From: Verrucomicrobiia bacterium
GTDB taxonomy: Bacteria; Verrucomicrobiota; Verrucomicrobiia; Verrucomicrobiales; DEV007
Reading direction: 5' to 3'
Length of the DNA stretch: 64,000 bases
Assembly (NCBI GenBank): GCA_030427505.1
Contig: JAUICH010000009.1
Span: 62,001 to 126,000, forward strand
The position numbers and the translations under genes are program-made. Positions 1 to 64,000 of this stretch are shown one piece after another. Each line of letters starts with the position of its first letter. Within the stretch, counting starts at the first letter, position 1. Under the pieces are notes generated by a model. It searched no databases. It saw nothing but the letters and a program-made list of their open reading frames with translations, and had not been told where the DNA came from.

Positions 1-254
1 GAAGCGGCAAAGGTGGCCCTCAACCTCAGGGCGAGGAACTCAGGAACCGCTCGTCCGTCCCATGGCGGCGAACGCTCCACTGCCAAAACGTGCTAAGCCA
101 TTACCAATCCCCACGCTCTCGCGCACAGCAGCTTGATGTCCTAACAAAGACGATGCGCCTCTTCACTCTGCTACCGTGAACGCGCCCGGAGATCGCGTTC
201 CACCTTTCCTGGCTCGCGCGCTAACAATGTTAATTCCACGCCAGCTGCTTCGGC

Positions 255-1769
255 CTACTCCCACTCGATACTCGCCGGTGGCTTCGTGGAAATGTCGTAG
301 AGCACCCGGTTCACGCCCGGCACGCCGTTCAGGATGCGGTTCGAGGCTTCCGCCAGAAGTTCGTAGGGCAGGTGCACCCAGTTGGCCGTCATGGCGTCCG
401 TGCTAACCACTGCCCTCAGACTGATGGCATATTCGTAGGAACGTTCGTCCCCTTTCACACCCACGGTACGGACGGGAATGAGGGCCGCGTAGGCCTGCCA
501 GACATGATCGTACCAGTCGCGGCTTTTCAACAGGCCAATGAAAATGGCGTCCGCCTCGCGAATGATTTCCAGTTTGTCCGGAGTGATTTCGCCCGGACAA
601 CGCACCGCCAGACCAGGACCCGGGAAGGGATGCCGGCCCACCACGGCCTCGGGCAGGCCCAGCGCCCGGCCCAGGTCGCGCACTTCGTCTTTGAAAAGTT
701 CGTGCAGCGGTTCGATGACGCGCCCATCGGCCTTCATTTCCAGGATCCGGTCCACGCGGTTGTGGTGTGTCTTGATCCGTGATGCAATGGAACCGCTGGT
801 GGCGCTCTCGATCACGTCGGGATACAGCGTCCCTTGAGCGAGGAGATCCGGATCGCCGGCCACATCAAAGAAAACGTCAATGAACAGGTCGCCAATGCGG
901 CGGCGTTTCTCTTCCGGATCGGTGACGCCCTCCAGGCGGGCGAGGAATTTTTCGGAAACGTCCACGAGTTCGATCTCGATACCCACGGACTCGAACTGCT
1001 TCACCACTTCTTGGGCTTCATCTTTTCGCAACAGGCCGTGATCGACAAAAATGTAGCGGACCTTGACCCCGGCTTCGAAGAGCAACTTTGCCAGCACGGA
1101 AGAGTCCACACCACCGGAAACGCCACACACCACGGTGCGTTCGCCCACTTCTTCGCGGACGGATTCCAGGAGGTGATCCTTGAAAGACTCTATTTCGAAC
1201 TTCGGCGGGTCCTTGGCCAGGCTGAGGAAATTCTTCAAGACCAGCATCCCCTCTTCGCTGTGCGTGACCTCCGGGTGAAACTGGATGCCATAGAAGCCTT
1301 CGCACCATTGCAACGCCACGGGAATGCTGTCCAGGTTTTCGCCCAGCACCACCGCGCCCTCGGGGAGCTGGCTGACCGTGTCCGAGTGGCTCATCCAGAT
1401 CTGGGAACGTTCGCTGAGCCCTTGAAGGAGAGTGCCGCCGCTGAGCGGTATGAGCGTGGCGGGCCCATACTCGCGCGTGTGGCCGGGGCAGACGGCGCCA
1501 CCGAACTTGATGTTCAGCAACTGCATGCCGTAGCACACCCCCAGCACGGGCACGCCCATGGCTTTCAGGTACTCGAAATCGATATCCGGCGCGTCTTTCT
1601 CCGAAGTACTGCGCGGTCCGCCCGACAGAATGACGGCGGCGGGGCTTCCAGTTTGGTCCAACTCTCCCGGCTGGTAGAGGCGGGAGTAGTAGCCCAACTC
1701 CCGGACCCGGCGAACGATCAGTTGCGAGTACTGCGACCCAAAATCAATGACAGCGATGGTGCGATCCAT
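255..1769 (-). CDS. guaA: GMP synthase (glutamine-hydrolysing)
   Basis: This protein converts XMP to GMP with glutamine as amide donor in the cytoplasm, the last step of guanine nucleotide synthesis. The 504 residues match the usual length. The class I amidotransferase domain comes first, with nucleophile Cys79 in GVCYGMQLL and the His165/Glu167 pair in GIQFHPEV. The PP-loop ATP pyrophosphatase motif VSGGVDSS follows at about residues 217-224, and the typical C-terminal end ISTKPPASIEWE closes it. The start at MDRTIAVIDFGSQ places the amidotransferase domain at the normal distance. It lies 49 bases downstream of guaB on the same strand, so the two probably form a guaBA operon. Nothing is missing or truncated. 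Confidence 0.97.
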   Translation of the reverse strand: MDRTIAVIDFGSQYSQLIVRRVRELGYYSRLYQPGELDQTGSPAAVILSGGPRSTSEKDAPDIDFEYLKAMGVPVLGVCYGMQLLNIKFGGAVCPGHTREYGPATLIPLSGGTLLQGLSERSQIWMSHSDTVSQLPEGAVVLGENLDSIPVALQWCEGFYGIQFHPEVTHSEEGMLVLKNFLSLAKDPPKFEIESFKDHLLESVREEVGERTVVCGVSGGVDSSVLAKLLFEAGVKVRYIFVDHGLLRKDEAQEVVKQFESVGIEIELVDVSEKFLARLEGVTDPEEKRRRIGDLFIDVFFDVAGDPDLLAQGTLYPDVIESATSGSIASRIKTHHNRVDRILEMKADGRVIEPLHELFKDEVRDLGRALGLPEAVVGRHPFPGPGLAVRCPGEITPDKLEIIREADAIFIGLLKSRDWYDHVWQAYAALIPVRTVGVKGDERSYEYAISLRAVVSTDAMTANWVHLPYELLAEASNRILNGVPGVNRVLYDISTKPPASIEWE

Positions 1770-1818
1770 TTCAAAAATCCCTGCGCTCTAGCGTTTCTAC
1801 CCAAATACCTGACCTCTC

Positions 1819-3285
<1,467 letters not shown>

Positions 3286-3335
3286 TTAGGAAAAAGCGGG
3301 GGGGCGTCAACTGACATTTTCGGCGGCTGGCCACA

Positions 3336-3378
3336 AAACCGCCAGCCACCCGAAGCACGCCGGACAGGCTGGCGGTTT
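3336..3378. repeat. Inverted repeat upstream of guaB
   Basis: AAACCGCCAGCC at 3336-3347 is the exact reverse complement of GGCTGGCGGTTT at 3367-3378, giving a 12-bp stem with a 19-base loop. It lies 60 bases before the guaB start, between guaB and the stop of the next gene. It could be part of a read-through barrier or a structured guaB leader. I see no homology to a known purine riboswitch. Confidence 0.6.
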
Positions 3379-3445
3379 CGGGAAATGTCTTCCCCACCCC
3401 GGAAAAAGCTCCGGGGGATTCGACGCCGTTCGGCTCCGGCGGCAA

Positions 3446-3467
3446 AGGCCGGCCAAAAAACCGGCCT
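3446..3467 (-). terminator. Probable terminator after the PEPCK-like gene
   Basis: AGGCCGG at 3446-3452 and CCGGCCT at 3461-3467 form a perfect 7-bp stem around an eight-base loop containing six consecutive A (on the plus strand). It begins five bases beyond the stop of the minus-strand gene ending at 3472. The run of T after the stem is only three bases, so termination efficiency is uncertain. Confidence 0.6.
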
Positions 3468-3471
3468 CCCG

Positions 3472-6400
3472 TCAGTCCAGGGGCTGATACAGCATGGGGT
3501 CGGCCCCGATGGTGCCAGTGATGCTGTCCAAGTATTGCTGTGGATCGTCAATCAGGGCCTGGAGCTTGGCCTTCGTGGTTTCGAGACGCTCCGCCACATG
3601 GAGGCGTTCCGCCTCGGTGCCGTAGTGCTGACGCGCCAGGAAATCCTCCAGGGAAGAGATGTGCCGGGAAAGGGTGTCTTTCTTGATCTCCAGCTTGGTC
3701 TTGAGCCGTTCCGCGTACCAGTCGCTGCTCATCACCGCCTCGCGGTCGAAGAGCGCGCGGATCTCCGGATGGCTCTCGTCTTTCCCTTCGTAGGCGCCTT
3801 CCGCCATGATGTGGAGCAGGGCACGCAGGGGTGGGATGGCCAAGTCCAGGGAGCCGTCCTCGAAATACAGGCGGGCCACCTTTTGCTGGGTTTCGACGAT
3901 GTTTTTCACTCCATCGACGAAGTCGTCCAGGTTCTGCTTCTCGGGCCGGAGCATCTCCTCTTCGAAGACCTGGCCCGGATCGTTAAACACCCGGCCAAAG
4001 AAGAGGTTCACGAAGCTTTCCGTGATGCGGTAGCCGAGGCGGCTGGCTTTGACGACCTTCCCCCCGTGTTCGAAGTCTTCCACCTTTTCCAGGTGCCCCC
4101 GCTCGATCAGGTAGGCGGGTTCCCGTTCGTTGATGAACATGCGCGACCAGACTTCCGGCACCACCAGGCTGATGTCGTGATCCACCCGGAACTTCGGGCC
4201 GATGTAGCCCGCCGCCGTGGAGAAACCGTGATAACCCGCCACGATGTAGGACAGCAGCGCGTTGTTCACGTCAGAAATCGGGAGCAGGGCGTTAAAGGGC
4301 CCCTTCGTCAGCGCGCCTTCCGAACCCGCCCCCGTGGTGGAGGGCGAACGGCCGGTCAGGCTGGCGATGAAGTCCATGAACAACTCCGGGAGTTCCTGGA
4401 AATGCACCGGGCTGTAGACCGCCAGCGGGCGAATGCCGGCGGCGTGGTCCGGCGGATTGTTCCTCCGGCCCGGCAGCACGGAATTCACCGGGCTGGCCAG
4501 CGCTTCACCGAGGGGCACGCGCCGGTAGAGGCGGGCGCCAATGTCTCCCAGGTACTCGCCCATGGGATCTTCCAGATCCGGCCGGGTCTGGAGGTAGCGC
4601 GGGTTCTTGGTGCGTGCTCCGTCCACGATGCGCGGGTGCGCCGAGGAGACGAAGTAGTCCGGCGAATCCGCCTTGGCGAACTGGCGGATCATCTTCTGGA
4701 GCGGCTTGGTGAACTGCTCGAAGCGGATGGCGTCCGCCACCAGTTCCTTGGCCTCGTCCCGGGTCATGGGCTCGTAGTTGGAGAAGAAATTGCCCGGTTT
4801 GGAAAAGTCGTCCTCGGTCTTCTTGTCGTAGCCGCGATTCACGGCGTCGTCCGGCCGCTGGAAAAGGCGGTATTCGCAGTTGCTGACGAATTTGTAGGCG
4901 GGTTGACTGACATCGGGATGCAGCCACTTCACCGCCGCGTGCGGCACGGTAATGGAGGCGGAGATATCGTCTTCCCGCTGAAGCTTCACCGCGGGTTGGA
5001 AATCCTTCCGCACCCCGAACAGACGCCAGGAACCATCCGCCTCGTAGCCCACCCGGAGGTAACGGGTAATCACCAGGGCGTTCCGGTACTTCAGTTCGAA
5101 ACCGGGCATGCCGTTGATGGAGTCCACCCGGAAACGGCCGCTCCAGTTGTCACCCCAGTCCGGCTTGTAGAAGCGCTTCAAGATGAAGATGAAGTCCCGC
5201 ACCGTGTACGGAATGCTGGCAATCCATTCGTTGTATTCGTCCGTGTACTCCGGGCTCTGGGAGAACAGGCGGATCACGGAACCAAAGGAACGCTGAGGGC
5301 TCAACAGCGGCCGGCTGGGACGGCCGGGTTCTTTCGGGTTTTTGAAACGGTTTTGAAAGTGTTCGGCTTTCTCCAGAACTTGCACGGCCAGATCCATGTC
5401 CCGCTCGAAGTCCGGCATGATGACCGGGCCGGTGATCATGGCATCGGACAGCGCTTTGGAGATTTCCGACTTTCCGCCACCGGACACCGTGCAGGGTTTG
5501 TGGCAGAAGGTGCCTTCCGCGTTGGTGCCCACCAGACGCCAGCGTTGGCCGGCGGTGGGTTTGGACATCATGACCTTGTAGCCCGAGGGCATGACGTAGG
5601 TCTTGCTGGGCGAAAGGTGGATCTTCTGGGGCTGCCCGTCTTTCTCCCAAGTGATGAACTGGGTGTGCAGGTCGATCTGCGCATCCTCCGGCAGGTAGAC
5701 AATTTCCGGATAGGTCTTGTCCACCCCGTAGCCCTCCGGCTTGATATTCATGATCGAGCCGTAGTTTTCGCACACCTCCGCGAAGGTGTGGTCTACTGGA
5801 GAATTGTACTCGCTCAGGGCGAAGTCCTCCCCCAGGTCGAAGCTGGGGAACACCAGCGCCCCCCCGGCGTGTTCTTCCTCCGCCAGTCCATAGAGGTTGG
5901 CCGCGTAGCTGATCTGGGTTTTGACCTCTTTCTTGCAGTAGCCGAAGTAGTTATCCGCGATGAGCGTCACCACCACGCCGCGCTTGTCCCGGCAGGTCAG
6001 TTTGAAGGCGCTGCCGCCGTTGTAGAGTTCGTCCTCATTTTCCCAGCACATGCCGTCGCGCTTCTGGCGCTCCGTGGCTTCGGAGACATGCGGCAGGCCG
6101 AGATCCTTTTTCTTCAGGGTAATGAGGTGGGGCGCCAGGATGACGCAGCCGGTATGGCCGCTCCAGTGCTCCACGTCCAGCCGCGCGTCGTTCTGCGGCA
6201 GGAAGGGATCGCCCGCGTTGCCGAAGATGGACTCCACGAAGTCCAGGTTGCTCACCAGGCCACCGGGGGCAAAGAAGCGCGTTTCCATGCTCTTCTTGAC
6301 CGTGAACCCCTGAACTTCCGGACAAATGGTGGGGCGCAGCAGCAGCGAAACGAAAGCTTTGGCGGGCTCGGGTTCCCCGGACGTAAAGGGCAGCACCATG

Positions 6401-6966
6401 AACTCATCCGGCGGGTTCAGCGCCGCGATCAGCATCCGGGCAAAGGTCTTCTTCGGCACGGCGAGCTTGTCCGCCGGAACGGGCAGGCCGCCCTCCGTCA
6501 CGTGGAAGACTCCCTGCGTGGTGCGCCGGTCCTTGGCCGGGTTGTGACAGACGCCCTGGTGCACCCGGTAAGACGAGACGATGGGCGACTCGAACTTGTC
6601 GGAGTGGGCCGGCAGGGAAAGCAGCCGCGCCAGTCCGTGACGCTCCAGTACCAGAGCCTTCGGCGGCAGCCAGGGATCGGTGCGGGAAGCGCCTTCCTCC
6701 GTGTCCGCCAGGTAGCCCACCAGAAAGTCGTGAATGTACTGGTCCGCCGGACACAGATAGTCCGAAAGGAGACGCATCCGCTCCTGGAAGTTGGCGATCA
6801 TGGAGCGCCCGATCTCCAGAAAGGGGTAATCGGACTCCTTTCCCACCACGGAGAAACCGCGGGTGGCAAGCTTGAGATTCACATACTCCCGGAAGCGCTG
6901 CTCTTCGGCGGCGTCGCGACGGGAGTTATTCGTAAAGCCAATGGTATCCTTTAGCGTTTCAACCAT
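3472..6966 (-). CDS. Candidate PPi-type phosphoenolpyruvate carboxykinase
   Basis: This is a 1164-residue cytoplasmic protein with no signal peptide or membrane segment. Its size is far above ATP- or GTP-type PEPCKs (about 530-620 residues) but matches the PPi-dependent PEPCKs described from Entamoeba and Propionibacterium, which interconvert oxaloacetate plus PPi with PEP, CO2 and phosphate. A phosphate-binding loop, VSGGGKSEISK, sits at about residues 494-504, preceded by GTFCHKPC. A lysine-rich segment, IADNYFGYCKKEVKT, at about residues 337-350 could carry active-site lysines. The family assignment comes from memory of size and P-loop context, not from an alignment, so treat it as strong inference. 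It is followed by a hairpin and lies 81 bases downstream of the chorismatase, possibly co-transcribed. Confidence 0.65.
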   Translation of the reverse strand: MVETLKDTIGFTNNSRRDAAEEQRFREYVNLKLATRGFSVVGKESDYPFLEIGRSMIANFQERMRLLSDYLCPADQYIHDFLVGYLADTEEGASRTDPWLPPKALVLERHGLARLLSLPAHSDKFESPIVSSYRVHQGVCHNPAKDRRTTQGVFHVTEGGLPVPADKLAVPKKTFARMLIAALNPPDEFMVLPFTSGEPEPAKAFVSLLLRPTICPEVQGFTVKKSMETRFFAPGGLVSNLDFVESIFGNAGDPFLPQNDARLDVEHWSGHTGCVILAPHLITLKKKDLGLPHVSEATERQKRDGMCWENEDELYNGGSAFKLTCRDKRGVVVTLIADNYFGYCKKEVKTQISYAANLYGLAEEEHAGGALVFPSFDLGEDFALSEYNSPVDHTFAEVCENYGSIMNIKPEGYGVDKTYPEIVYLPEDAQIDLHTQFITWEKDGQPQKIHLSPSKTYVMPSGYKVMMSKPTAGQRWRLVGTNAEGTFCHKPCTVSGGGKSEISKALSDAMITGPVIMPDFERDMDLAVQVLEKAEHFQNRFKNPKEPGRPSRPLLSPQRSFGSVIRLFSQSPEYTDEYNEWIASIPYTVRDFIFILKRFYKPDWGDNWSGRFRVDSINGMPGFELKYRNALVITRYLRVGYEADGSWRLFGVRKDFQPAVKLQREDDISASITVPHAAVKWLHPDVSQPAYKFVSNCEYRLFQRPDDAVNRGYDKKTEDDFSKPGNFFSNYEPMTRDEAKELVADAIRFEQFTKPLQKMIRQFAKADSPDYFVSSAHPRIVDGARTKNPRYLQTRPDLEDPMGEYLGDIGARLYRRVPLGEALASPVNSVLPGRRNNPPDHAAGIRPLAVYSPVHFQELPELFMDFIASLTGRSPSTTGAGSEGALTKGPFNALLPISDVNNALLSYIVAGYHGFSTAAGYIGPKFRVDHDISLVVPEVWSRMFINEREPAYLIERGHLEKVEDFEHGGKVVKASRLGYRITESFVNLFFGRVFNDPGQVFEEEMLRPEKQNLDDFVDGVKNIVETQQKVARLYFEDGSLDLAIPPLRALLHIMAEGAYEGKDESHPEIRALFDREAVMSSDWYAERLKTKLEIKKDTLSRHISSLEDFLARQHYGTEAERLHVAERLETTKAKLQALIDDPQQYLDSITGTIGADPMLYQPLD

Positions 6967-7047
6967 GTAAAAGTCCTGTCGGGTCTGAGTTTTGGAGAGG
7001 GAGAGAACTCCCCTGCGAATGAATTGACTCGCAGAGCCTCAGGCACT

Positions 7048-7986
7048 TCAAGCAAAGAAAATGCCTTCTATCTCCAATTTCAGAGGAGCCCGGCAAATAT
7101 CCGCCTCCAGAAAGAGGGCGCTTTCCGTGGCTTCTTTCCCGACTGTCTTATCGAACAGAGAATAGACTTGGTCGAATTCCTCGCGATCCCGGACGTAGAC
7201 GCGATACTGAGGCGGGCTGAACCAGCTACCGGAGAGCCCGTCTTGAAAGCCCATACGGTCCAATACGCACTCAATATTCTCGAAGGTGAGCTTGTATTGG
7301 TCCTTCAGTTCGCCGATCCCAATGGTCTCGCTGCCGCGAATGCTGGAGGTTCCGGACAGATAACCCGTCCGCCGGTTCTCCCGGGAAACCACCGTACCCC
7401 GCGCAAAACTGGGCGAACGGGGCCCGAAATCCGCCGGATACCGGTAGGCCGGCGTCTGCTGCGGATTTTCCACGTAGGAAACCGGATCCCGGCCCGCCAG
7501 GAAAACCACCGCCAGGCAATCTTCGTCAATCCCCACGGCGGAAGCGGCGGGGAAATGATTTTCCATGGTATCCTCCCCAAAGGAGTCCCGGAACGCCTTC
7601 CAGCGGCCCACGTTGAATGAGCGGTAATTTTCGAGCCCGCCGACCTCCTGGTTGATGTGGGGCACAAAATTCCAGGCCCGGTAGAGAGTGCGCTCCTCCA
7701 GGAGAGAAAGCAGATCGCGGTAAATTTCGAAAGCGGCCTCTTCGGCCTGGCCGTGGCAGGGCACCATGACGACTCCCGCCGTGAGGGTATCGGACTCCAA
7801 AACCTTGAAACCCACTTTCCCGGCACTTTTCGGCTCCGCCGTGCTTTCCAGCAAAACCTCTTCACGCTCTCCTGAGAGCACCGGCACCGCCAGATCAAAC
7901 CGAATTCCGGAACCATCCGCCTGACACCGGCTTTCCGCCGCGCCAAAACTTAGCCGGATGGCTTGTGTCTGAACCGCGATGCTCAT
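7048..7986 (-). CDS. Chorismatase (FkbO/Hyg5/XanB2 family)
   Basis: Members of this family split chorismate into pyruvate plus 3-hydroxybenzoate, 4-hydroxybenzoate or a dihydroxycyclohexadiene acid. The 312 residues contain the family signatures in order: YRAWNFVPHINQ, the block LENYRSFNVGRWKAF, FPAASAVG, then YRYPADFGPRSPSFARG and GYLSGTSSIRGSETIGIG, ending with a glutamine-rich helix (LKDQYKLTFENIE). The product cannot be decided by eye between 3-HBA, 4-HBA and the FkbO type. XanB2 makes hydroxybenzoate for xanthomonadin pigments, and the MMPL exporter, halogenase-like and FabZ-like genes next door support that role. It is divergent from the MMPL gene and has a TTGACA promoter placed so that transcription could start at the ATG. 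Confidence 0.85.
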   Translation of the reverse strand: MSIAVQTQAIRLSFGAAESRCQADGSGIRFDLAVPVLSGEREEVLLESTAEPKSAGKVGFKVLESDTLTAGVVMVPCHGQAEEAAFEIYRDLLSLLEERTLYRAWNFVPHINQEVGGLENYRSFNVGRWKAFRDSFGEDTMENHFPAASAVGIDEDCLAVVFLAGRDPVSYVENPQQTPAYRYPADFGPRSPSFARGTVVSRENRRTGYLSGTSSIRGSETIGIGELKDQYKLTFENIECVLDRMGFQDGLSGSWFSPPQYRVYVRDREEFDQVYSLFDKTVGKEATESALFLEADICRAPLKLEIEGIFFA

Positions 7987-7992
7987 TCGTGT

Positions 7993-8022
7993 TATTTAGC
8001 TCTGCCTAAGGATTTGTGTCAA
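7993..8022 (-). promoter_or_regulatory. Sigma70-like promoter for the chorismatase
   Basis: On the minus strand a perfect TTGACA (8017-8022) is followed after 18 bases by TAAATA (7993-7998). The expected start site about seven bases on coincides with the ATG at 7986, which would make a leaderless transcript. The -35 is strong and the -10 only moderate. Confidence 0.5.
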
Positions 8023-8034
8023 TTTCGGGTTCCG

Positions 8035-8063
8035 TTGACTTACCGGGTATCCACCTTGATTAT
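8035..8063 (+). promoter_or_regulatory. Sigma70-like promoter for the MMPL exporter
   Basis: TTGACT (8035-8040), a 17-base spacer and GATTAT (8058-8063) precede the ATG at 8078. The predicted start lies about seven bases before the ATG, leaving almost no leader and no room for a Shine-Dalgarno site. Together with the opposite promoter it occupies the 91-base divergent gap. Confidence 0.5.
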
Positions 8064-8077
8064 ACGACGCGTTCCGG

Positions 8078-10516
8078 ATGTCAAAAATTCGAATCTTTCT
8101 CTTGCTGGCGAGCCTCCTTGCCGCCGCATTCTACAGTTTTTCCAACGTTACCTTCAACGTAGATATCCTAGCATTGTTGCCTGGAGATTTATACGAAGTC
8201 GAGGGCGTTCGTAAGCTTTATAAGCATTTCAGCCGGGAAACGGAACTGATTGTGACGTTAAAAGGCGAGGACGCTGACCGTTGCCGTGAGGCCGCCGGGA
8301 AGATCGCGTCGCACTTGGGAGAGAGAACGGACTTGGCGCGGGATGTCATTTGGCAGCTTCCATTGGACGGCGAGCCCGCGGACGCCGCAGACGTCCTGGC
8401 TTGGCTCTGGCTCAACGGCAGTCCGCAGGAAGTACGCCAGTTGGAGGCTAGATTGTCTCCCGAAAACTCGGCGAAAACCATCGACGAAACCCTCGAAGCC
8501 CTCAGCGAAGGCCTTTTTGACGAAAGCACCATGATCCGGTCTTACGATCCGCTCGGCCTGACGGATGTGCCGGGAGGGCTGAAAAGTCTCGAAACGCCTT
8601 CCTCCACCGGGCAGCAGGACCCCTTTGCCTCGCCGGATGGCGCCTTCCGCATGCTCTACGTGGAGGCCGCGCCGGAGGGTTTCGCCAACTACAAGGAAAT
8701 GGTCCCCTGGCTGGCCGGCGTGCGCCAAGTCATCGCCGGCGCGCTGGCGGACTACGAAGCGGAACATCCCGGCGCCGCTCCCGTAACGGTTCAGTACACG
8801 GGGGAACCGGCTTTTGTGGCGGAGATTTCCACCGGCATGGAACGGGACATGAAAGGGTCCATCACCGCCACGGCCATCCTGATCGGCCTGCTGTTCTGGC
8901 TCATGCACCGCCAGCTTCGGCCCCTGCTCTGGCTGGCCATCATGGTATCCCTTATCTTCATCCTGACCCTCACCGCCGGGGGCCTGATCTTTGGCGAGTT
9001 GAGCGTCATGAGCGTGGGCTTTGCCGCCATCCTCATCGGGTTGGCGGTGGACTACGGCGTGGTGATCTACCAGGAAGGCGTCCTCAGCCGGGGCGACACG
9101 CGCGCCCTGCGCCGCCAGATCGGGCCCAGTATCCTCTGGGCGGCCATCACCACGGCAGTAGTCTTTTTCTCCCTGAACTTCAGCAGTCTCCCCGGTGTTT
9201 CGGAACTGGGCAACCTGGTCGCCATCGGCATCCTCTTCGGGGGGATTGTCATGCTGGGCCTGTTCACGCCCGTCGCGACGCGCTTTCTACCGGCGAATGA
9301 AAAGCAGACTCCCTCCCCCGCCGCCGAGAAGCGGACCAACGCCCGCCTCCTGGGCCTGGGCACGGCATTGCCGCTCCTGCTGGTGGGCGGTCTGGTATGG
9401 ATCAAAGGCGCTCCCCACCTGAACCGGGAGTTCGAACCCATGCAACTGCGGGACAGCGCCAGCATGGCGGCTCTGGAGGAACTGAACGAACAGATGGGAC
9501 GCGATGATCGCTCCTCCTGCCAGGTGGTCGCCACCACCCATGATCTGAAAAATCTGCCGGACCTCGTAAACGGCGCGAAAGAGAAGCTGGAGGCCGCGCA
9601 GGCCAGAGGAGAGGTCAGCAAGCTGTTCCTGGCGCCCCAACTGGTGCCCTCCCCCGTTCACCAGCACGCCAACGCGGCGGCTCTCGCCACCCTGGCGGAG
9701 GAATGGCCGCGCCTCCGGCAGGAGATCCTGGACGCGGGCTTTACGGAAGACGCTCTGCTGGTGGGCCAGGCCATCACTTCCGCTTGGAAGAGTCTGGCCG
9801 CCCGGATCGATGCCGCGGAAGCGCCCCAGGCCATCATTCCGGAATCCGGCTGGGGCCGCTGGATGATCGAGAGATTCTACTCTGGCGCGGAGGGCGAATA
9901 CGCCGCCATGGGAATCGTCACGCTCGCGGACGATGGCATGCCTTCGGATTTCAAGGAGTTGCTGGCGGCCAGCCCGGAAAAAGGCGAAGTGTACCTGGCT
10001 GGCTGGGAAGCCCTCACCCCCGCCATCGAACCACTGGTGGAAGGGGACTTTGTCAGGGTGTTCCTCCCCATGGGACTGGTCCTGATGCTGGTCCTGGGCC
10101 TGGTTTATCGGGACTGGCGGGATCTCTCGCTCACGCTTTTCTCCCTGGTCTTCTCGACCCTGGTCATCCTCGGCATCACGCTGCTTTTCGACATTGAATG
10201 GAATTTCTTCAACCTGTTCAGCATTCCCATCATGTTCGGCACTGGGCTGGACTACAGCATCCACATGATCTTCGCGCTCCGGCGGGAAAAAGGCGACCTG
10301 CCCACCATCCGGCGGGGCATTACCCGGGCGCTCTTGTTTTGTGGAGGCTCCACCTGCATCGGGTTTGCCTCTCTGTCCTTCGCGGCCAGTCAGGGCCTCT
10401 CCAGCCTGGGCCAGCTGTGCGGCATCGGCATCCTGGTGAACATGCTCTGCGCGGTGATCTTCCTGCCACACTGGTGGCGGTTTACCCGCGGGATGAGCGG
10501 GTCCCAGACTACCTGA
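8078..10516 (+). CDS. MMPL/RND-family exporter
   Basis: This 812-residue inner-membrane protein has the duplicated RND layout: one N-terminal helix (residues about 5-22), a large periplasmic loop, a six-helix bundle, then a second copy of loop plus bundle. The first bundle (around residues 260-410) includes LAVDYGVVIY and the second (about 665-805) includes FGTGLDYSIHMIF, the usual charged TM4 motifs for proton coupling. MMPL proteins of this type are standard parts of aryl-polyene, flexirubin and xanthomonadin loci, where they are thought to move the lipid pigment across the envelope. It converges on the halogenase-like gene with an 8-base overlap. The substrate is inferred from the neighbourhood only. 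Confidence 0.88.
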   Translation: MSKIRIFLLLASLLAAAFYSFSNVTFNVDILALLPGDLYEVEGVRKLYKHFSRETELIVTLKGEDADRCREAAGKIASHLGERTDLARDVIWQLPLDGEPADAADVLAWLWLNGSPQEVRQLEARLSPENSAKTIDETLEALSEGLFDESTMIRSYDPLGLTDVPGGLKSLETPSSTGQQDPFASPDGAFRMLYVEAAPEGFANYKEMVPWLAGVRQVIAGALADYEAEHPGAAPVTVQYTGEPAFVAEISTGMERDMKGSITATAILIGLLFWLMHRQLRPLLWLAIMVSLIFILTLTAGGLIFGELSVMSVGFAAILIGLAVDYGVVIYQEGVLSRGDTRALRRQIGPSILWAAITTAVVFFSLNFSSLPGVSELGNLVAIGILFGGIVMLGLFTPVATRFLPANEKQTPSPAAEKRTNARLLGLGTALPLLLVGGLVWIKGAPHLNREFEPMQLRDSASMAALEELNEQMGRDDRSSCQVVATTHDLKNLPDLVNGAKEKLEAAQARGEVSKLFLAPQLVPSPVHQHANAAALATLAEEWPRLRQEILDAGFTEDALLVGQAITSAWKSLAARIDAAEAPQAIIPESGWGRWMIERFYSGAEGEYAAMGIVTLADDGMPSDFKELLAASPEKGEVYLAGWEALTPAIEPLVEGDFVRVFLPMGLVLMLVLGLVYRDWRDLSLTLFSLVFSTLVILGITLLFDIEWNFFNLFSIPIMFGTGLDYSIHMIFALRREKGDLPTIRRGITRALLFCGGSTCIGFASLSFAASQGLSSLGQLCGIGILVNMLCAVIFLPHWWRFTRGMSGSQTT

Positions 10517-12101
10517 CTTCAGAAGGTTCCATCGGCTGGGGGGAGGAAGCCTCCTTTGGCATCTCCATGTTATCCGGCGGCTCTTTCTCCATCATCATCT
10601 TGTCCCGTTTAGGCCGGAGGAACCAGGAGGAGACTTCACACTTCAGCCAGGCAAAGATCCCCATGAGCAGCACTTTCACGCCCTCCGGTCCGGGGGAGAA
10701 ACCTTTCTTCAAGAGATAGCGATGGTCCAGATTCCGGCGGCCATACACGCCGGCGGCGAGTTTCTTTTCGGCCAGCACTCCCAGGCGGTGGTTGTAGAAG
10801 GCCATGATCTTCGCTATCCGGCCGCCAATCGCGCCATGGTAGGGAAAAAGGCAAAATTCCTTTTCGGGATCGTTGTAGGTCAGGCGCACGGGTCCCGTGA
10901 AATACGTCGCGACGTCCAGAACAAAGGCCGCGAACATCAACTCGGCGTCGCCCAAGTAGCGGTATTTCCCGCGATACAGCGCCTTATACCACCGTTGATA
11001 GCTGGCCTGGTAGTTGTCGGCGTACTCCATCACGTCCTGCTTCACGCACTCGCCACCCAGGGATTTTTCGATGATCCGCTTCGCGGAGTAAACCGTGTGC
11101 CCGCAGTAGTCGAGGCCCTGGCTGTAGAGGGGATCGATAAAACCCGCCGCGTCGCCCACCACCAGCCAGCCGTCTCCCGCGACCTGGGTGGAATGATACG
11201 GCAAGTGGGAATAGGCCTTGGTGTCTTTCTCGACGGGTTGAGCCTCGGAGAACAGTTCGCGCCCCACCGGATGCCGTAGCAGGTGGTGGTGGAGGGTTTC
11301 CGTCAGGGACCCGCGCTTCTCGGGCTCGAAAAGGCGGGGGTCGTAAACCACTCCGGCACTGACGTCGCCATCCTGTAGGGGAATGATCCAGCACCACCAG
11401 CCGTAGCCCATGAGGTGATTGGTGGCGGTGGCCCGCGGACAGTGGCAGGACTCCGTGTACTCCGGAAACCGGGAAGTGATCTCGTAGCCGTCCAGGTCTT
11501 TGACGTTCCGGAAGCGGGCCCAAACCGCGTTTACCGGATGTTCCTCCAGGCGGCGGTGGGTGCCGCGTTTGCGCGAAATGACAGAGGCTTTTCCCGAGGC
11601 ATCGACGATCCACTTGGCCTTCACCTCCACGTCTTCTCCCTCCACGGACACTTTCAGGCGGCCCTGCCCTTCGCCGCCAAGCTCCATCTCCCGCATCTTG
11701 GCGGGCCGCCAGACTTCACAGCCGGCTTCCCTCGCCAATTCGAGGATGTGCTGATCCAGGGTGGAGCGGTCCAACTGGAAGGTCGGCAGCTTGCTTTGGA
11801 AAAAAATCCCGGCTTCCGTGCAGCGTTCGAAAGCTTCATTGCCCTCCCCATTGAACCAGAGACGCAGGCCGTGTTTGACGACGTGTTCGCGGGCCAGGTA
11901 GGTGGCCAGACCCAACTGGCGGGAAATGAAACCGCCGGCGACTTCGGAGGTGGACTCGCCTACTTTCCGGTCGAACTCCTCGGAGCGCTCCACGATCAGG
12001 ACCTTCACTTCCGGGTTGTTTCGTCTCAGCAACAATCCCAGGCTGGCGCCCGAAAAAGCCCCCCCGACGATGGCTACGTCCACTTCTCGCGTCTTCTCCA
12101 T
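10509..12101 (-). CDS. FAD-dependent halogenase-like oxidoreductase
   Basis: The 530 residues begin with a Rossmann FAD-binding segment VAIVGGAFSGASLG, in which the usual third glycine is alanine, followed by KVGESTSE, which resembles the K(I/V)GEST motif of flavin halogenases. The motif WCWIIP at about residue 250 matches the halogenase WxWxIP signature, and GDAAGFIDPLYSQGLDY is the second FAD motif. Relatives sit in xanthomonadin (brominated), flexirubin (chlorinated) and aryl-polyene clusters. It could equally be a non-halogenating monooxygenase or reductase of the same fold. The C-terminal 40 residues are charged and Pro/Met-rich and look disordered. It is divergent from the acyltransferase at 12296 and overlaps the MMPL gene end by 8 bases. 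Confidence 0.75.
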   Translation of the reverse strand: MEKTREVDVAIVGGAFSGASLGLLLRRNNPEVKVLIVERSEEFDRKVGESTSEVAGGFISRQLGLATYLAREHVVKHGLRLWFNGEGNEAFERCTEAGIFFQSKLPTFQLDRSTLDQHILELAREAGCEVWRPAKMREMELGGEGQGRLKVSVEGEDVEVKAKWIVDASGKASVISRKRGTHRRLEEHPVNAVWARFRNVKDLDGYEITSRFPEYTESCHCPRATATNHLMGYGWWCWIIPLQDGDVSAGVVYDPRLFEPEKRGSLTETLHHHLLRHPVGRELFSEAQPVEKDTKAYSHLPYHSTQVAGDGWLVVGDAAGFIDPLYSQGLDYCGHTVYSAKRIIEKSLGGECVKQDVMEYADNYQASYQRWYKALYRGKYRYLGDAELMFAAFVLDVATYFTGPVRLTYNDPEKEFCLFPYHGAIGGRIAKIMAFYNHRLGVLAEKKLAAGVYGRRNLDHRYLLKKGFSPGPEGVKVLLMGIFAWLKCEVSSWFLRPKRDKMMMEKEPPDNMEMPKEASSPQPMEPSEVR

Positions 12102-12295
12102 GTCTGAAACTTACTTCGCCGTTATACGGCACTTCCGGAAGTCCGGATTCCCCCTTGGGAAAAAAACGGACTTGCCCTAGGCTCCGGGTTCCCGGAAACC
12201 GGGCAACACCGATTTTCAGCTTATCGCGAAATTCCCGGAGAAACAGCCAAATCCCTTGCAGCAAGGGCAATTCCCGTTTTCTCCTCTCTTTTTCC

Positions 12296-13231
12296 ATGCA
12301 CGACTTCCTGAAGCGGTTCACCATCTACGGAGATGTCTGGGCACATTTGATCGCCTGGGGACTGCGCGTCACCCCTTTCTTTCTGGCTCCGCTGGTCATC
12401 TCCATTTACGCGGGCGTGTTCCTGCTGATCTGCGGACCGCAACGCCGCATCGTGGCGAACAACCTTTCCGTGATCCTCCCCGGTTCGTCCCGGCGCATGA
12501 ACGCCTGGTGGCGCACCTACCTGATCTTCTGGCACTTTGCCGAAACCATGGTGGACGCGGCGCGGATGCGCTGTGGCGAAGGCGGCATGGACTGGGAGAT
12601 CGACGGCGTGGAGCACTTTGAAAATCTGGCAAAGTCCTCCGGAGGCGTGATCGTCATGACCGCCCACATGGGCAACTACGACATCGCGGCCCCGGTCTTC
12701 GCGGAAAAGTTCGGCCGGAAACTCAATACCGTCCGGGCGCCCGAGCGGCTGGAGAAGACGCAGGAACTGATGGCCAGGGAACTGGCGAACGACCGCTCCG
12801 AAAAATATGAAGCCCACTTCAACACCTCGGAAAACTTCCTGGGCGTGGAACTGGCCCGCCTGCTGAAAGACGGAGAGGCCGTGGCCATCCAGGGAGATCG
12901 TGTCTTATTTGAAGTCACCCCGGCGGAGACGGCGGTGGGAGACGCGTATTGGCGGCTGCCGAAGGGTCCGTTTGTGTTGGCCTACATTTCCCGGTGCCCC
13001 ATTTACCCGCTATTTATCATGCGGGCGGGACATCGCCGCTACCGGATTGAAGTCGGCGAGCCCTTTCATGTCACCCGCTCCCGGTCCGGCCGCGAGGTGG
13101 ACATCGCTCAAGGCCTGGACCACTGGCGGGACGTATTACTGGCCCTGCTGAAACGGGAGTGGCGCCAATGGTTTGTCTTTGAAGAGGCCTTTCACCGGTC
13201 CCCGGAACGCCCCTCCCCGCCCGCGCCATGA
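12296..13231 (+). CDS. LpxL/HtrB-like lipid acyltransferase
   Basis: This 311-residue protein has an N-terminal membrane anchor (about residues 12-45) and the lysophospholipid acyltransferase HxxxxD motif in TAHMGNYDIA, followed by IQGDRVLFE. It resembles enzymes that transfer a secondary acyl chain to lipid A; copies in aryl-polyene clusters are thought to build the lipid anchor of the pigment. I chose the ATG at 12296 because upstream in-frame residues are basic, lack a membrane segment and overlap the divergent gene's control region. Its stop overlaps the next gene's ATG (ATGA), so the three plus-strand genes to 14572 are translationally coupled. Confidence 0.78.
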   Translation: MHDFLKRFTIYGDVWAHLIAWGLRVTPFFLAPLVISIYAGVFLLICGPQRRIVANNLSVILPGSSRRMNAWWRTYLIFWHFAETMVDAARMRCGEGGMDWEIDGVEHFENLAKSSGGVIVMTAHMGNYDIAAPVFAEKFGRKLNTVRAPERLEKTQELMARELANDRSEKYEAHFNTSENFLGVELARLLKDGEAVAIQGDRVLFEVTPAETAVGDAYWRLPKGPFVLAYISRCPIYPLFIMRAGHRRYRIEVGEPFHVTRSRSGREVDIAQGLDHWRDVLLALLKREWRQWFVFEEAFHRSPERPSPPAP

Positions 13232-13773
13232 TGCTGTCTCCCGAACCAGATCCCGCCCAGCGCTGCCAGACAGCATTCTTCAAGGTGCTCAGCCAGTTCC
13301 TGACGCCGCTACGGGGAAAGAACGCCCCCGGTTCGCCGGGCAAACGGCGGCTTTGGGCCAATGTGCCACGCCAATCGGCGGCGGAGTGCTACACCCTGGC
13401 CTTCCTCAGTCTGGGACTCTACTTCGCCTTCAGCTACCACCTGTTGGCGGACGGCGCGCCGCCGTGGTCTCCCCGCGGAGGCCTGGCACTGGCCGGAGCG
13501 CCTTTCCTGGCGGTGGTGTGGCTTCACCTTCTGCCACTCGTTCTGGCCCTTGCCATCGAAGTCATCGACCTGACCGGAGTGATCGGCGTGAAACGGCGGC
13601 AGCGGTTTTGCGTTTGGCTGCACGAACTGGCCTACACGGTCATGGCGGTCTACCTCCTGGCAAACGGCGGTGTGGTGGAGTGGTTGGCCGCCGGTCCCTG
13701 GTTTGTCTGGTCGGTTTTGAACGTAGGGGCCTGGGTGCTGCTTCTGTTCCAGTCGTTGGCCAATGAACTCTGA
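13228..13773 (+). CDS. Unknown multi-pass membrane protein
   Basis: The 181 residues have no family I recognise. About 55 soluble, basic residues are followed by four predicted membrane segments: CYTLAFLSLGLYFAFSYH, a long hydrophobic stretch around residues 90-115, one in the LAYTVMAVYLLAN region, and one near the C-terminus (WFVWSVLNVGAWVLLLF). It overlaps the acyltransferase stop by four bases and the deacetylase start by 11 bases, so it is made in step with both. A role as a membrane partner of the lipid-modifying enzymes is inference from this coupling. An alternative start lies one codon later. Confidence 0.7.
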   Translation: MMLSPEPDPAQRCQTAFFKVLSQFLTPLRGKNAPGSPGKRRLWANVPRQSAAECYTLAFLSLGLYFAFSYHLLADGAPPWSPRGGLALAGAPFLAVVWLHLLPLVLALAIEVIDLTGVIGVKRRQRFCVWLHELAYTVMAVYLLANGGVVEWLAAGPWFVWSVLNVGAWVLLLFQSLANEL

Positions 13774-14572
13774 TTCTCCCCCTTTCCCCGGTTGGCTTCG
13801 TCCCGTGATTTTCTGGGCGGCGGCGCTGAGTCCGCTCGTCTTTATGGCGTTGGCCTTCGCGGGCCACTTCTGGTGGGGCCTGGGCCTGATGGCGCTGACC
13901 CACGCCGCCCTGATCTACCCCACCCTGTCCCCGGCGTGCCAGTGGCTGGGTCCGGTTTACACGGCCTTCCACACAAACGAAAAGCAAGTTTGGCTCACGA
14001 TAGACGACGGTCCCGAACCAGCGGAGACACCGGAAGTACTGGACTTGCTGGATCGCTGGAACGCAAAAGCGACGTTCTTCGAGATCGGCGCCAAAGCCGA
14101 GGCTTATCCGGATCTGATACGGGAGATAATCAGCCGCGGACACCAGGTGAGCAATCACACCCAGACTCACCCGGAGCGGACCTTCTGGATGTTGTCTCCC
14201 AAGCGGATCGCGGCGGAGATTGAGAACGGCCACGCCACCCTGACCAGCATCCTGGGCCAAAGCCCGGCGTTCTTTCGCAGCCCAGTGGGAATGAAGAACC
14301 CCTTCGTTCATCCCGTCCTTCGGCGGCTGAATGTGCCGCTCATTGGCTGGACCGCGCGCGGCTTGGACGGCGTGGACCGGAACGCGGACCGCATTGTGGA
14401 GCGGCTGATCCCCGGCATCCGGCCGGGAGCGATTCTCCTGCTGCACGAAGGACGCGGCACGCTCCGGGAAACCCTTCCCAGGGTCCTGGACTACCTCGCC
14501 CAGAATGGCTACTGCTGCGTGCTGCCCACCAAAGCCTCGCTGGTGACGGGCCTGCGGAACAGGATGAGGTAG
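13763..14572 (+). CDS. NodB-type polysaccharide deacetylase
   Basis: This 269-residue enzyme has two N-terminal hydrophobic segments and a NodB domain with the metal/catalytic motifs in order: TIDDGPEP (catalytic Asp pair), SNHTQTH (two zinc-ligand histidines), FFRSPVGMKNP and LLHEG (C-terminal catalytic His). It would remove N- or O-acetyl groups from a sugar or lipid-sugar at the membrane. Placement after an acyltransferase and opposite a glycosyltransferase fits modification of a glycolipid. Its last 64 bases overlap the 3' end of the convergent glycosyltransferase-methyltransferase gene. Confidence 0.85.
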   Translation: MNSDSPPFPGWLRPVIFWAAALSPLVFMALAFAGHFWWGLGLMALTHAALIYPTLSPACQWLGPVYTAFHTNEKQVWLTIDDGPEPAETPEVLDLLDRWNAKATFFEIGAKAEAYPDLIREIISRGHQVSNHTQTHPERTFWMLSPKRIAAEIENGHATLTSILGQSPAFFRSPVGMKNPFVHPVLRRLNVPLIGWTARGLDGVDRNADRIVERLIPGIRPGAILLLHEGRGTLRETLPRVLDYLAQNGYCCVLPTKASLVTGLRNRMR

Positions 14573-16023
14573 TTGTTGAACGGAGTCTTGCCCCAAAGAG
14601 GACGGAACTCGCCAACCAACCCTTCGGAGCGAAGGATCTCGTCCACTTTATCCGCCTCCGGGTAGTAGACGGCGGAAGCCTTCATCCAAAACGTCCACCG
14701 GGCAAAGCTGTCGCCCCAAGCCGTCACCCGGAAGCGCCAACTGTCATCCCTCAGGGCATTGCGGATGATCAGGATGCCCCCGGGCATGATGCATTGGGCC
14801 ACCTTTTGCAGGATGATCTTTTGTTCGTCTGGCTTGAAAAACTGGAGGATGTCGAGCACGGCCACGTTGCCCTGAAAAGGCGGGAACTTCTGCCGCAAGT
14901 CCCCATGAAAGAATTTCACTTCCGGGTAGTGCTCGGCCGCGATTTTTGAAGCGGCGCGGATCTTGCCTTCATCATAGTCCACCCCGTAAACCGTGTTGGG
15001 GAGGCCCTTCTCTTTTAAGTAGAAAGCCAGCAGACCGAGGCCGCACCCGAGATCCAGAATGGGGCCACTCCTCCGGGCCAGGGCCTCGTAAACGCCTTCA
15101 TAGAGGGGGTCGGTCTTCAGTTTGATCCGGGAATAGACCCGAAACCATTGGTAGTCGTAAAGGCGGGAAATGCGCCGGCACTGAGCCCGGAGAGCCGATT
15201 CCGAGTCGGGATCGTCCCGGACGTCTTCTTTCTTCCACCGCCACTTGGCCGTCAGCAATTTCGGAAGGCGGAACAGAGCGCCCAGGACCAGCCGGGCATG
15301 CATCCAACTCAATAAGACATTGTCCCTAAAGTAGTGAAAGTGGCTCACGCCACCTTCTTCCTTCGTCAGGTACCGAACCGGGGTATTCACGTTGACCGGC
15401 CTCACCCCATGCCAAATGAGCCGCACGGCCACTTCGGGATCGAAGTCGAAGCGCCTCGCCCAGCGGGTCTTGTCCATCACTTCGACCAGTTGCTTCGCGG
15501 GGTACACCCGCATCCCAAACAACGAGTCGCCGATGCCGCACCACATGGTTTCCAGGTTGGCCCAAAAGTTGGACAACTCCCGGCCCAGGACGCGAACCGT
15601 GGGCGCGCTGTGGTCGAACACCGGATTGCCCAGTATCATCCGGCCAGGCGTCAGTTCGGAGGAGGCCATGTACTCCGGAATTTCCGGAGCGGGATGCTGC
15701 CCGTCCGAGTCCATGCAGAGGATGTGCGTAAACCCATTCTCCAGCGCCTCACGGGCCCCGCGATACACCGCGGCCCCTTTTCCCTGGTTGGTGGGCTGCC
15801 GGATGACGCGCAGGTTCGGTTCGCTCTGGGCCAGTTCTTCCAGGCGTTCCGCGCTGCCATCCGTGCTGCCGTCCACCACCACCCAAACGGGAGCCCAGTA
15901 TTTCAGGGCATCCGTGACGGTCTGAAGCAGAATGGCCCCGGTATTGTAGCTGGGGATCAGCACCAGGTGTGTCGCGGAGGGTCTTGGCGGCCTGGGCGTC
16001 TTGTCGGCGAAATCAGAAGGCAT
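14509..16023 (-). CDS. Fused family 2 glycosyltransferase and SAM methyltransferase
   Basis: The 504 residues carry two enzymes. Residues about 18-250 form a GT2 domain (LVLIPSYNTG, VVDGSTDGS, CMDSDGQH) that transfers a sugar from a nucleotide donor. Residues about 290-495 form a class I methyltransferase with the SAM motif ILDLGCGLGLLAFYL and a second acidic strand GVDYDEGK. In aryl-polyene loci these functions are normally separate genes, so the fusion is notable. There is no membrane segment, so it acts on a membrane substrate from the cytoplasm. It is third in a minus-strand run after the ABC transporter and PlsC-like genes. The 3' end overlaps the deacetylase gene by 64 bases. Confidence 0.85.
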   Translation of the reverse strand: MPSDFADKTPRPPRPSATHLVLIPSYNTGAILLQTVTDALKYWAPVWVVVDGSTDGSAERLEELAQSEPNLRVIRQPTNQGKGAAVYRGAREALENGFTHILCMDSDGQHPAPEIPEYMASSELTPGRMILGNPVFDHSAPTVRVLGRELSNFWANLETMWCGIGDSLFGMRVYPAKQLVEVMDKTRWARRFDFDPEVAVRLIWHGVRPVNVNTPVRYLTKEEGGVSHFHYFRDNVLLSWMHARLVLGALFRLPKLLTAKWRWKKEDVRDDPDSESALRAQCRRISRLYDYQWFRVYSRIKLKTDPLYEGVYEALARRSGPILDLGCGLGLLAFYLKEKGLPNTVYGVDYDEGKIRAASKIAAEHYPEVKFFHGDLRQKFPPFQGNVAVLDILQFFKPDEQKIILQKVAQCIMPGGILIIRNALRDDSWRFRVTAWGDSFARWTFWMKASAVYYPEADKVDEILRSEGLVGEFRPLWGKTPFNNYLILFRRPVTSEALVGSTQQ

Positions 16024-16083
16024 CGAATCGGTAGAAGAAAAGGAGAGGGACGAAATTCCCGCGGGCAGAATTCGCTTGGGCCT

Positions 16084-16977
16084 TCAGTTTGAATTGGCTT
16101 CCACGCCGCCGGCCGGCACGCGCAGATTGGACTGTGGCGGGAGAACGGAACCGGACTTGGAATTTTCAGGACGAGGGGTTGGTTCTGATTCTTGATTCAC
16201 GGACGGTCCCAACTGTTCCCGGAAATAGGTCTCGATACGATTCATGAATTCCTTTGGATCTTCTCCCGGTAACAATGTGAATCTCTCCCCAATGCGGATC
16301 CGGTAGGAAACGGGCAAGCGCGGTTTCTTGAACAAGGGCCAGCCTTTGGACAGGAACGGGCTGTCGCTTTCCAGGAGAATGGTTTGGACTGGCGCCTGGG
16401 CCTTGGCCGCTATCAAGGCAAAACCGCCTTTAAAAGGGTTCACCGGCGGGTTCACCGTGCGCGTCCCTTCGGGAAAGATCAGCAGTTGATGGCCGTCCAC
16501 CAGTTCCTGGGCCGCCAGCCGCACCATGTTTTTCGGTGAATCGTTCCGGATAAAACCAGCCAGCCGGGCCGCGCCGCCCATCATCGGATTGTCCCAGATT
16601 TTGGCCTTCATGATGCAGGCCACGTCCGGCAGCCGGGAAATGACGAGCACCGCGTCCAAGAGGCTGGGATGGCTCGGGGCAATGATGAGAGGTCCTTGTT
16701 CGTCTTTCAGGGAATCCAGCACGGAGAGATCGCAGCGGAACTCGCCGGTGGCCTTCATCAGGCGAACAAAATCGCTGAACAGGCGTTTCAGCATGATCCG
16801 GCCGGCCCGCCGCCCCACGTCTCGCGGCAGGATGAGATACAGCAACCCTGACACCAAGGTCGTAAGGACTCCCCCCAAGCCAAAATACAGCATGAAGAAA
16901 ATCCAACAGGCATACCCCCAAGGTACCCGCCACCACGGAGTCTTGAAACCCTTCTCTGTTTCGCTTGACTGGGCCAT
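16084..16977 (-). CDS. PlsC-type 1-acylglycerol-3-phosphate acyltransferase homologue
   Basis: This 297-residue protein has an N-terminal hydrophobic segment (about residues 15-50) and a PlsC domain with the HxxxxD motif in SHPSLLDAV and the phosphate-binding motif FPEGTRT. It would acylate a glycerolipid or a pigment head group at the inner membrane. The last 35 residues are a low-complexity tail rich in Pro, Ser and Glu. It lies between the ABC exporter and the GT2-methyltransferase on the same strand, with gaps of 123 and 60 bases. Context favours lipid-pigment assembly over housekeeping phospholipid synthesis, but sequence alone does not settle it. Confidence 0.82.
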   Translation of the reverse strand: MAQSSETEKGFKTPWWRVPWGYACWIFFMLYFGLGGVLTTLVSGLLYLILPRDVGRRAGRIMLKRLFSDFVRLMKATGEFRCDLSVLDSLKDEQGPLIIAPSHPSLLDAVLVISRLPDVACIMKAKIWDNPMMGGAARLAGFIRNDSPKNMVRLAAQELVDGHQLLIFPEGTRTVNPPVNPFKGGFALIAAKAQAPVQTILLESDSPFLSKGWPLFKKPRLPVSYRIRIGERFTLLPGEDPKEFMNRIETYFREQLGPSVNQESEPTPRPENSKSGSVLPPQSNLRVPAGGVEANSN

Positions 16978-17100
16978 GTGGGTGGGTTCTAGCTGTGGGC
17001 GACCGGCCCTCCCTCGCTGTATCCTAACAGTGGGTCATGGGTTCCCAAAGCAAAAAGGCCAGCACCCGCCACCACCAGGGCGCGGCGCGCGGCCCGGTTT

Positions 17101-18933
17101 TCACGCAAGACCTTCAAGGGCTTGCTGGCATAGGGTGCGGTAGTAACCATCTCTATCATAAAGTTCCGAGTGCCGGCCACGATCAACGATTTTTCCGTCT
17201 CGCATCACAAAAATTTCGTCCACTTCCTGTACCGTGGAAAGGCGGTGAGCAATGATTAAGGAGGTGCGATTTTTCATCAGATCCCCCAGCGCGTTCCGCA
17301 CCAACCTTTCGTTTTCAGAGTCCAGCGAGCTAGTGGCCTCGTCCAGCACCAGAATCGCGGGGTCCCGCAAAATGGCGCGGGCGATGGCGATGCGCTGCCG
17401 CTGCCCCCCGGAAACCTGAACACCGCGGTCTCCCAAGGGGGTCTCGAACTCTCGTGGCAACCGCTTGATGAACTCCAGGCAATTGGCCTGCCGGGCCGCT
17501 TCCACGATTTCCTCGTGACTCGCGCCGGGCCGCCCGTAGGCGATGTTCTCCGCCACCGAACCTCCAAACAGGAGAACCTCCTGCGGTACCAGGGCCATGT
17601 GCTCCCTCAACCAGCTCAGGGGATACCCGGTGGCGGGACGCCCCCCAATCCAGATCTCTCCCGAGTCCGGCTGGTAAAGGCCAAACAAGAGCGACACCAG
17701 AGTGGACTTCCCAGAGCCGCTGGGCCCCACCAGGGCGACCCGCCGCCCATCGCCTACTTTCAGGGACAGGTCGCTCATCACCATGGCATCCGGGCGGGAG
17801 GGGTAGCAAAAGCTGACGTTTCGAAATTCCAGGGTGCCTTTCAGACGCCCGGAAAGTTCCGATTCCGGAATTTGGTCCGAGGCGGCACGGACTTTCTCCG
17901 CCGGTTCCCGCAACAACACGGCCACCCGTCCGGCGGCGCCAAGCATCCGATAGATCTTTCCCGCCAAATCCGCCAGCATGGCCCCGGAACTGCCCGCGAA
18001 CCCCAGGAAGAACATGTAGCTGGTAAATTCGCCCGGCGTGAGGCGCCGGAGCTGAATCTGCCGCGAGCCGTACCACATGAGAAACACCCCGGCTAAGAGC
18101 ATGACCACCAGGATGCCGGAGACAAAGACCGCCCGGAACCTGGCCAAACTCAGCGCGGGAGTCAGAAATTCCATAATGGCGCTCTGAAACCGGCGGGACT
18201 CATACCTCTCGTTTGAGAAAGCCTTTACGCTGCGAATGCCCTGCAGGGACTCATCGAGAATAACGGAAGCGCCGGCCAGCTTCTCCTGAACGTGAATGGT
18301 GCGGGACCGGATGGACCTGCCCAAGACCACCGCCAGAAGCACCACTGGTGGCGCTAACACAAACACAAACATGGAGAGGCGGGCCGAAGTGACAAACATC
18401 ATCAGTACGGCGCCCAGTGCCAGGACGGTGAATTTGATGATCTGACGCACGTCGTTAACCCACAGTTCCTGGATCATGGCCACGTCCGCCAGGACGCGGG
18501 AACTCAGCTCCCCCGCGCGAACCCGGTCGAAAAACGCCACCGGCAGGCCAACCAGGTGAGAGAACAGATCCATCCGGAGTCTGGCGGCCGCTTTTTCCCC
18601 CGAGCGGTAAAACAAGTTCATTTCAAAGAAGGTGGCCGAAAAAAGCATCAGGATCGTCACCCCGAGAAACAGCCCGATGCGGTAGATGGGCCAGTCAGAG
18701 AGGGGAAGATTCTTGGAAACTTCGAGATCGATACTGGCCAGCGTGCCATCCACCAAACCACCCGTGACGCGGGCAAACACGAGTTGAAGCGTAGTGGCCA
18801 CCAAGAGACAGACCACCGCCACCCAGAACATGGGTCCCCCGTGCCGGGGAATATAGAGCAACAGGCGCAAGCCCCAGGGACCCTGGGTGCCGTCTTTCTT
18901 TGGCGGCGTTGCGTCTGTTGGAGTATCCGGCAC
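17101..18933 (-). CDS. MsbA-like ABC exporter (fused TMD-NBD)
   Basis: The 610 residues comprise a six-helix exporter domain (residues about 25-345) followed by a nucleotide-binding domain. The latter has Walker A GPSGSGKST, Q-loop LVPQEVLLF, signature VSGGQRQRIAIA, Walker B ILVLDEATSSLD and H-loop IAHRLST. This half-transporter layout works as a homodimer and usually moves lipids or hydrophobic compounds outward. It leads a minus-strand run with the acyltransferase and GT2-methyltransferase genes. A glycolipid or pigment intermediate is a plausible cargo, but MsbA-type sequences do not reveal substrates. Confidence 0.9.
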   Translation of the reverse strand: MPDTPTDATPPKKDGTQGPWGLRLLLYIPRHGGPMFWVAVVCLLVATTLQLVFARVTGGLVDGTLASIDLEVSKNLPLSDWPIYRIGLFLGVTILMLFSATFFEMNLFYRSGEKAAARLRMDLFSHLVGLPVAFFDRVRAGELSSRVLADVAMIQELWVNDVRQIIKFTVLALGAVLMMFVTSARLSMFVFVLAPPVVLLAVVLGRSIRSRTIHVQEKLAGASVILDESLQGIRSVKAFSNERYESRRFQSAIMEFLTPALSLARFRAVFVSGILVVMLLAGVFLMWYGSRQIQLRRLTPGEFTSYMFFLGFAGSSGAMLADLAGKIYRMLGAAGRVAVLLREPAEKVRAASDQIPESELSGRLKGTLEFRNVSFCYPSRPDAMVMSDLSLKVGDGRRVALVGPSGSGKSTLVSLLFGLYQPDSGEIWIGGRPATGYPLSWLREHMALVPQEVLLFGGSVAENIAYGRPGASHEEIVEAARQANCLEFIKRLPREFETPLGDRGVQVSGGQRQRIAIARAILRDPAILVLDEATSSLDSENERLVRNALGDLMKNRTSLIIAHRLSTVQEVDEIFVMRDGKIVDRGRHSELYDRDGYYRTLCQQALEGLA

Positions 18934-19131
18934 GAGACCCTGACTTTAAAACACCCTGGGCACACCGTTCCACGCTTTTTGAACTCAATCAGTTGTGCGT
19001 TGAGGGTTTCGGCGGGTTTCTACGTCCAATCTACCCATACGGGCGCTCCCGGTTTTGACTCGTTCCCACTTGAAACGCTCTATTTGGCTGCAAGGCTGTC
19101 TGTTATTAGAATTCTACCCTCCCCTCTCACC

Positions 19132-19857
19132 GTGTCACGATTCCTCATTACCCGCCGCGCCGGGCAACTTTCGGCATTCCTCTTTGCCATGCTGATGGTC
19201 CTGACAGTTCGTTCGAACGCACCCGCGAAGGAGGCGGACGTCGATTTCGAACCCGTGGAACGCTGGCTGTCGAGCCACCGGGACGTGGAGTCCGCCGAGA
19301 TCGACTTTCTGCAAGAGCGCTACCTGCGCACTCTGAGAAATCCTCTCCGGAGCGAAGGAAAGATGTGGCTGGAAAAACCAGACCGCTTTCGTTGGCAGAC
19401 GGGTTCACCGCCAAAGACCATCGCGGTGGGAGACTCGGATCAGGTCTCGGTGCTGCATCCGGCCAAGAAAAAGGCGGAAGTCATGACCTTGACAGGCGAG
19501 GATGGCTCGGCCCCGCCCTCCGTCGGCTTCATCGCCCAGGGATTTCCCAATACGGTGGAGGAGTTCGACGAGCGTTTCGAGATCCTTTCGGTGGAACTGA
19601 AGGACGGGGAATATGAAATTGGCGCCGCGCCCCGGGACCGGAAGATGGCGGTGGCCTTGAAAAAGATGACCTTCTTCATAGACAATCAGGACTACCTCTT
19701 GCGGGGGTTCGAACTGGAGTTCCGGGACCGCTCCCGCGTGCTGACCCGATTCACCCGGATCGTCCGCGGCCCGGCTCTGGACCCCGCGCTGTTCCGGCCC
19801 AGCCTGGAAGGCTACGAGGTGGAGAAAGTGGACGCCCCCAGCGACGTTGCCCCATGA
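19132..19857 (+). CDS. LolA-like outer-membrane lipoprotein carrier protein
   Basis: This 241-residue exported protein has a signal peptide (hydrophobic core SAFLFAMLMVLTV, cleavage near APAKEA) and a LolA-fold body with SAEIDFLQERYL, GKMWLEKPDRFRWQTG and the hydrophobic-strand pattern of the LolA/LolB superfamily. I chose the GTG at 19132 because it gives a basic N-terminus (MSRFLITRRAG) before the hydrophobic core; the ATG at 19189 would cut the signal peptide. LolA-like proteins are regular members of aryl-polyene and flexirubin clusters, presumably carrying the lipid product across the periplasm. The stop overlaps the next ATG (ATGA), coupling it to the FabZ-like gene. Confidence 0.82.
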   Translation: MSRFLITRRAGQLSAFLFAMLMVLTVRSNAPAKEADVDFEPVERWLSSHRDVESAEIDFLQERYLRTLRNPLRSEGKMWLEKPDRFRWQTGSPPKTIAVGDSDQVSVLHPAKKKAEVMTLTGEDGSAPPSVGFIAQGFPNTVEEFDERFEILSVELKDGEYEIGAAPRDRKMAVALKKMTFFIDNQDYLLRGFELEFRDRSRVLTRFTRIVRGPALDPALFRPSLEGYEVEKVDAPSDVAP

Positions 19858-20297
19858 AAGACGGCACAGAATCAAAGGCAGCGGCTCTGGCTTCCCTGCC
19901 CCATGGCCAATCTTTCCGCTTTGTTGACGAAGTCACGGAGTTGGATCCGGGCACGCGTGCCGAAGGGCTCTACCATGTGCGCGGGGATGAAGCTTTCCTG
20001 GAAGGGCACTTCCCAGGGCACCCCATCATGCCTGGCGTCATCCTGGTGGAAGCCGTGGCTCAGTTGGCGGGCATCGCCGCGCAATCGGGCAGCGACTTCG
20101 AGACGCTCGAAAACGTGCGGCTGGCCGCGATTCGCCAAGCCAAGATCAAGGGCACTGCTCAGCCAGGGGATTCCCTTCACCTGAAAGCTACGGTCACCGG
20201 ACGGATGGACGGCTTGATCCAAGCGCAGGGTACCATTCAAGTAAATGGCGCCGAAATTTTGAGTGCCATGATCGTGTTGAGCGGCGAGCCGAAGTAG
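19854..20297 (+). CDS. FabZ-like 3-hydroxyacyl-ACP dehydratase
   Basis: The 147-residue hot-dog-fold protein carries the FabZ active-site motif GHFPGHPIMPGVILVEA, with the catalytic His in the first part and the Glu at its end. It would dehydrate 3-hydroxyacyl-ACP to the trans-2-enoyl form, the step that creates each double bond in a polyene. It could alternatively be a second housekeeping FabZ, but translational coupling to the LolA-like gene and the absence of lpx or fab genes nearby favour a pathway-specific role. It ends 21 bases from the convergent RodZ-like gene. Confidence 0.85.
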   Translation: MKDGTESKAAALASLPHGQSFRFVDEVTELDPGTRAEGLYHVRGDEAFLEGHFPGHPIMPGVILVEAVAQLAGIAAQSGSDFETLENVRLAAIRQAKIKGTAQPGDSLHLKATVTGRMDGLIQAQGTIQVNGAEILSAMIVLSGEPK

Positions 20298-20318
20298 CCC
20301 CTACGCCGCTGGAACGCC

Positions 20319-21116
20319 TCAGTCCTGAGACTCGTCGGTCTCTCCCTCTCCGGTGCTGGCTTCCGCGCTGGCGTCAGCTTCTTCCGGGGAAGATTCGGCA
20401 TCATCCTGATTCGCTTCTTTGGGCGCGACGGGCCGGGCGCGAGGCGGCTCCACGTTGGACGCGTTGCCGGGCGTGGCAGCGGAAACCTGACCGGCGCCGC
20501 CGGCCGCGGGGCTAGGGTCAAAGTCCGTCCGGGCCGAAGGAAGCAGCTGGTTGTTGTTGGCCAGATCCGGGCTCTTCTTTTCAGCCGAGGCTTGTGGAGC
20601 CGGCTCTGGCTTTTCGCCTTCGCCGGGTTTGCCGGAAGATTGAACCGCTTCCTCCACCAGGCGAGACACGTCATCGATGCTCTCCGCCTTGTTGGCGAAA
20701 TAGTAAAAGAGCGGAATAAGAATCAACAGCACCAGCACGATCAACCCTAACAAAAAAGGGTGAGCCGGACCCACCGCGGGGCTCTGAGCCGGCTGGGACG
20801 GCATGGGAGGCGTCCGGCCGAAGGAATCCGACACCTTGGTCACGGAGTGAAGATAGGAAATGCCTCCCTCCCGGGTCCTGGGAACGGACCCGGTATTGAA
20901 CTCCCGCAAAGCTTCCGAGGCATCGATCCCCAAGTGCCTGCTGTAGAGGCTGAGAAAGCTCCGGGCATAAGTCGTCCCCGCGAAACCGGAGTAGTCGTCA
21001 TTCTCCAGGTTCCTTAGCGTGGTCGAAGGAATACGGGTGTCATGAGCTACATCCTCAATGGAATAGCCCTTTCGCTCCCGCGCGTCTCGTAATTTATGGC
21101 CGATGGTCTGAGGCAT
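20319..21116 (-). CDS. RodZ-like HTH/transmembrane protein
   Basis: The 265 residues start with an Xre-type HTH domain (HTH_25 group; IGHKLRDARERKGYSIEDVA) at residues 5-72. A linker, one membrane helix (FLLGLIVLVLLILIPLFYYF, residues about 130-152) and an acidic Ala/Pro/Glu-rich periplasmic tail follow. RodZ links the MreB cytoskeleton to the cell-wall elongation machinery, and this domain order fits. The usual C-terminal beta-domain (DUF4115) is not apparent, so the periplasmic part is reduced to low-complexity sequence. It begins 18 bases after ftsK on the same strand and is likely co-transcribed with it. Confidence 0.75.
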   Translation of the reverse strand: MPQTIGHKLRDARERKGYSIEDVAHDTRIPSTTLRNLENDDYSGFAGTTYARSFLSLYSRHLGIDASEALREFNTGSVPRTREGGISYLHSVTKVSDSFGRTPPMPSQPAQSPAVGPAHPFLLGLIVLVLLILIPLFYYFANKAESIDDVSRLVEEAVQSSGKPGEGEKPEPAPQASAEKKSPDLANNNQLLPSARTDFDPSPAAGGAGQVSAATPGNASNVEPPRARPVAPKEANQDDAESSPEEADASAEASTGEGETDESQD

Positions 21117-21133
21117 ATAGTCGCCTCGATTAA

Positions 21134-23686
21134 TTAATCATACTCTGGACTTAGATCGACCAGAATTTCGCGCGGCTTCGCACCGTCACCCGGTCCGATG
21201 ATGCCGCGCTGTTCCAGGATGTCGATCATGCGGGCAGCCCGGGTGTAGCCCAGGCGCAAACGCCGTTGCAGCAAAGAGGTGGAAGCTTTCTTCTCCTGGT
21301 AGATCACTTCCATGCAGCGCTCGAGAACTTCCTCGTCTTCCGGGGTGACATCTCCCTCTTCGTCCTCGAATCCGTTCTCGATCACTTCCTGAACTTCCAG
21401 GGCAAAGTCGGCGTCTCCCTGCTGGCCGCAGTATTCCACGAGGTCCTGAATTTCGTCGTCCGTGATAAGGGCTCCCTGGGAGCGGATGAGCTGGGCGCTG
21501 CCGGGCGGCAGGTAGAGCATGTCCCCCTTGCCCACCAAACGCTCGGCGCCCCCGACATCCAGAATGACCCGGCTGTCGATCTTGGACGCGACCTGGAAAG
21601 CGATACGTGACGGAATGTTTGCCTTGATGATCCCGGTCACCACGTCCGCCCGCGGGGTCTGCGTGGCCACAATGAGGTGGATGCCGGCGGCACGCGCCTT
21701 CTGGGCAATCCGGGCAATGGCGGTCTCCACGTCGGCGGGCGCCGTCTGCATGAGGTCAGCCAACTCATCGATGATCACCACGATGTAGGGCAGCGTGTCC
21801 GGAATGCCGTCCTCCAGCGATTTCTTGGAATTAGCCGCTTTCGCGGCCTTGGCCGCTTCGTCAGCGGGGATGTGGGCGTCCTCGGAAATATTGACGGCAT
21901 GAGCGGTCAGGGCTTCCGCGCCCGCGCCCGCCAGTTCAGGCTCCTTGGCGTTCGCGGCGGCTTCTTCCTCCGCTTTCGCGACGGCTCGTTTACTGGTCTT
22001 CCGGCTGTTGAAGCTGTCAAAGTTCCGGCAGCCGAGTTTGGCGAACATGGCGTAGCGGCGCTCCATCTCATTGATGACCCAGCGCAGGGCCAGCAGCACT
22101 TTCTTCGCGTCGGTCACGACAGGCACCACCATGTGGGGCAGCTCATTGTAGAGCTGCATCTCCACGACCTTCGGGTCGATCATGATGAAGCGCAGCTCGT
22201 CCGGCGTGAACCGGTAGAGCAGGCTGGCCACGATGGAGTTGATACAGACGCTCTTCCCGCTGCCGGTAGCCCCCGCCACCAGCAGGTGCGGCATCTGCGC
22301 GAGGTCGCCGATGATAATGTTTCCGTAGACGTCTTTCCCCAGGGCCAGCGGAATCTTGGCCCGGCTCTTCCGGAACTCGGTGCCTTCGAACAGCTCCCGC
22401 AAGGGCACCAGGATTTTCTTGGTGTTGGCGATTTCGATGCCCACGGTGTCTTTCCCGGGAATGGGCGCGATGATGTTGATCCGCTCCGCCTTGGTGGCGC
22501 GGGCGATGTCCGCTTCCAGAGAGGTGATGCGATTCACGCGCAGGCCTTTGCCCGGATAAATTTCGTAGCGGGTGATGGTGGGACCCCGCGTAATGTCGCC
22601 GGGCGTGACCTGAATGCCGAAGGTGTCCAGGGTATCGACAATGGTCTGCTGAAGGTCCAGCAGCTCGTTCTTGTCCACCGGCTTCACCTCTTCGTCCGGT
22701 TGCTGGAGCAGCTTCAGGCTGGGCAGTTCGTAGTCCTTGAACTGCCCCGAACTGACGACCAGGCCGCCGCCTTTGCCCTTTTTCTTTTTGCCAAATAGAG
22801 CGCCGGAACCGTCCTCGTCGTCCTCGCCCTTGGCGGATTTCTTGGGCATGGAGGCATCGATGATCTTCGGCTTCGGTGGCGGGTCCTCCAGCGCCAGCTC
22901 CATTTCGCGCGGTCCGCCGTTGCCCTCGCTTTCGGCGGCGGCTTCTTCGGCCGCGGCTTTCTTTTTCCTCCGGCTGTTCGCCCGGCGGGGCCGGGGCTCC
23001 GGCACGCTGGGTTCGTCCGCGAAGTCGTAGTAGGCTTCAGCTTCCCGCGCCTCTTTCCGGTTCTTCAGGTATTCTCCCAGACGTTCCCGGCACAGCATGA
23101 GGAAGCGGTAGGGATGAATGCCCGTGATGACGATGAGGCTCATGAAATAGACCAGGAACATCACCACGAACGCGCCCACCACGCCCAGCATGGCTTTCAC
23201 GATCTTGTTCCCGATGCCGAACCCAATGAACCCGCCGGAGCTTTTGGGCAGATTGTATTGCGCGGTCCAGTCCTGGAAGAAAAGGGTCTGAAAGTCCACC
23301 AGGCAGGCCGCCGAGAAAATGAGAGCGACGAAGGCGACAAAGTTCCGGTTCCGAAAGACCCGGTGCCCCAGCAGGACCTGAATGCCCCACCACACAATGA
23401 CGCCGGGAATCAGGTAGCAGGCCGCCCCGAACAGGAAATACAGGTAGCCCGCGATGACGGCGCCGACGGGACCGACGAAATTCGTCGCCTGATGGTGTCC
23501 CCCAGCGGTCATGCTGATGGGCACCCAACTGGGAAGATCCAGCGGCGTGTACGAAATCAGGGCCAGGAAAAGGAGCAGCCCCAGGCCGCCCATGGCAATG
23601 GCAATACCCTCATTCCACGGATAAGGAGTGGCGATGGGCTGTTTGCGGCGGTTCTGGTTGTTCCGTCGTTTGCGCGTGTCGGCCAT
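21134..23686 (-). CDS. ftsK: FtsK/SpoIIIE DNA translocase
   Basis: This 850-residue protein pumps chromosomal DNA through the division septum. It has an N-terminal membrane domain (hydrophobic helices across residues about 27-200), a charged linker (about 210-330), and the alpha/beta motor with Walker A VAGATGSGKSV and Walker B VVIIDELADL. A C-terminal winged-helix gamma domain (TSLLQRRLRLGYTRAARMID) recognises KOPS-like sites. Between NFDSFNSRK and LPYIVVIIDELADL there is an Ala/Glu/Lys-rich insertion of about 95 residues that is nearly absent in E. coli FtsK. It is first of a pair with the RodZ-like gene; its promoter should be in the AT-rich gap above 23686. Confidence 0.96.
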   Translation of the reverse strand: MADTRKRRNNQNRRKQPIATPYPWNEGIAIAMGGLGLLLFLALISYTPLDLPSWVPISMTAGGHHQATNFVGPVGAVIAGYLYFLFGAACYLIPGVIVWWGIQVLLGHRVFRNRNFVAFVALIFSAACLVDFQTLFFQDWTAQYNLPKSSGGFIGFGIGNKIVKAMLGVVGAFVVMFLVYFMSLIVITGIHPYRFLMLCRERLGEYLKNRKEAREAEAYYDFADEPSVPEPRPRRANSRRKKKAAAEEAAAESEGNGGPREMELALEDPPPKPKIIDASMPKKSAKGEDDEDGSGALFGKKKKGKGGGLVVSSGQFKDYELPSLKLLQQPDEEVKPVDKNELLDLQQTIVDTLDTFGIQVTPGDITRGPTITRYEIYPGKGLRVNRITSLEADIARATKAERINIIAPIPGKDTVGIEIANTKKILVPLRELFEGTEFRKSRAKIPLALGKDVYGNIIIGDLAQMPHLLVAGATGSGKSVCINSIVASLLYRFTPDELRFIMIDPKVVEMQLYNELPHMVVPVVTDAKKVLLALRWVINEMERRYAMFAKLGCRNFDSFNSRKTSKRAVAKAEEEAAANAKEPELAGAGAEALTAHAVNISEDAHIPADEAAKAAKAANSKKSLEDGIPDTLPYIVVIIDELADLMQTAPADVETAIARIAQKARAAGIHLIVATQTPRADVVTGIIKANIPSRIAFQVASKIDSRVILDVGGAERLVGKGDMLYLPPGSAQLIRSQGALITDDEIQDLVEYCGQQGDADFALEVQEVIENGFEDEEGDVTPEDEEVLERCMEVIYQEKKASTSLLQRRLRLGYTRAARMIDILEQRGIIGPGDGAKPREILVDLSPEYD

Positions 23687-24117
23687 GTGTTCCTAGACTC
23701 ATCGGGCGGAAAAGCAGAGGGCAGCTTTCCTTATGAAAATTGCGAAAATTATCCTCAGACTAAAAAGTCCGGCTTGATGATACCGTTCCCAAGCGGATCA
23801 TTCAATTCTTTATCTCGCAATTGCTGATAATTCACACTGGTTCACGATCAATGAACCCAACCGGGAAAGGCCCCCCCGGATTCTCGGGGAAAAGACGGGA
23901 ATTCGCCAGGTCGAAACAGCCCACCCGTGATAAGCCTTCCGGCGCCCGGATTCGCCTCCTCCAACGGACGCGATGGCGTGCCTGAAGATAAAGTTACTGG
24001 AAAAACCGCCCAAGCTCGGCACGTTCGAAGACCGGATGACCGCTGGGGCCCCCGGAATTTCCCGATAGCCCCGCGGATTCTTCGAGGAATAGATCAATCC
24101 TTATTGAGGAACCTTTT
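23687..24117. other. Divergent intergenic region between ftsK and manA
   Basis: This is 431 bases without a convincing gene. The part next to ftsK (about 23730-23850) is AT-rich compared with the rest of the window and is the likely place for the ftsK promoter. The part next to manA is GC-rich. GAGGAA at 24106-24111 is a good ribosome-binding site six bases before the manA ATG. No RNA gene or riboswitch was recognised. Confidence 0.6.
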
Positions 24118-25095
24118 ATGAGCGCCTTGAGCCAACCCATCGCCTTCAAACCTCTCTATCAGCAACGTGTCTGGGGCGGACGAACCCTGGAAACCCAATA
24201 CGGCCGGAAACTGCCGGACGACGGCCAGCCGTACGGAGAATCCTGGGAGGTGGTGGACCGGCCCCAGGAACTGAGCGTGGTGAATAACGGGGTGCTGAAG
24301 GGCGAGACCCTGCACAACCTGTGGACCGGCCCGGAACGGGAGGTCATTTTCGGGCCGGGTCTGCCGGACAACGTGCAGTTCCCCGTGCTGTGCAAAATCC
24401 TGGACGCCCGCGAGCGCCTTTCCATCCAGGTGCATCCGCCGGCAGACGTCGCCCCCAGCCTGGGGGGCGAACCAAAGACGGAAATGTGGTACATCGCCCA
24501 CGCGGAACCGGACGCGGTGCTCTATGTGGGCTTGAAGCAGGGCGTCACGCGGGAATCTTTCGAAGCCAGCCTGAAAGACGGCACGGCGGAAGGTCAGGTG
24601 CACCAGATTCCCGTGAAGACGGGCGACAGCCTGTTCATCCCGAGCGGAAGGCTCCACGCCATTGGCGCCGGTCTCCTGATTTTCGAAATCCAGCAAAACA
24701 GCGATACGACCTACCGGGTCTTTGACTGGAACCGCGTAGGCTTGGACGGCCAGCCGCGCGAACTGCACATCGAGGAATCCCTCAAGTGCATCGACTTCGA
24801 GGACGTGGAGCCGGAACTCAAACCAGCGGATAGCCAGGTGCTGGCGACCTGCGAGTATTTCCATGTGGAGCGCCACCCCCTGGGCGGCGAAGGCGAAGCC
24901 CCTTCCCTGAAAAACCCGAAAGGCCGGTTCGCCATCTACTCCGTCACTCGTGGCGAAGTGAAGTGCGGCAAGTACACCTACAAGACCGGTGCGTTTTTCC
25001 TGATCCCGGCGGCGGGCAGCGACGAACTGTCCGTGGTCCCGGTGGAAGGCGGCACGGCGGAAGTCCTGCAGACGACGCTGCCGGTTCAGGGCTGA
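24118..25095 (+). CDS. manA: Mannose-6-phosphate isomerase, class I
   Basis: It interconverts mannose 6-phosphate and fructose 6-phosphate, supplying GDP-mannose synthesis or mannose catabolism. The 325 residues fit the short Bacillus-type ManA. Zinc-ligand motifs are present: SIQVHPPADVA (Gln and His) and PKTEMWYI (Glu), with a later His in GRLHAIGAG. The cupin core continues to a C-terminal strand set. It has a clear ribosome-binding site and stands alone on the plus strand, divergent from ftsK. I see no fused guanylyltransferase domain. Confidence 0.93.
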   Translation: MSALSQPIAFKPLYQQRVWGGRTLETQYGRKLPDDGQPYGESWEVVDRPQELSVVNNGVLKGETLHNLWTGPEREVIFGPGLPDNVQFPVLCKILDARERLSIQVHPPADVAPSLGGEPKTEMWYIAHAEPDAVLYVGLKQGVTRESFEASLKDGTAEGQVHQIPVKTGDSLFIPSGRLHAIGAGLLIFEIQQNSDTTYRVFDWNRVGLDGQPRELHIEESLKCIDFEDVEPELKPADSQVLATCEYFHVERHPLGGEGEAPSLKNPKGRFAIYSVTRGEVKCGKYTYKTGAFFLIPAAGSDELSVVPVEGGTAEVLQTTLPVQG

Positions 25096-25365
25096 GAACC
25101 GGCGTTTTGGTATCGCTGCGATTTCTTCGCTAAGCGCTCCTCCCTGGGAAAGGAGGCACGCAATCTCCGGGCGCGTTCGCGAAAGCAGGTTGATGCCTGT
25201 TTTCCCGTATTTTGGACCTCAACTTTCCGAGGCGCGGGCCCGGACGGGTTTCAGCGGTTTCACTGAAGCCATCTGCCGCTCTTGATCGTCAGCGCGGTTC
25301 GCGAGTTCCTCGCCCGGAGGTCGAGGACCACCTTCCGTGGCGATGGCTTTCGGGTGATTCGGGGC

Positions 25366-26088
25366 TCAGCCCGCCTCTTCCGCCTGGCGGGCGAGGAGGC
25401 TTTTGCGTTTGCCGAAGATTTCGGTGCCCACGCGGACGACGGTGGCGCCTTCCTGGATGGCGATTTCGTAGTCCAGGCTCATGCCCATGGACAGGCCGGG
25501 CAGCGGAATGCCGGAGCGTTCCACCAGTTCGTCGCGCAGTTCCCGCAGGGCCACGAAGTGGGGCCGGGCTTTTTCGGCCTCGGGATCGAAAGGCGGGATG
25601 GTCATCAGGCCCTGGATGTGGAGGCGCTCCAGATCCAGCAGGGCATCCAGGTCCGCGCGGATGCTGGCCACGCTGAAACCGTGTTTGGCGGCGTCCTCCC
25701 CCACGTTCACCTCCAGGTAAACTTTCGGGAACAGCCCTAGTTCCTCCGCCAGACGATCCACCCGCTCGGCCAATGCCAGGGAATCGATGCTGTGGATGAC
25801 GGCGAAGGCGGGCAGGGCCGCCTTCACTTTGTTTTTCTGAAGGTGGCCGATGAGGTGCCACTCCAGCTTTCCGGGAAGCTCGGGGATCTTCGCCAGGGCT
25901 TCCTGGACCTTGTTCTCGCCAAAAGCGGTCTGTCCGGCGGCCACGGCTTCGCGGACGAACTCCGCGGGCCAGGTCTTGGACACGGCCAACAGGGTCACGT
26001 CCCCCGGTTGGCGGCCGCCGCGCGTGGCGGCGGCGGCGATTTTTTCGCGGACGTGCTCCAGATTCTCGGCGATGGAAGTTTCTGACAT
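25366..26088 (-). CDS. YggS/PROSC-family PLP homeostasis protein
   Basis: This 240-residue protein binds pyridoxal phosphate and helps balance B6 vitamers; it has no known catalytic turnover. The PLP lysine lies in LLAVSKTWP, with the family motifs FGENKVQEAL, WHLIGHLQKNK, HSIDSL, the LMTIPP segment, and GMSLDYEIAIQEGATVVRVG. I chose the ATG at 26088 (MSETSIAENL), since upstream in-frame residues are outside the family. In many bacteria yggS is near cell-division genes; here it lies about 1.7 kb from ftsK. It is divergent from the nuclease pair starting at 26192. Confidence 0.94.
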   Translation of the reverse strand: MSETSIAENLEHVREKIAAAATRGGRQPGDVTLLAVSKTWPAEFVREAVAAGQTAFGENKVQEALAKIPELPGKLEWHLIGHLQKNKVKAALPAFAVIHSIDSLALAERVDRLAEELGLFPKVYLEVNVGEDAAKHGFSVASIRADLDALLDLERLHIQGLMTIPPFDPEAEKARPHFVALRELRDELVERSGIPLPGLSMGMSLDYEIAIQEGATVVRVGTEIFGKRKSLLARQAEEAG

Positions 26089-26191
26089 AGATAGGCCTCC
26101 CCCCATGGTGCCCCCCGGATTTGTGCTTTTCAAGCCGCTGGGATTCTTTAAGTAGGTTTAACAAATTTTCACGCCGTCTTCCCCTCTTCTC

Positions 26192-27388
26192 ATGCCGCAG
26201 TCCGAACTCAGCCTGGATAAAGCCGACACCTCTCCGGTTTCCGCCGGTGGGGACGGTCCGGTGAAGATCCTGCACACGGCGGACGTGCACCTGGGCCTGC
26301 CCTTTACCCGGGGCTATCCCGACGCGGTGCAGCAGGCCCTGGTGGCCGCGCGGCTGGAAACCCTGACCCGTCTGGTGGACCGGGCGAACGCGGAGGGCTG
26401 TGGGCTGCTGACGGTGGGCGGCGATCTGTTTGACACGCCCCGCGTGGCCAAGACGCTGGTCCGCGACACCGCCGCCGCGTTGAACCGCTTTGAAGGTACG
26501 GTGGCGGTGCTGCCGGGAAATCACGACTACCTCCAGTCCCAGGACGATCCGCTCTGGCCAGTCTTTGCCGATGCCCTGGGCGAACGCCACCTGCTCCTGC
26601 GGGAAGAACGGCCCTACGATCTGCGGGACCACGGCCTGCCCGTGGTGTTGTTCCCCGCCATCTGCCGTTCCCGTCATTCGAAGACCAACGCCATCGGCTG
26701 GGTTTCATCCGCCGCTGAAACGTTCCCCGGCGAGGAAGTGCTACGGATCGGTCTGGCCCACGGCAGCCTGCAAGGACTGTCCCCCGATTTCCAAGGCGAC
26801 TACTTTCCGATGACGGCGAAGGAACTGGAAGCCGCCGGGCCGGACCTGTGGCTGCTGGGTCATACCCACATCCGTTTTCCTGACAAAGACACCACTTCCA
26901 GTGACCTCATCTTTTTTCCGGCCAACCCGGAACCGGATGGATTCGACTGCCGTCATGGTGGTTGGGCCCTGCTTCTGGAAGCCACCCCAGGCGGGAACAT
27001 CGCGGCCACCTCTTTGGCAACGGGAACCTACCGTTTCCATACCCTGGAGCACCAAGTACTGACGGAAGAAGACCTGAATGCCATCGAGAAAGCTTTCTCC
27101 CGGCTGCGCCCGGAAAACGATCTTGTAAAACTGATTCTAACCGGCCGGCTGGACCGGCCAGTGTACGACGGCCTGAGCGAACTCCGGAAACGGTTGGAGG
27201 AACGGGTGCTCTATCTGGAATTCCGCGCGGAAGGCGTGGTGCCCAACATCACGCAGCAGGAAATCGACCGGGAATTTACGGAGGGTTCTTTCCCTCATCG
27301 CTTGCTGTCGGAAATTGCGGGGGAAGAGGACGACCCCGTCGCGCTGCAAGTGGCCTACGAATTGATCCAGGGAGCGCGCGTGTCATGA
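26192..27388 (+). CDS. SbcD/Mre11-like (YhaO-type) exonuclease subunit
   Basis: The 398 residues contain the calcineurin-type metallophosphoesterase motifs in order: ILHTADVHLG, VGGDLFD, LPGNHDYL, a histidine in LAHGSLQGL, and LLGHTHIRF. These bind two metal ions for DNA end cleavage. The C-terminal 120 residues probably contact the partner ATPase. It is coupled by an ATGA overlap to the SbcC-like gene, giving the standard nuclease-ATPase pair that processes DNA ends and hairpins. It is closer in size and companion gene to the YhaO/YhaN type than to E. coli SbcCD, but this is a judgement by eye. Confidence 0.88.
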   Translation: MPQSELSLDKADTSPVSAGGDGPVKILHTADVHLGLPFTRGYPDAVQQALVAARLETLTRLVDRANAEGCGLLTVGGDLFDTPRVAKTLVRDTAAALNRFEGTVAVLPGNHDYLQSQDDPLWPVFADALGERHLLLREERPYDLRDHGLPVVLFPAICRSRHSKTNAIGWVSSAAETFPGEEVLRIGLAHGSLQGLSPDFQGDYFPMTAKELEAAGPDLWLLGHTHIRFPDKDTTSSDLIFFPANPEPDGFDCRHGGWALLLEATPGGNIAATSLATGTYRFHTLEHQVLTEEDLNAIEKAFSRLRPENDLVKLILTGRLDRPVYDGLSELRKRLEERVLYLEFRAEGVVPNITQQEIDREFTEGSFPHRLLSEIAGEEDDPVALQVAYELIQGARVS

Positions 27389-29814
27389 TTCTCCGGCAAA
27401 TTCAGCTCCACCCTTTCGCGGGTTCCCAGGATGCACGCTACGCGCTGCAAACGGGCTTGAACGTGATTCTCGGACCGAACGAGGCCGGGAAATCGACCTT
27501 GGTCAACGCCCTGCGTTCCGCCCTGTTCCTGCCGGTCAAGCTGCACAAGCGAGACTTCGACAAGGAGGTGCAGCCAAACCTGCCGCTGGGCGGTGGAGAC
27601 AGCATTTCCGTTTCCCTGGAGTTCGATCTGGAAAGCGAGGCCTACGCTCTCAGCAAGTCCTGGGGCCAGGCAGGCAGCATTTCGTTGGTCCTGCCCGGCG
27701 GCGCGCGCCTGAGCGATCCGGCGGAGATCGCGGAGCGGATGGCGGCCTTGTTAGGCCTGGGCCAAGGCACGGTGGAGAATGTGCTCTTTGCCACCCAAGA
27801 CGCCCTGGGCGAAAGCCTGGAAAAGATTGGCTCCGAGGGCCACGGACGGGACGAACTGGCGGACCGGCTGCGGCAGGCGGTGTTCGAAACCGATGGCGTG
27901 TCGCTGGACAAACTGGGAACGAAAATCGCCGCCGCCCACGAGGAAGCCTTCTCCCGCTGGGATCTTGAGGCCGGACGCCCGGAAGGAAACAAGGGCATCG
28001 ACAACCCCTGGAAACGCGGCGCCGGCGAGGTACTGAAGGCCTGGTACGAATGGCAGACGCTTCAGGCCGAACTGGAAGCCGCCGAACAGTACGAACGCGA
28101 CCTCGCGGCGGTCAACGAGCGTCTCCAAAAACTGACGGAAGAACGGGAACAACTAAAGGCTTTCCTGGATGCTCACCGCGACGCGGTAGCCGACGCGGAA
28201 AAACGCCAGGTCCTGGAGGCCCGCCTCGCCCACGCCTCTCAAACCGAAGAAGCCCTGCGGAAGATCTCCCACCAATGGCCCACGGTAGAAGAGAAAGCTC
28301 GCGGTCTGAAGGTCCAGATGGAGGAACTCGCCGAAAAAGGAAAGGAACTGAAGGCGAAGCTGGAAGCCGCCCGGAAGAGCGAACAAACCCGGGCGGTGCG
28401 GACCCAACTCAGAAAAGCCGAGGCCGCCACGAGTGACTTGGAAAAGGCCCGCCAAGCCCTGAAGGCCCTGGTCCCGGTGGACCGTAAAACGCTACAGGAA
28501 CTGGAACGTTGGCTGCGGGAGATCGAACAACACCGCGCCCGGCTGGACCGGGGGGATCTGACGCTGACCTTTGTTCCTAACAAAGCCCTCAAACTGAAGG
28601 TGACGGAAGGGTCCGCCAGCCCGGAGGAGATCGACACTCACAAAGACACTCCCCTCAAACGCGCTGGAAGCGCCAGGCTGAAACTGGAAAGCGAAGACTG
28701 GACCCTGGAAGTGACTCAGGGCGGAGCAAACCAGGAACAGGCCGCCGAAAGGCTGAAGGAACTGGAAAAGGCCCTGGAAGACCGTCTCGCGAAGTTGAAG
28801 CTTCCGGATCTGGACAAGGCCCGGCAAGCTCACGACACCTTTGAAGCGAAAGAGCGGGAAGTGGATCTGCTCAGGCGGCAGGTGGACGCGGTTCTGGAAG
28901 GCAAAACGCTGGAGGCCCTCAAAGAAGCCGCTGGAACGGATGGGGATGACAGCCCTGCCGGTTCGGTGTCTGATCTGGCGGAAGCCCACGCCGAAGCCAA
29001 GTCCGAGTATAAGCGGCTGCTGGATTCCCTTCAGACCTCGGAAAAGCAGATCGCCGACTGGAAAGCCGTCCATGGCGACAGCGATGCGCTGCTGGATAAG
29101 GTCGTGGAAGCGCGCGGCCAAAAGAAGACGTTGGAAGAGCAGGTGGCCAAACTGCGCCCCCTGCCCGGCGGGGTGTCCGGCGCGGCGGCTTTCATCGCGG
29201 AGTTCAAAGAAAAGCAACACCGCTGGCAGGACCTGGAGACCGGGGCCCTGCGCGATCAGATGGTCGAAAAAGCTTCCCTGGAAGCCCGCGTCCCGGAGCG
29301 CCCCCTGAGCGAGCTGCCCGAACTGACCAAAGACGCCCAGGCCGCCTTCGACCGGGCGTTGCGGGAAGGGAAAGCCGTAGCCCGAATCGCGGAACGCTTC
29401 GATAAGCTGCGGGCGGAGATGGACCAGCAAACCCTGGACCCGTGGGTAAAAGACTTGGAGGAGATCCTCACTCCGCTGAGCACGGGGCGTTATGCCGCAC
29501 TGGATCTGGAAACCGGCCGCGCCGCCACCGCTGATGGTCTGGCGGTCCCCTTTGCCGTGCTCTCCGCCGGCACTCGCGCCTGCCTGGGGCTCGCCCTGCG
29601 CCTCTCCATGGCGCGGCATTTTACTAAAGATCGCGGCGGCTTCCTGATCCTGGACGATCCCCTGGTGGACCTGGACCCGGACCGCCAGCAGGCCGCCGCT
29701 CAGATGCTTCAAGCCTTTGCGGAGACGTGCCAGGTCATCGTCCTAACCTGTCACCCCAGCCACGCGGAATTGCTGGGCGGCGAACGCCTGGAATTGCAAG
29801 CTCCCGCCACTTAG
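27385..29814 (+). CDS. SbcC/RecN-like (YhaN-type) AAA ATPase with coiled coil
   Basis: This 809-residue SMC-like ATPase has Walker A GPNEAGKSTLVNAL near residue 35, long charged coiled-coil segments (roughly residues 200-410 and 450-650), and a C-terminal half with the signature-like LSAGTRACLGLALRL and Walker B GFLILDDPLVDLDPDRQ. It would hold and gate DNA for the SbcD-like nuclease encoded just upstream. The ATG at 27385 overlaps the nuclease stop and starts the conserved MILRQIQLHPF strand. At 809 residues it is shorter than E. coli SbcC (about 1050), and I see no zinc-hook CxxC at the coil apex. Confidence 0.88.
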   Translation: MILRQIQLHPFAGSQDARYALQTGLNVILGPNEAGKSTLVNALRSALFLPVKLHKRDFDKEVQPNLPLGGGDSISVSLEFDLESEAYALSKSWGQAGSISLVLPGGARLSDPAEIAERMAALLGLGQGTVENVLFATQDALGESLEKIGSEGHGRDELADRLRQAVFETDGVSLDKLGTKIAAAHEEAFSRWDLEAGRPEGNKGIDNPWKRGAGEVLKAWYEWQTLQAELEAAEQYERDLAAVNERLQKLTEEREQLKAFLDAHRDAVADAEKRQVLEARLAHASQTEEALRKISHQWPTVEEKARGLKVQMEELAEKGKELKAKLEAARKSEQTRAVRTQLRKAEAATSDLEKARQALKALVPVDRKTLQELERWLREIEQHRARLDRGDLTLTFVPNKALKLKVTEGSASPEEIDTHKDTPLKRAGSARLKLESEDWTLEVTQGGANQEQAAERLKELEKALEDRLAKLKLPDLDKARQAHDTFEAKEREVDLLRRQVDAVLEGKTLEALKEAAGTDGDDSPAGSVSDLAEAHAEAKSEYKRLLDSLQTSEKQIADWKAVHGDSDALLDKVVEARGQKKTLEEQVAKLRPLPGGVSGAAAFIAEFKEKQHRWQDLETGALRDQMVEKASLEARVPERPLSELPELTKDAQAAFDRALREGKAVARIAERFDKLRAEMDQQTLDPWVKDLEEILTPLSTGRYAALDLETGRAATADGLAVPFAVLSAGTRACLGLALRLSMARHFTKDRGGFLILDDPLVDLDPDRQQAAAQMLQAFAETCQVIVLTCHPSHAELLGGERLELQAPAT

Positions 29815-29851
29815 GATTACTCCCGATTCGCTGCTTTTCAGAGACCGGATT

Positions 29852-29896
29852 CCAGGGGCTTACGCCCCTGGCTATGCGCCGCCGCCCTTTCAGGGC
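29852..29896. repeat. REP-like palindrome pair downstream of the SbcC-like gene
   Basis: CCAGGGGC (29852-29859) and GCCCCTGG (29864-29871) form a perfect 8-bp stem with a four-base loop. A second small stem, GCCCT/AGGGC (29884-29896), follows. The sequence resembles palindromes commonly dispersed between genes in PVC-group genomes. Position 40 bases after a stop codon also allows a terminator role, though no T run follows. Confidence 0.55.
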
Positions 29897-30025
29897 TCTT
29901 GTAAAAGGCGGATTGGACTGACAGAGGCCGATTTCTTCGCACCAGTCTTACTCACCCTCCAACTCTTGGCTGAAACGTGAGACTCAGCTCCGTCTATATT
30001 TCCAGACCTTGAACATCACCAGGGT

Positions 30026-31525
30026 TCAGGGATTCGCCATCCGGGCTTCGGCTTCCGGCACGGCGGGGTCGCCGATGTTCTTCATGGCGTTCAGGATGTT
30101 CTGGTCGAACTTGGCGACGATCTCTTTCTGCCCGGGGCTGAGGTCGTTGATCAGGTTGGCCGTTTCCTGCGGGTCCGCCTTGAGGTCATAGAACTCGTCG
30201 CGGCCTTCGTTCAAGAAATCGCGAATCAACTTGTACTCCGGAGAGCGCCAGACCCGCATGTCGGTATGACTCTGGTGCTTGGTGGAGTATTGGGAAAAGA
30301 AATCGTTCTCCCAGTCTCCCGCCTGCCCCTTCAGCAGAGGCACAATGGAACGGCCACGGATCACCGCGTCCGAAGGCAGCTCCACCCCAGCCATATCCAG
30401 CAAGGTGGGGAACCAGTCGATATTCCGCACCGTGCCGTCCACCACCTGGCCCGGCTCCGTCACGCCCGGCCAGTAGACCATGGTGGGCACGCGCAGGGAA
30501 TTGTCATACATATTGGGCCGCTGCCCGTTGGGAATGTTTTCCGTGGCCGGCGGCAGGGCCTCTTTCTTCAGGAGCCAATGGCCGTTTCCCTTATGCCAGA
30601 TGCCGTTGTGGGCCATGTTGTAGCCGTGGTCCGCGCTGAAGATCACCACGGTATTATCCTCGACGCCCAGTTCTTTCAGCTTGGCGCGCACCCGGCCCAG
30701 GTTCCGGTCCACCCCGCGCACGCTGGCGAGGTACTCCCGCATCATCTTCTTGGCACGCTCCACATCCAGCCCCGGATAGTCTGGGTGCGGCAATTCAGGG
30801 TCCAGGCCCTCCAGCGGCGCCCAGTCCTCTGGCGCCACCGGCAGCCACCTGGTATGGGGGGCCCGGTAGTGTAGAGAAAGCAGAAAGGGCCCGTCTTTGT
30901 GCGCTTCCAGGAACTCCAGGGCGTGATCCGTCAGAATATCCATGGTGAGCCCTTCGAAGGGCTGATACGTGCCATCCTTCTCCAGCTTGGGATTCTCCGG
31001 CGTGGTGCCACCTTCCAGAAAGCCCATGAAGTAGCCATATCCCATTTTGGTGGGATGATGTTCCGGCTCTTCGCCCAAGTGATACTTGCCGACCAGCCCG
31101 GTCGCGTAGCCCGCCTGTTGGAGAAGCCGAGGGAAGGTGGGAAGCGCGGGATCCAGGGCCGGCTGGATCTGCGGATCGTCCGCGTTTCCGGTATCCTTGA
31201 AGTTCTTGATCGGCTTAATCCAGTCGGTAATGCCCAATTCGGACCCGAAGCGGCTGGTCATCAAAGACGCGCGGGACGGCGAACACACCGGCGTAATGGT
31301 AAAGCTGTTGGGCAGGTAGGCCCCATCCGCCGCCAGCCGGTCCATGTTCGGCGTCTGAGCATTGGGATTCCCGTTCCGGCTCAGGGTCCAGGCCGCTTGG
31401 TCGTCGGTCAGGATGAACAGAAGGTTAGGGCGCGTCTCCGCCGCCCGGGCGGTGGTGGCCAGAATGGTCAGCCCCAGGGTTAGAGCCAGCTTTCCCATCT
31501 TCGTGACTAGGTCTGAAAATCGCAT
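30026..31525 (-). CDS. Secreted type I sulfatase
   Basis: The 499-residue enzyme has a signal peptide (KLALTLGLTILATTARA) and the sulfatase motif CSPSR within the VCSPSRASLMTSR region, where the cysteine becomes formylglycine by an anaerobic or FGE-type maturase not in this window. NLLFILTDDQ supplies the calcium-binding aspartates, and FSADHGYNMAHNG the C-terminal metal ligands. It hydrolyses a sulfate ester, probably from a polysaccharide, in the periplasm or outside. I chose the ATG at 31525 because longer starts add a charged segment before the signal peptide. It follows VWA paralogue 1 on the same strand by about 50 bases. Confidence 0.92.
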   Translation of the reverse strand: MRFSDLVTKMGKLALTLGLTILATTARAAETRPNLLFILTDDQAAWTLSRNGNPNAQTPNMDRLAADGAYLPNSFTITPVCSPSRASLMTSRFGSELGITDWIKPIKNFKDTGNADDPQIQPALDPALPTFPRLLQQAGYATGLVGKYHLGEEPEHHPTKMGYGYFMGFLEGGTTPENPKLEKDGTYQPFEGLTMDILTDHALEFLEAHKDGPFLLSLHYRAPHTRWLPVAPEDWAPLEGLDPELPHPDYPGLDVERAKKMMREYLASVRGVDRNLGRVRAKLKELGVEDNTVVIFSADHGYNMAHNGIWHKGNGHWLLKKEALPPATENIPNGQRPNMYDNSLRVPTMVYWPGVTEPGQVVDGTVRNIDWFPTLLDMAGVELPSDAVIRGRSIVPLLKGQAGDWENDFFSQYSTKHQSHTDMRVWRSPEYKLIRDFLNEGRDEFYDLKADPQETANLINDLSPGQKEIVAKFDQNILNAMKNIGDPAVPEAEARMANP

Positions 31526-31574
31526 CTCGTCTTTTCTTCTTTCTTTGGTTGGTGGTGTGCGGGGCGCTTCGCGC

Positions 31575-33371
31575 TCAATTGTTTCCGGCTTCAATATCGT
31601 ACTTGTTCAGATCGTCTCCGCGCACCCAGTCGCCATTCGGCAAGACCAGGGTAAAGGTACCGCCCGTGCCTTTGGCGATGGCTTCCAGTTCTTTCCGGGC
31701 GCGCAGTTCCTTCATACAGACCGTGTGAATCCGGGCCCTGGCGCGGGTTTTGTTATAGGAAAGCAGGTCCTCGATGACCGCGGACGCGGACGTCGTTTTG
31801 TCCACGCTCAGTTCGCCGTCCGTCATGAAGTAGATAGTGTCGGGCTTCATGTTGATGGCCATCTTGATGGGCCAGCGCCAGTCGGTGCCATGGACCAGTT
31901 GAGTTTTTTTGATCTGCTGAATGGTCAGCGAAAGATTCTCCGGAGTGGCCTTCAGATACCTTCCCACCGGAAGCAGGCCTCTGCCGTTTTCGTAGTGATA
32001 AAACATGGTGCCGGTGGACGAGGAGGCTTCCTTGAAGCGATTGTTTTCGTCCCAGCCCACATACCAGACGTGGCGGGTATTCCCATCGCGCACGATGTTG
32101 GCAAAGTAGCCGTTCTCGATCCGGGGCGACGTATAGTCGACCTCTTGCCCCGCGTACCAGGACGGCCCGCCAAAACAGATGATCTGGTACTCCACTCCTT
32201 CGGGCAGGGTTTCAATCGACCGGATCAGCTCATTCTTCGTCAGAGCCGCCCGGCCCTGCATGTTCATACTGGTGGAGAAATCCACGACAAAGACCACCCG
32301 CTTGCTCTTTGTCCGGGCGCCGAAAAAGGACACCGTTCCGCTGCCCTTTCCCACCGCGAAGGACATGTCCGTGCCGATGCCGCCGAGCACGCCCACGCTG
32401 TCGAAAGTTGGATTCGTGACGTCTACCGGCGGCAGCGCGATCTGAGAAAAGGCGTTGGCGCCGACCACATTCATTTGGGCGCTCGCCGGTTCCACGGGGC
32501 TCTGGCGCACCTGCTTGCGCACGCTCACGTTCTGAAGCGTGTCGCTCTCCACTGGCGCGGCCAGGGCCACGATCTGGGGCGGAGAGGCCCGTTGATGAAT
32601 GACGACCACCAACCCCACCACCAACAGAAGCGCCAGGTGGGCGACGATCGCCACGATGAGCGCGGAGATTCTTTCCCGCGTCATGCGGACGAGACGGCGG
32701 CTTTCGACCTCCGACCCCAAGTGGCTTAGAGCCAAGATCGATGGCCCCGAAGAAGCGGCTGCCGGGCGCGTTACTGGCGCGGATTCCTGTTTGATCTCTT
32801 CCGGAACGGGTTCGGGGGCGGACCGCGGTTCCGGCGCGGGCTCGGGTTCCAGGACGGAGACTTCCTCCTGAGCAGCGGGCTCGCCCTCCCACGTATTTTC
32901 CACCGGGGACGTCACCGGAGCCTCCCCCGCGCCCGCCGAATCGGAGGACTCCACCGGCGCGGCTTCCCACGGGATGCCCTGCTCGTCCAGCAGGGCCTCC
33001 AGTTCCGGATCGTCGAACGAAGCGTCCAGGGCCAGCGAGGCCGAGTGGTGGCGCGCCGCGCCATTCAGGTCCCCGCTTTGGGCGAGCAGGCGGGCGTAGC
33101 AATGATGTCCCCAGCCGCTGCCATGATTCCGGGCGAGAAAGGAGGTCAGAAGCGTGGTCAGCTTTTCCGGGTACCGGTTCAGCCCCAAGCGGGTGGCCCG
33201 AGCGAACTCTTCTTCCGACTCCGGTGGGAAGGGCGCTTGGGAAAGCAGACGCGCCGCTTCGTCCCCTTCGCCCCGCCCGGCCAAAGACTCCGCCAGTTCC
33301 AGGCGCAGCGTCCAGTCCCCCGGATGTTCCCGCAACTCCTTCGCGAGGAGTCGTTCGTTTTGCTCTGCCAT
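31575..33371 (-). CDS. Membrane VWA protein, paralogue 1
   Basis: The 598 residues share one design with the genes at 34960 and 36880. An N-terminal helical domain (residues 1-130, with EHPGDWTLRLELAE) resembles repeats but fits no TPR consensus exactly. A Pro/Glu-rich linker, one membrane helix (about 236-258, His245 in AIVAHLALLL) and a VWA domain follow. The VWA has MIDAS residues DFSTS at 364-368, a conserved HGTDWRWPIKMAINM block and FMTDG. The segment ENGYFANIVRDGNTRHVWYV lies in a long insertion not typical of VWA domains. N-in topology would place the VWA in the periplasm. The function is unknown. It lies upstream of a sulfatase. Confidence 0.85.
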   Translation of the reverse strand: MAEQNERLLAKELREHPGDWTLRLELAESLAGRGEGDEAARLLSQAPFPPESEEEFARATRLGLNRYPEKLTTLLTSFLARNHGSGWGHHCYARLLAQSGDLNGAARHHSASLALDASFDDPELEALLDEQGIPWEAAPVESSDSAGAGEAPVTSPVENTWEGEPAAQEEVSVLEPEPAPEPRSAPEPVPEEIKQESAPVTRPAAASSGPSILALSHLGSEVESRRLVRMTRERISALIVAIVAHLALLLVVGLVVVIHQRASPPQIVALAAPVESDTLQNVSVRKQVRQSPVEPASAQMNVVGANAFSQIALPPVDVTNPTFDSVGVLGGIGTDMSFAVGKGSGTVSFFGARTKSKRVVFVVDFSTSMNMQGRAALTKNELIRSIETLPEGVEYQIICFGGPSWYAGQEVDYTSPRIENGYFANIVRDGNTRHVWYVGWDENNRFKEASSSTGTMFYHYENGRGLLPVGRYLKATPENLSLTIQQIKKTQLVHGTDWRWPIKMAINMKPDTIYFMTDGELSVDKTTSASAVIEDLLSYNKTRARARIHTVCMKELRARKELEAIAKGTGGTFTLVLPNGDWVRGDDLNKYDIEAGNN

Positions 33372-33521
33372 GCTCCGGGGTTGGGGGTAAAGGTAACGGC
33401 CACCTGGCCGAACAGGAATTTCCTAGGGGTAAATGGAGATTCAGTCTTCCCGATGAAAACCGGAATTGTCCATTGAAAAACAGAAGCGCCTGATCCCTAA
33501 TTCTAGAGCACCTTCACACTC

Positions 33522-34949
33522 ATGAAAACTCCCCGTTCATTTACCTGGTTCTTTTCCTCGGCGGTTCTTTGCGCTTTACCAGCCTGCGGTCCCCAAGAGC
33601 CGGAGGCGGAGGTGGCGTCTTCCGGCGAGAAACCGGCGGGCGATGCCGCCGCCGAACACGCCACGCCGAAGACGCCCCAGTTTGAAGATTGGACGCGCTT
33701 TGGCGGACCGAACCGGGACAACACCTCCAACGAACCGCTCCCCAATATCCAGTGGGGTCCCGAAGGTCCGAAGGTGCTTTGGGAAATCGAATTGAACGAG
33801 GGCTTTGGCGGCGCGGCGGTGGACAGTGGCGAAGTATTTGTGGCCGACCGCACCTTTGGCGAGGCGGATGTGCTGCTTTGCCTGGACGCGGAAACCGGCG
33901 CGGAAAAGTGGCGCTACACCTTTGAAAATCCCGGCCGCCTTCCCCACCCCGGTTCGCGCGGCACGGCCACGGTGACGGACGACTCGGTGTACTTCACCGG
34001 AGGCTTTGGCGAAGTCCGGCGGATCAGCCGGGAAACGCACGAACCCGTGTGGACCGTGGCCATCCAGGAAAAGTACGAAACCCAGCCGCCAAAGTGGGGC
34101 TACGCGCAGTCTCCCCTGCTGGTGGACGATGTCGTCATCATCGCCCCCATGAGCGAGACCGTGGGCCTGGCGGGCCTGAACAAAGACACCGGCGAAGAAA
34201 TGTGGCGCACGGAAGGCTTCGGCGACAGTCACTCCACCCCCGTGCTCCTGGAACTTCAGGGCGTGCCCCAGGTAGTCTTCCTGGCGCAGAAAAACAAAGA
34301 AGCCGGCACGACCATCAGTGTCGATCCCGCCTCCGGCACGGTGCTGTGGAAAACGGACGCCTACCTGAACACCATCCCCATCACGCCGCCCACGAAGATT
34401 GACGAAGAACGCGTCTTCCTGACCGGCGGCTACGAATGCGGCTCCGTCATGCTGAAGGTGACCAAGGCAGGCGACGCCTGGAAGACGGAAAAACTGTGGG
34501 ACATCACCCAGGGCACGCAGATTCATCAGCCCCTCCTCCAAGACAACCACATCTACATGCTGGCCAACGAGAATGCTAACCACAACGGCGACGCCCGAGA
34601 AACGGGCGGTCTGATGTGTCTGGACTACGACGGCAACGTCAAGTGGCACACGGGCAACGACCCATTCATGGGACGGGGTAACTCCCTGATGGTGGGCGGC
34701 CTTCTTTTCATTCAGGACGGTGAAAACGGCGTGCTGCGCGTGGTCGATCCCGATCCCGCGGGCTACAAGCTGGTGGCGGAAGCGGACGTGTTCGGCAAAC
34801 TGGCGGAGACCGCCCATGCCGAGCCGGACAAGAAAGGCCGTCGTCCGGACTTCAAGTACTGGTCCCCCATGGCGCTCAGCCACGGACGCCTCTACATGCG
34901 CGGCCAGGATGTGCTGAAGTGCCTGGACCTCGCGCCGGACCAGACCTGA
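33522..34949 (+). CDS. PQQ-like beta-propeller lipoprotein
   Basis: The 475 residues begin with a lipoprotein signal (hydrophobic SSAVLCALPACG, lipobox cysteine about residue 24), so it is likely membrane-anchored in the periplasm. The rest is a seven- or eight-bladed propeller with PQQ-type repeats: WTRFGGPNRDNTS, CLDAETGAEKWRYTFE, GLNKDTGEEMWRTEGFG and SVDPASGTVLWKTDAY. Such proteins in Verrucomicrobiota and Planctomycetes are common; catalytic PQQ binding is not evident, so a binding or scaffolding role is more likely than dehydrogenase activity. It is transcribed opposite to the VWA genes on both sides and ends 11 bases from paralogue 2. Confidence 0.85.
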   Translation: MKTPRSFTWFFSSAVLCALPACGPQEPEAEVASSGEKPAGDAAAEHATPKTPQFEDWTRFGGPNRDNTSNEPLPNIQWGPEGPKVLWEIELNEGFGGAAVDSGEVFVADRTFGEADVLLCLDAETGAEKWRYTFENPGRLPHPGSRGTATVTDDSVYFTGGFGEVRRISRETHEPVWTVAIQEKYETQPPKWGYAQSPLLVDDVVIIAPMSETVGLAGLNKDTGEEMWRTEGFGDSHSTPVLLELQGVPQVVFLAQKNKEAGTTISVDPASGTVLWKTDAYLNTIPITPPTKIDEERVFLTGGYECGSVMLKVTKAGDAWKTEKLWDITQGTQIHQPLLQDNHIYMLANENANHNGDARETGGLMCLDYDGNVKWHTGNDPFMGRGNSLMVGGLLFIQDGENGVLRVVDPDPAGYKLVAEADVFGKLAETAHAEPDKKGRRPDFKYWSPMALSHGRLYMRGQDVLKCLDLAPDQT

Positions 34950-34959
34950 AAGCCGGGTC

Positions 34960-36693
34960 TCATTTGGGCGCGAACACATCGGCTCCGGGTTCCGAAGGCT
35001 TGTCCCCAAAACCGTGGGGATCTTTCCCGGTATCGAACTTGTCCAGGGCCTCCCCGGTGATCCACCGGCCTTCGTCCAGCACCAGCGAAAATTCCCCTCC
35101 CGAACCGTAGGCCAACTGCTCCAGCATAAGGCGGGCGCGCATCTCTTTCATGCAGATGGTATTGATGGTCGCGTTCCCCTTCTGCCTATTGTAAGCCAGC
35201 AATTCGTAGATCACGTCTTCGACAAACAAGCCGCCTTTCACGCCGCCGAAAACGCCGTCCGACATAAAGAAGATGGTGTCGGGCTCCATGTTCATGGCCA
35301 TGCGCAAAGGCCAGCGCCAGTCCGTTCCGTTTATCAATAGCGTCCTACGAATGTGGTCCAGCGAAATACGGCGGCTTTCCGGTGAGGATACCAGGTAGCC
35401 ACGGCTGGGAAGATGGTCGCTCCCTCCCGTGTAAAAGTAGTGAAAGTTCGACCCCTGATGATCAAACTCGTCCCAGCCCCGGGCCCAGACGTACTGAGCC
35501 CTGCCGTCGTACACGATGTTCACCTTGCGTCCGTTTCGGTTGAACTCTTTGACGGAAGCGACCCCCTGTCCGGCATACCACGCCGGTCCCGCGAAGAAGA
35601 TGATCTGGTAGAGCGTACCGTTTGGAAGTTCGCTGACCGCCCTGGAAAGCTCTGCTTTGGTAAGCTGGACCCGTCCGTCTCTCTTCATGGACAGCGAATG
35701 GTCGATCACAAAGACGATCCGCTCCCCCGTTGCTTCCGTCCCGAAAAAAGTGATGTCTTTCCCGAAGAACGATGGCGCCAGGGAGTAGCCCAGGCCCATC
35801 CCTTCCAGGCTGCCGGCCGGGCCCAGGGCAGTGGTCTGGCCGGAGATATCCGGCAACTGAACCGGGGACCGCAGACTTGGCAGGAGCACGTCCAGGCTGG
35901 CGCCCGTTTCTTCTTCGATCTCCTGAGCCTTCTTGGTGGGCGGCTTCGCGTGATCCAGGAGCCCCTTCTCCTTTGCCTTGGGTAACAAGGTCGCCACCAG
36001 CGGCGGATTTTCCGGCCGTGCCGGGATCGCGAACAGGCTGGCGAACCAGAGAAGAAAGGCCAAGTGACAGAGCAGAGCCACGGTCAAAGACTTGAGGCGG
36101 TCCAGAACCGTGACTTTCCTTCTTTTCGCGGCCTCGTCCCCGCCGCGATCTTCCGGCTTTTTAGAATGACGGGCGGCCCGCCGTTGCTGAGGCTGGCTGG
36201 GAACCAGGGCGGCAAACCCGCCACCGCCGGGCCAATACGGTTCCTCGCTCCCGTCACTCCAGGCCATCTCGTCAAAAACCGGATCCTCACCGGGAACCGC
36301 CGTTGCCTCCAGCAGGAGTTCTTCCAGTTCCCGGTCCCGAAACCGGATATCCAGATCCAGAGCCTTGAGATAGTGCTGAGAGGCGGACTCCCATTCCTCC
36401 CCCAGGGCCAGACTCCGGGCGTATTCGTACTGCCCCCAGGCGCTGTCAGGATGCTTCGCGGTGAAGGCTTCCAGAAACTCCCGCTTTCTGGCGGGGAAAA
36501 GGTCCAGCCCCAGTTCGATAGCCTTCTGGAATTGCGACTCGGTTTCGGGCTCTTCAGGAGCCTGACTTAGAAGCTCTGCCGCTTCGTCCCCGGCGCCACG
36601 GCCCACCAGTTTACCGGTCAAAAGCAGCCGGATGGACCAGTCGCCCGGGTGTTCCTCCAAGCCGCGAACCAGGACTGTTTCCAAAGCTGTCAT
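34960..36693 (-). CDS. Membrane VWA protein, paralogue 2
   Basis: The 577 residues have the same design as the paralogues at 31575 and 36880. The N-terminal helical domain includes LEEHPGDWSIRLLL and GDEAAELLSQAPEEPE. A basic stretch leads into one membrane helix (about 203-223, His210 in ALLCHLAFLL), and a VWA domain has MIDAS DHSLS (331-335), INGTDWRWPLRMAMNM, the FMSDG motif and a C-terminal INTICMKEMRARLMLEQL block. The ending EFSLVLDEGRWITGEALDKF is conserved in all three, so the C-terminus is under selection. It follows paralogue 3 on the minus strand with a 186-base gap. No function is known for this family to me. Confidence 0.85.
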   Translation of the reverse strand: MTALETVLVRGLEEHPGDWSIRLLLTGKLVGRGAGDEAAELLSQAPEEPETESQFQKAIELGLDLFPARKREFLEAFTAKHPDSAWGQYEYARSLALGEEWESASQHYLKALDLDIRFRDRELEELLLEATAVPGEDPVFDEMAWSDGSEEPYWPGGGGFAALVPSQPQQRRAARHSKKPEDRGGDEAAKRRKVTVLDRLKSLTVALLCHLAFLLWFASLFAIPARPENPPLVATLLPKAKEKGLLDHAKPPTKKAQEIEEETGASLDVLLPSLRSPVQLPDISGQTTALGPAGSLEGMGLGYSLAPSFFGKDITFFGTEATGERIVFVIDHSLSMKRDGRVQLTKAELSRAVSELPNGTLYQIIFFAGPAWYAGQGVASVKEFNRNGRKVNIVYDGRAQYVWARGWDEFDHQGSNFHYFYTGGSDHLPSRGYLVSSPESRRISLDHIRRTLLINGTDWRWPLRMAMNMEPDTIFFMSDGVFGGVKGGLFVEDVIYELLAYNRQKGNATINTICMKEMRARLMLEQLAYGSGGEFSLVLDEGRWITGEALDKFDTGKDPHGFGDKPSEPGADVFAPK

Positions 36694-36879
36694 GCCACCG
36701 TCTAATGGGAGCCCATGAAGTCCGCGAAGGCACGGATCCCGCCTCCACCAGGAAATCCTCTCCCGCCTGCGTCAGTGTGCCGCGTGCCCGGCCTCTTGAG
36801 GAATCCGAAAACTGTAAAAGTTCCCGCCTGCTTTTGACACAGCTTTTACACTACGGAATCTCCGCGGACCCGATCCCCG

Positions 36880-38685
36880 TTACTCCACCGGAAGGGTACC
36901 CGGCGGCCGTCTCTTAGGAGGATCAACGGGCAGATCGGGCTGCTCGGTATCGTATTCATCGAGTTCTTTGCCCCGGACCCAGGTGCCATCACCCAGCACC
37001 AGAGTAAACTCTCCGCCAGTACCGCTGGCCAGTTGCTCCAGCTCGGCACGGGCGCTGATTTCTTTCATGCAAACCGTGTTGATCCGGGACTTCGCCTTTG
37101 CCTGATTGTAGGCCAGCAGTTCGTCTATGACATCCGCCGCGGTAAGTCCTTCCTCTTCCACTTCCACTTCGCCAAAAACGCCGTCGGTCATGAAGTAGAT
37201 AGTTTCCGGCTCCAGGTTAATGGCCATGCGGAGCGGCCAGCGCCAGTCGGTGCCGTTCACCAATTCCACCCGCCGGATGTCCCGGAGAGTCTCTTTCCTG
37301 GTCTTCTCGTCAGCCTTCAGATAGCCGGCCCGCGGCAGCTCAGCCGTGCCTTTGTCATAACAGTAGTGAAAGCCGCTCGTCTCCTGCCGGTGTTCCTTGT
37401 CCCAGCCCTCGTACCAGACGTACTCTTCGTCACCATCCTCCACCACGTTTCCCAGGTAACCGTTCAGGGGAAAGGGAAAATTGGCTTTCACTTTCTGTCC
37501 CGCGTACCAGGCGGGCCCCGCGTAAAAGATCACCTGGTAGAGTGTCCCTTCCGGCAGTTGCTCCACCGACCGGGACAACTCGCGCTTGGTCAGCCGCTCT
37601 CTGCCCCCCCGGTGCATGGAGTTGGAAAAGTCCACCACATAGACCACCTTCTTTGCCCGGGTCATGCTTCCAAAAAAAGAGATGGAGCCCTCATTACCGC
37701 CCGGAGAGTAGGACGGGCCGGCGCCGATGCCGTCCAACAAACCCACCGGCCCCAAGTCCAGGGCCTGGCTTTCATAACTGGGAACCAACGCGGCAGACCG
37801 TGCCGCCGGCGCGATCAAGCTCAGGCTGGCACTGGCCGTTTCGGCTTGTTTCCGGGGAACCTTTTTCTGTATGCGTTGTTCCTCCAGCCTCACGGCCTCC
37901 TCCGGTTCCGGAGACAGGAACGCCACGAGTTCCGGCGGACGGACTGTCCGGCGCGGCAAGATGACAAAGGCCAGCGCCACCAGCAGCCCCAAGTGGAGCA
38001 GCAGGGCCACGGTGAATGACGAAAGCTTTTCGCGAGTGCCCCCTCTCCACCGGATCCACCCCCACGGACTGCGCTTTCCTCCGGATGAATCCACGGAATC
38101 TCTGGGGGGCAATTGGATGATGTCTGCCCGGTATTCCTCAGACGGAGCCGTCGCGCCATCTTCATGTGTGGAAACCGGCCCCAGGGGAATAATGCTCTCC
38201 GGCAGAGGCGGGGTGTAGGGCGCCTGGGTTTCCGGCGAACCAGGAGATTCCGTTTCTACTGGCGTGGCTTCGTCCCATGTCAGAACGTCTTCCTCCCTCC
38301 CCTCCAAGAGGTCCTCCAGGTCCGGGTCCCGAACGCTCAGGTCCAAAGCGAGCGCTTCCATGTACTGCCCGGACGCGGCTTCCAGGTCGCCTTCCAGGGC
38401 CAGAGCCCGGGCGTAGGCATGCCGGGCCCAGGCGCTGTGTGGTCTCCGGCCAACAAAGGCTGACAGAAAATTCCGGTGTGTCTCGGGAAGCGTTCCCAAC
38501 CCGAGGTCGAGGGCCCGCTGAAATTGATCTTCCGTGTCCGGAGGCTCCGGGGCCTCTTCCAGCAGCGCGGCGGCTTCATGGCCCGCTCCCCGGCCCACCA
38601 GCTTTCCCGCCAGTTCCAGCCGGATGGCCCAATCGCCCGGATGCTCCTCCAGGCCGCGGGCGAGAACTTTCTCCAAGGCAGTCAT
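36880..38685 (-). CDS. Membrane VWA protein, paralogue 3
   Basis: The 601 residues start at MTALEKVLARGLEEHPGDW, aligned with paralogue 2 (MTALETVLVRGLEEHPGDW); upstream in-frame residues are not shared, so the ATG at 38685 is preferred over 38742. Layout is a helical N-domain, an acidic Pro-rich linker, a membrane helix with His231 in ALLLHLGLLV, then a VWA domain with MIDAS DFSNS, VNGTDWRWPLRMAINL, FMTDG, and the conserved end FTLVLGDGTWVRGKELDEYD. It is closest to paralogue 2 at the N-terminus, suggesting a recent duplication of that pair. It is divergent from the Smr gene. Confidence 0.84.
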   Translation of the reverse strand: MTALEKVLARGLEEHPGDWAIRLELAGKLVGRGAGHEAAALLEEAPEPPDTEDQFQRALDLGLGTLPETHRNFLSAFVGRRPHSAWARHAYARALALEGDLEAASGQYMEALALDLSVRDPDLEDLLEGREEDVLTWDEATPVETESPGSPETQAPYTPPLPESIIPLGPVSTHEDGATAPSEEYRADIIQLPPRDSVDSSGGKRSPWGWIRWRGGTREKLSSFTVALLLHLGLLVALAFVILPRRTVRPPELVAFLSPEPEEAVRLEEQRIQKKVPRKQAETASASLSLIAPAARSAALVPSYESQALDLGPVGLLDGIGAGPSYSPGGNEGSISFFGSMTRAKKVVYVVDFSNSMHRGGRERLTKRELSRSVEQLPEGTLYQVIFYAGPAWYAGQKVKANFPFPLNGYLGNVVEDGDEEYVWYEGWDKEHRQETSGFHYCYDKGTAELPRAGYLKADEKTRKETLRDIRRVELVNGTDWRWPLRMAINLEPETIYFMTDGVFGEVEVEEEGLTAADVIDELLAYNQAKAKSRINTVCMKEISARAELEQLASGTGGEFTLVLGDGTWVRGKELDEYDTEQPDLPVDPPKRRPPGTLPVE

Positions 38686-38842
38686 TCTGGCATCAGGCGA
38701 AGGGGCAATACCGGCGGACGGGGAAGTCATCCCTGTAATCACAATGTATTAACACAACCCGGAAAATTCCGTCCATCGAAAAATGATTGGGGCCTCCTCC
38801 CTGGCCGGGATAGCATGCGGAATCATTTACCGGAACAAAAGG

Positions 38843-39181
38843 ATGTCTTCGGAGGAGTTTGAGGATCAAGAGCCCGTGGAGCACCCCATCACCTCCGAGC
38901 TGGACCTTCACACCTTCCGGCCCAGCGAGATCGGATCGCTCCTGCCGGAATACTTCCGGGAATGCCGCCTGCGGGAACTGCTTGAGGTCCGGGTCATTCA
39001 CGGGAAAGGCACCGGCACGCTCCGGGAAGGGGTGCATCGCCTGCTGGACCGTTTGCCGGAAGTGATTTCCTACCGCCAGGGAAACGAAACCAGCGGCGGT
39101 TGGGGCGCTACCTGGGTCACCCTACGCCCGATGACGGCGGCGGAGGCGGAAGAGGCCACCGCCGAAGGCGACGCCAAGTAA
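38843..39181 (+). CDS. Small stand-alone Smr-domain protein
   Basis: This 112-residue protein is essentially one Smr domain: LDLHTF (the LDxH motif), a helix, and IHGKGTGTLREGVHRLL (HGxGxG motif), then a final strand WGATWVTL. Stand-alone Smr proteins act as endonucleases or RNA/DNA-binding factors, for example in ribosome rescue; the substrate here is unknown. The ATG at 38843 (MSSEEFEDQ) is preferred because the longer reading adds a hydrophobic stretch unlike the family. Its 3' end overlaps the convergent PEP-CTERM protease gene by 60 bases. The acidic tail EEATAEGDAK is not part of the domain. Confidence 0.85.
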   Translation: MSSEEFEDQEPVEHPITSELDLHTFRPSEIGSLLPEYFRECRLRELLEVRVIHGKGTGTLREGVHRLLDRLPEVISYRQGNETSGGWGATWVTLRPMTAAEAEEATAEGDAK

Positions 39182-40006
39182 AGCGATGGTGCCGGGCTCC
39201 GGAACTGCCGCCGCGATGGTGTCCGCGTACGGGCCCACCAGCGAATCCACCGAGAAATCTCCGTTGGAAGGACCAATGGCGCCGACGTCCGCCCGTTCGG
39301 AATGGAAGCCCACCAGTTTCAGGACTCCGCCATCCACAGTAAAGGTGGGAGCGCCGGAGTCACCTATTTCCACCACGCTCTCTCCGGTACCGGACGAAGT
39401 GTCATAGGTAAAAGTGTAGGTCCAGTTGTTTAATACACCGCCACCACCAGTGTCATTGATGAAATCCACGCTGCCGGAATCGATCACATTGGTTCCTACC
39501 CGGAAATTGGTGTCACCCGTGCCGTCCGCGATTCCCACCGTATATAGGGAGAGTCCCTCATAGTCCGTGTAGGTCCCCACGGGTCCCAGTTCCAGAATGT
39601 CGTAAAAGGTGACACTCGCCGAAATGGGAGACGTCAGGCGCCCCAGCCAGATGTCCGACCCCGCGTCCCCAATCTCCATCCCGTATAGGGTGTCGATGGT
39701 GAGATCTTCGAAACTGCCGGAGGGATTGTTGTCATAGTAAAACCGCACCGTCCCCGAAGGCCGGAAATGCTCCGCGGTAATGAAGTAGGTGTCCGAAATC
39801 ATCGTCACCCACCGCCCGTCCGTGCTGAGGCCCACCCCGGACCAGTCAAAGGTGGAGCCGATGAATGAGGGGTCGTTCTCAAACCGGTCGTGGAGAGCGG
39901 CATCGTAGTTGAGGACTTCGATTGCCTGGGCATCCGCGAACCAACCAGTCAAGATCGCCAGAAAGAGGCACCTTCGAAAAAGGAACCGGGGAAAGATGCG
40001 AAGCAT
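39122..40006 (-). CDS. Trypsin-like serine protease with PEP-CTERM anchor
   Basis: The 294-residue exported protein has a signal peptide (FLFRRCLFLAILTGWFADAQA). It appears to be an S1-type protease: a TAEH motif (catalytic His; trypsin has TAAHC), DIWLGRL (catalytic Asp; compare DIALLRL) and GDSGAPTF (catalytic Ser; compare GDSGGP). The C-terminus is a PEP-CTERM sorting signal: VPEPGTIALL, a hydrophobic segment and an Arg-rich end RLRRRHRA, cut and processed by an exosortase. The protease reading is mine from the three motifs in correct order and spacing. The ATG at 40006 starts the signal peptide directly. Confidence 0.75.
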   Translation of the reverse strand: MLRIFPRFLFRRCLFLAILTGWFADAQAIEVLNYDAALHDRFENDPSFIGSTFDWSGVGLSTDGRWVTMISDTYFITAEHFRPSGTVRFYYDNNPSGSFEDLTIDTLYGMEIGDAGSDIWLGRLTSPISASVTFYDILELGPVGTYTDYEGLSLYTVGIADGTGDTNFRVGTNVIDSGSVDFINDTGGGGVLNNWTYTFTYDTSSGTGESVVEIGDSGAPTFTVDGGVLKLVGFHSERADVGAIGPSNGDFSVDSLVGPYADTIAAAVPEPGTIALLGVAFGGGLFRLRRRHRA

Positions 40007-40303
40007 GGGAACAGTGTAAACGAGCAAAGGTTGACTATTAAAATATTCTAAAATTATGGGAATCACAAGATCCCTTATTTCTTCTGGATCTGCTTTTCTG
40101 TTCAGGAACCATGAGATCATCGTTGGGGGATTCCCTTCGAAGAGCATCCGGGAGATGGCGGAAAGGCTTCAGGACACGTGAAACGGAAAACTTTCCCAGC
40201 ATGAAATTCACCCCGCGACTTAGTCAGGCCCGCCAGCCGGGCGGCACGGTGGCACTAGCTTTCCACTTGACCCTCCTTTGCGCGGCATCGAAGAATCGCC
40301 TTT

Positions 40304-41617
40304 ATGAGCGACGAAGCTTTCCCCGATATCCCCAAGATCGAATTTGAAGGGCCAGATTCCAAGAATCCCCTGGCTTTCAAACATTACAACAAAGACGAAG
40401 TAGTGGGTGGCAAACCCATGAAAGACCACTTCCGCTTTGGCGTGGCCTACTGGCACGCCATGCGCAACCCGCTGGCGGACCCCTTTGGCGGTGGCACGGC
40501 GGAGCGCCCCTGGGACGACGGCACGGAATCCGTGGCGAACGCGCAGCGCCGGGTGTGGGCGGCCTTTGAGTTCATGCAGAAACTGGGCGTGGACTACTAC
40601 TGCTTCCACGACCGGGACGTGGCGCCGGAAGGCAAGACCCTGGCGGAATCTCACGCCAATCTGGACGCGGTCGCGGACGAGTTGGAAAAAGCCCAAAAGG
40701 AAACCGGCATCAAGCTCCTCTGGGGCACGGCCTGCCTGTTCGCCAACAAACGCTACAATCAGGGGGCGGCCACCTCTCCCTACGCCGATGTGTTTGCCTA
40801 CGCGGCGGGCCAGGTTAAGAAAGCCATCGAAGTCACCCACCGCCTGGGCGGCGAAGGGTATACTTTCTGGGGCGGCCGGGAAGGCTACTCCACGCTGTGG
40901 AACACGGACTTGAAGCGGGAGCTGGATCACTTGGCCAAGTTCCTCCACATGGCGGTGGACTATAAGAAGAAGATCGGCTTCACGGGCCAGTTCTACATCG
41001 AGCCCAAGCCGAAGGAACCCACCACGCACCAGTACGACTCCGACTCCGCGGCCTGCCTGAACTTCCTGCGCGAGCACGGCCTGATGGGTGAGCTGAAGCT
41101 GAACATCGAAACCAACCACGCCATCCTGGCCGGACATACCATGATGCACGAGCTGGAAGTGGCCATGGCGGCGGACGCTCTGGGCTCCATCGACGCCAAC
41201 GCGGGCGACGAACTCATCGGTTGGGACACGGACCAGTTCCCCACCGACATCTACGTGACCACGCAGATCATGCTGTGCCTGCTGCGCATGGGCGGCTTCA
41301 CCACGGGCGGCCTGAACTTCGACGCCAAGGTGCGCCGCGAAAGCTTTGAGCCGGTGGATCTCTTCCACGCCCACATTGGCGGCATGGACGCCTTTGCCCG
41401 CGGGCTGAAGATCGCCAACGCCATCCTGGAAGACGGACGCTGGGTCGCCTTCCGCAAGGAACGTTACAGTTCCTGGGAACAAGGCATCGGCGCCAAGATC
41501 GAGAACGGCGAAGCCGGCTTCGAGGAATTGGAAAAATACGCCCTGGAATCCGCCGAACCCGTCACCGCCAGCGGCCGTCAGGAAATGCTGGAAAACCTGA
41601 TCAACGAGTTCATCTAA
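40304..41617 (+). CDS. xylA: Xylose isomerase
   Basis: It converts D-xylose to D-xylulose (and glucose to fructose) in the cytoplasm. The 437 residues match the class II enzyme length. Active-site and metal motifs occur in order: [13 protein letters not shown] (catalytic His), [22 protein letters not shown] (metal Glu), [12 protein letters not shown] and [17 protein letters not shown]. No xylulokinase or xyl regulator is adjacent, so it stands as a single gene with its own terminator. The 297 bases upstream (40007-40303) hold no recognised gene and presumably contain the promoter. Confidence 0.97.
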
Positions 41618-41661
41618 GATCCGTCCCGTAGAACGCTTCGAGCTATTTTAGCTCAGCCAAG

Positions 41662-41689
41662 AAACCGCGCGGGGAAACTCGCGCGGTTT
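41662..41689 (+). terminator. Terminator after xylA
   Basis: AAACCGCGCG (41662-41671) and CGCGCGGTTT (41680-41689) form a perfect 10-bp stem with an eight-base loop, 45 bases after the xylA stop. The A and T runs are within the stem ends, so it could work in both directions. Confidence 0.8.
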
Positions 41690-41856
41690 ACTGTTTCCAG
41701 AATCGGCGAATTGCCTATCCAGGTGTTAACGGGTTGCATCCAGACCGTTGGAACGGATAAGGTCCTGATCCAATCACGACCCAGGGTGGTGTTTGCGAAA
41801 TATCTAGACGGAACATCGCCTTCACAATCTCTAACCAAACTTCAAGAGCACTGAAA

Positions 41857-42447
41857 ATGAAGCCCCACAAGCGCACCAACCTGATGGGAATCCTATGGGC
41901 CGCCTGCCTCTCCTCCGTCCTGACGGTTGGTGCTTTAGCGAATGACAATCTGCCGATGGCTTCAGAGAGTCTGCTGGAACAGCTCTCCGGCTGGGAACAG
42001 AAAGAGCGGTTGGCTCTGGAAGAAAAGATCCGGGATAAGAGGCAGGAAGTGGCCTCTCTGTTGAGGGAGCAACAAACCACCTACGCCAAAGCTGGAAACG
42101 TCGAGGCCGCCCTTGCCATCGAAGACGAGATCAAGAAGCTGACTTCCGGAGTCGAAAAAAATGACAAGTCGCTAAAAGAGGACTTCGCCGGCTCGGTTTG
42201 GGAAGGTACGGACGGTCCCCACAAAGGGCAGAGCGTTCAGGCAAAAAAGGACGGATCCATGGTGGTTACGAATACCAATGGATCCGTCTGGGATCAATTT
42301 TCCTGGGAAGCCAAGGATGGAAATATTGTGGTCATGCACTCAAAGTTTGGCGAACACCACAGCCATTTGATTTCCCTTGAAGAGTGGGAGGCCAGCCTGA
42401 ATCCGCAAAGGGAAAAGACCATCTTCAAGCGGATCAGGGACGAGTGA
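41857..42447 (+). CDS. Exported protein of unknown function with coiled coil
   Basis: The 196 residues have a signal peptide (ILWAACLSSVLTVGALA) followed by a charged helical segment (about residues 40-105) with EEKIRDKRQEVASLLREQ and GNVEAALAIEDEIKKL, a pattern often seen in exported PVC-group proteins. The C-terminal 90 residues look beta-rich: GSVWEGTDGPHKGQ, MVVTNTNGSVW and IVVMHSKFGEHHSHLISL. I do not recognise a family. It lies alone between the xylA terminator and the M50 protease gene. Confidence 0.7.
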   Translation: MKPHKRTNLMGILWAACLSSVLTVGALANDNLPMASESLLEQLSGWEQKERLALEEKIRDKRQEVASLLREQQTTYAKAGNVEAALAIEDEIKKLTSGVEKNDKSLKEDFAGSVWEGTDGPHKGQSVQAKKDGSMVVTNTNGSVWDQFSWEAKDGNIVVMHSKFGEHHSHLISLEEWEASLNPQREKTIFKRIRDE

Positions 42448-42670
42448 GTTTTGAGGCCCGGTTCCGGACAGACCGGAAGAGAGGCGAAGCAGAGGCCCGA
42501 AGCGGATGGGCCACGCCAGTCTTCGGGGGACGGACGGATTCCTCTGGGAGATCCAGTCCGGTTCCGGTCCGGACTCTTTTTCCCGCCCGTTGTTGCAGGC
42601 GGGCGGGAAGCGCATCATGGTATGGACTCAGAACTGGCGCGCGCCGGTCCGTCTCCCTCATTTCCAATCC

Positions 42671-43360
42671 ATGCTGCAATTCTCCCTCTTCGGTTTCCGG
42701 ATCAACATCCACTGGGTGTTCTGGCTGAGCACGGCCATGTTGGGAGCCGGGTTTCTTCAAATTGGAGGAGCCTTGGGTCTTCAACTGACCGCCGCCTGGT
42801 TCCTGATAGTACTGGTCTCCATCATCCTCCACGAACTCGGCCACGCCTTCGCCTTTCGCCGGTTCGGCGTGCGGAGCGACATCCTGCTCTACTTTCTCGG
42901 GGGCGTATGCCGTCCCATGGGAGGCAACTACCTGACCAACAGGGAAAGCATCATCGTTAGTGCCGCCGGTCCGGCCATGAACCTGGCCTTGGGGCTGGCC
43001 GCCGCCCTGACGATGATGTATACTCTAGACCTCCCCTTTGGGCTCGTCTTAAAACTGCCGTTCTCTCTGATGCCGAACGCCGGCTGGATGGTGCTCCTCG
43101 TCCTGATCGAAGTAAACATCTACTGGGCGCTCATCAACCTGCTGCCCATCTTGCCTCTGGACGGTGGCCAGATTTTTCGGGCCGTCATGTCCGACCGGAA
43201 CCCGGCCCTGGTGCCAAAGGTCGGTATGATTGTCGCCATCGTGGCGGCGGTTTGCGGCCTGTTATTTTGGGGGTCTCTCTTCGTGACCATCCTTTTCGGG
43301 ATGCTGGCCTATGAAAACTACCAAATGATCAAAGGCCTCGGACCGCGTTTCCGGTTTTAA
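42671..43360 (+). CDS. Site-2-protease-like M50 zinc metalloprotease
   Basis: The 229-residue membrane protein has the M50 motif HELGH in SIILHELGHAFAFRRFGV (about residues 52-62) and the second motif LLPILPLDGGQIFRA near residue 160, supplying the third zinc ligand. There are about five membrane segments. It would cut transmembrane substrates within the inner membrane, as in sigma-factor release. The short form lacks PDZ and CBS domains. The ATG at 42671 starts the family-like LFGFRINIHWVFW; longer in-frame starts add non-hydrophobic sequence. No anti-sigma factor is adjacent, so its substrate is unknown. Confidence 0.88.
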   Translation: MLQFSLFGFRINIHWVFWLSTAMLGAGFLQIGGALGLQLTAAWFLIVLVSIILHELGHAFAFRRFGVRSDILLYFLGGVCRPMGGNYLTNRESIIVSAAGPAMNLALGLAAALTMMYTLDLPFGLVLKLPFSLMPNAGWMVLLVLIEVNIYWALINLLPILPLDGGQIFRAVMSDRNPALVPKVGMIVAIVAAVCGLLFWGSLFVTILFGMLAYENYQMIKGLGPRFRF

Positions 43361-43893
43361 GCCGAGCGGATAAGATAAAGGAAACCATGAGTCACCTCGG
43401 ATCCACCTCTCCCGAACGGAAGCGCTCACGGCGGGAAAGCTCCTTCAATCGCGTTCGTCGGGAAGTTCTTGTTTCGAATAGCCCTGGTCGAACTTCCATA
43501 CTATCCGGGCGGGAAGCCCCGCCATCCGAGGCTCGCCATCTCGCGTTGGAGGGTGAAACTTCCATACTATCCGGGCTGGAAGCCCGGTCGCACAGAGCGA
43601 AGGGCTTCAGCCCTGGTATTCGACGAAGAAAAATTTCGCGGCCTGGAGGGCCGCTCGCGAGCATTGGGAACACCCCTGGCCGCTCCCTCCGGCTGATAGA
43701 GCCAAAAAACGGATGGACATTCGCATACGGACTTTCAGCCCGCGATGTTTTCTCCGATCAGGATTCCAGGGCAAAAGCCTTTCGCTCCGTGCGGCCGGCC
43801 CCGCGGGCCGAAAGGTCCTGGAGCAACGGTTCTCGCAAGCCGGCTGAATTCATTTTCCCAGCCTTTTAGTCTCAGTCATTTCGAAAATAGAAC
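43361..43893. other. Intergenic region with short repeats
   Basis: This is 533 bases without a supported gene, although several frames are open. It contains two copies of a short repeat and a smaller palindrome described separately. The first 100 and the last 200 bases show no feature I can name. The dipeptidase promoter should lie near the right end. Confidence 0.6.
43491..43586. repeat. Two-copy short repeat with palindrome
   Basis: The string AACTTCCATACTATCCGGGC occurs at 43491-43510 and again at 43558-43577, each followed by a GGAAGCCC element. The second copy closes into the palindrome CCGGGC/GCCCGG. A further stem, AGGGCTTCAGCCCT, lies just downstream at about 43600-43613. They look like degraded members of a dispersed palindromic family rather than coding DNA. 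Confidence 0.6.
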
Positions 43894-45231
43894 ATGAATC
43901 GCCAAAACGAACTGAACGAACTCTTCGAACTGCTCCGTTTCCAGAGCATCTCCACCGACAGCCGCTACAAGCAAAGCATGCAGGACTGCGCGGACTGGCT
44001 GGTAGCCAAGTTTCAGCGCATGGGACTGACGGCGGAAAAGCACGCCACCCCCGGTCACCCCGTGGTCCTGGCCAAGAGCGAACGCAAACCGGGGCGGCCC
44101 ACGGTCCTGATCTACGGTCACTACGACGTGCAGCCCGTCGATCCCGTGGAGGAATGGAACAGCCCTCCGTTTGAGCCCACCATCGTCAACGACATCATTT
44201 ACGCGCGCGGTTCCACCGACAACAAAGGGCAACACTTCGCGCATGTGTTAGGGGTGGAAGAAACTCTGAAGGAGTACGGCGACCTGCCGGTAAACATCAT
44301 CTTCCTCATCGAGGGGGAAGAAGAGATCGGCAGCCCGAACCTGGACCCTTTCCTGAAAAGCCACGCCGCCGAACTGGCCTGCGACGTGGTGGCCGTTTCG
44401 GACACCGGCATGGTGGGCCGGGGCATGCCCACGCTGACCTATGGACTGCGCGGTATTGCCTGCCTGGAGTTTCGCCTGAGGGGCCCGAAGATCGACCTGC
44501 ACTCCGGCATCTATGGCGGCGCGGTGGCGAACCCCTCCATGGTCGCGGCGCAACTGACCGCGGGACTGCACGACATGGACGCCCGCGTGACGGTGGAAGG
44601 TTTCTACGATGCCGTTCAACCCCTCCAGGACTGGGAACGCGAGCAGTGGGCCAAGCTGCCGGACGGCGAAGCCGACACCCTGGAACAGACCGGCGTGCCC
44701 AAGCTCCATGGCGAAGCGGGCTACTCCGCCCTGGAACGCCGCTGGGCCCGGCCCACGGCTGAGGTCAACGGCATCGGCGGCGGCTATCAAGGCGAAGGTT
44801 CCAAGACCGTCATCGGTAAGAGCGCTTTCGTAAAGCTATCCTTCCGGTTGGTCCCGGACCAGAAGCCGACGGAAATTCTCAAACTGGTGCGCGCCCACCT
44901 GGAGAAACACTGCCCGGACACCGTCCGGATCGAAATTGAAGAAGGACACCACGGTCCCTCCTACCTGATGGACCCGTTTTCCACCCAGGGAAAAGCGGCT
45001 CAAGCGGCTCTACAAAAAGCTTTCAATCGCGAGCCGGTCCTCATCCGCGAAGGCGGCAGCATCCCCATCGTGCAGAGCTTCAAGGACGTGCTGGGCGTGG
45101 ACACCCTGCTCCTCGGCTTAGCCCTACCGGACTGCCAAGCCCACGCGCCGAACGAAAACTTCCCCGTGGAAAACTTCGACGCCGGCATTCGCCTGAACCG
45201 TCTGCTGCTGGAGGAACTGGCCAAAGCCTGA
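43894..45231 (+). CDS. M20-family metallodipeptidase
   Basis: The 445-residue cytoplasmic enzyme has the M20 motifs: ILIYGHYDVQPVDP (metal His and Asp), YARGSTDNKGQ (bridging Asp), FLIEGEEEIGSPN (catalytic and metal Glu), and a lid domain in the middle (about residues 200-330). The closing metal His is in LPDCQAHAPNENF. It would cleave dipeptides or N-acyl amino acids. It belongs to the dipeptidase branch (carnosinase/DapE-like). The gene stands alone, followed by the HicAB pair on the other strand. Confidence 0.93.
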   Translation: MNRQNELNELFELLRFQSISTDSRYKQSMQDCADWLVAKFQRMGLTAEKHATPGHPVVLAKSERKPGRPTVLIYGHYDVQPVDPVEEWNSPPFEPTIVNDIIYARGSTDNKGQHFAHVLGVEETLKEYGDLPVNIIFLIEGEEEIGSPNLDPFLKSHAAELACDVVAVSDTGMVGRGMPTLTYGLRGIACLEFRLRGPKIDLHSGIYGGAVANPSMVAAQLTAGLHDMDARVTVEGFYDAVQPLQDWEREQWAKLPDGEADTLEQTGVPKLHGEAGYSALERRWARPTAEVNGIGGGYQGEGSKTVIGKSAFVKLSFRLVPDQKPTEILKLVRAHLEKHCPDTVRIEIEEGHHGPSYLMDPFSTQGKAAQAALQKAFNREPVLIREGGSIPIVQSFKDVLGVDTLLLGLALPDCQAHAPNENFPVENFDAGIRLNRLLLEELAKA

Positions 45232-45376
45232 ACAAGCTTCGACCCCCTAACATTCTCCCTCCCTCCCTCCGGCCACTTGTTGACTATTTGCGACCGGCGG
45301 CCAAGGCGGCCCACAGTTGCCGCTTTCTTTCTTCCGTACCGCCGTTGAGAGGAACCGTAACCGCACGATCAACGCG

Positions 45377-45646
45377 TCAAGCCGCGGCGTGCGTCTCAGC
45401 GCCGTCATAGGCCACCCAAGCCAAAAGATCGTCTGCCGCAAGATCCAGCCCGGCGGCAAGATGCTCCTTCAATGAAAGAGGTTCTGGCACAGGTTCGCCG
45501 GCCAAGTGCCCCACAAGCGCCTCCCTCGCCACTCGCAGCGTCTCCTCCACCGTACCGCCGCAGGCCGCAAAGCCAGGGACGTCCGGCAAATAGGCGCTGT
45601 AGTTCCGTCCCGCTTTCTCCACAACTAACAGGTATCGTCTCATCAC
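45377..45646 (-). CDS. hicB: HicB-family antitoxin
   Basis: The 89-residue protein has the HicB partial RNase-H fold: YLLVVEKAGRNYSAYLPDVPG, FAACGGTVEETLRVAREAL, then a Pro-rich turn. HicB binds and neutralises HicA, and in many systems represses its own operon. A DNA-binding domain is not obvious; the C-terminal 25 residues do not resemble the usual ribbon-helix-helix or HTH, so autoregulation is uncertain. It lies 44 bases after hicA on the same strand, the usual toxin-first order. Confidence 0.88.
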   Translation of the reverse strand: MMRRYLLVVEKAGRNYSAYLPDVPGFAACGGTVEETLRVAREALVGHLAGEPVPEPLSLKEHLAAGLDLAADDLLAWVAYDGAETHAAA

Positions 45647-45690
45647 AGTCTCCTCCTAGTTTCTTGTCACACTCTATCCCAAAGCGGCGC

Positions 45691-45876
45691 TTACCGCCAG
45701 CCCGCCTGCTTCTCAATACTATTCTGCGTACCCCGGGCAATTTCGTCGCCCGGATGCCCCGCCACCGTCACTTTCCCCGGCTTCTCAGGATGTTTGAAGT
45801 GCCGGTGGCTCCCCTCCTGACTGCAGAGGTACCACCCATCCTTCTTCAGGTTCTTTATCATGTCCCGGACCTTCAT
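45691..45876 (-). CDS. hicA: HicA-family mRNA interferase toxin
   Basis: This 61-residue protein has the double-stranded-RNA-binding-like HicA fold: DMIKNLKKDGWYL, then GSHRHFKHP with the catalytic histidine, then GKVTVAGHPGDEIARGT and a final helix. It cleaves mRNA when free of HicB. All key residues are present, so the toxin is probably active. The pair sits between single metabolic genes rather than in a mobile region, which is common for chromosomal HicAB. Confidence 0.9.
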   Translation of the reverse strand: MKVRDMIKNLKKDGWYLCSQEGSHRHFKHPEKPGKVTVAGHPGDEIARGTQNSIEKQAGWR

Positions 45877-45982
45877 ACCGGCATCCGCTAAAGTAATACG
45901 GTAGTCTTCCTAAAGCAAAATCACGCCACTATTCAAGAAGCCGCCGGCCCCGCGTAGTCCTTGCCTTTGTTCTCTACCCAAT

Positions 45983-47161
45983 CTACCCCGCCACGCCCGC
46001 CGGGCTGCCTTGGTATTTCAGTTCACCCCCCACAAAGACGGCCTTCACCTCGAAGTGCTCGTCCAGAAGCACCACGTCCGCCAGGTAGCCGGTGGCCAGA
46101 TGTCCGCGGTCGTATAGTCCCAGGGAACGCGCCTGGTTCGCCGCGCAGGTCTTGGCCAGGTCCGGTAGCGGACGCCCGGAGATCTCAGCCACATTCTTAA
46201 GGCACTCGTTAAACTTCGCCGTGCTGCCCGCCAGGTTTCCTTCCGGAATGCGGGCCACGCCGTCTTTCACGGTGATGGTCCGGTGACCGCTCAGGGCGTA
46301 GTCGCCATCCCCCAGCCAGGATGCCGCCATGGAATCGGTAATCAACATCAGCCGGTCGCAGGAGCGGTGTTTGAATACGAGTTCGATCATTTCCGGCGCC
46401 AAGTGAATCCGGTCGCAGATGAGTTCGATCATCACTTCGTCATCCAGCAGACCCGCGCCCACCAGCCCGACGGCGCGGTGATGAAGGGGAGACATCTGGT
46501 TACAGTAGTGCGTCAGGTGGGTCAGTCCCGCCTGCCGGGCTTCCGCAAACTCCGCATACGTCGCGGCGCTGTGCGCGGCGGAAGTCGCGATGCCGTGCTC
46601 CGCCATGGCGCGAATAAAGTCCAACGCTCCCTCCAACTCCACCGCCAGGGACACCAGACCCACCGGACAGATCTCCGCCAGGCCCATCAGTTCCTCCACG
46701 TCCGGCTTCCGCATCTGCTGAATATCCTGAGCGCCTGCCTGCTTAGGATTCAAGTAAGGACCCTCAATGTGCATGAACGGCGTCCGCGCAAAGGGCTGCC
46801 CCTGCGCGCGGTAGGCCGCCCCGGCTTCCGCCATGGCCACCAGCGCCTCGGGACTCTCCGTCCAGGTAGTGGGCAGGAAGGTGGTCACGCCTTCGCGAAT
46901 CTTTGCCTCCGCCATGACGCACAGCGCTTCCAGGTTTCCTTCGGACACATCCCGGCCATTTGCCCCGTGGGTGTGGATGTCGATAAAGCCAGGCAGAGCC
47001 AACAGCCCGTCCGCTTCGAAACAGGCGGACGCCTTGGCGTCACCCGCCTCATCGGGATGACTGACGGCGGAAATGATACCGCCTTCACCCACCTCAATCG
47101 TGACGGGCCGGACTTCTTCGCCAGGGGTCACCAGGCGGCAATTACGAAGTTGCTGGATCAT
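45983..47161 (-). CDS. nagA: N-acetylglucosamine-6-phosphate deacetylase
   Basis: It removes acetate from GlcNAc-6-P, feeding amino sugars into glycolysis or cell-wall synthesis. The 392 residues contain amidohydrolase motifs: DIHTHGANGRDV, the metal Glu in IEGPYLNPKQAGAQ, His in ATSAAHSAATYAEF and THYCNQMSPLHHR, and the catalytic Asp in LITDSMAAS. The gene follows the sulfatase by 20 bases on the same strand. Together they suggest use of sulfated GlcNAc-containing glycans. No nagB or transporter is present here. Confidence 0.94.
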   Translation of the reverse strand: MIQQLRNCRLVTPGEEVRPVTIEVGEGGIISAVSHPDEAGDAKASACFEADGLLALPGFIDIHTHGANGRDVSEGNLEALCVMAEAKIREGVTTFLPTTWTESPEALVAMAEAGAAYRAQGQPFARTPFMHIEGPYLNPKQAGAQDIQQMRKPDVEELMGLAEICPVGLVSLAVELEGALDFIRAMAEHGIATSAAHSAATYAEFAEARQAGLTHLTHYCNQMSPLHHRAVGLVGAGLLDDEVMIELICDRIHLAPEMIELVFKHRSCDRLMLITDSMAASWLGDGDYALSGHRTITVKDGVARIPEGNLAGSTAKFNECLKNVAEISGRPLPDLAKTCAANQARSLGLYDRGHLATGYLADVVLLDEHFEVKAVFVGGELKYQGSPAGVAG

Positions 47162-47181
47162 GACTTGGGCTCCCGTATGGA

Positions 47182-48741
47182 TTACTCGCCTTTCTTCCCT
47201 TTTCCTTTGGCTGCCTTGTTAGGGTTTTTCGGACCTTCAAAGTCCGGATGCTTCGGTCCGCCGCCCGTATAGGGCCGGCCGTCAAAAAAGGCATCCCCCT
47301 CCCCATTGTGGCGTGGGTCTCCGGAGGCTTTCAACTCCGCCGTGAGCTGGCCGGAAAGCTCGCCCTTGATCTCCGCGTAGGCGGCGGCGTCCGCCACGTT
47401 GGTCATCTGGTCAGGGTCCTTGCGCAGGTCGTAGAGTTCTTCCTCCGGCCGCATCCCAAAGCACAAGTCATAGGCGCGGCGGTGTGCCTCGTCTTTGTCT
47501 TTGTTGTCGATGATGTAGGTCTTCGTGGGGCCGTTGTCCGTGTCCGCGTACCAGTTGCCGGGCATGGCGGCCTTCTCCCATTCCGGTGTGCCGTTGGGCC
47601 AACGGTCGGAACGGTAGTTGCGGATGTAGAGAAAGTCCGGCGTGCGGATGGCCCGCGTGGGATAGCCGCCCATGTCCGGCGCTTCCTGGCTGGGCACGTG
47701 ACGTTCCTTGCCCACCAGCACATGATCCCGGGCCGGTGCTCCGGCGGTGACCACGGGTACCAGGCTTCGCCCCGTCATTTCCAGCGGTACCTCCACCCCG
47801 GCGGCTTCCAGAAAGGTGGGAGCCAAATCGGTGGTGGAAACAAAGCCCTCCACTACCTGTCCCGGCTTCACCCGTTCGGGCCAGCGCAGCGCCAGCGGCA
47901 CGCGAGCTCCACAGTCATACACATTGCTCTTGCAGCGGGGGAAAGGCATCCCGTGGTCGCCAGTCATCACCACAATGGTGTTGTCCGCTTCGCCAATCTT
48001 TTCGAGAAGCTCCAGGGCGGCGGCCACGTCACTGTCGAAACGCTGCACTTCGTAATAGTAATCCGCCACGTCGCTACGGATCACTTCGCTGTCCGGGAAG
48101 AAGGGGAACATCTGCACCTTGGAAAGGTCCATGCCGCTTTCCTTACCCGTGCCCTCTTTGTAGGGCCGGTGCGGATCGCTGGCCCCCAGCCAGAAACAGA
48201 AGGGCGCGCCCTCTGGCCGGTCATCCAGGAATTGCTGAAACCCTTTGGGATACATCTTCCCCGCCGGGTGCGCTTCCGCCCATTTCCCTTCCAGCGTGCC
48301 GGGTCCGAAGGATTTCCGCCAGTGCCCGGTGTGGTAGCCCGCCTCCGCCAGGAGATAGGGATACACTTTCACATCCTGGGAAAGCGTGCCATACAGGCTG
48401 GCCCCCTGCTCCAGCCGCCAATGCCACTGCCCGGTCAGGATGGCGTTCCGCGAGGGCGTGCACGAAGGAGACGAGATGTAGGCATTTTCAAAAAGCACCC
48501 CCTCCGCCGCCAGACGGTCAAAGGTGGGGGTCTTCACCACCTCGTCCCCATACGCCCCGGCGTGAGGCCAGCCCCAGTCGTCGGCGATGCAGAACAGAAT
48601 GTTCGGCGGCTTCTCCGCGCTTCGAGCCTGTATCGGCAGGGCCCAGGCTCCCGCCAGGAGGAGCCCCATGGCCAGGGAGGCAAACCAGGTCCGGCGTCCG
48701 ATCCGGATTCGTCTCAATGTCGGGGAAGGATTTTCAAGCAT
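47182..48741 (-). CDS. Secreted type I sulfatase (N-sulfatase-like)
   Basis: The 519-residue exported enzyme has a signal peptide (ASLAMGLLLAGAWALPIQA) and the formylglycine motif CTPSR in SPSCTPSRNAILTG. Metal-binding IADDWGWPHAG and VVMTGDHGMPFPR are present. The overall shape, including the WHWRLEQG segment, is closest by eye to heparan N-sulfatase-type enzymes, but substrate prediction within sulfatases is weak. The Lys/Gly-rich C-terminal tail (NKAAKGKGKKGE) is unusual. It is the first gene of a sulfatase-nagA operon. It differs clearly from the sulfatase at 30026, so the two likely act on different bonds. Confidence 0.92.
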   Translation of the reverse strand: MLENPSPTLRRIRIGRRTWFASLAMGLLLAGAWALPIQARSAEKPPNILFCIADDWGWPHAGAYGDEVVKTPTFDRLAAEGVLFENAYISSPSCTPSRNAILTGQWHWRLEQGASLYGTLSQDVKVYPYLLAEAGYHTGHWRKSFGPGTLEGKWAEAHPAGKMYPKGFQQFLDDRPEGAPFCFWLGASDPHRPYKEGTGKESGMDLSKVQMFPFFPDSEVIRSDVADYYYEVQRFDSDVAAALELLEKIGEADNTIVVMTGDHGMPFPRCKSNVYDCGARVPLALRWPERVKPGQVVEGFVSTTDLAPTFLEAAGVEVPLEMTGRSLVPVVTAGAPARDHVLVGKERHVPSQEAPDMGGYPTRAIRTPDFLYIRNYRSDRWPNGTPEWEKAAMPGNWYADTDNGPTKTYIIDNKDKDEAHRRAYDLCFGMRPEEELYDLRKDPDQMTNVADAAAYAEIKGELSGQLTAELKASGDPRHNGEGDAFFDGRPYTGGGPKHPDFEGPKNPNKAAKGKGKKGE

Positions 48742-48905
48742 GCGTTCACCATGACCCTAAACCCCACGGCCGGAAAAGCGAAATTCCGCTGCTTGAGCAG
48801 GCTTCCAGTTGGCTCCCGGTTTTCCTTGCGGAGCTGTTTCAGACACTTTACATTCCCCTTCTCGCCGGGCCGGAGATCACTTCCGCCGCCCAGCGCCCCG
48901 GGAAA

Positions 48906-48979
48906 GCGGGTGTCGTTCAATGGTAGGACGCGAGCTTCCCAAGCTTGAGACCGGAGTTCGATTCTCCGTACCCGCACCA
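48906..48979 (+). tRNA. tRNA-Gly (anticodon CCC)
   Basis: A complete cloverleaf is seen: acceptor GCGGGTG pairs with TACCCGC (one G-U), anticodon stem CGAGC/GCTTG encloses TTCCCAA with anticodon CCC, and the T-arm is CGGAG/CTCCG around TTCGATT. The 3' CCA is encoded. It closely resembles the E. coli glyU-type tRNA except that the discriminator base is A rather than U. Confidence 0.95.
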
Positions 48980-49075
48980 TCTTTCTCCTTTCCCCGGCAT
49001 CCGGTTTCTCCAGGCCATCCTCGCTCGTTTTCGCGGCCTACAGAGGTGACGTTTTGGTAACAATTCCTTCGCGCA

Positions 49076-49097
49076 ATAGACCGGGCTTCCGGTCTAT
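49076..49097 (+). terminator. Hairpin downstream of tRNA-Gly
   Basis: ATAGACCGG (49076-49084) and CCGGTCTAT (49089-49097) form a perfect 9-bp stem with a four-base loop GCTT, about 97 bases after the tRNA. A T-rich stretch follows but no clean T run. It probably ends the tRNA transcript, and its presence argues against the upstream starts of the next gene. Confidence 0.6.
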
Positions 49098-49200
49098 GTT
49101 TAACGTTTCTTTCTCCGTGGATGAGTCCCAACAGAACCACGAGAAAAGAATTCTGGAAGCTCCCAAAAACCAGACCACTTCAAGTATTCAACCCACCTCT

Positions 49201-49788
49201 ATGAGAACAGATACGCTGCGCGACCCCAAAGAGATCTCCGAAGATGAGTTTCATGACAACGACGTCATCTACGCGCTCCGCACGGTCCATCAGCACCAGT
49301 CCAATCTGCTGATGCTGGCCGACCAGAAGGCGAATATTCTCATCGGTATCATGGTCCTGGTTCTCACCGTCCTGTTTACCAACCTCTCCTTCATTTCCAC
49401 GGCCATCTCAAAATTCACAATATCTTTCGCTAGCTTTTTCGTGTTCGAGGGCGCGTCTCTGTTTTTCGCTCTGCTGGTGATCATGCCCAAGACCGTGGGA
49501 CGGATTCAGCAGACAAAGATCGAAGACGTTCCCAATCCTTTCTTCTTCGGATTCTATTCCAGATTCCAACGAGACGACTTTCTGAAATACATCATCGGCC
49601 AACTGGACAACAGCCGGTCTGCCCGTTTCTTCCTGGCCAGAGATCTTTATGACATTGGGAAGGTCTTGAGCAAAAAGTACACCCTGCTCAAGTTCGCCTA
49701 TCTTTTGGCGGTTGCCGGGTTGCTGGTTCTTTTCTTTTCCGCCGGGCTGCATGTGGCCATGAATGGAGGCATCAAGCCGGCGCCCTGA
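49201..49788 (+). CDS. PycTM-like (Pycsar effector family, DUF5706) membrane protein
   Basis: The 195 residues match the transmembrane effector family of Pycsar anti-phage systems. LLMLADQKANILIGIMVLVL corresponds to the family's first helix, with a second helix (about residues 75-97), a cytoplasmic helical segment with FFFGFYSRFQRDDFLKYI, the block ARDLYDIGKVLSKKYTLL, and a final membrane helix. In Pycsar, a cyclase makes cCMP or cUMP that opens or activates PycTM to damage the membrane. No cyclase lies in this window, so the gene is an orphan or has another trigger. ATG 49201 is chosen because earlier ATGs (49054, 49096) lie before or within the tRNA hairpin. Confidence 0.8.
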   Translation: MRTDTLRDPKEISEDEFHDNDVIYALRTVHQHQSNLLMLADQKANILIGIMVLVLTVLFTNLSFISTAISKFTISFASFFVFEGASLFFALLVIMPKTVGRIQQTKIEDVPNPFFFGFYSRFQRDDFLKYIIGQLDNSRSARFFLARDLYDIGKVLSKKYTLLKFAYLLAVAGLLVLFFSAGLHVAMNGGIKPAP

Positions 49789-49824
49789 GTAGAAGGGACA
49801 GGGGCCAAACGGTCCCATCCTACT

Positions 49825-50559
49825 CTAACATGCTTCTAGTTTGTAGCCCACCCCGTGTACCGTGATCAGGTAGCGGGGTGACGCGCCCGCGTCTCCCAGC
49901 TTTTTTCTGAGCTGGGCCACACACTGGTCCAGGGTGCGTGTGGTACCGTAGTACTGAATGCCCCAGACGGCGTCCAGAATCTCGTCCCGGCTGGCCACCT
50001 CCCCACGGCGCTTGTCCAGATAGCGCAGGACTTCGATCTCCTTCGGCGTTAGCCGTTCGCGGCTGCCGTTCAGGCTTACTTCGTAGGTTTTCAAATCCAC
50101 CGTGGCAGATCCGACTTGGATGGGTTCCCTGGCTTTGCCGTCCCCGCCGCGGGTTCCACCGCCGCCAGCGGCGGCACGATCCATTTCGCAGCGGCGCAGA
50201 AGCGCGTTCACCCGAGCCACCAGTTCGCGCACGCTGAAGGGCTTTGTCACGTAGTCGTCCGCCCCACAATCCAGTCCCACGACTTTGTCGATCTCCTGGC
50301 CTTTGGACGTCAGCATCAGGATGGGCAGCCGGACGCCGCGCCGCCGGAGGCCTTTGCAGATTTCGTATCCGTTCCGGCCCGGCAGCATGATGTCCAGCAC
50401 CAGCAGGTCCGGCAATTCTCTGGCCATGGTTTCTTCCACCACATCCCCCCGCTCGCAGGCCGCCACGGCGTAGCCTTCACTTTGAAACACTTCGCTCAGG
50501 CCAAAGCGAATGTGCGGATCGTCTTCCACGATCAGAATCTTCGTTCCTTCGGATTTCAT
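49825..50559 (-). CDS. OmpR/PhoB-family response regulator
   Basis: The 244-residue regulator has a receiver domain with the acidic pocket VEDDPH, phospho-acceptor Asp in LLVLDIMLPGRNG, Thr/Ser switch MLTSKG and Lys in YVTKPFS. After an Ala/Gly-rich linker a winged-helix effector domain follows (LTPKEIEVLRYL, YGTTRTLDQCVAQLRKKLG, TVHGVGYKLE). Its ATG overlaps the kinase stop, so both are made from one message. Targets cannot be read from the sequence, but the secreted VWA gene upstream may be one. Confidence 0.95.
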   Translation of the reverse strand: MKSEGTKILIVEDDPHIRFGLSEVFQSEGYAVAACERGDVVEETMARELPDLLVLDIMLPGRNGYEICKGLRRRGVRLPILMLTSKGQEIDKVVGLDCGADDYVTKPFSVRELVARVNALLRRCEMDRAAAGGGGTRGGDGKAREPIQVGSATVDLKTYEVSLNGSRERLTPKEIEVLRYLDKRRGEVASRDEILDAVWGIQYYGTTRTLDQCVAQLRKKLGDAGASPRYLITVHGVGYKLEAC

Positions 50560-52727
50560 TTACTCCCGTATCTTGTTTCTTCCGCTTGGTTGTTCGCCAG
50601 TGGTAATGTCAGGACGAAACAGCAACCTCCTCCGTCGCGGCGCCGGTGGCGCACATCCCCCCCATGGGCCTGGGCAATCTGCCGGGCCAGGGTCAAGCCC
50701 AGACCGGAGCCTTCGATCCCACTGCTCAGCGAATCGTCCACCCGGTAGAATTTCTCGAAAATCCGTTCTTCATCTTTGCGGGCGATGCCCGGTCCGCGGT
50801 CCATTACACACACCTCCACCCTTTCCGGTCCGGAACCATCCGGTTTCACTTCCACTTCAATCTGGCCACCCGAACCGCCGTACTTCTCCGCGTTCGACAA
50901 GAGATTGAGAAGAACCTGTGAGAGAGCGTCCGGATCTCCTTTCACAACATAGCCGTCTCCCTCAATTTTCTCTGTCAAACGAATCTTGCCAACGCCCAGT
51001 TGAGGCCGGAAGTGATCCAGCGTCTGACGCGTCAGCTCAGCCACGTTTACCGGCTCGAACTGATAGCGCTTCTCGCCGCGCTCCATTCGGGAGAAGTCGA
51101 GCAGATTATTGATGAGGCGGGAAAGACGCCCCGCTTCCGTGGAAATAATGCCGGCGTATTCGGACCGTTTCTTGTCCTCCACCGGCCGGTCCGAAGAGAG
51201 GAGATCGGAGAACATGCGAATGGAAGTCAGGGGCGTCTTCAGTTCATGGCTCACGTTGCTGACAAAGTCCGTCTTTTGTCGGGCCAACCGCATTTCGCGC
51301 CCCACGTCCCAGCAGATCATCGCGCTGCCAATGGCAATGGCCGCGATCAGTACCACCACCATCAGCCACAGGACCAGGCGGGCATTCCGGGCCGCCTCGC
51401 TGATGGACTCCGGATTCATCAGATAGGCCGCGACCTCCCAGTGCGGCAGGATTTCGCCGATCTCCGTGGAGACAAAAGGGTGATCCCAATCCGCTTGGAA
51501 ACCGGGCACGTTGGAAGAAACCAACTCCCCCTTCGCGTCGAGCAAGGCCAGGCAAACTTCCGCTGGCGGATCGTCCGGCCGGCTGATCCGGCTCAGGCTC
51601 GCTCCCGCCAGTCCCGAGTAGTCGCTGATGATGGGCGCCAGTTCGTCGCGAATCTGCTCCAGATCGAGTTCCACCCAGAAGATCAAGGTGGGCAGGTTCA
51701 CGTTCCGGACCCAAAGCAACACGTTCAGGCCGTCCCGGTCAAAGCGGCTCAAGGCTCCGGCGGACTCGTCTCCCACCACCTCCTTGAGATTTCCCACATT
51801 GACCCGCAGCGAAGAAAAGGACTGGGGCGGAATCTGGGGAATCGCCATCCGGCTCATGGGTTCCGCGCCCGGTTTCTCGAGCGCCAGATCCTGGCTTGGA
51901 TCTGGAGAGGCCGCCGGGGGAGCGTTCGGCACCTGGGTCACCTCTATAGCCTGGTCCGCCATGGGCTCTTCTTTCTTTGCCAGCCCGTCCGCATTCAACT
52001 GGATGGCGCCTCCGTTGGCTTCCATCTGACGGTATTCCTCCTGCTGCTGAATCGGCGCCGGTACATTGCTGTAGCGGGAACGCAGTTTCCCTTCGGACAC
52101 GGACACCTTCATCTGCTGGTAGGCCGGCTCCGGCTCTTTCTTGGCTGCCGGTTTGGCGGACGCCTGTTCGAATTTGTCGTCCGCGCGAAGTTCGGGTTTT
52201 GGGGCCGGGACCGCTTCCGCCGCCACTTCCTCTATCGCATCCCTCTCGTCCCAGGTATCATTATTGACTGGGGAGACGTTGACGGAGCCGCTCAGCACGG
52301 GTGGCGCCTGATACCAGGTCGCTTCGCCGTTGTTGCTCAAAAACAGCCGGTTTTCGGTCAGGAACGTCTGCACCCGGCGGTCTTTCGACGTCATCAGAGG
52401 CGAACAAATGATCCCGTCCTCCGTGACCACCGCGCCTACCTTGGCCTGAGCCCACCGGGCCCGGAGGAGTTGATCGAACTCGTTGCGGAGAATTTCTTCA
52501 TCGTACTCCACCGCCATCTCTTCCACCAGGCCTTCGAAGAAGACGCGCACGTCGTCCATGTAGGCCTGCACGTCGCCCGCCAGGTCGTCCGTGGTGTCCT
52601 GCTGGAGCAGGGCCTGCTGGGTACGCGCGATGAGTTCCTGGTCCCGCAGCGAACGCGTGGCCAGCCAGGCCAGGGCCAAGCTCGGCCCTAACACTGCCAC
52701 CACAAACACTGCCGCGAATTTTTTCAT
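50556..52727 (-). CDS. Membrane sensor histidine kinase
   Basis: The 723-residue kinase has an N-terminal helix (about residues 5-22), an unusually long extracytoplasmic region of about 430 residues, a second helix (LVLWLMVVVLIAAIAIGSAM), and then the kinase core. The core has the phospho-His in FVSNVSHELKTPLTS, N box LSQVLLNLLSNAEKYG, G1 MDRGPGIA and G2 GSGLGLTLARQ. There is no HAMP domain. The sensor region includes an extended segment rich in Pro, Ala and Glu between two folded parts. It is the middle gene of a VWA-kinase-regulator run. Confidence 0.93.
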   Translation of the reverse strand: MKKFAAVFVVAVLGPSLALAWLATRSLRDQELIARTQQALLQQDTTDDLAGDVQAYMDDVRVFFEGLVEEMAVEYDEEILRNEFDQLLRARWAQAKVGAVVTEDGIICSPLMTSKDRRVQTFLTENRLFLSNNGEATWYQAPPVLSGSVNVSPVNNDTWDERDAIEEVAAEAVPAPKPELRADDKFEQASAKPAAKKEPEPAYQQMKVSVSEGKLRSRYSNVPAPIQQQEEYRQMEANGGAIQLNADGLAKKEEPMADQAIEVTQVPNAPPAASPDPSQDLALEKPGAEPMSRMAIPQIPPQSFSSLRVNVGNLKEVVGDESAGALSRFDRDGLNVLLWVRNVNLPTLIFWVELDLEQIRDELAPIISDYSGLAGASLSRISRPDDPPAEVCLALLDAKGELVSSNVPGFQADWDHPFVSTEIGEILPHWEVAAYLMNPESISEAARNARLVLWLMVVVLIAAIAIGSAMICWDVGREMRLARQKTDFVSNVSHELKTPLTSIRMFSDLLSSDRPVEDKKRSEYAGIISTEAGRLSRLINNLLDFSRMERGEKRYQFEPVNVAELTRQTLDHFRPQLGVGKIRLTEKIEGDGYVVKGDPDALSQVLLNLLSNAEKYGGSGGQIEVEVKPDGSGPERVEVCVMDRGPGIARKDEERIFEKFYRVDDSLSSGIEGSGLGLTLARQIAQAHGGDVRHRRRDGGGCCFVLTLPLANNQAEETRYGSK

Positions 52728-52827
52728 GATCCTTTACTCTGAGTCTTTCCTTCCTGTAATTCTACTCTGTCCTCCCCAACCGCGCCAAGCCTTCCGCCTC
52801 TGCTCTGATTCTTCAGACACGAGGACA

Positions 52828-52847
52828 GCGGGGCGTCACCGCCCCGC
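52828..52847. terminator. Strong GC hairpin between the VWA gene and the kinase
   Basis: GCGGGGCG (52828-52835) and CGCCCCGC (52840-52847) form a perfect 8-bp stem with loop TCAC. It lies 42 bases after the VWA stop (minus strand) and 100 bases before the kinase ATG. It may attenuate read-through or protect the VWA message; no T run is present. It may also be one of the dispersed palindromes. Confidence 0.5.
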
Positions 52848-52888
52848 CGCCTGTGGGTCCAATCCACCAGGTTTCGAACCAGCGCCGG

Positions 52889-54370
52889 TTACCGACTGAC
52901 CCTGGGTTTCCGGCTACTGGTCGAATCCTTTTGTTGGAACGGAACATTGCCGCCATTCTGTTGCGGGATTTTCACCTCACCTCCATTGCTCGCTTTGGAG
53001 TTGCTCTGCCGGAAGACATTCCATTGCAGGCTCTTCCGCGCGCGGTTATCCAGGCCTTGATCGTTCACCTGGTCTTTGTTTTCTTCCAGCAGATCGATCT
53101 CCCGCTGGATCTCTTCCTGTTTCGCCGCCGGGGCGCTGGCCTGGACACTGGTCAGCTTTGCGATCTGCCGGTCCACGGTTTCCCGGTATTTTCCAACCTC
53201 TCCGGCGTCCGCGAAGGCGATGGCGTCGCGGGTCACCGCCGCGTTGCAGAGCAGTTCGGCTTCCACCTGGACGTCGCGGTCCACCACGGACTCAGCCTTT
53301 TTCCGGTCGTTCGTGGCGTTCACAAAGACCTTCGCCTTCTGGTCCCGCAGGGTGGGCGCGCCGCCGCGAATGTCTTCGTAGTGCACGTTCACGTCCGCCA
53401 GGCCGAAGCGGCCGTCGTCGAGCTTGCGATCCATCTGGCAGCGGAGCAGGACGAAGCGATTCTGTTCTCCCGCCAGGTCGCCGAACTCCACCCGGGCGAC
53501 TTGGCCCCGGACCTCATCCTGCCGGCCGATGAACTCGATGGGCCGCACGCCTTCCGGGCAGCGAATTTCGAGAACAAGCCGCCGGGCCACCAGGCTCTGC
53601 AATTCACCCAGTTCCTGGCGGAAGACGCCGGTCAATGCCTCGACATCCGCCACGTAGTAGTAATTGGCGTCACTTGCCTCGGCGAGGGAGGTCATGAGGT
53701 CTTCATTGTAGTCGTCTCCCAGGCCGATGGTCGTCACCGGAATACCCTGGCGCGCCAGGCGGTGACCCAACTGGGCGATCTCCCGATTGCTGGACGGGCC
53801 CACATTGGCAAGGCCATCGGAGAGCAGCATCACCCGGTTCACGCGTTCGCCGGAGAGGAATTCCTGAAGTTGGTCTCCACCAGTCTTCACCCCGGCATAC
53901 AAAGCCGTGCTGCCACCTGCGTGAATGCGGCTGATGGTCCGCTTCAGGGCCGCCTTGTTTTCCACGCGGCGGGGCGAAATCAGCACCTCCACGTCGGAAT
54001 CATAGATCACCAGGGAGAAGACATCCCGTGGCGTGAGCTGGTCCACCAGCATCTGGGCCGCCTGCTTGGCCTGTTCCAGTTTCCGGCCGGTCATGGAACC
54101 GCTGCGGTCCAGCACCACGGCCAGATTCAGCGGCATGCGGTCCGGGCGTTTCCAGGCCTGGCCTTCCAGATCGATCTTAACAATGATCTCCTGGTCTTTT
54201 TCTCCCCTCATCAGAAGGGGCCGGTCCACGCGTGTCGTGAGCCTGATCCCCTCCTGGAGGTCCAGTTTGTCCATGGCACGCGCCGTGTTCCCGCCGGTCA
54301 TGGTTGCCGCGCCTGCCATCGCCGCGACCGCGAGAAGAGTTCCTACTACTTTGTCTAGGGTTCGTTTCAT
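52889..54370 (-). CDS. Exported VWA-domain protein
   Basis: The 493-residue protein has a signal peptide (VVGTLLAVAAMAGAATM) and a VWA domain with MIDAS residues in VVLDRSGSMTG (DxSxS), the Thr site GGSTALYAGV and Asp in LLSDGLANVG, so a metal-dependent adhesion site is intact. The remainder is beta-rich, then a Gln/Asn-rich tail. It resembles secreted YfbK-type VWA proteins. I chose the ATG at 54370 as the start of the signal peptide. It lies 160 bases upstream of the kinase on the same strand, and may act with the kinase sensor domain or be under its control. Confidence 0.86.
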   Translation of the reverse strand: MKRTLDKVVGTLLAVAAMAGAATMTGGNTARAMDKLDLQEGIRLTTRVDRPLLMRGEKDQEIIVKIDLEGQAWKRPDRMPLNLAVVLDRSGSMTGRKLEQAKQAAQMLVDQLTPRDVFSLVIYDSDVEVLISPRRVENKAALKRTISRIHAGGSTALYAGVKTGGDQLQEFLSGERVNRVMLLSDGLANVGPSSNREIAQLGHRLARQGIPVTTIGLGDDYNEDLMTSLAEASDANYYYVADVEALTGVFRQELGELQSLVARRLVLEIRCPEGVRPIEFIGRQDEVRGQVARVEFGDLAGEQNRFVLLRCQMDRKLDDGRFGLADVNVHYEDIRGGAPTLRDQKAKVFVNATNDRKKAESVVDRDVQVEAELLCNAAVTRDAIAFADAGEVGKYRETVDRQIAKLTSVQASAPAAKQEEIQREIDLLEENKDQVNDQGLDNRARKSLQWNVFRQSNSKASNGGEVKIPQQNGGNVPFQQKDSTSSRKPRVSR

Positions 54371-54496
54371 GCGCACACCGTGGCACGGAACGTCCCGGCT
54401 GTTGTCAGGCCCTGGTAAGGAGATTGTAAGGAAAATGTCAGCGGGAATAAACAAAGAACGCCGCGACTTTCCCCGCCATCACTCGCTCTGCTCCCG

Positions 54497-55063
54497 CTAC
54501 CCCAGGGCCTTTCCCATCACCCAGTCGTCCATGACAAAGCCGCCCCCGATGTCCGAGCAGACTTCCTCCAGTTTCCGGTAGCCGTTTCGCTCATAGACGC
54601 GAATGGCGCTTTCATTGTTCCGGTTCACCCGCAGGCGGATGTGTTTCCACCCCTTCTCCAACGCCAGGGCTTCGGTTTTCTTCATGAGACGGCTTCCCAG
54701 TCCTTTGCCATGCCAGGCCGGATGCAGGTATAGCTTGTGCAGGAAGGCTCCAGTACCCTTTCCGGAAAAGTCCGCGGCGCTCGTTCCGCCCTCTTCGCCG
54801 CCTTCCGGCCCCACCGCTGAAAACCCCACCATTTCCCCATCCAGAAACAGCCCCAGGTAGGTGACCCCTTCCGAGACCATTTCCCGCGCCAGTTTATCCG
54901 GCGCATACATCCAGCCCAGCATGTAGTCGATTTGCTCGGGCGTGATCAGGCCAGGATAGACCGTGCGCCAGATGTCTTGGGCCACGCGCTCGATCCCGGC
55001 CGCCTCTTCCGGCTCCATCTTACGGATCTCAACCTCCGGCGCGGTTTGATTTTCTGGTTCCAT
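54497..55063 (-). CDS. GNAT-family N-acetyltransferase
   Basis: The 188-residue protein has a GNAT core: an N-terminal strand-helix with VEIRKMEPEEAAGIERVA, LGLFLDGEMVGFSAVG, then the acetyl-CoA loop HPAWHGKGLGSRLMK (Q/RxxGxG/A type) and the final NNESAIRVYERNGYRKLEE. It acetylates an amine on an unknown acceptor. The chosen ATG at 55063 (MEPENQTAPE) avoids an upstream Arg/Gly-rich extension. It is 209 bases from the divergently transcribed cytochrome gene. Confidence 0.88.
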   Translation of the reverse strand: MEPENQTAPEVEIRKMEPEEAAGIERVAQDIWRTVYPGLITPEQIDYMLGWMYAPDKLAREMVSEGVTYLGLFLDGEMVGFSAVGPEGGEEGGTSAADFSGKGTGAFLHKLYLHPAWHGKGLGSRLMKKTEALALEKGWKHIRLRVNRNNESAIRVYERNGYRKLEEVCSDIGGGFVMDDWVMGKALG

Positions 55064-55272
55064 TGTCGAATACGGCAATCGGGGTCCGAGAGACTCTATC
55101 CGTCCCGCCCAGGCTGGCGACTCCAATGTTTGCCGAATGGGGGATCCAGCCGCATCCCGGAAGGCGGATCCGCCGTATTCCCAAGGCAAACCGGACCGCA
55201 TCCTGCTCCACCCGGCGGTTGCGGTCTGCCAAAGTTGACTTTTCTAGAATCGCCGGTTACTTCCCCATCGCC

Positions 55273-55947
55273 ATGAGCCATCAATCTGAGAAGAAAAAGT
55301 CGCCGATTCCTGGATACATCGGCTACGCTGGAATGATCGTGATTCCGGCCGTGCTAGTCCTGATGCTGGGGGCCACCGCCCTGGCTTTCCTGAGCAACAC
55401 CAAGGGCCCCGGCAAACCTGAAGAGGAAGAAACCGCCGCCGCGAAATCCGCCCCAGCGCCCGCCGCCGCCAGTCCAGCGCCGACGGCTCCCGCTCCGGGA
55501 GGCACTGGTGGTGAAACAGCTCCGGCCGCGCCCGCCGAAGCCGCTCCTGATCCGGCCCTCATGGCTACTGGAAAGTCCACATTCGCCACCTGCGCCGCCT
55601 GTCACGGACCGGACGGAAAAGGTATCAAGACCGGCCCCATGCTCATGGCCCCGTCCCTCTCCGGATCGGAGCTTCTTCTGGGAGATCCTGACGCTCCGAT
55701 TCTGGTCGTGCTCAAAGGCATCAAGAAGGAAGGGATGGACTACATCGGGCAGATGCTCCCCCTTGGAATGTTGACCGACGAGCAACTGGCCGGTGTCCTC
55801 ACTTACACCCGCAACAGCTTCGGCAATTCCGCTCCCGCCGTGACGCCTGAAATGGTGAAGGCAGCCCGGGAGAAATTTTCGGATGTGGATGCTCCCCTGG
55901 GAGTTGCCCGCGCCGAGATCCCTCAAATCGTCGAGGCTCACAAGTAA
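55273..55947 (+). CDS. Membrane-anchored monohaem cytochrome c
   Basis: The 224 residues have an uncleaved N-terminal anchor (residues about 15-40, IVIPAVLVLMLGATALAFL), an Ala/Pro-rich linker of about 55 residues, and a class I cytochrome c domain with haem motif CAACH in CAACHGPDGKGI. A methionine axial ligand is likely in the QMLPLGML segment. It would carry electrons in the periplasm, for example to a terminal oxidase, but no oxidase gene is near. ATG 55273 is chosen because the upstream reading is Arg-rich and overlaps the GNAT gene start. A perfect terminator follows. Confidence 0.9.
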   Translation: MSHQSEKKKSPIPGYIGYAGMIVIPAVLVLMLGATALAFLSNTKGPGKPEEEETAAAKSAPAPAAASPAPTAPAPGGTGGETAPAAPAEAAPDPALMATGKSTFATCAACHGPDGKGIKTGPMLMAPSLSGSELLLGDPDAPILVVLKGIKKEGMDYIGQMLPLGMLTDEQLAGVLTYTRNSFGNSAPAVTPEMVKAAREKFSDVDAPLGVARAEIPQIVEAHK

Positions 55948-55994
55948 TGGCCTTCGGCTGGACCGGGTTTCCGGTCAGCCAAAACAATCTCGGA

Positions 55995-56022
55995 AGCCCG
56001 GCCGAAACGCCGGGCTTTTTTT
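55995..56022 (+). terminator. Rho-independent terminator after the cytochrome gene
   Basis: AGCCCGGC (55995-56002), loop CGAAAC and GCCGGGCT (56009-56016) are followed directly by six further T. An imperfect hairpin (GGCT-GACCGG/CCGGTC-AGCC, about 55956-55980) precedes it. The rest of the gap to 56269 holds nothing I can name. Confidence 0.93.
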
Positions 56023-56269
56023 GTATCGTGGCGATACCTGGCCTGCATTTCTCACCAGTTCTCGTGGCGAGACGCGGCGAGGCTCGCATTGGCAGACTTG
56101 AAGACGCCATTGCCGCTTCCCGAGTTTTACTGGAGTATGTCGTGACAATGGACGGTCAGGAAGAGTAATGTCTTCCGTTTCCCGTCCCAGTCTCTTCAGG
56201 GCAGGTAGCCCCGGGGAGCCACCATCCAAACTCCAGCTTCTTCTCCACAACACCCCTCCGCAGACGCCC

Positions 56270-57319
56270 ATGTCCAAGGCGCAGCCCTCTTCCACCGCTC
56301 CAACGTCCAACCTGGACACCAACGACACCTCGGCCATTGCCGATCTGAAGGACTCCTACGCCGCCATGCGTAAGGAGCTTGCCCAGGTCATCGTGGGACA
56401 GGACGAAGTCATCGAGCAACTCCTCATCTCGATCTTTTGCCGTTCGCACGCTTTATTGGTGGGCGTGCCCGGCCTGGCCAAGACCCTCCTGGTTTCCACC
56501 GTCAGCCAGGTGCTGGATCTTTCCTTCAAGCGCATCCAGTTCACCCCGGACCTCATGCCGGCGGACATCACCGGCACGGAGGTCCTGGAGGAAGATCACA
56601 CCACGGGCCGCCGGCTCTTCCGCTTCGTGAAAGGCCCGGTCTTTGCCAACATGATCCTCGCGGACGAGATCAACCGTACGCCGCCCAAGACGCAGGCCGC
56701 CCTGCTGGAGGCCATGCAGGAACACCACGTCACCATCGGCGAAGAAACCTACCCGCTGCCGGAACCGTTCTTCGTGCTCGCCACGCAGAACCCCATCGAG
56801 CAGGAGGGCACCTACCCGCTCCCGGAAGCCCAGTTGGACCGCTTCATGTTCAACATCCGGGTGGACTATCCCACCGCGGAAGAGGAACTGGACATCATCA
56901 AACGCGTCTCCGGCACCTATCGCGCCCACATCACGAAGCAGCTCACGGCGGAGAAAGTGCTGCGCCTGCAGGAAGTGGTGCGGCGCGTTCCGGCGGCGGA
57001 CCACGTCCTGGCCTACGCCAGCAGCCTGGCCCGCGCCACCCGGCCGAAGGAAGCGGAGGCCCCGGACTTCGTCCAGGAAATGGTCTCCTGGGGCGCCGGT
57101 CCCCGGGCGGGCATCTACCTGGTCATCGGGGCCAAGGCCCGCGCCATTCTCCAGGGCCGCTATCACGCCACCACGGAAGACGTCCGGGCCGTGGCCCTGC
57201 CGGTCCTGCGCCACCGTGTCATTACCACCTTCAACGCCGAAGCCGCCGGCGTCAGCAGCGACGACATCATCCGCATGCTCATCGACGGGCTGAAGCCGGA
57301 GGCCGACCTGGACGTCTGA
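56270..57319 (+). CDS. MoxR-family AAA+ ATPase
   Basis: The 349-residue ATPase has Walker [12 protein letters not shown], Walker [21 protein letters not shown], sensor 1 [20 protein letters not shown], and a C-terminal lid with sensor 2 near [11 protein letters not shown]. MoxR proteins act as chaperones that insert metals or assemble complexes together with VWA partners. The chosen ATG at 56270 (MSKAQPSS) gives about 50 residues before the core; a longer start at 56168 is possible. It leads a Bat-type run of four genes. Confidence 0.95.
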
Positions 57320-57335
57320 TTCCAGTCTGCCCGAA

Positions 57336-58274
57336 ATGAGCGCTCTGGATTCACTCGACTGCATGCGGCTCCTTCCCAAGGAGCTGACTTCCACCCTGGC
57401 CCGGCTGGAGTTCCTGGCCCGGACGCGGAAGGAAGGCACCGTCACCGGCCGCCACGTCAGCCCGCACAAGGGCTTTTCCGTGGAGTTCGCCGAGCACCGC
57501 CCCTACTCGCCGGGAGACGACCTGCGCGACCTGGACTGGCGCGTGTATGGCAAGGTGGACCGCTACTACGTCAAGCAGTACATCGAAGAGACGAACATGC
57601 GCGTTACCTTCCTGGTGGACGCTTCCGGCTCCATGGCCTACACCGGCGACGCCGCGGTCTCTCTCAATGGCGCGCGCCTCTCGAAGTTCGACTACGCCCG
57701 CTACCTGGCCGCCGCGTTTTCCTACCTCTTCGTCAAGCAACAGGACGCCGTGGGCCTGGTCACTTTCGACACGGAAATTCGCCGCCACATCCGGCCCGCC
57801 GCCAAGCCCAGCCAGGTGCGGCTGATCCTGGAAGCCCTTCACCAGACCAAAGCCGGTTCCGAGACCCGGGCGGTGGACGTCTTCCACGACATCGCCGAAC
57901 GCATTCCCCCGCGCGGCCTGGTGGTCATCCTGAGCGATCTCTTCGCGGATGTCGCCGAGATCAAAAACGCCCTCCACCACTTTCGCTACCGCCACCACGA
58001 GATTCTGGTGCTCCACATCATGGCGGAGGAGGAGCTGACCTTTCCCTTCAAGAAGTTCGAAAACTTCCGCTGTCTGGAAACTCCCAACCTGGAACTGAAG
58101 GTCGATCCCAAGACCCTCCGCGCCCAGTACCTGGAGCGCGTCCGCGACTTCGTGAAAGGCGTCGAACTCGCCTGCGGCCAGATGGAGTCCGACTACGTGC
58201 CCATCAACACCAATACACCCGTCGCCGAGACTCTCCTCAACTACTTCGCGGGCCGGAAGACTTCCGGGCGTTAG
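57336..58274 (+). CDS. DUF58-family protein (VWA-like)
   Basis: The 312 residues have the DUF58 signature HRPYSPGDDLRDLDWRVYGK and a VWA-like fold with metal site residues in FLVDASGSM and VILSDLFADV. DUF58 proteins are the usual partners of MoxR ATPases. It has no membrane segment, so it acts in the cytoplasm at the membrane protein interface. It starts 16 bases after the MoxR gene. A 165-base gap with an inverted-repeat element separates it from the BatA gene. Confidence 0.95.
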   Translation: MSALDSLDCMRLLPKELTSTLARLEFLARTRKEGTVTGRHVSPHKGFSVEFAEHRPYSPGDDLRDLDWRVYGKVDRYYVKQYIEETNMRVTFLVDASGSMAYTGDAAVSLNGARLSKFDYARYLAAAFSYLFVKQQDAVGLVTFDTEIRRHIRPAAKPSQVRLILEALHQTKAGSETRAVDVFHDIAERIPPRGLVVILSDLFADVAEIKNALHHFRYRHHEILVLHIMAEEELTFPFKKFENFRCLETPNLELKVDPKTLRAQYLERVRDFVKGVELACGQMESDYVPINTNTPVAETLLNYFAGRKTSGR

Positions 58275-58290
58275 CCTGAACCTGAAAGGA

Positions 58291-58379
58291 AACCACGGAT
58301 GACACAGACTACACTGATGAAATCTCTCAGGCGCACGCTGAACCACATTCAATCCGTGCCATCCGAGCTATCCGTGGTT
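58291..58379. repeat. 89-bp imperfect inverted-repeat element
   Basis: AACCACGGAT at 58291-58300 is the exact reverse complement of ATCCGTGGTT at 58370-58379. Inside, both arms contain decayed 8-10 bp repeats of a CACxGAT/ATCCGTG type (ACACTGAT on the left, AATCCGTGCCATCCG on the right). It resembles a small non-coding element often seen in PVC-group genomes. It sits inside a Bat-type operon, between DUF58 and BatA. Confidence 0.75.
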
Positions 58380-58439
58380 GAAGTCTCCCGCCACTGTCTT
58401 TCTCCTGCTTTCCTAGTGTCATTGCGGTTCCGGTAAGTC

Positions 58440-61415
58440 ATGCAATTTCACAACGTAGCCCTACTCCTCGGACTACTCGGGATTTCCATCCCTATCATCA
58501 TCCATTTGCTCAACCGGCGGACCAGGCGGGTCATTGAATGGGGAGCCATCGACTTTCTGTTCGAGTCCCTCACCATCCGCAACCGGCGCATTCAGATGGA
58601 GGAAGCGCTGCTGATGGTATCGCGCTGCCTTTTGGTGGGTTTGTTAGTGATCGCCTTGGCTCAGCCCTTCATTCCACCGGGTTCGACGGTACCTTGGGGT
58701 CTCGTCTTGCCGCTGGCCTTTGCCGGCATCATCGCCCTCGGCGTGGCGGCGGTGCTGCACTCCGCCGGTCTCTGGAGGAAGGGCCTGTTTGCCTTTGGAG
58801 CCGCGTGCCTGTTAGCGGTCGCGGTGCTGATTATTTTTGAAAAGCAGCTGAATCTCTCCCGCTTTGGATCGGGCGGCAGGCAGGACATCGCGCTGGTCAT
58901 CGACGGTTCCACTTCCATGCTGGCGCAGCAGGAGGGGGTTTCCAATTTCGAACGGGCCGTGTCCGAGGCCCGCGAGATCCTGCGCCGCGCTCCGCGAACC
59001 CACGCCTTCAGCCTGATCCTGGGAGGCCCCACGCCCTCGGCCAAGATCCTCATGCCCACGAGCGACCGTTCCGCGGTCGAAGCCGCGCTGGACGAGTTGC
59101 GCCCGGTGGATGGCGCCATGGCCGCTTACGACTGCCTCACCTTGGCCTCTCTCTCGCTGGCACAGGGAGACAATTCCGGAAAACAAATCATCCTGATCTC
59201 TGACGCTCAGAACGTAGGCTGGGAGCAGGACCAACCCTCGCGCTGGGAGTTTCTCAAGGAAGCGTTTTCCAACCTTCCCTCCGAGCCGCACATCGTGCTC
59301 CGCGCACTGCCCCTGCCGACCCACGTGCGAAACGCGACGGTCAGCGACATCTCCTTCAACCGCGACATCGTGGGAGTCGATCGCCGGGTCGCCATTGACG
59401 TGACGATCGAAAACACGGGCAATGAAGCCATTACGCCTGAAGCCGTGAAGCTCCGCGTCAGCTCCCAGGTATTGGGTGAGGACACCATCGGCCAGATCCG
59501 GCCCGGAGCCACGGAGACGGTTCGCTTCTACCACCGCTTCCTAAGCCCCGGCGCGCAGTACGTCTCCGCGCGCGTCTTGGTGGAGGACGACATTCCCCAG
59601 GATGACGAGCGGATCAGTGCCCTGAACGTGGCCTCCAGCCTGAAGGTGCTGATTGTCGATGGACGGCCCACCGGCAAGTTCCTGGAACGGGCTTCTTCCT
59701 TTGCTTCCCTGGCGCTGGCGCCCGCTCTCCAGGAAGAACTCGACTATTATCAACAATCTGGCATTCAGAATCCGGACTTCCGCTTCCTGGTCGAACCTAC
59801 CGCGGTGCCCGTTACGGAAGTCGCGACGGGTTACGCATTTGAGAACTTCGACGTGGTCATCCTCGCGGACGTGCCTCGCCTGCCCGAACTCACCGCGGGG
59901 GATCTGGCCACCTTTGTCGAAGCCGGCGGCGGACTTCTCATCGCTCCGGGCGCCAAGGCTCAGCCGGACTTCTACAATGCCTGGAAGGCGGCGAACGGCA
60001 CGCCGCTGGTCCCGGCCAAGCTGGAAGAAATGAAGATCATGTCCGGGGAAGCCGCGGCTCCGTTCTCGCCCTCGCTTCGCTCCTTCCGGCACCCCGCCGT
60101 GCGCCGGGTGGGAGACTCGGGAAGAAGCGATTTCGGAAGTGTCCGCCTTTCCGGCTACTGGAAGCTGGAGCAGCGCGAAAACGCCGGTCCCGGCGCAACG
60201 GTCGCGGGCAGCCTGAACACCGGAGATCCCTTCCTGGTATCCGGACAGTCCGGGGCCGGGCGCGTCTTACTGCTTCCCACTTCGCTGGATACCCAGGCGA
60301 GCAACCTGCCCACCCGCCAGAGCTTTCTCCCCTTTGTTCACGAGCTGGTGTACTTCCTGGCCAATCCCGCCGACTACAGTCTCGATCTCAAACCCAGTTG
60401 GGAAATCTCTCTCCTTCTCTCCGACTCCAGCCAAGTGGTCCAGGGACAAGGACTACGGGGGGACTACTACGCTACTCATTCCACTCAGAAACCTTTGCTG
60501 AGCCGGATCGACCCCGGCGTCAGCTTTCACTGGTGGAACCGCCCGCCCGCCACCGGAATACCCGCGGACGGTTTCAAGGTTCAATGGACGGGACGGCTTC
60601 GGCCGCCCATGGAAGGGAACTACCGGCTCGAAGCGGACGTGGAGGGAGGACGCCTGGAGGTCTGGATAGATGACAAGTCCGTTTTCGTTCAGAAGAGCGG
60701 CGACAAACCGGCCGACCGGAAAGTGAAGCTGGAAGAAAGCAAGTGGCACGACTTCCGGGCCGAATACCTGGCGGACGAAGGCGCCGCCACCGCCGTGCTG
60801 TACTGGAGCGAGAAAGATGTGCCCCGGCAGACCATTCCGGTGGAACAGTTTTCTTCCCTGCCGGAAAACAAACAGGGCGCGGGAGGTTCGCTGGAAGAAG
60901 ACCTGACTGTCAGAGGGCCCGACGGACGGCCTAGGGTCGCCCATCTGTCCACTGGTAAAGAGGGCACCTTGGCTACTCTGGAAGGCGATGTCAGCGCGGG
61001 ACTCTATCAGATCAATATCCCAAAAGAACAGCGGCTCTACTTCAACTCCATCCTCGCCCAGGGGGAATCGGAGATTCCTTTCACCGTGCGGCGGGACCCC
61101 GCGGAAAGCCGTCTCACGCCATTGAACCCGGACGAACTGGCACTTCTTAACAAATACGTCACCGTCGCCGAGCCGGAATCCGCCGAAGCGGTTCTTGAGT
61201 TTCTCTCGGGCCGTGAATTCGGTGCGGACATCTGGAAATACATCGCCGCCGCCGCCTTTGTTTTCATACTGCTGGAGATCGCCCTGGCCCGCTGGATTGC
61301 CCGCATGCGCCGATCGGGCGAAGAGATCACAGTGGACTTTCAACCCGCGGAATCGCCCACCAACCGATTCCGCGCTCAACTTGAACGGGTCAGAAAGACC
61401 GCGAACGTCCGATGA
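58440..61415 (+). CDS. BatA-type membrane protein with VWA and PA14 domains
   Basis: The 991 residues start with a BatA domain (residues 1-80; GISIPIIIHLLNRRTRR and one membrane helix), then two more helices and a VWA domain with MIDAS DGSTS in ALVIDGSTSML. A long beta-sandwich region and a glutamine-amidotransferase-like segment follow. Residues about 670-795 match a PA14 domain (GLRGDYYATHS, FKVQWTGRLRPPMEGNYRLE, DDKSVFV), which binds carbohydrates in other proteins. A final membrane helix (residues about 940-960) is followed by a short cytoplasmic tail. A PA14 domain within BatA is unusual. It is coupled by ATGA overlap to the next gene. Confidence 0.88.
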   Translation: MQFHNVALLLGLLGISIPIIIHLLNRRTRRVIEWGAIDFLFESLTIRNRRIQMEEALLMVSRCLLVGLLVIALAQPFIPPGSTVPWGLVLPLAFAGIIALGVAAVLHSAGLWRKGLFAFGAACLLAVAVLIIFEKQLNLSRFGSGGRQDIALVIDGSTSMLAQQEGVSNFERAVSEAREILRRAPRTHAFSLILGGPTPSAKILMPTSDRSAVEAALDELRPVDGAMAAYDCLTLASLSLAQGDNSGKQIILISDAQNVGWEQDQPSRWEFLKEAFSNLPSEPHIVLRALPLPTHVRNATVSDISFNRDIVGVDRRVAIDVTIENTGNEAITPEAVKLRVSSQVLGEDTIGQIRPGATETVRFYHRFLSPGAQYVSARVLVEDDIPQDDERISALNVASSLKVLIVDGRPTGKFLERASSFASLALAPALQEELDYYQQSGIQNPDFRFLVEPTAVPVTEVATGYAFENFDVVILADVPRLPELTAGDLATFVEAGGGLLIAPGAKAQPDFYNAWKAANGTPLVPAKLEEMKIMSGEAAAPFSPSLRSFRHPAVRRVGDSGRSDFGSVRLSGYWKLEQRENAGPGATVAGSLNTGDPFLVSGQSGAGRVLLLPTSLDTQASNLPTRQSFLPFVHELVYFLANPADYSLDLKPSWEISLLLSDSSQVVQGQGLRGDYYATHSTQKPLLSRIDPGVSFHWWNRPPATGIPADGFKVQWTGRLRPPMEGNYRLEADVEGGRLEVWIDDKSVFVQKSGDKPADRKVKLEESKWHDFRAEYLADEGAATAVLYWSEKDVPRQTIPVEQFSSLPENKQGAGGSLEEDLTVRGPDGRPRVAHLSTGKEGTLATLEGDVSAGLYQINIPKEQRLYFNSILAQGESEIPFTVRRDPAESRLTPLNPDELALLNKYVTVAEPESAEAVLEFLSGREFGADIWKYIAAAAFVFILLEIALARWIARMRRSGEEITVDFQPAESPTNRFRAQLERVRKTANVR

Positions 61416-64000
61416 ATCCCGGCCTCGTGGAAACCGCCAAATCAAGCACTCCCGGCTGGCTGAGCCTGGCAGCCGCTCCCGTGGCTCTGTTGCTGGCCTT
61501 CGTTTGGTTCCTCACCTTCCACCTTCGTCGGCGCTATCCCAATCTCACCCTGCTCTGGCGCGGGCTGGGCGTGGCGTGCGGCACTGGGTTCCTGTGGTGC
61601 GGCCTTCAGTTCCTGGCGCGCTTCCTGGTGTTTGAAGCGGATCTTCCCCTCTGGCTGCTTTCAGCCCTTACCGCCGTGGCCGCGGAGGTCCTGGCCTGGC
61701 TCTACGATTTCGAGCGAAACACTCTGCCGCGCTCCCAGGGCCGCCTCCTGCTGGGCTTGCGGCTTGGCGCGCTGGGAATGTTGTTCCTCGTCTTTGTGGA
61801 GCCGGTTCATTCGACGCTTCTGTCCCGGCCCATCATCCGGGAGATCGCGGTCTTGATCGACGAGTCTCAGTCCATGGAAATTGAAGACCGGCGCCTCTCC
61901 GCCACGGAGAAACTGGACCGCGCGGAAGTCTTCGATCTCCCCGCCTTGCGGGACCGCCTGGATGTGGCCGCCGGAGCCGCGGAGCTCGCCAATCTGGCGG
62001 CGGAAACTCACAAACAGGTCACGGCCCTGTCTCAACCCACCGGTTCTCAGACAACCGGAGTCCCGGACAGCCTGGCCTCCCTGCTTGACGAAGTAAGCCA
62101 AAACACTCCCGCCCTGGCGTCCCGGCTGGAAACGGAACAGGCAAAACTCACCAAGCTCAGTGAAGAGGTTTCCAAGAACCTCGCGGAACTCCGGAAGTCG
62201 CTCGGTGCGATGATTCCCGGTAAGGTCAAAGCCATTCGTGACGGACTCAGCGCTGGGAAAAGCGAGGCCGCGCGGAAAGAGCTGGAAGCCCTGGCGGTTG
62301 CCCTCGAAGCCCTGGCGGAAAAGCTGCTCGGGTTCGCCCCCCCGCTGGACGAAGCTTTCCTGGCCAGCCTTTCGGAAGCGGACCGGAGATCCGTCGATGC
62401 CGCCGCCGCCCGGCCGCGCGGCGAGATCATGCGTCAGGCCTTGGCCCGGCACGCGGCCTTTGAAGACAACCGGCCTTTGCTCGAAGAGCTAAACCGCCAC
62501 TACGGCCTGCGTTTCTATCGTTTCGGCTACGAACCCCGTGAGATCACCCGCGAGGACTTCGACACGGACTATCTCACGGCTTCTGAAAAAAACGATGGTT
62601 CCTCCGAAGAGAACCCTTCGCCCGGGGAAACTCCGTTGGGATCTTTCGTGAAAGAAACGAACATCTCCGCCGCGCTCGAACGCGCCATGGAAGCCACCTC
62701 GCCGGAATCCCTCGCCGGGGTGCTGCTGCTCACGGACGGCCGCCACAATTCCGCGACACCGCCGGAAGATGCGCTGCAACAACTGGCCCTTCAGCATACG
62801 CCGGTCACATCACTCGTGGTCGGCAGCCACGAAGGCCCGGCGGACATATCCATTCTGCACCTCCGCGCCCCGGAGTCCATCTACCTGGGCGACAGGGTTT
62901 CCGTCCGGGCCGAGGTCAAGGCTGATAACCTGCGCGGCCAGCGGCTCGTGGCCGTGCTTAGCCAGAACGGCAAGGTCGCCGACCTGCGGGAGATTGAAAT
63001 TGAAGATGTCAATTTTCACACCGAGCTCCGCTTCAACCACGTCCCGGAAGAGAAAGGCATTTACGACTACAATCTGGCCATCGAACCCCTGGCCGCCGAG
63101 GCTTACCAGGAAAATAACCAGTGGAATTTCAAGGTAGCCGTCACGGACGACCGCACGAATGTCCTGCTGGTGGACAACTACCCGCGCTGGGAGTTTCGCT
63201 ACCTGCGGAATCTCTTCTACGGACGGGACAAGTCGGTGCACCTGCAGTACGTGCTCCTGACCCCGGACGTGATCGACCGGGCCCAGGAGCCGCCCGCCGT
63301 TTACGCCTCGGCCCGGAGAAAGTTCGGCGACGCCGAAGCCACCCGCCTGCCTGAGAACGCCCAGGAGTGGAGCCTCTTCGATGTCATCATTCTGGGTGAC
63401 GTGCCGCCGGAGTCGCTGGATGAAGAAACGCGCGGCCTGATCCGCGAACAGGTGGAAAAGCGCGGCGCGCTCCTGGTCCTGAGTTCCGGCCCCCGCTACA
63501 TGCCGCATGCGTATCGCGACGAATCGCTACGCGATTTGCTGCCGGTGCTGTTCGAATCTTCAGACGAATTTCTCGGCGACAGCCCGGAGCAGAGCTACCA
63601 CATCGAACTCACCACGGAAGGGCGCACCAGCCCCATCATGCAGCAGGCCGCCAGTCACGCCGCTTCCCAGCGAATCTGGGACAACCTGCCCGCCCTGCGC
63701 TGGCGGTTCGTGCCCGGCGGCATCAAGGAAGGCGCGGAGATCCTGGCCGTCGCCCGGCCCGCTGGCCTGACCACGGTGAATCTGCCGTCTCCCGAGGCTG
63801 CCCGCTCCCCTGACGAAGTGACCGAAGCCATCCGCCGCCTGGCCACACAAAAGGAGTTCGAAAAAGACCACGCCCTCGTCGTCACCCAGAGCTTTGGCCT
63901 GGGCAAAGTGGCCATGCTCTGCTTCGACCGCACCTGGCGCCTTCGCTACGGCGTGGGCGACACTTATCACCACCGCTTCTGGGGACAGCTCGTCCGCTGG
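61412..64000 (+). CDS. Large VWA-type membrane protein (partial, runs off the window)
   Basis: This reading frame is open from 61412 to the window edge (863 codons, no stop). It starts with three or more membrane segments (residues about 18-130; LSLAAAPVALLLAFVWFLTF). A VWA-like metal site follows in VLIDESQSMEIEDR (DESQS) and LLLTDGRHNS, with a long helical insertion between them (about residues 165-340). The second half is beta-rich, with a segment like glutamine-amidotransferase folds (NVLLVDNYPRWEFRYLRNLF, VIILGDVPP). It overlaps the BatA-type stop by four bases, so both are co-translated in the MoxR operon. Confidence 0.85.
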   Translation, partial: MNPGLVETAKSSTPGWLSLAAAPVALLLAFVWFLTFHLRRRYPNLTLLWRGLGVACGTGFLWCGLQFLARFLVFEADLPLWLLSALTAVAAEVLAWLYDFERNTLPRSQGRLLLGLRLGALGMLFLVFVEPVHSTLLSRPIIREIAVLIDESQSMEIEDRRLSATEKLDRAEVFDLPALRDRLDVAAGAAELANLAAETHKQVTALSQPTGSQTTGVPDSLASLLDEVSQNTPALASRLETEQAKLTKLSEEVSKNLAELRKSLGAMIPGKVKAIRDGLSAGKSEAARKELEALAVALEALAEKLLGFAPPLDEAFLASLSEADRRSVDAAAARPRGEIMRQALARHAAFEDNRPLLEELNRHYGLRFYRFGYEPREITREDFDTDYLTASEKNDGSSEENPSPGETPLGSFVKETNISAALERAMEATSPESLAGVLLLTDGRHNSATPPEDALQQLALQHTPVTSLVVGSHEGPADISILHLRAPESIYLGDRVSVRAEVKADNLRGQRLVAVLSQNGKVADLREIEIEDVNFHTELRFNHVPEEKGIYDYNLAIEPLAAEAYQENNQWNFKVAVTDDRTNVLLVDNYPRWEFRYLRNLFYGRDKSVHLQYVLLTPDVIDRAQEPPAVYASARRKFGDAEATRLPENAQEWSLFDVIILGDVPPESLDEETRGLIREQVEKRGALLVLSSGPRYMPHAYRDESLRDLLPVLFESSDEFLGDSPEQSYHIELTTEGRTSPIMQQAASHAASQRIWDNLPALRWRFVPGGIKEGAEILAVARPAGLTTVNLPSPEAARSPDEVTEAIRRLATQKEFEKDHALVVTQSFGLGKVAMLCFDRTWRLRYGVGDTYHHRFWGQLVRW

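Follow-up and report, generated by a model that had tools for sequence, protein, structure and literature searches.

Three paralogous VWA genes lie on the minus strand of the window, the whole 64,000-nucleotide stretch of Verrucomicrobiia DNA that was analysed, and the locus raises the question of what such a set of inner-membrane proteins might do. We favour the reading, at a probability of roughly 0.6, that the trio are orphan, triplicated, TPR-bearing vWA arms of an ExbB/TolQ-ExbD/TolR-type PMF motor, with a layout like that of TonB and TolA.

Three paralogous genes and their domain layout

36880..38742, minus strand: VWA paralogue P0003, 620 aa from a GTG or 601 aa from a likely ATG at 38685
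34960..36693, minus strand: VWA paralogue P0002, 577 aa
31575..33371, minus strand: VWA paralogue P0001, 598 aa

All three ORFs are intact and are found where the original prediction had placed them. The blocks it described as common to the genes were recovered as well: EHPGDW, GTDWRWP, CMKE..AR and LVL..G.W..G..L fall among the 175 of 658 alignment columns that are invariant across P0001, P0002 and P0003. In pairwise protein comparisons, P0002 is 50% and P0001 44% identical to P0003. The ATG at 38685 corresponds to residue 20 of the longer P0003 GTG ORF, which ends at 38742, and likely is the true start, since P0002 opens with the identical MTALE. Divergence between the genes is greatest at codon position 3 (0.57-0.61, compared to 0.32-0.42 at position 2), and different codons lie behind approximately half of the identical residues. 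These patterns speak for constrained coding sequence and an old duplication rather than a recent copy or chance. The trio also forms a single clade (support 100/98) in a 53-row tree. The 54-row alignment behind this tree excludes L137, L138, L087 and other near relatives; the row dropped, because its VWA part is too short, was L098, identified by its absence from the tree. The earlier suggestion of a local duplication yielding a functioning set thus agrees with one clade of constrained, functional-looking sequence. It had also asked whether copies always occur in multiples, and they do not: of the 14 loci assigned to the clade of TPR-VWA genes (the tree placed 12 of them there, and similarity the other two, L087 and L098), 12 show one copy, and L091 and L098 show a second, cut-off one, though several of these loci are short contigs.

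38284..38685, minus strand: N-terminal TPR-like helical domain of P0003 (residues 20-153; pLDDT blocks 84-97; Pfam TPR_19), predicted to be cytoplasmic
36943..37695, minus strand: VWA domain of P0003 (residues 350-600) with complete MIDAS, from AlphaFold2, the alignment and PDB comparison
37234..37254, minus strand: GTDWRWP block of P0003, the MIDAS motif 2 loop (T498 invariant in 18 rows and present in at least 90% of 54 rows)

Each protein of the trio runs from a TPR-like helical domain through a linker and a single TM helix to a VWA domain whose MIDAS is complete. We modelled P0003 with AlphaFold2 (mean pLDDT 75.5) and obtained a helical domain at residues 16-153, a TM helix at 236-261 and a confident VWA fold at about 350-600, in which most ten-residue pLDDT blocks are at least 90 and the lowest is 68; the linkers at 154-234 and 275-347 are of low confidence. 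The model, which answers the earlier call for a structure prediction, and the alignment confirmed the proposed helical N-terminus, linker, single membrane helix and VWA domain with intact MIDAS. Eight helices were seen at residues 22-153, designed TPR chains appear among the Foldseek matches of the model, and Pfam TPR_19 scored above the cut-off of 25 bits in P0003 (27.9) and P0002 (25.4) and below it in P0001 (22.4).

Pfam VWA was sub-threshold in P0001 and P0002, the Pfam scan of P0003 gave no VWA match at all, and the NCBIfam scan of the trio gave nothing above the cut-off. The MIDAS residues D371, S373, S375, T498 and D520 are all present in P0003 and invariant across 18 alignment rows. 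GTDWRWP had been listed among the unusual blocks; its conservation is real, but we rejected it as a separate block, since its Thr is the MIDAS Thr of the second MIDAS loop, inside the VWA domain. The best PDB match to the VWA part of P0003 was 9c4f_I (Z 20.9 over 164 residues). The VWA fold is common to inter-alpha-inhibitor heavy chains, CLCA1, alpha-2/delta and a Catenulispora VWA protein (4fx5), with solved VWA domains 16-24% identical to P0003 over the aligned part, a likeness that covers the VWA range only and implies no function.

Proposed motor-coupled vWA proteins, and motor operons beside homologues

The original prediction knew of no described family with this arrangement. However, proteins made up of a TM helix, linker and vWA have been proposed as a class of motor-driven force transducers laid out like TonB and TolA (Williams-Jones et al., 2025; PMC12204202), and homologues of the trio with the complete TPR-TM-VWA layout are found in motor operons (L120, L219 and L217). 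According to the portion of that report considered here, these transducers often, not obligatorily, adjoin one TolQ-like and two TolR-like genes, and "many" carry a TM SHLS motif with an essential His; the class derives from structure prediction, and the paper states that deletion phenotypes had yet to be reported. The trio shares with this family, which includes Tichowtungia proteins and is compared here by its description, a TM helix with a His, a linker and a C-terminal vWA, and some homologues likewise adjoin a TPR gene together with one ExbB/TolQ-like and two ExbD/TolR-like genes (PMC12204202). Unlike the family as described in that portion, the trio has an N-terminal TPR-like domain of ~130 residues, which is not mentioned there, is orphan and triplicated, has sulfatase and PQQ-propeller genes as neighbours, and lacks Ser at the SHLS Ser positions (PMC12204202). 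As judged from the P0003 model, the PDB comparison and Pro content (9.5-12.5% in the post-TM linkers), one TM helix is followed in the trio by a disordered or Pro-rich linker and a C-terminal vWA. A P-x-I/L-V/T-A segment recurs after the TM helix, where the motor box of the family, a beta strand in the linker, would be expected; the AlphaFold2 model has no strand in this region, and pLDDT there is low. Like E. coli K-12 TonB and TolA, the proteins combine a His near the TM start, a presumably periplasm-spanning linker and a separate C-terminal domain; in contrast to them, this domain is a VWA rather than a TonB/TolA fold (scanning the trio with Pfam gave no TonB_C match at E values up to 1) and a large TPR-like domain precedes the TM helix.

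We searched 80 homologous loci (1.29 Mb) for motor genes. An ExbB-ExbD-ExbD set lies upstream on the same strand in 12, and 68 show no adjacent motor; the sole further motor cluster, in L088, is 8.4 kb off and on the opposite strand. Of the 80 loci, 15 have a VWA gene that begins within 3 kb of the start of the locus, so an upstream motor could be cut off there. The ExbB and ExbD profiles were built from the counted loci plus own-genome genes, and a search with the own-genome genes alone gave the identical 12 loci. Marker searches covered all ORFs, since in a few loci greedy gene calling lost real genes to long antisense ORFs, the VWA gene of L083 among them. The trio genes do not lie beside tolQ/exbB and two tolR/exbD, whereas the VWA genes of the 12 loci and of L219 do. 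Three motor-linked homologues, L120, L217 and L219, have the full TPR-TM-VWA layout. L120, one of the 12, aligns to P0003 residues 20-601 (E 5e-40), and its VWA gene sits between ExbD and a TPR gene; genes of the same layout occupy the same slot in other genomes, next to ExbB and two ExbD in L219 and two ExbD inside the fetched stretch in L217. The TPR-VWA gene of seven loci comes directly after one that encodes a toroid-like arm with a similar TM part. BLAST with the TM part common to these proteins had marked the L149:6391 product as a toroid, a label that was rejected since in the alignment its C-terminal domain is a different one, for which Pfam gave nothing above the cut-off.

Neither a profile search of the window nor a search of the rest of its contig, contig 4, turned up an ExbB or ExbD gene. 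Elsewhere in the same genome, an ExbB-ExbD-ExbD operon with a squalene-cyclase-like arm lies on contig 6 at 822-825 kb. The "toroid" label comes from a Pfam SQHop_cyclase_C match of this arm at 26.9 bits (cut-off 26.1), and the structure model of a toroid arm is poor (mean pLDDT 52.8, seven alignment rows). Three TonB_C genes are present as well, each close to an ExbB/ExbD cluster other than the one on contig 6, and the trio may therefore serve other motors or none.

A histidine in the membrane helix

37960..38037, minus strand: TM helix of P0003 (residues 236-261) with His250, from AlphaFold2 and the alignment, set beside the K-12 TonB/TolA TM
36025..36081, minus strand: TM helix of P0002 (core residues 205-223) with conserved His, from sequence, set beside the K-12 TonB/TolA TM
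32598..32654, minus strand: TM helix of P0001 (core residues 240-258) with conserved His, from sequence, set beside the K-12 TonB/TolA TM

The TM helices of the trio can be aligned with those of K-12 TolA and TonB around the His, which is found in at least 90% of an 18-row alignment, in 3/3 window proteins and in 13 of the 14 TPR-VWA clade loci; L093, inside the trio's own clade, lacks it. As background, a TM His was present in 8/61 single-TM-like proteins and 24/165 proteins with any strong hydrophobic stretch. At the SHLS Ser positions the trio does not have Ser, H-4 being Ala in all three; H+7 is V, F or L and H+11 is V, F or I. The three TM cores contain no Asp.

Across the 77 homologues counted, which leave out 6 of 83 VWA-family ORFs (<330 aa), the TM His is present in 11/12 motor-linked compared to 31/65 other members, counts that ignore relatedness and include L133, L137 and L138, which look closely related to one another. 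The motor-adjacent L146 lacks the His. The other 34 of the 35 His-lacking homologues are not motor-linked. With 35 of 77 lacking the His, part of the family cannot act via His docking.

Possible roles of the trio

The motor-arm reading draws support from the layout and fold, the enrichment of the TM His, the ExbB-ExbD-ExbD context and the same-layout homologues L120, L217 and L219; it is weakened by the absence of a nearby motor, the non-Ser SHLS positions, the His-lacking homologues (L146 and L093 included) and the 68/80 motor-free loci. By this mechanism, the TPR domain would face the cytoplasm, as the positive-inside rule predicts, and the TM helix, by homology, would dock through its His on the side of an ExbB-like pentamer. 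The linker and P-x-I/L-V/T-A segment would span the periplasm, and the distal VWA domain might grip a ligand via a metal at the MIDAS, on which the motor would then pull. The contig-6 operon is a likely motor in the own genome, its own arm apparently ending in the squalene-cyclase-like domain.

Some of the same observations would suit envelope anchors or receptors that work independently of a motor, with the VWA domain binding a periplasmic or outer-membrane ligand, the TPR domain relaying its state and the His a relic of a motor-linked ancestor. The orphan genes, with no ExbB or ExbD in the window or on contig 4, the 35/77 homologues without the His (34 of them not motor-linked) and a cytoplasmic TPR domain that is foreign to TonB/TolA and suggests a cytoplasmic partner all fit this alternative. 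We nevertheless consider it improbable, given that the His is kept in all three window proteins and 13/14 clade loci though the remaining TM varies, and that TPR-bearing members are present in motor operons. Proteins with VWA and TPR domains also occur in Bat operons, and a gene a few genes downstream of a short VWA in L048 is, by eye, presumably MoxR-like, in keeping with the trio being VWA co-proteins of an AAA+ ATPase. By eye, no such ATPase gene was recognised among the neighbours of the trio or among the genes listed around TPR-VWA clade members, and neither a single TM helix preceding the VWA nor the motor operons elsewhere fit, making a MoxR/Bat-type system very unlikely. Least probable of all is membership of the second family in the portion of PMC12204202 considered here, vWA proteins, likewise in Verrucomicrobia, whose TM helix enters the TolQ pore via an Asp; the TM cores of the trio have no Asp, and the motor-linked homologues have two ExbD beside ExbB, while that family is described without TolR/ExbD neighbours.

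The motor-arm reading ties orphan, multiplied, TPR-bearing members to the motor-coupled vWA class, and in operons of this kind the arm slot can also be filled by a protein with another C-terminal domain. Tentatively, in these Verrucomicrobiota one PMF motor might drive a kit of exchangeable arms, with the trio as three arms for different envelope ligands and the TPR domain choosing or regulating which one engages. Such arms would have the TM and linker in common, in many cases along with a cytoplasmic TPR domain, and could end in a VWA domain with intact MIDAS, a VWA domain with degraded MIDAS, a squalene-cyclase-like alpha/alpha toroid or at least one further domain. A testable question is whether one motor serves several different arms, and what it pulls on.

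30026..31594, minus strand: sulfatase downstream of P0001 (Pfam Sulfatase 1.4e-56), with a likely ATG start just past the P0001 stop and a signal peptide by eye
33522..34949, plus strand: PQQ-type beta-propeller (BamB-like), divergent from P0001 (Pfam PQQ_2 3.8e-21), with a lipobox-like LPAC by eye

The adjacent propeller, which we presume to resemble TolB, and the sulfatase point to a possible role in envelope or sulfated-glycan handling. The proximity of the family to sulfatases or PQQ propellers, which the original prediction had asked about, held for a few loci and not beyond them. An orthologous sulfatase lies directly downstream of the VWA gene in L083 (69% identical) and L085 (66%), both from one other genus (g13: G023, G035), and a PQQ propeller divergent from the VWA gene is seen again in a single locus, L091 (propeller 56% identical). 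Since some sulfatase match occurs in 22/80 homologous loci, general proximity was set aside as a signal and only the two directly downstream copies count as a link. Hsp70 precedes a toroid-VWA gene pair in L082, L083, L085 and L088; we dropped it as a functional partner, since the own-genome Hsp70 is on contig 6 among housekeeping-looking genes (names by eye), apart from any such pair, and the link may be plain synteny.

Layout and conservation of the three paralogues

Three VWA paralogues, here called the trio, lie on one strand of the window:

31575-33371, minus strand: P0001, intact gene
34960-36693, minus strand: P0002, intact gene
36880-38742, minus strand: P0003, intact gene

For P0003, we kept the originally predicted ATG at 38685 as the probable start. 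Pairwise identity to P0003 is 50% for P0002 and 44% for P0001, and 175 of the 658 columns in the trio alignment are invariant. Since the third codon position is the most variable and approximately half of the identical residues are encoded by different codons, the three are, judged from their sequences, old and constrained paralogues.

Pfam identifies an N-terminal TPR_19 domain in the trio, above the cut-off in P0002 and P0003, and VWA only below the cut-off, in P0001 and P0002; no NCBIfam model scored above its cut-off for any of them. In an AlphaFold2 model of P0003 based on 54 aligned sequences, a confident helical domain (residues 16-153) is followed by a low-confidence linker, a TM helix (residues 236-261), another linker of low confidence and a confidently predicted VWA fold (residues 350-600), which matches solved VWA domains with Z up to 20.9 and an rmsd of 2.2 over 164 residues. 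The MIDAS is complete (D371, S373, S375, T498 and D520) and all five residues are invariant in an 18-row alignment, in agreement with the original prediction of a VWA domain with intact MIDAS. GTDWRWP, previously counted as an unusual extra block, is instead the loop that carries MIDAS residue T498.

The N-terminal flank of the TM helix carries more positive charges than the C-terminal flank (5, 6 and 5 versus 1, 4 and 3 within 20 residues), which suggests that the TPR domain is in the cytoplasm and the VWA domain in the periplasm. All three proteins have a histidine early in the TM helix (TM His), and the TM helices of K-12 TolA and TonB can be aligned with those of the trio around this residue, but in the trio H-4 is Ala and H+11 is a residue other than Ser.

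Relatives and the motor operons beside some of them

Beyond the trio, the own genome, 6.4 Mb in 56 contigs, encodes a tandem pair of more distant homologues on contig 43:

G000:C43:111900-115600 (L035:9919-13607): distant tandem homologues, related TPR-TM-VWA-like family

This related family forms tandem arrays of 2-4 copies (L035:9919-13607, L042:8021-13677, L044:6168-13365, L045 and L069-L071). The MIDAS looks lost in the first contig-43 copy because DxSxS reads DAEKY; the second copy keeps DASPS. Some match at E 1e-5 was found in 41 of 57 genomes searched, and a three-row profile gave matches at E 1e-40 in 26 of 112 genomes of the order (own genome included in both). A genome-collection scan of 84,980 species yielded 139 relatives, and the best 80 of the 139, which were kept, are all labelled as Verrucomicrobiota or groups within it; because the scan required one short peptide pattern, relatives in other phyla may exist. 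A tree built from 53 VWA domains places the trio in a single clade (100/98), nested in a 15-row TPR-VWA clade (100/98); one member of the latter, L092, has its TPR and VWA parts split over two overlapping ORFs. Nine motor-adjacent members belong to an 18-row clade (100/99), while L133, also beside motor genes, sits outside it on a long branch, its placement unsure. We also noted a 1705-aa protein (L054:10350-15467) with helix-hairpin-helix matches mid-protein and a C-terminal VWA domain of this family.

ExbB and ExbD profiles were run on every ORF of the collected loci, and motor genes were counted in 80 genome-collection loci (1.29 Mb). They were present in 13; in 12 of these, the VWA gene is preceded on its own strand by ExbB-ExbD-ExbD. 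The second ExbD is 4-60 bases from the VWA gene in nine (L104, L110, L118, L120, L126, L131, L133, L137 and L138), one ORF intervenes in L146 and L149, and the distance is 2.7 kb in L123; in the thirteenth locus, L088, the motor genes are 8.4 kb away on the opposite strand. A relative of a 965-aa TPR protein is encoded downstream in eight of the 12 motor-linked loci (L104, L110, L118, L120, L126, L131, L146 and L149) and upstream in two (L133 and L138). The L120 protein shows the complete TPR-TM-VWA layout, and its match to P0003 covers residues 20-601 (E 5e-40). Among loci L194-L221, ExbD was seen in four of 28; the same layout follows ExbB and two ExbD in L219, and two ExbD in L217, where the fetched stretch ends. 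The ORF between ExbD and the VWA gene in L149 (6391-7515) encodes a 374-aa protein with the common TM part and a different C-terminal domain, which has no Pfam match above cut-off and by eye recalls PA14.

The ExbB/ExbD profiles detected no motor genes in the remaining 67 of the 80 loci; in 15 of the 80, the VWA gene begins within 3 kb of the start of the locus. The main rival explanation, which we regard as less likely, is that the trio are motor-independent receptors or scaffolds that keep the TM His as a relic. The TM His is present in 13 of 14 genome-collection loci assigned to the trio's clade (12 from their position in the tree, L087 and L098 from similarity), the exception being L093, and in 42 of 77 family members of at least 330 aa. 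It occurs in 11 of 12 motor-linked versus 31 of 65 other members (Fisher p 0.005, members counted as if unrelated), with a background in the same loci of 8/61 for single-TM-like proteins and 24/165 for proteins with any strong hydrophobic stretch. The analysis shows the layout, the MIDAS and the TM His, as well as the operon context of homologues; we explain the trio best as orphan arms of an ExbB/ExbD motor (probability about 0.6). Each arm would dock on the motor, which would apply force, and its MIDAS VWA domain would hold on to a ligand in the periplasm or outer membrane.

A cyclase-like domain in the proposed arm position

Contig 6 of the own genome carries an operon of the same kind as those of the VWA homologues:

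G000:C6:822164-825078 (L063:10165-13538): ExbB-ExbD-ExbD operon with toroid (squalene-cyclase-like) arm

The order is ExbB, two ExbD, a 516-aa arm and a TPR gene. The arm has a TM-and-linker part like the trio's and a C-terminal squalene-hopene-cyclase-like domain (Pfam score 26.9 bits against a cut-off of 26.1). At E 1e-40, 93 of the 112 genomes sampled from the order, the own one among them, contain a match to this arm, some of the matches listed extending over the C-terminal domain only; ExbD lies upstream of its relatives in 7 of 30 fetched loci (own included; ~1.5 kb flanks). In seven loci a TPR-VWA gene directly follows a toroid-arm gene, which links the two arm types in those loci.

The original prediction knew of no described family with the trio's arrangement; a motor-linked vWA class was, however, proposed in 2025 (Williams-Jones et al., PMC12204202). 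The passages of that article considered here do not mention an N-terminal TPR domain, and "prenyltransferase" and "squalene" are absent from its main text. Titles and abstract openings in the open literature searched gave no other description of such proteins. Within these sources, the triplicated orphan TPR-bearing form and the cyclase-like domain in the arm slot of the same kind of operon were not found described.

Sulfatase, propeller and other neighbours

The suggested proximity to sulfatase and PQQ-propeller genes recurs in part. In L083 and L085, two loci of the same genus, the VWA gene is followed by a sulfatase that shares 69% and 66% identity, respectively, with that of the window; L082, a third locus of this genus, does not show it, and no further sulfatase match of at least 45% identity was found in the 80 loci. 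In L091, a PQQ propeller with 56% identity to that of the window is oriented divergently to the VWA gene, the arrangement also present beside P0001, whereas the 7-bladed Lactonase propeller divergent from the TPR-VWA gene in L098 (1644-2711) is unrelated to the window's. L098 also has a second, cut-off VWA gene further along. In the window, an Smr-domain protein (38783-39181, plus strand) is divergent from P0003, and the product of 39122-40147 (minus strand) carries a PEP-CTERM sorting motif at its C-terminus (22.2 bits, cut-off 20.7).
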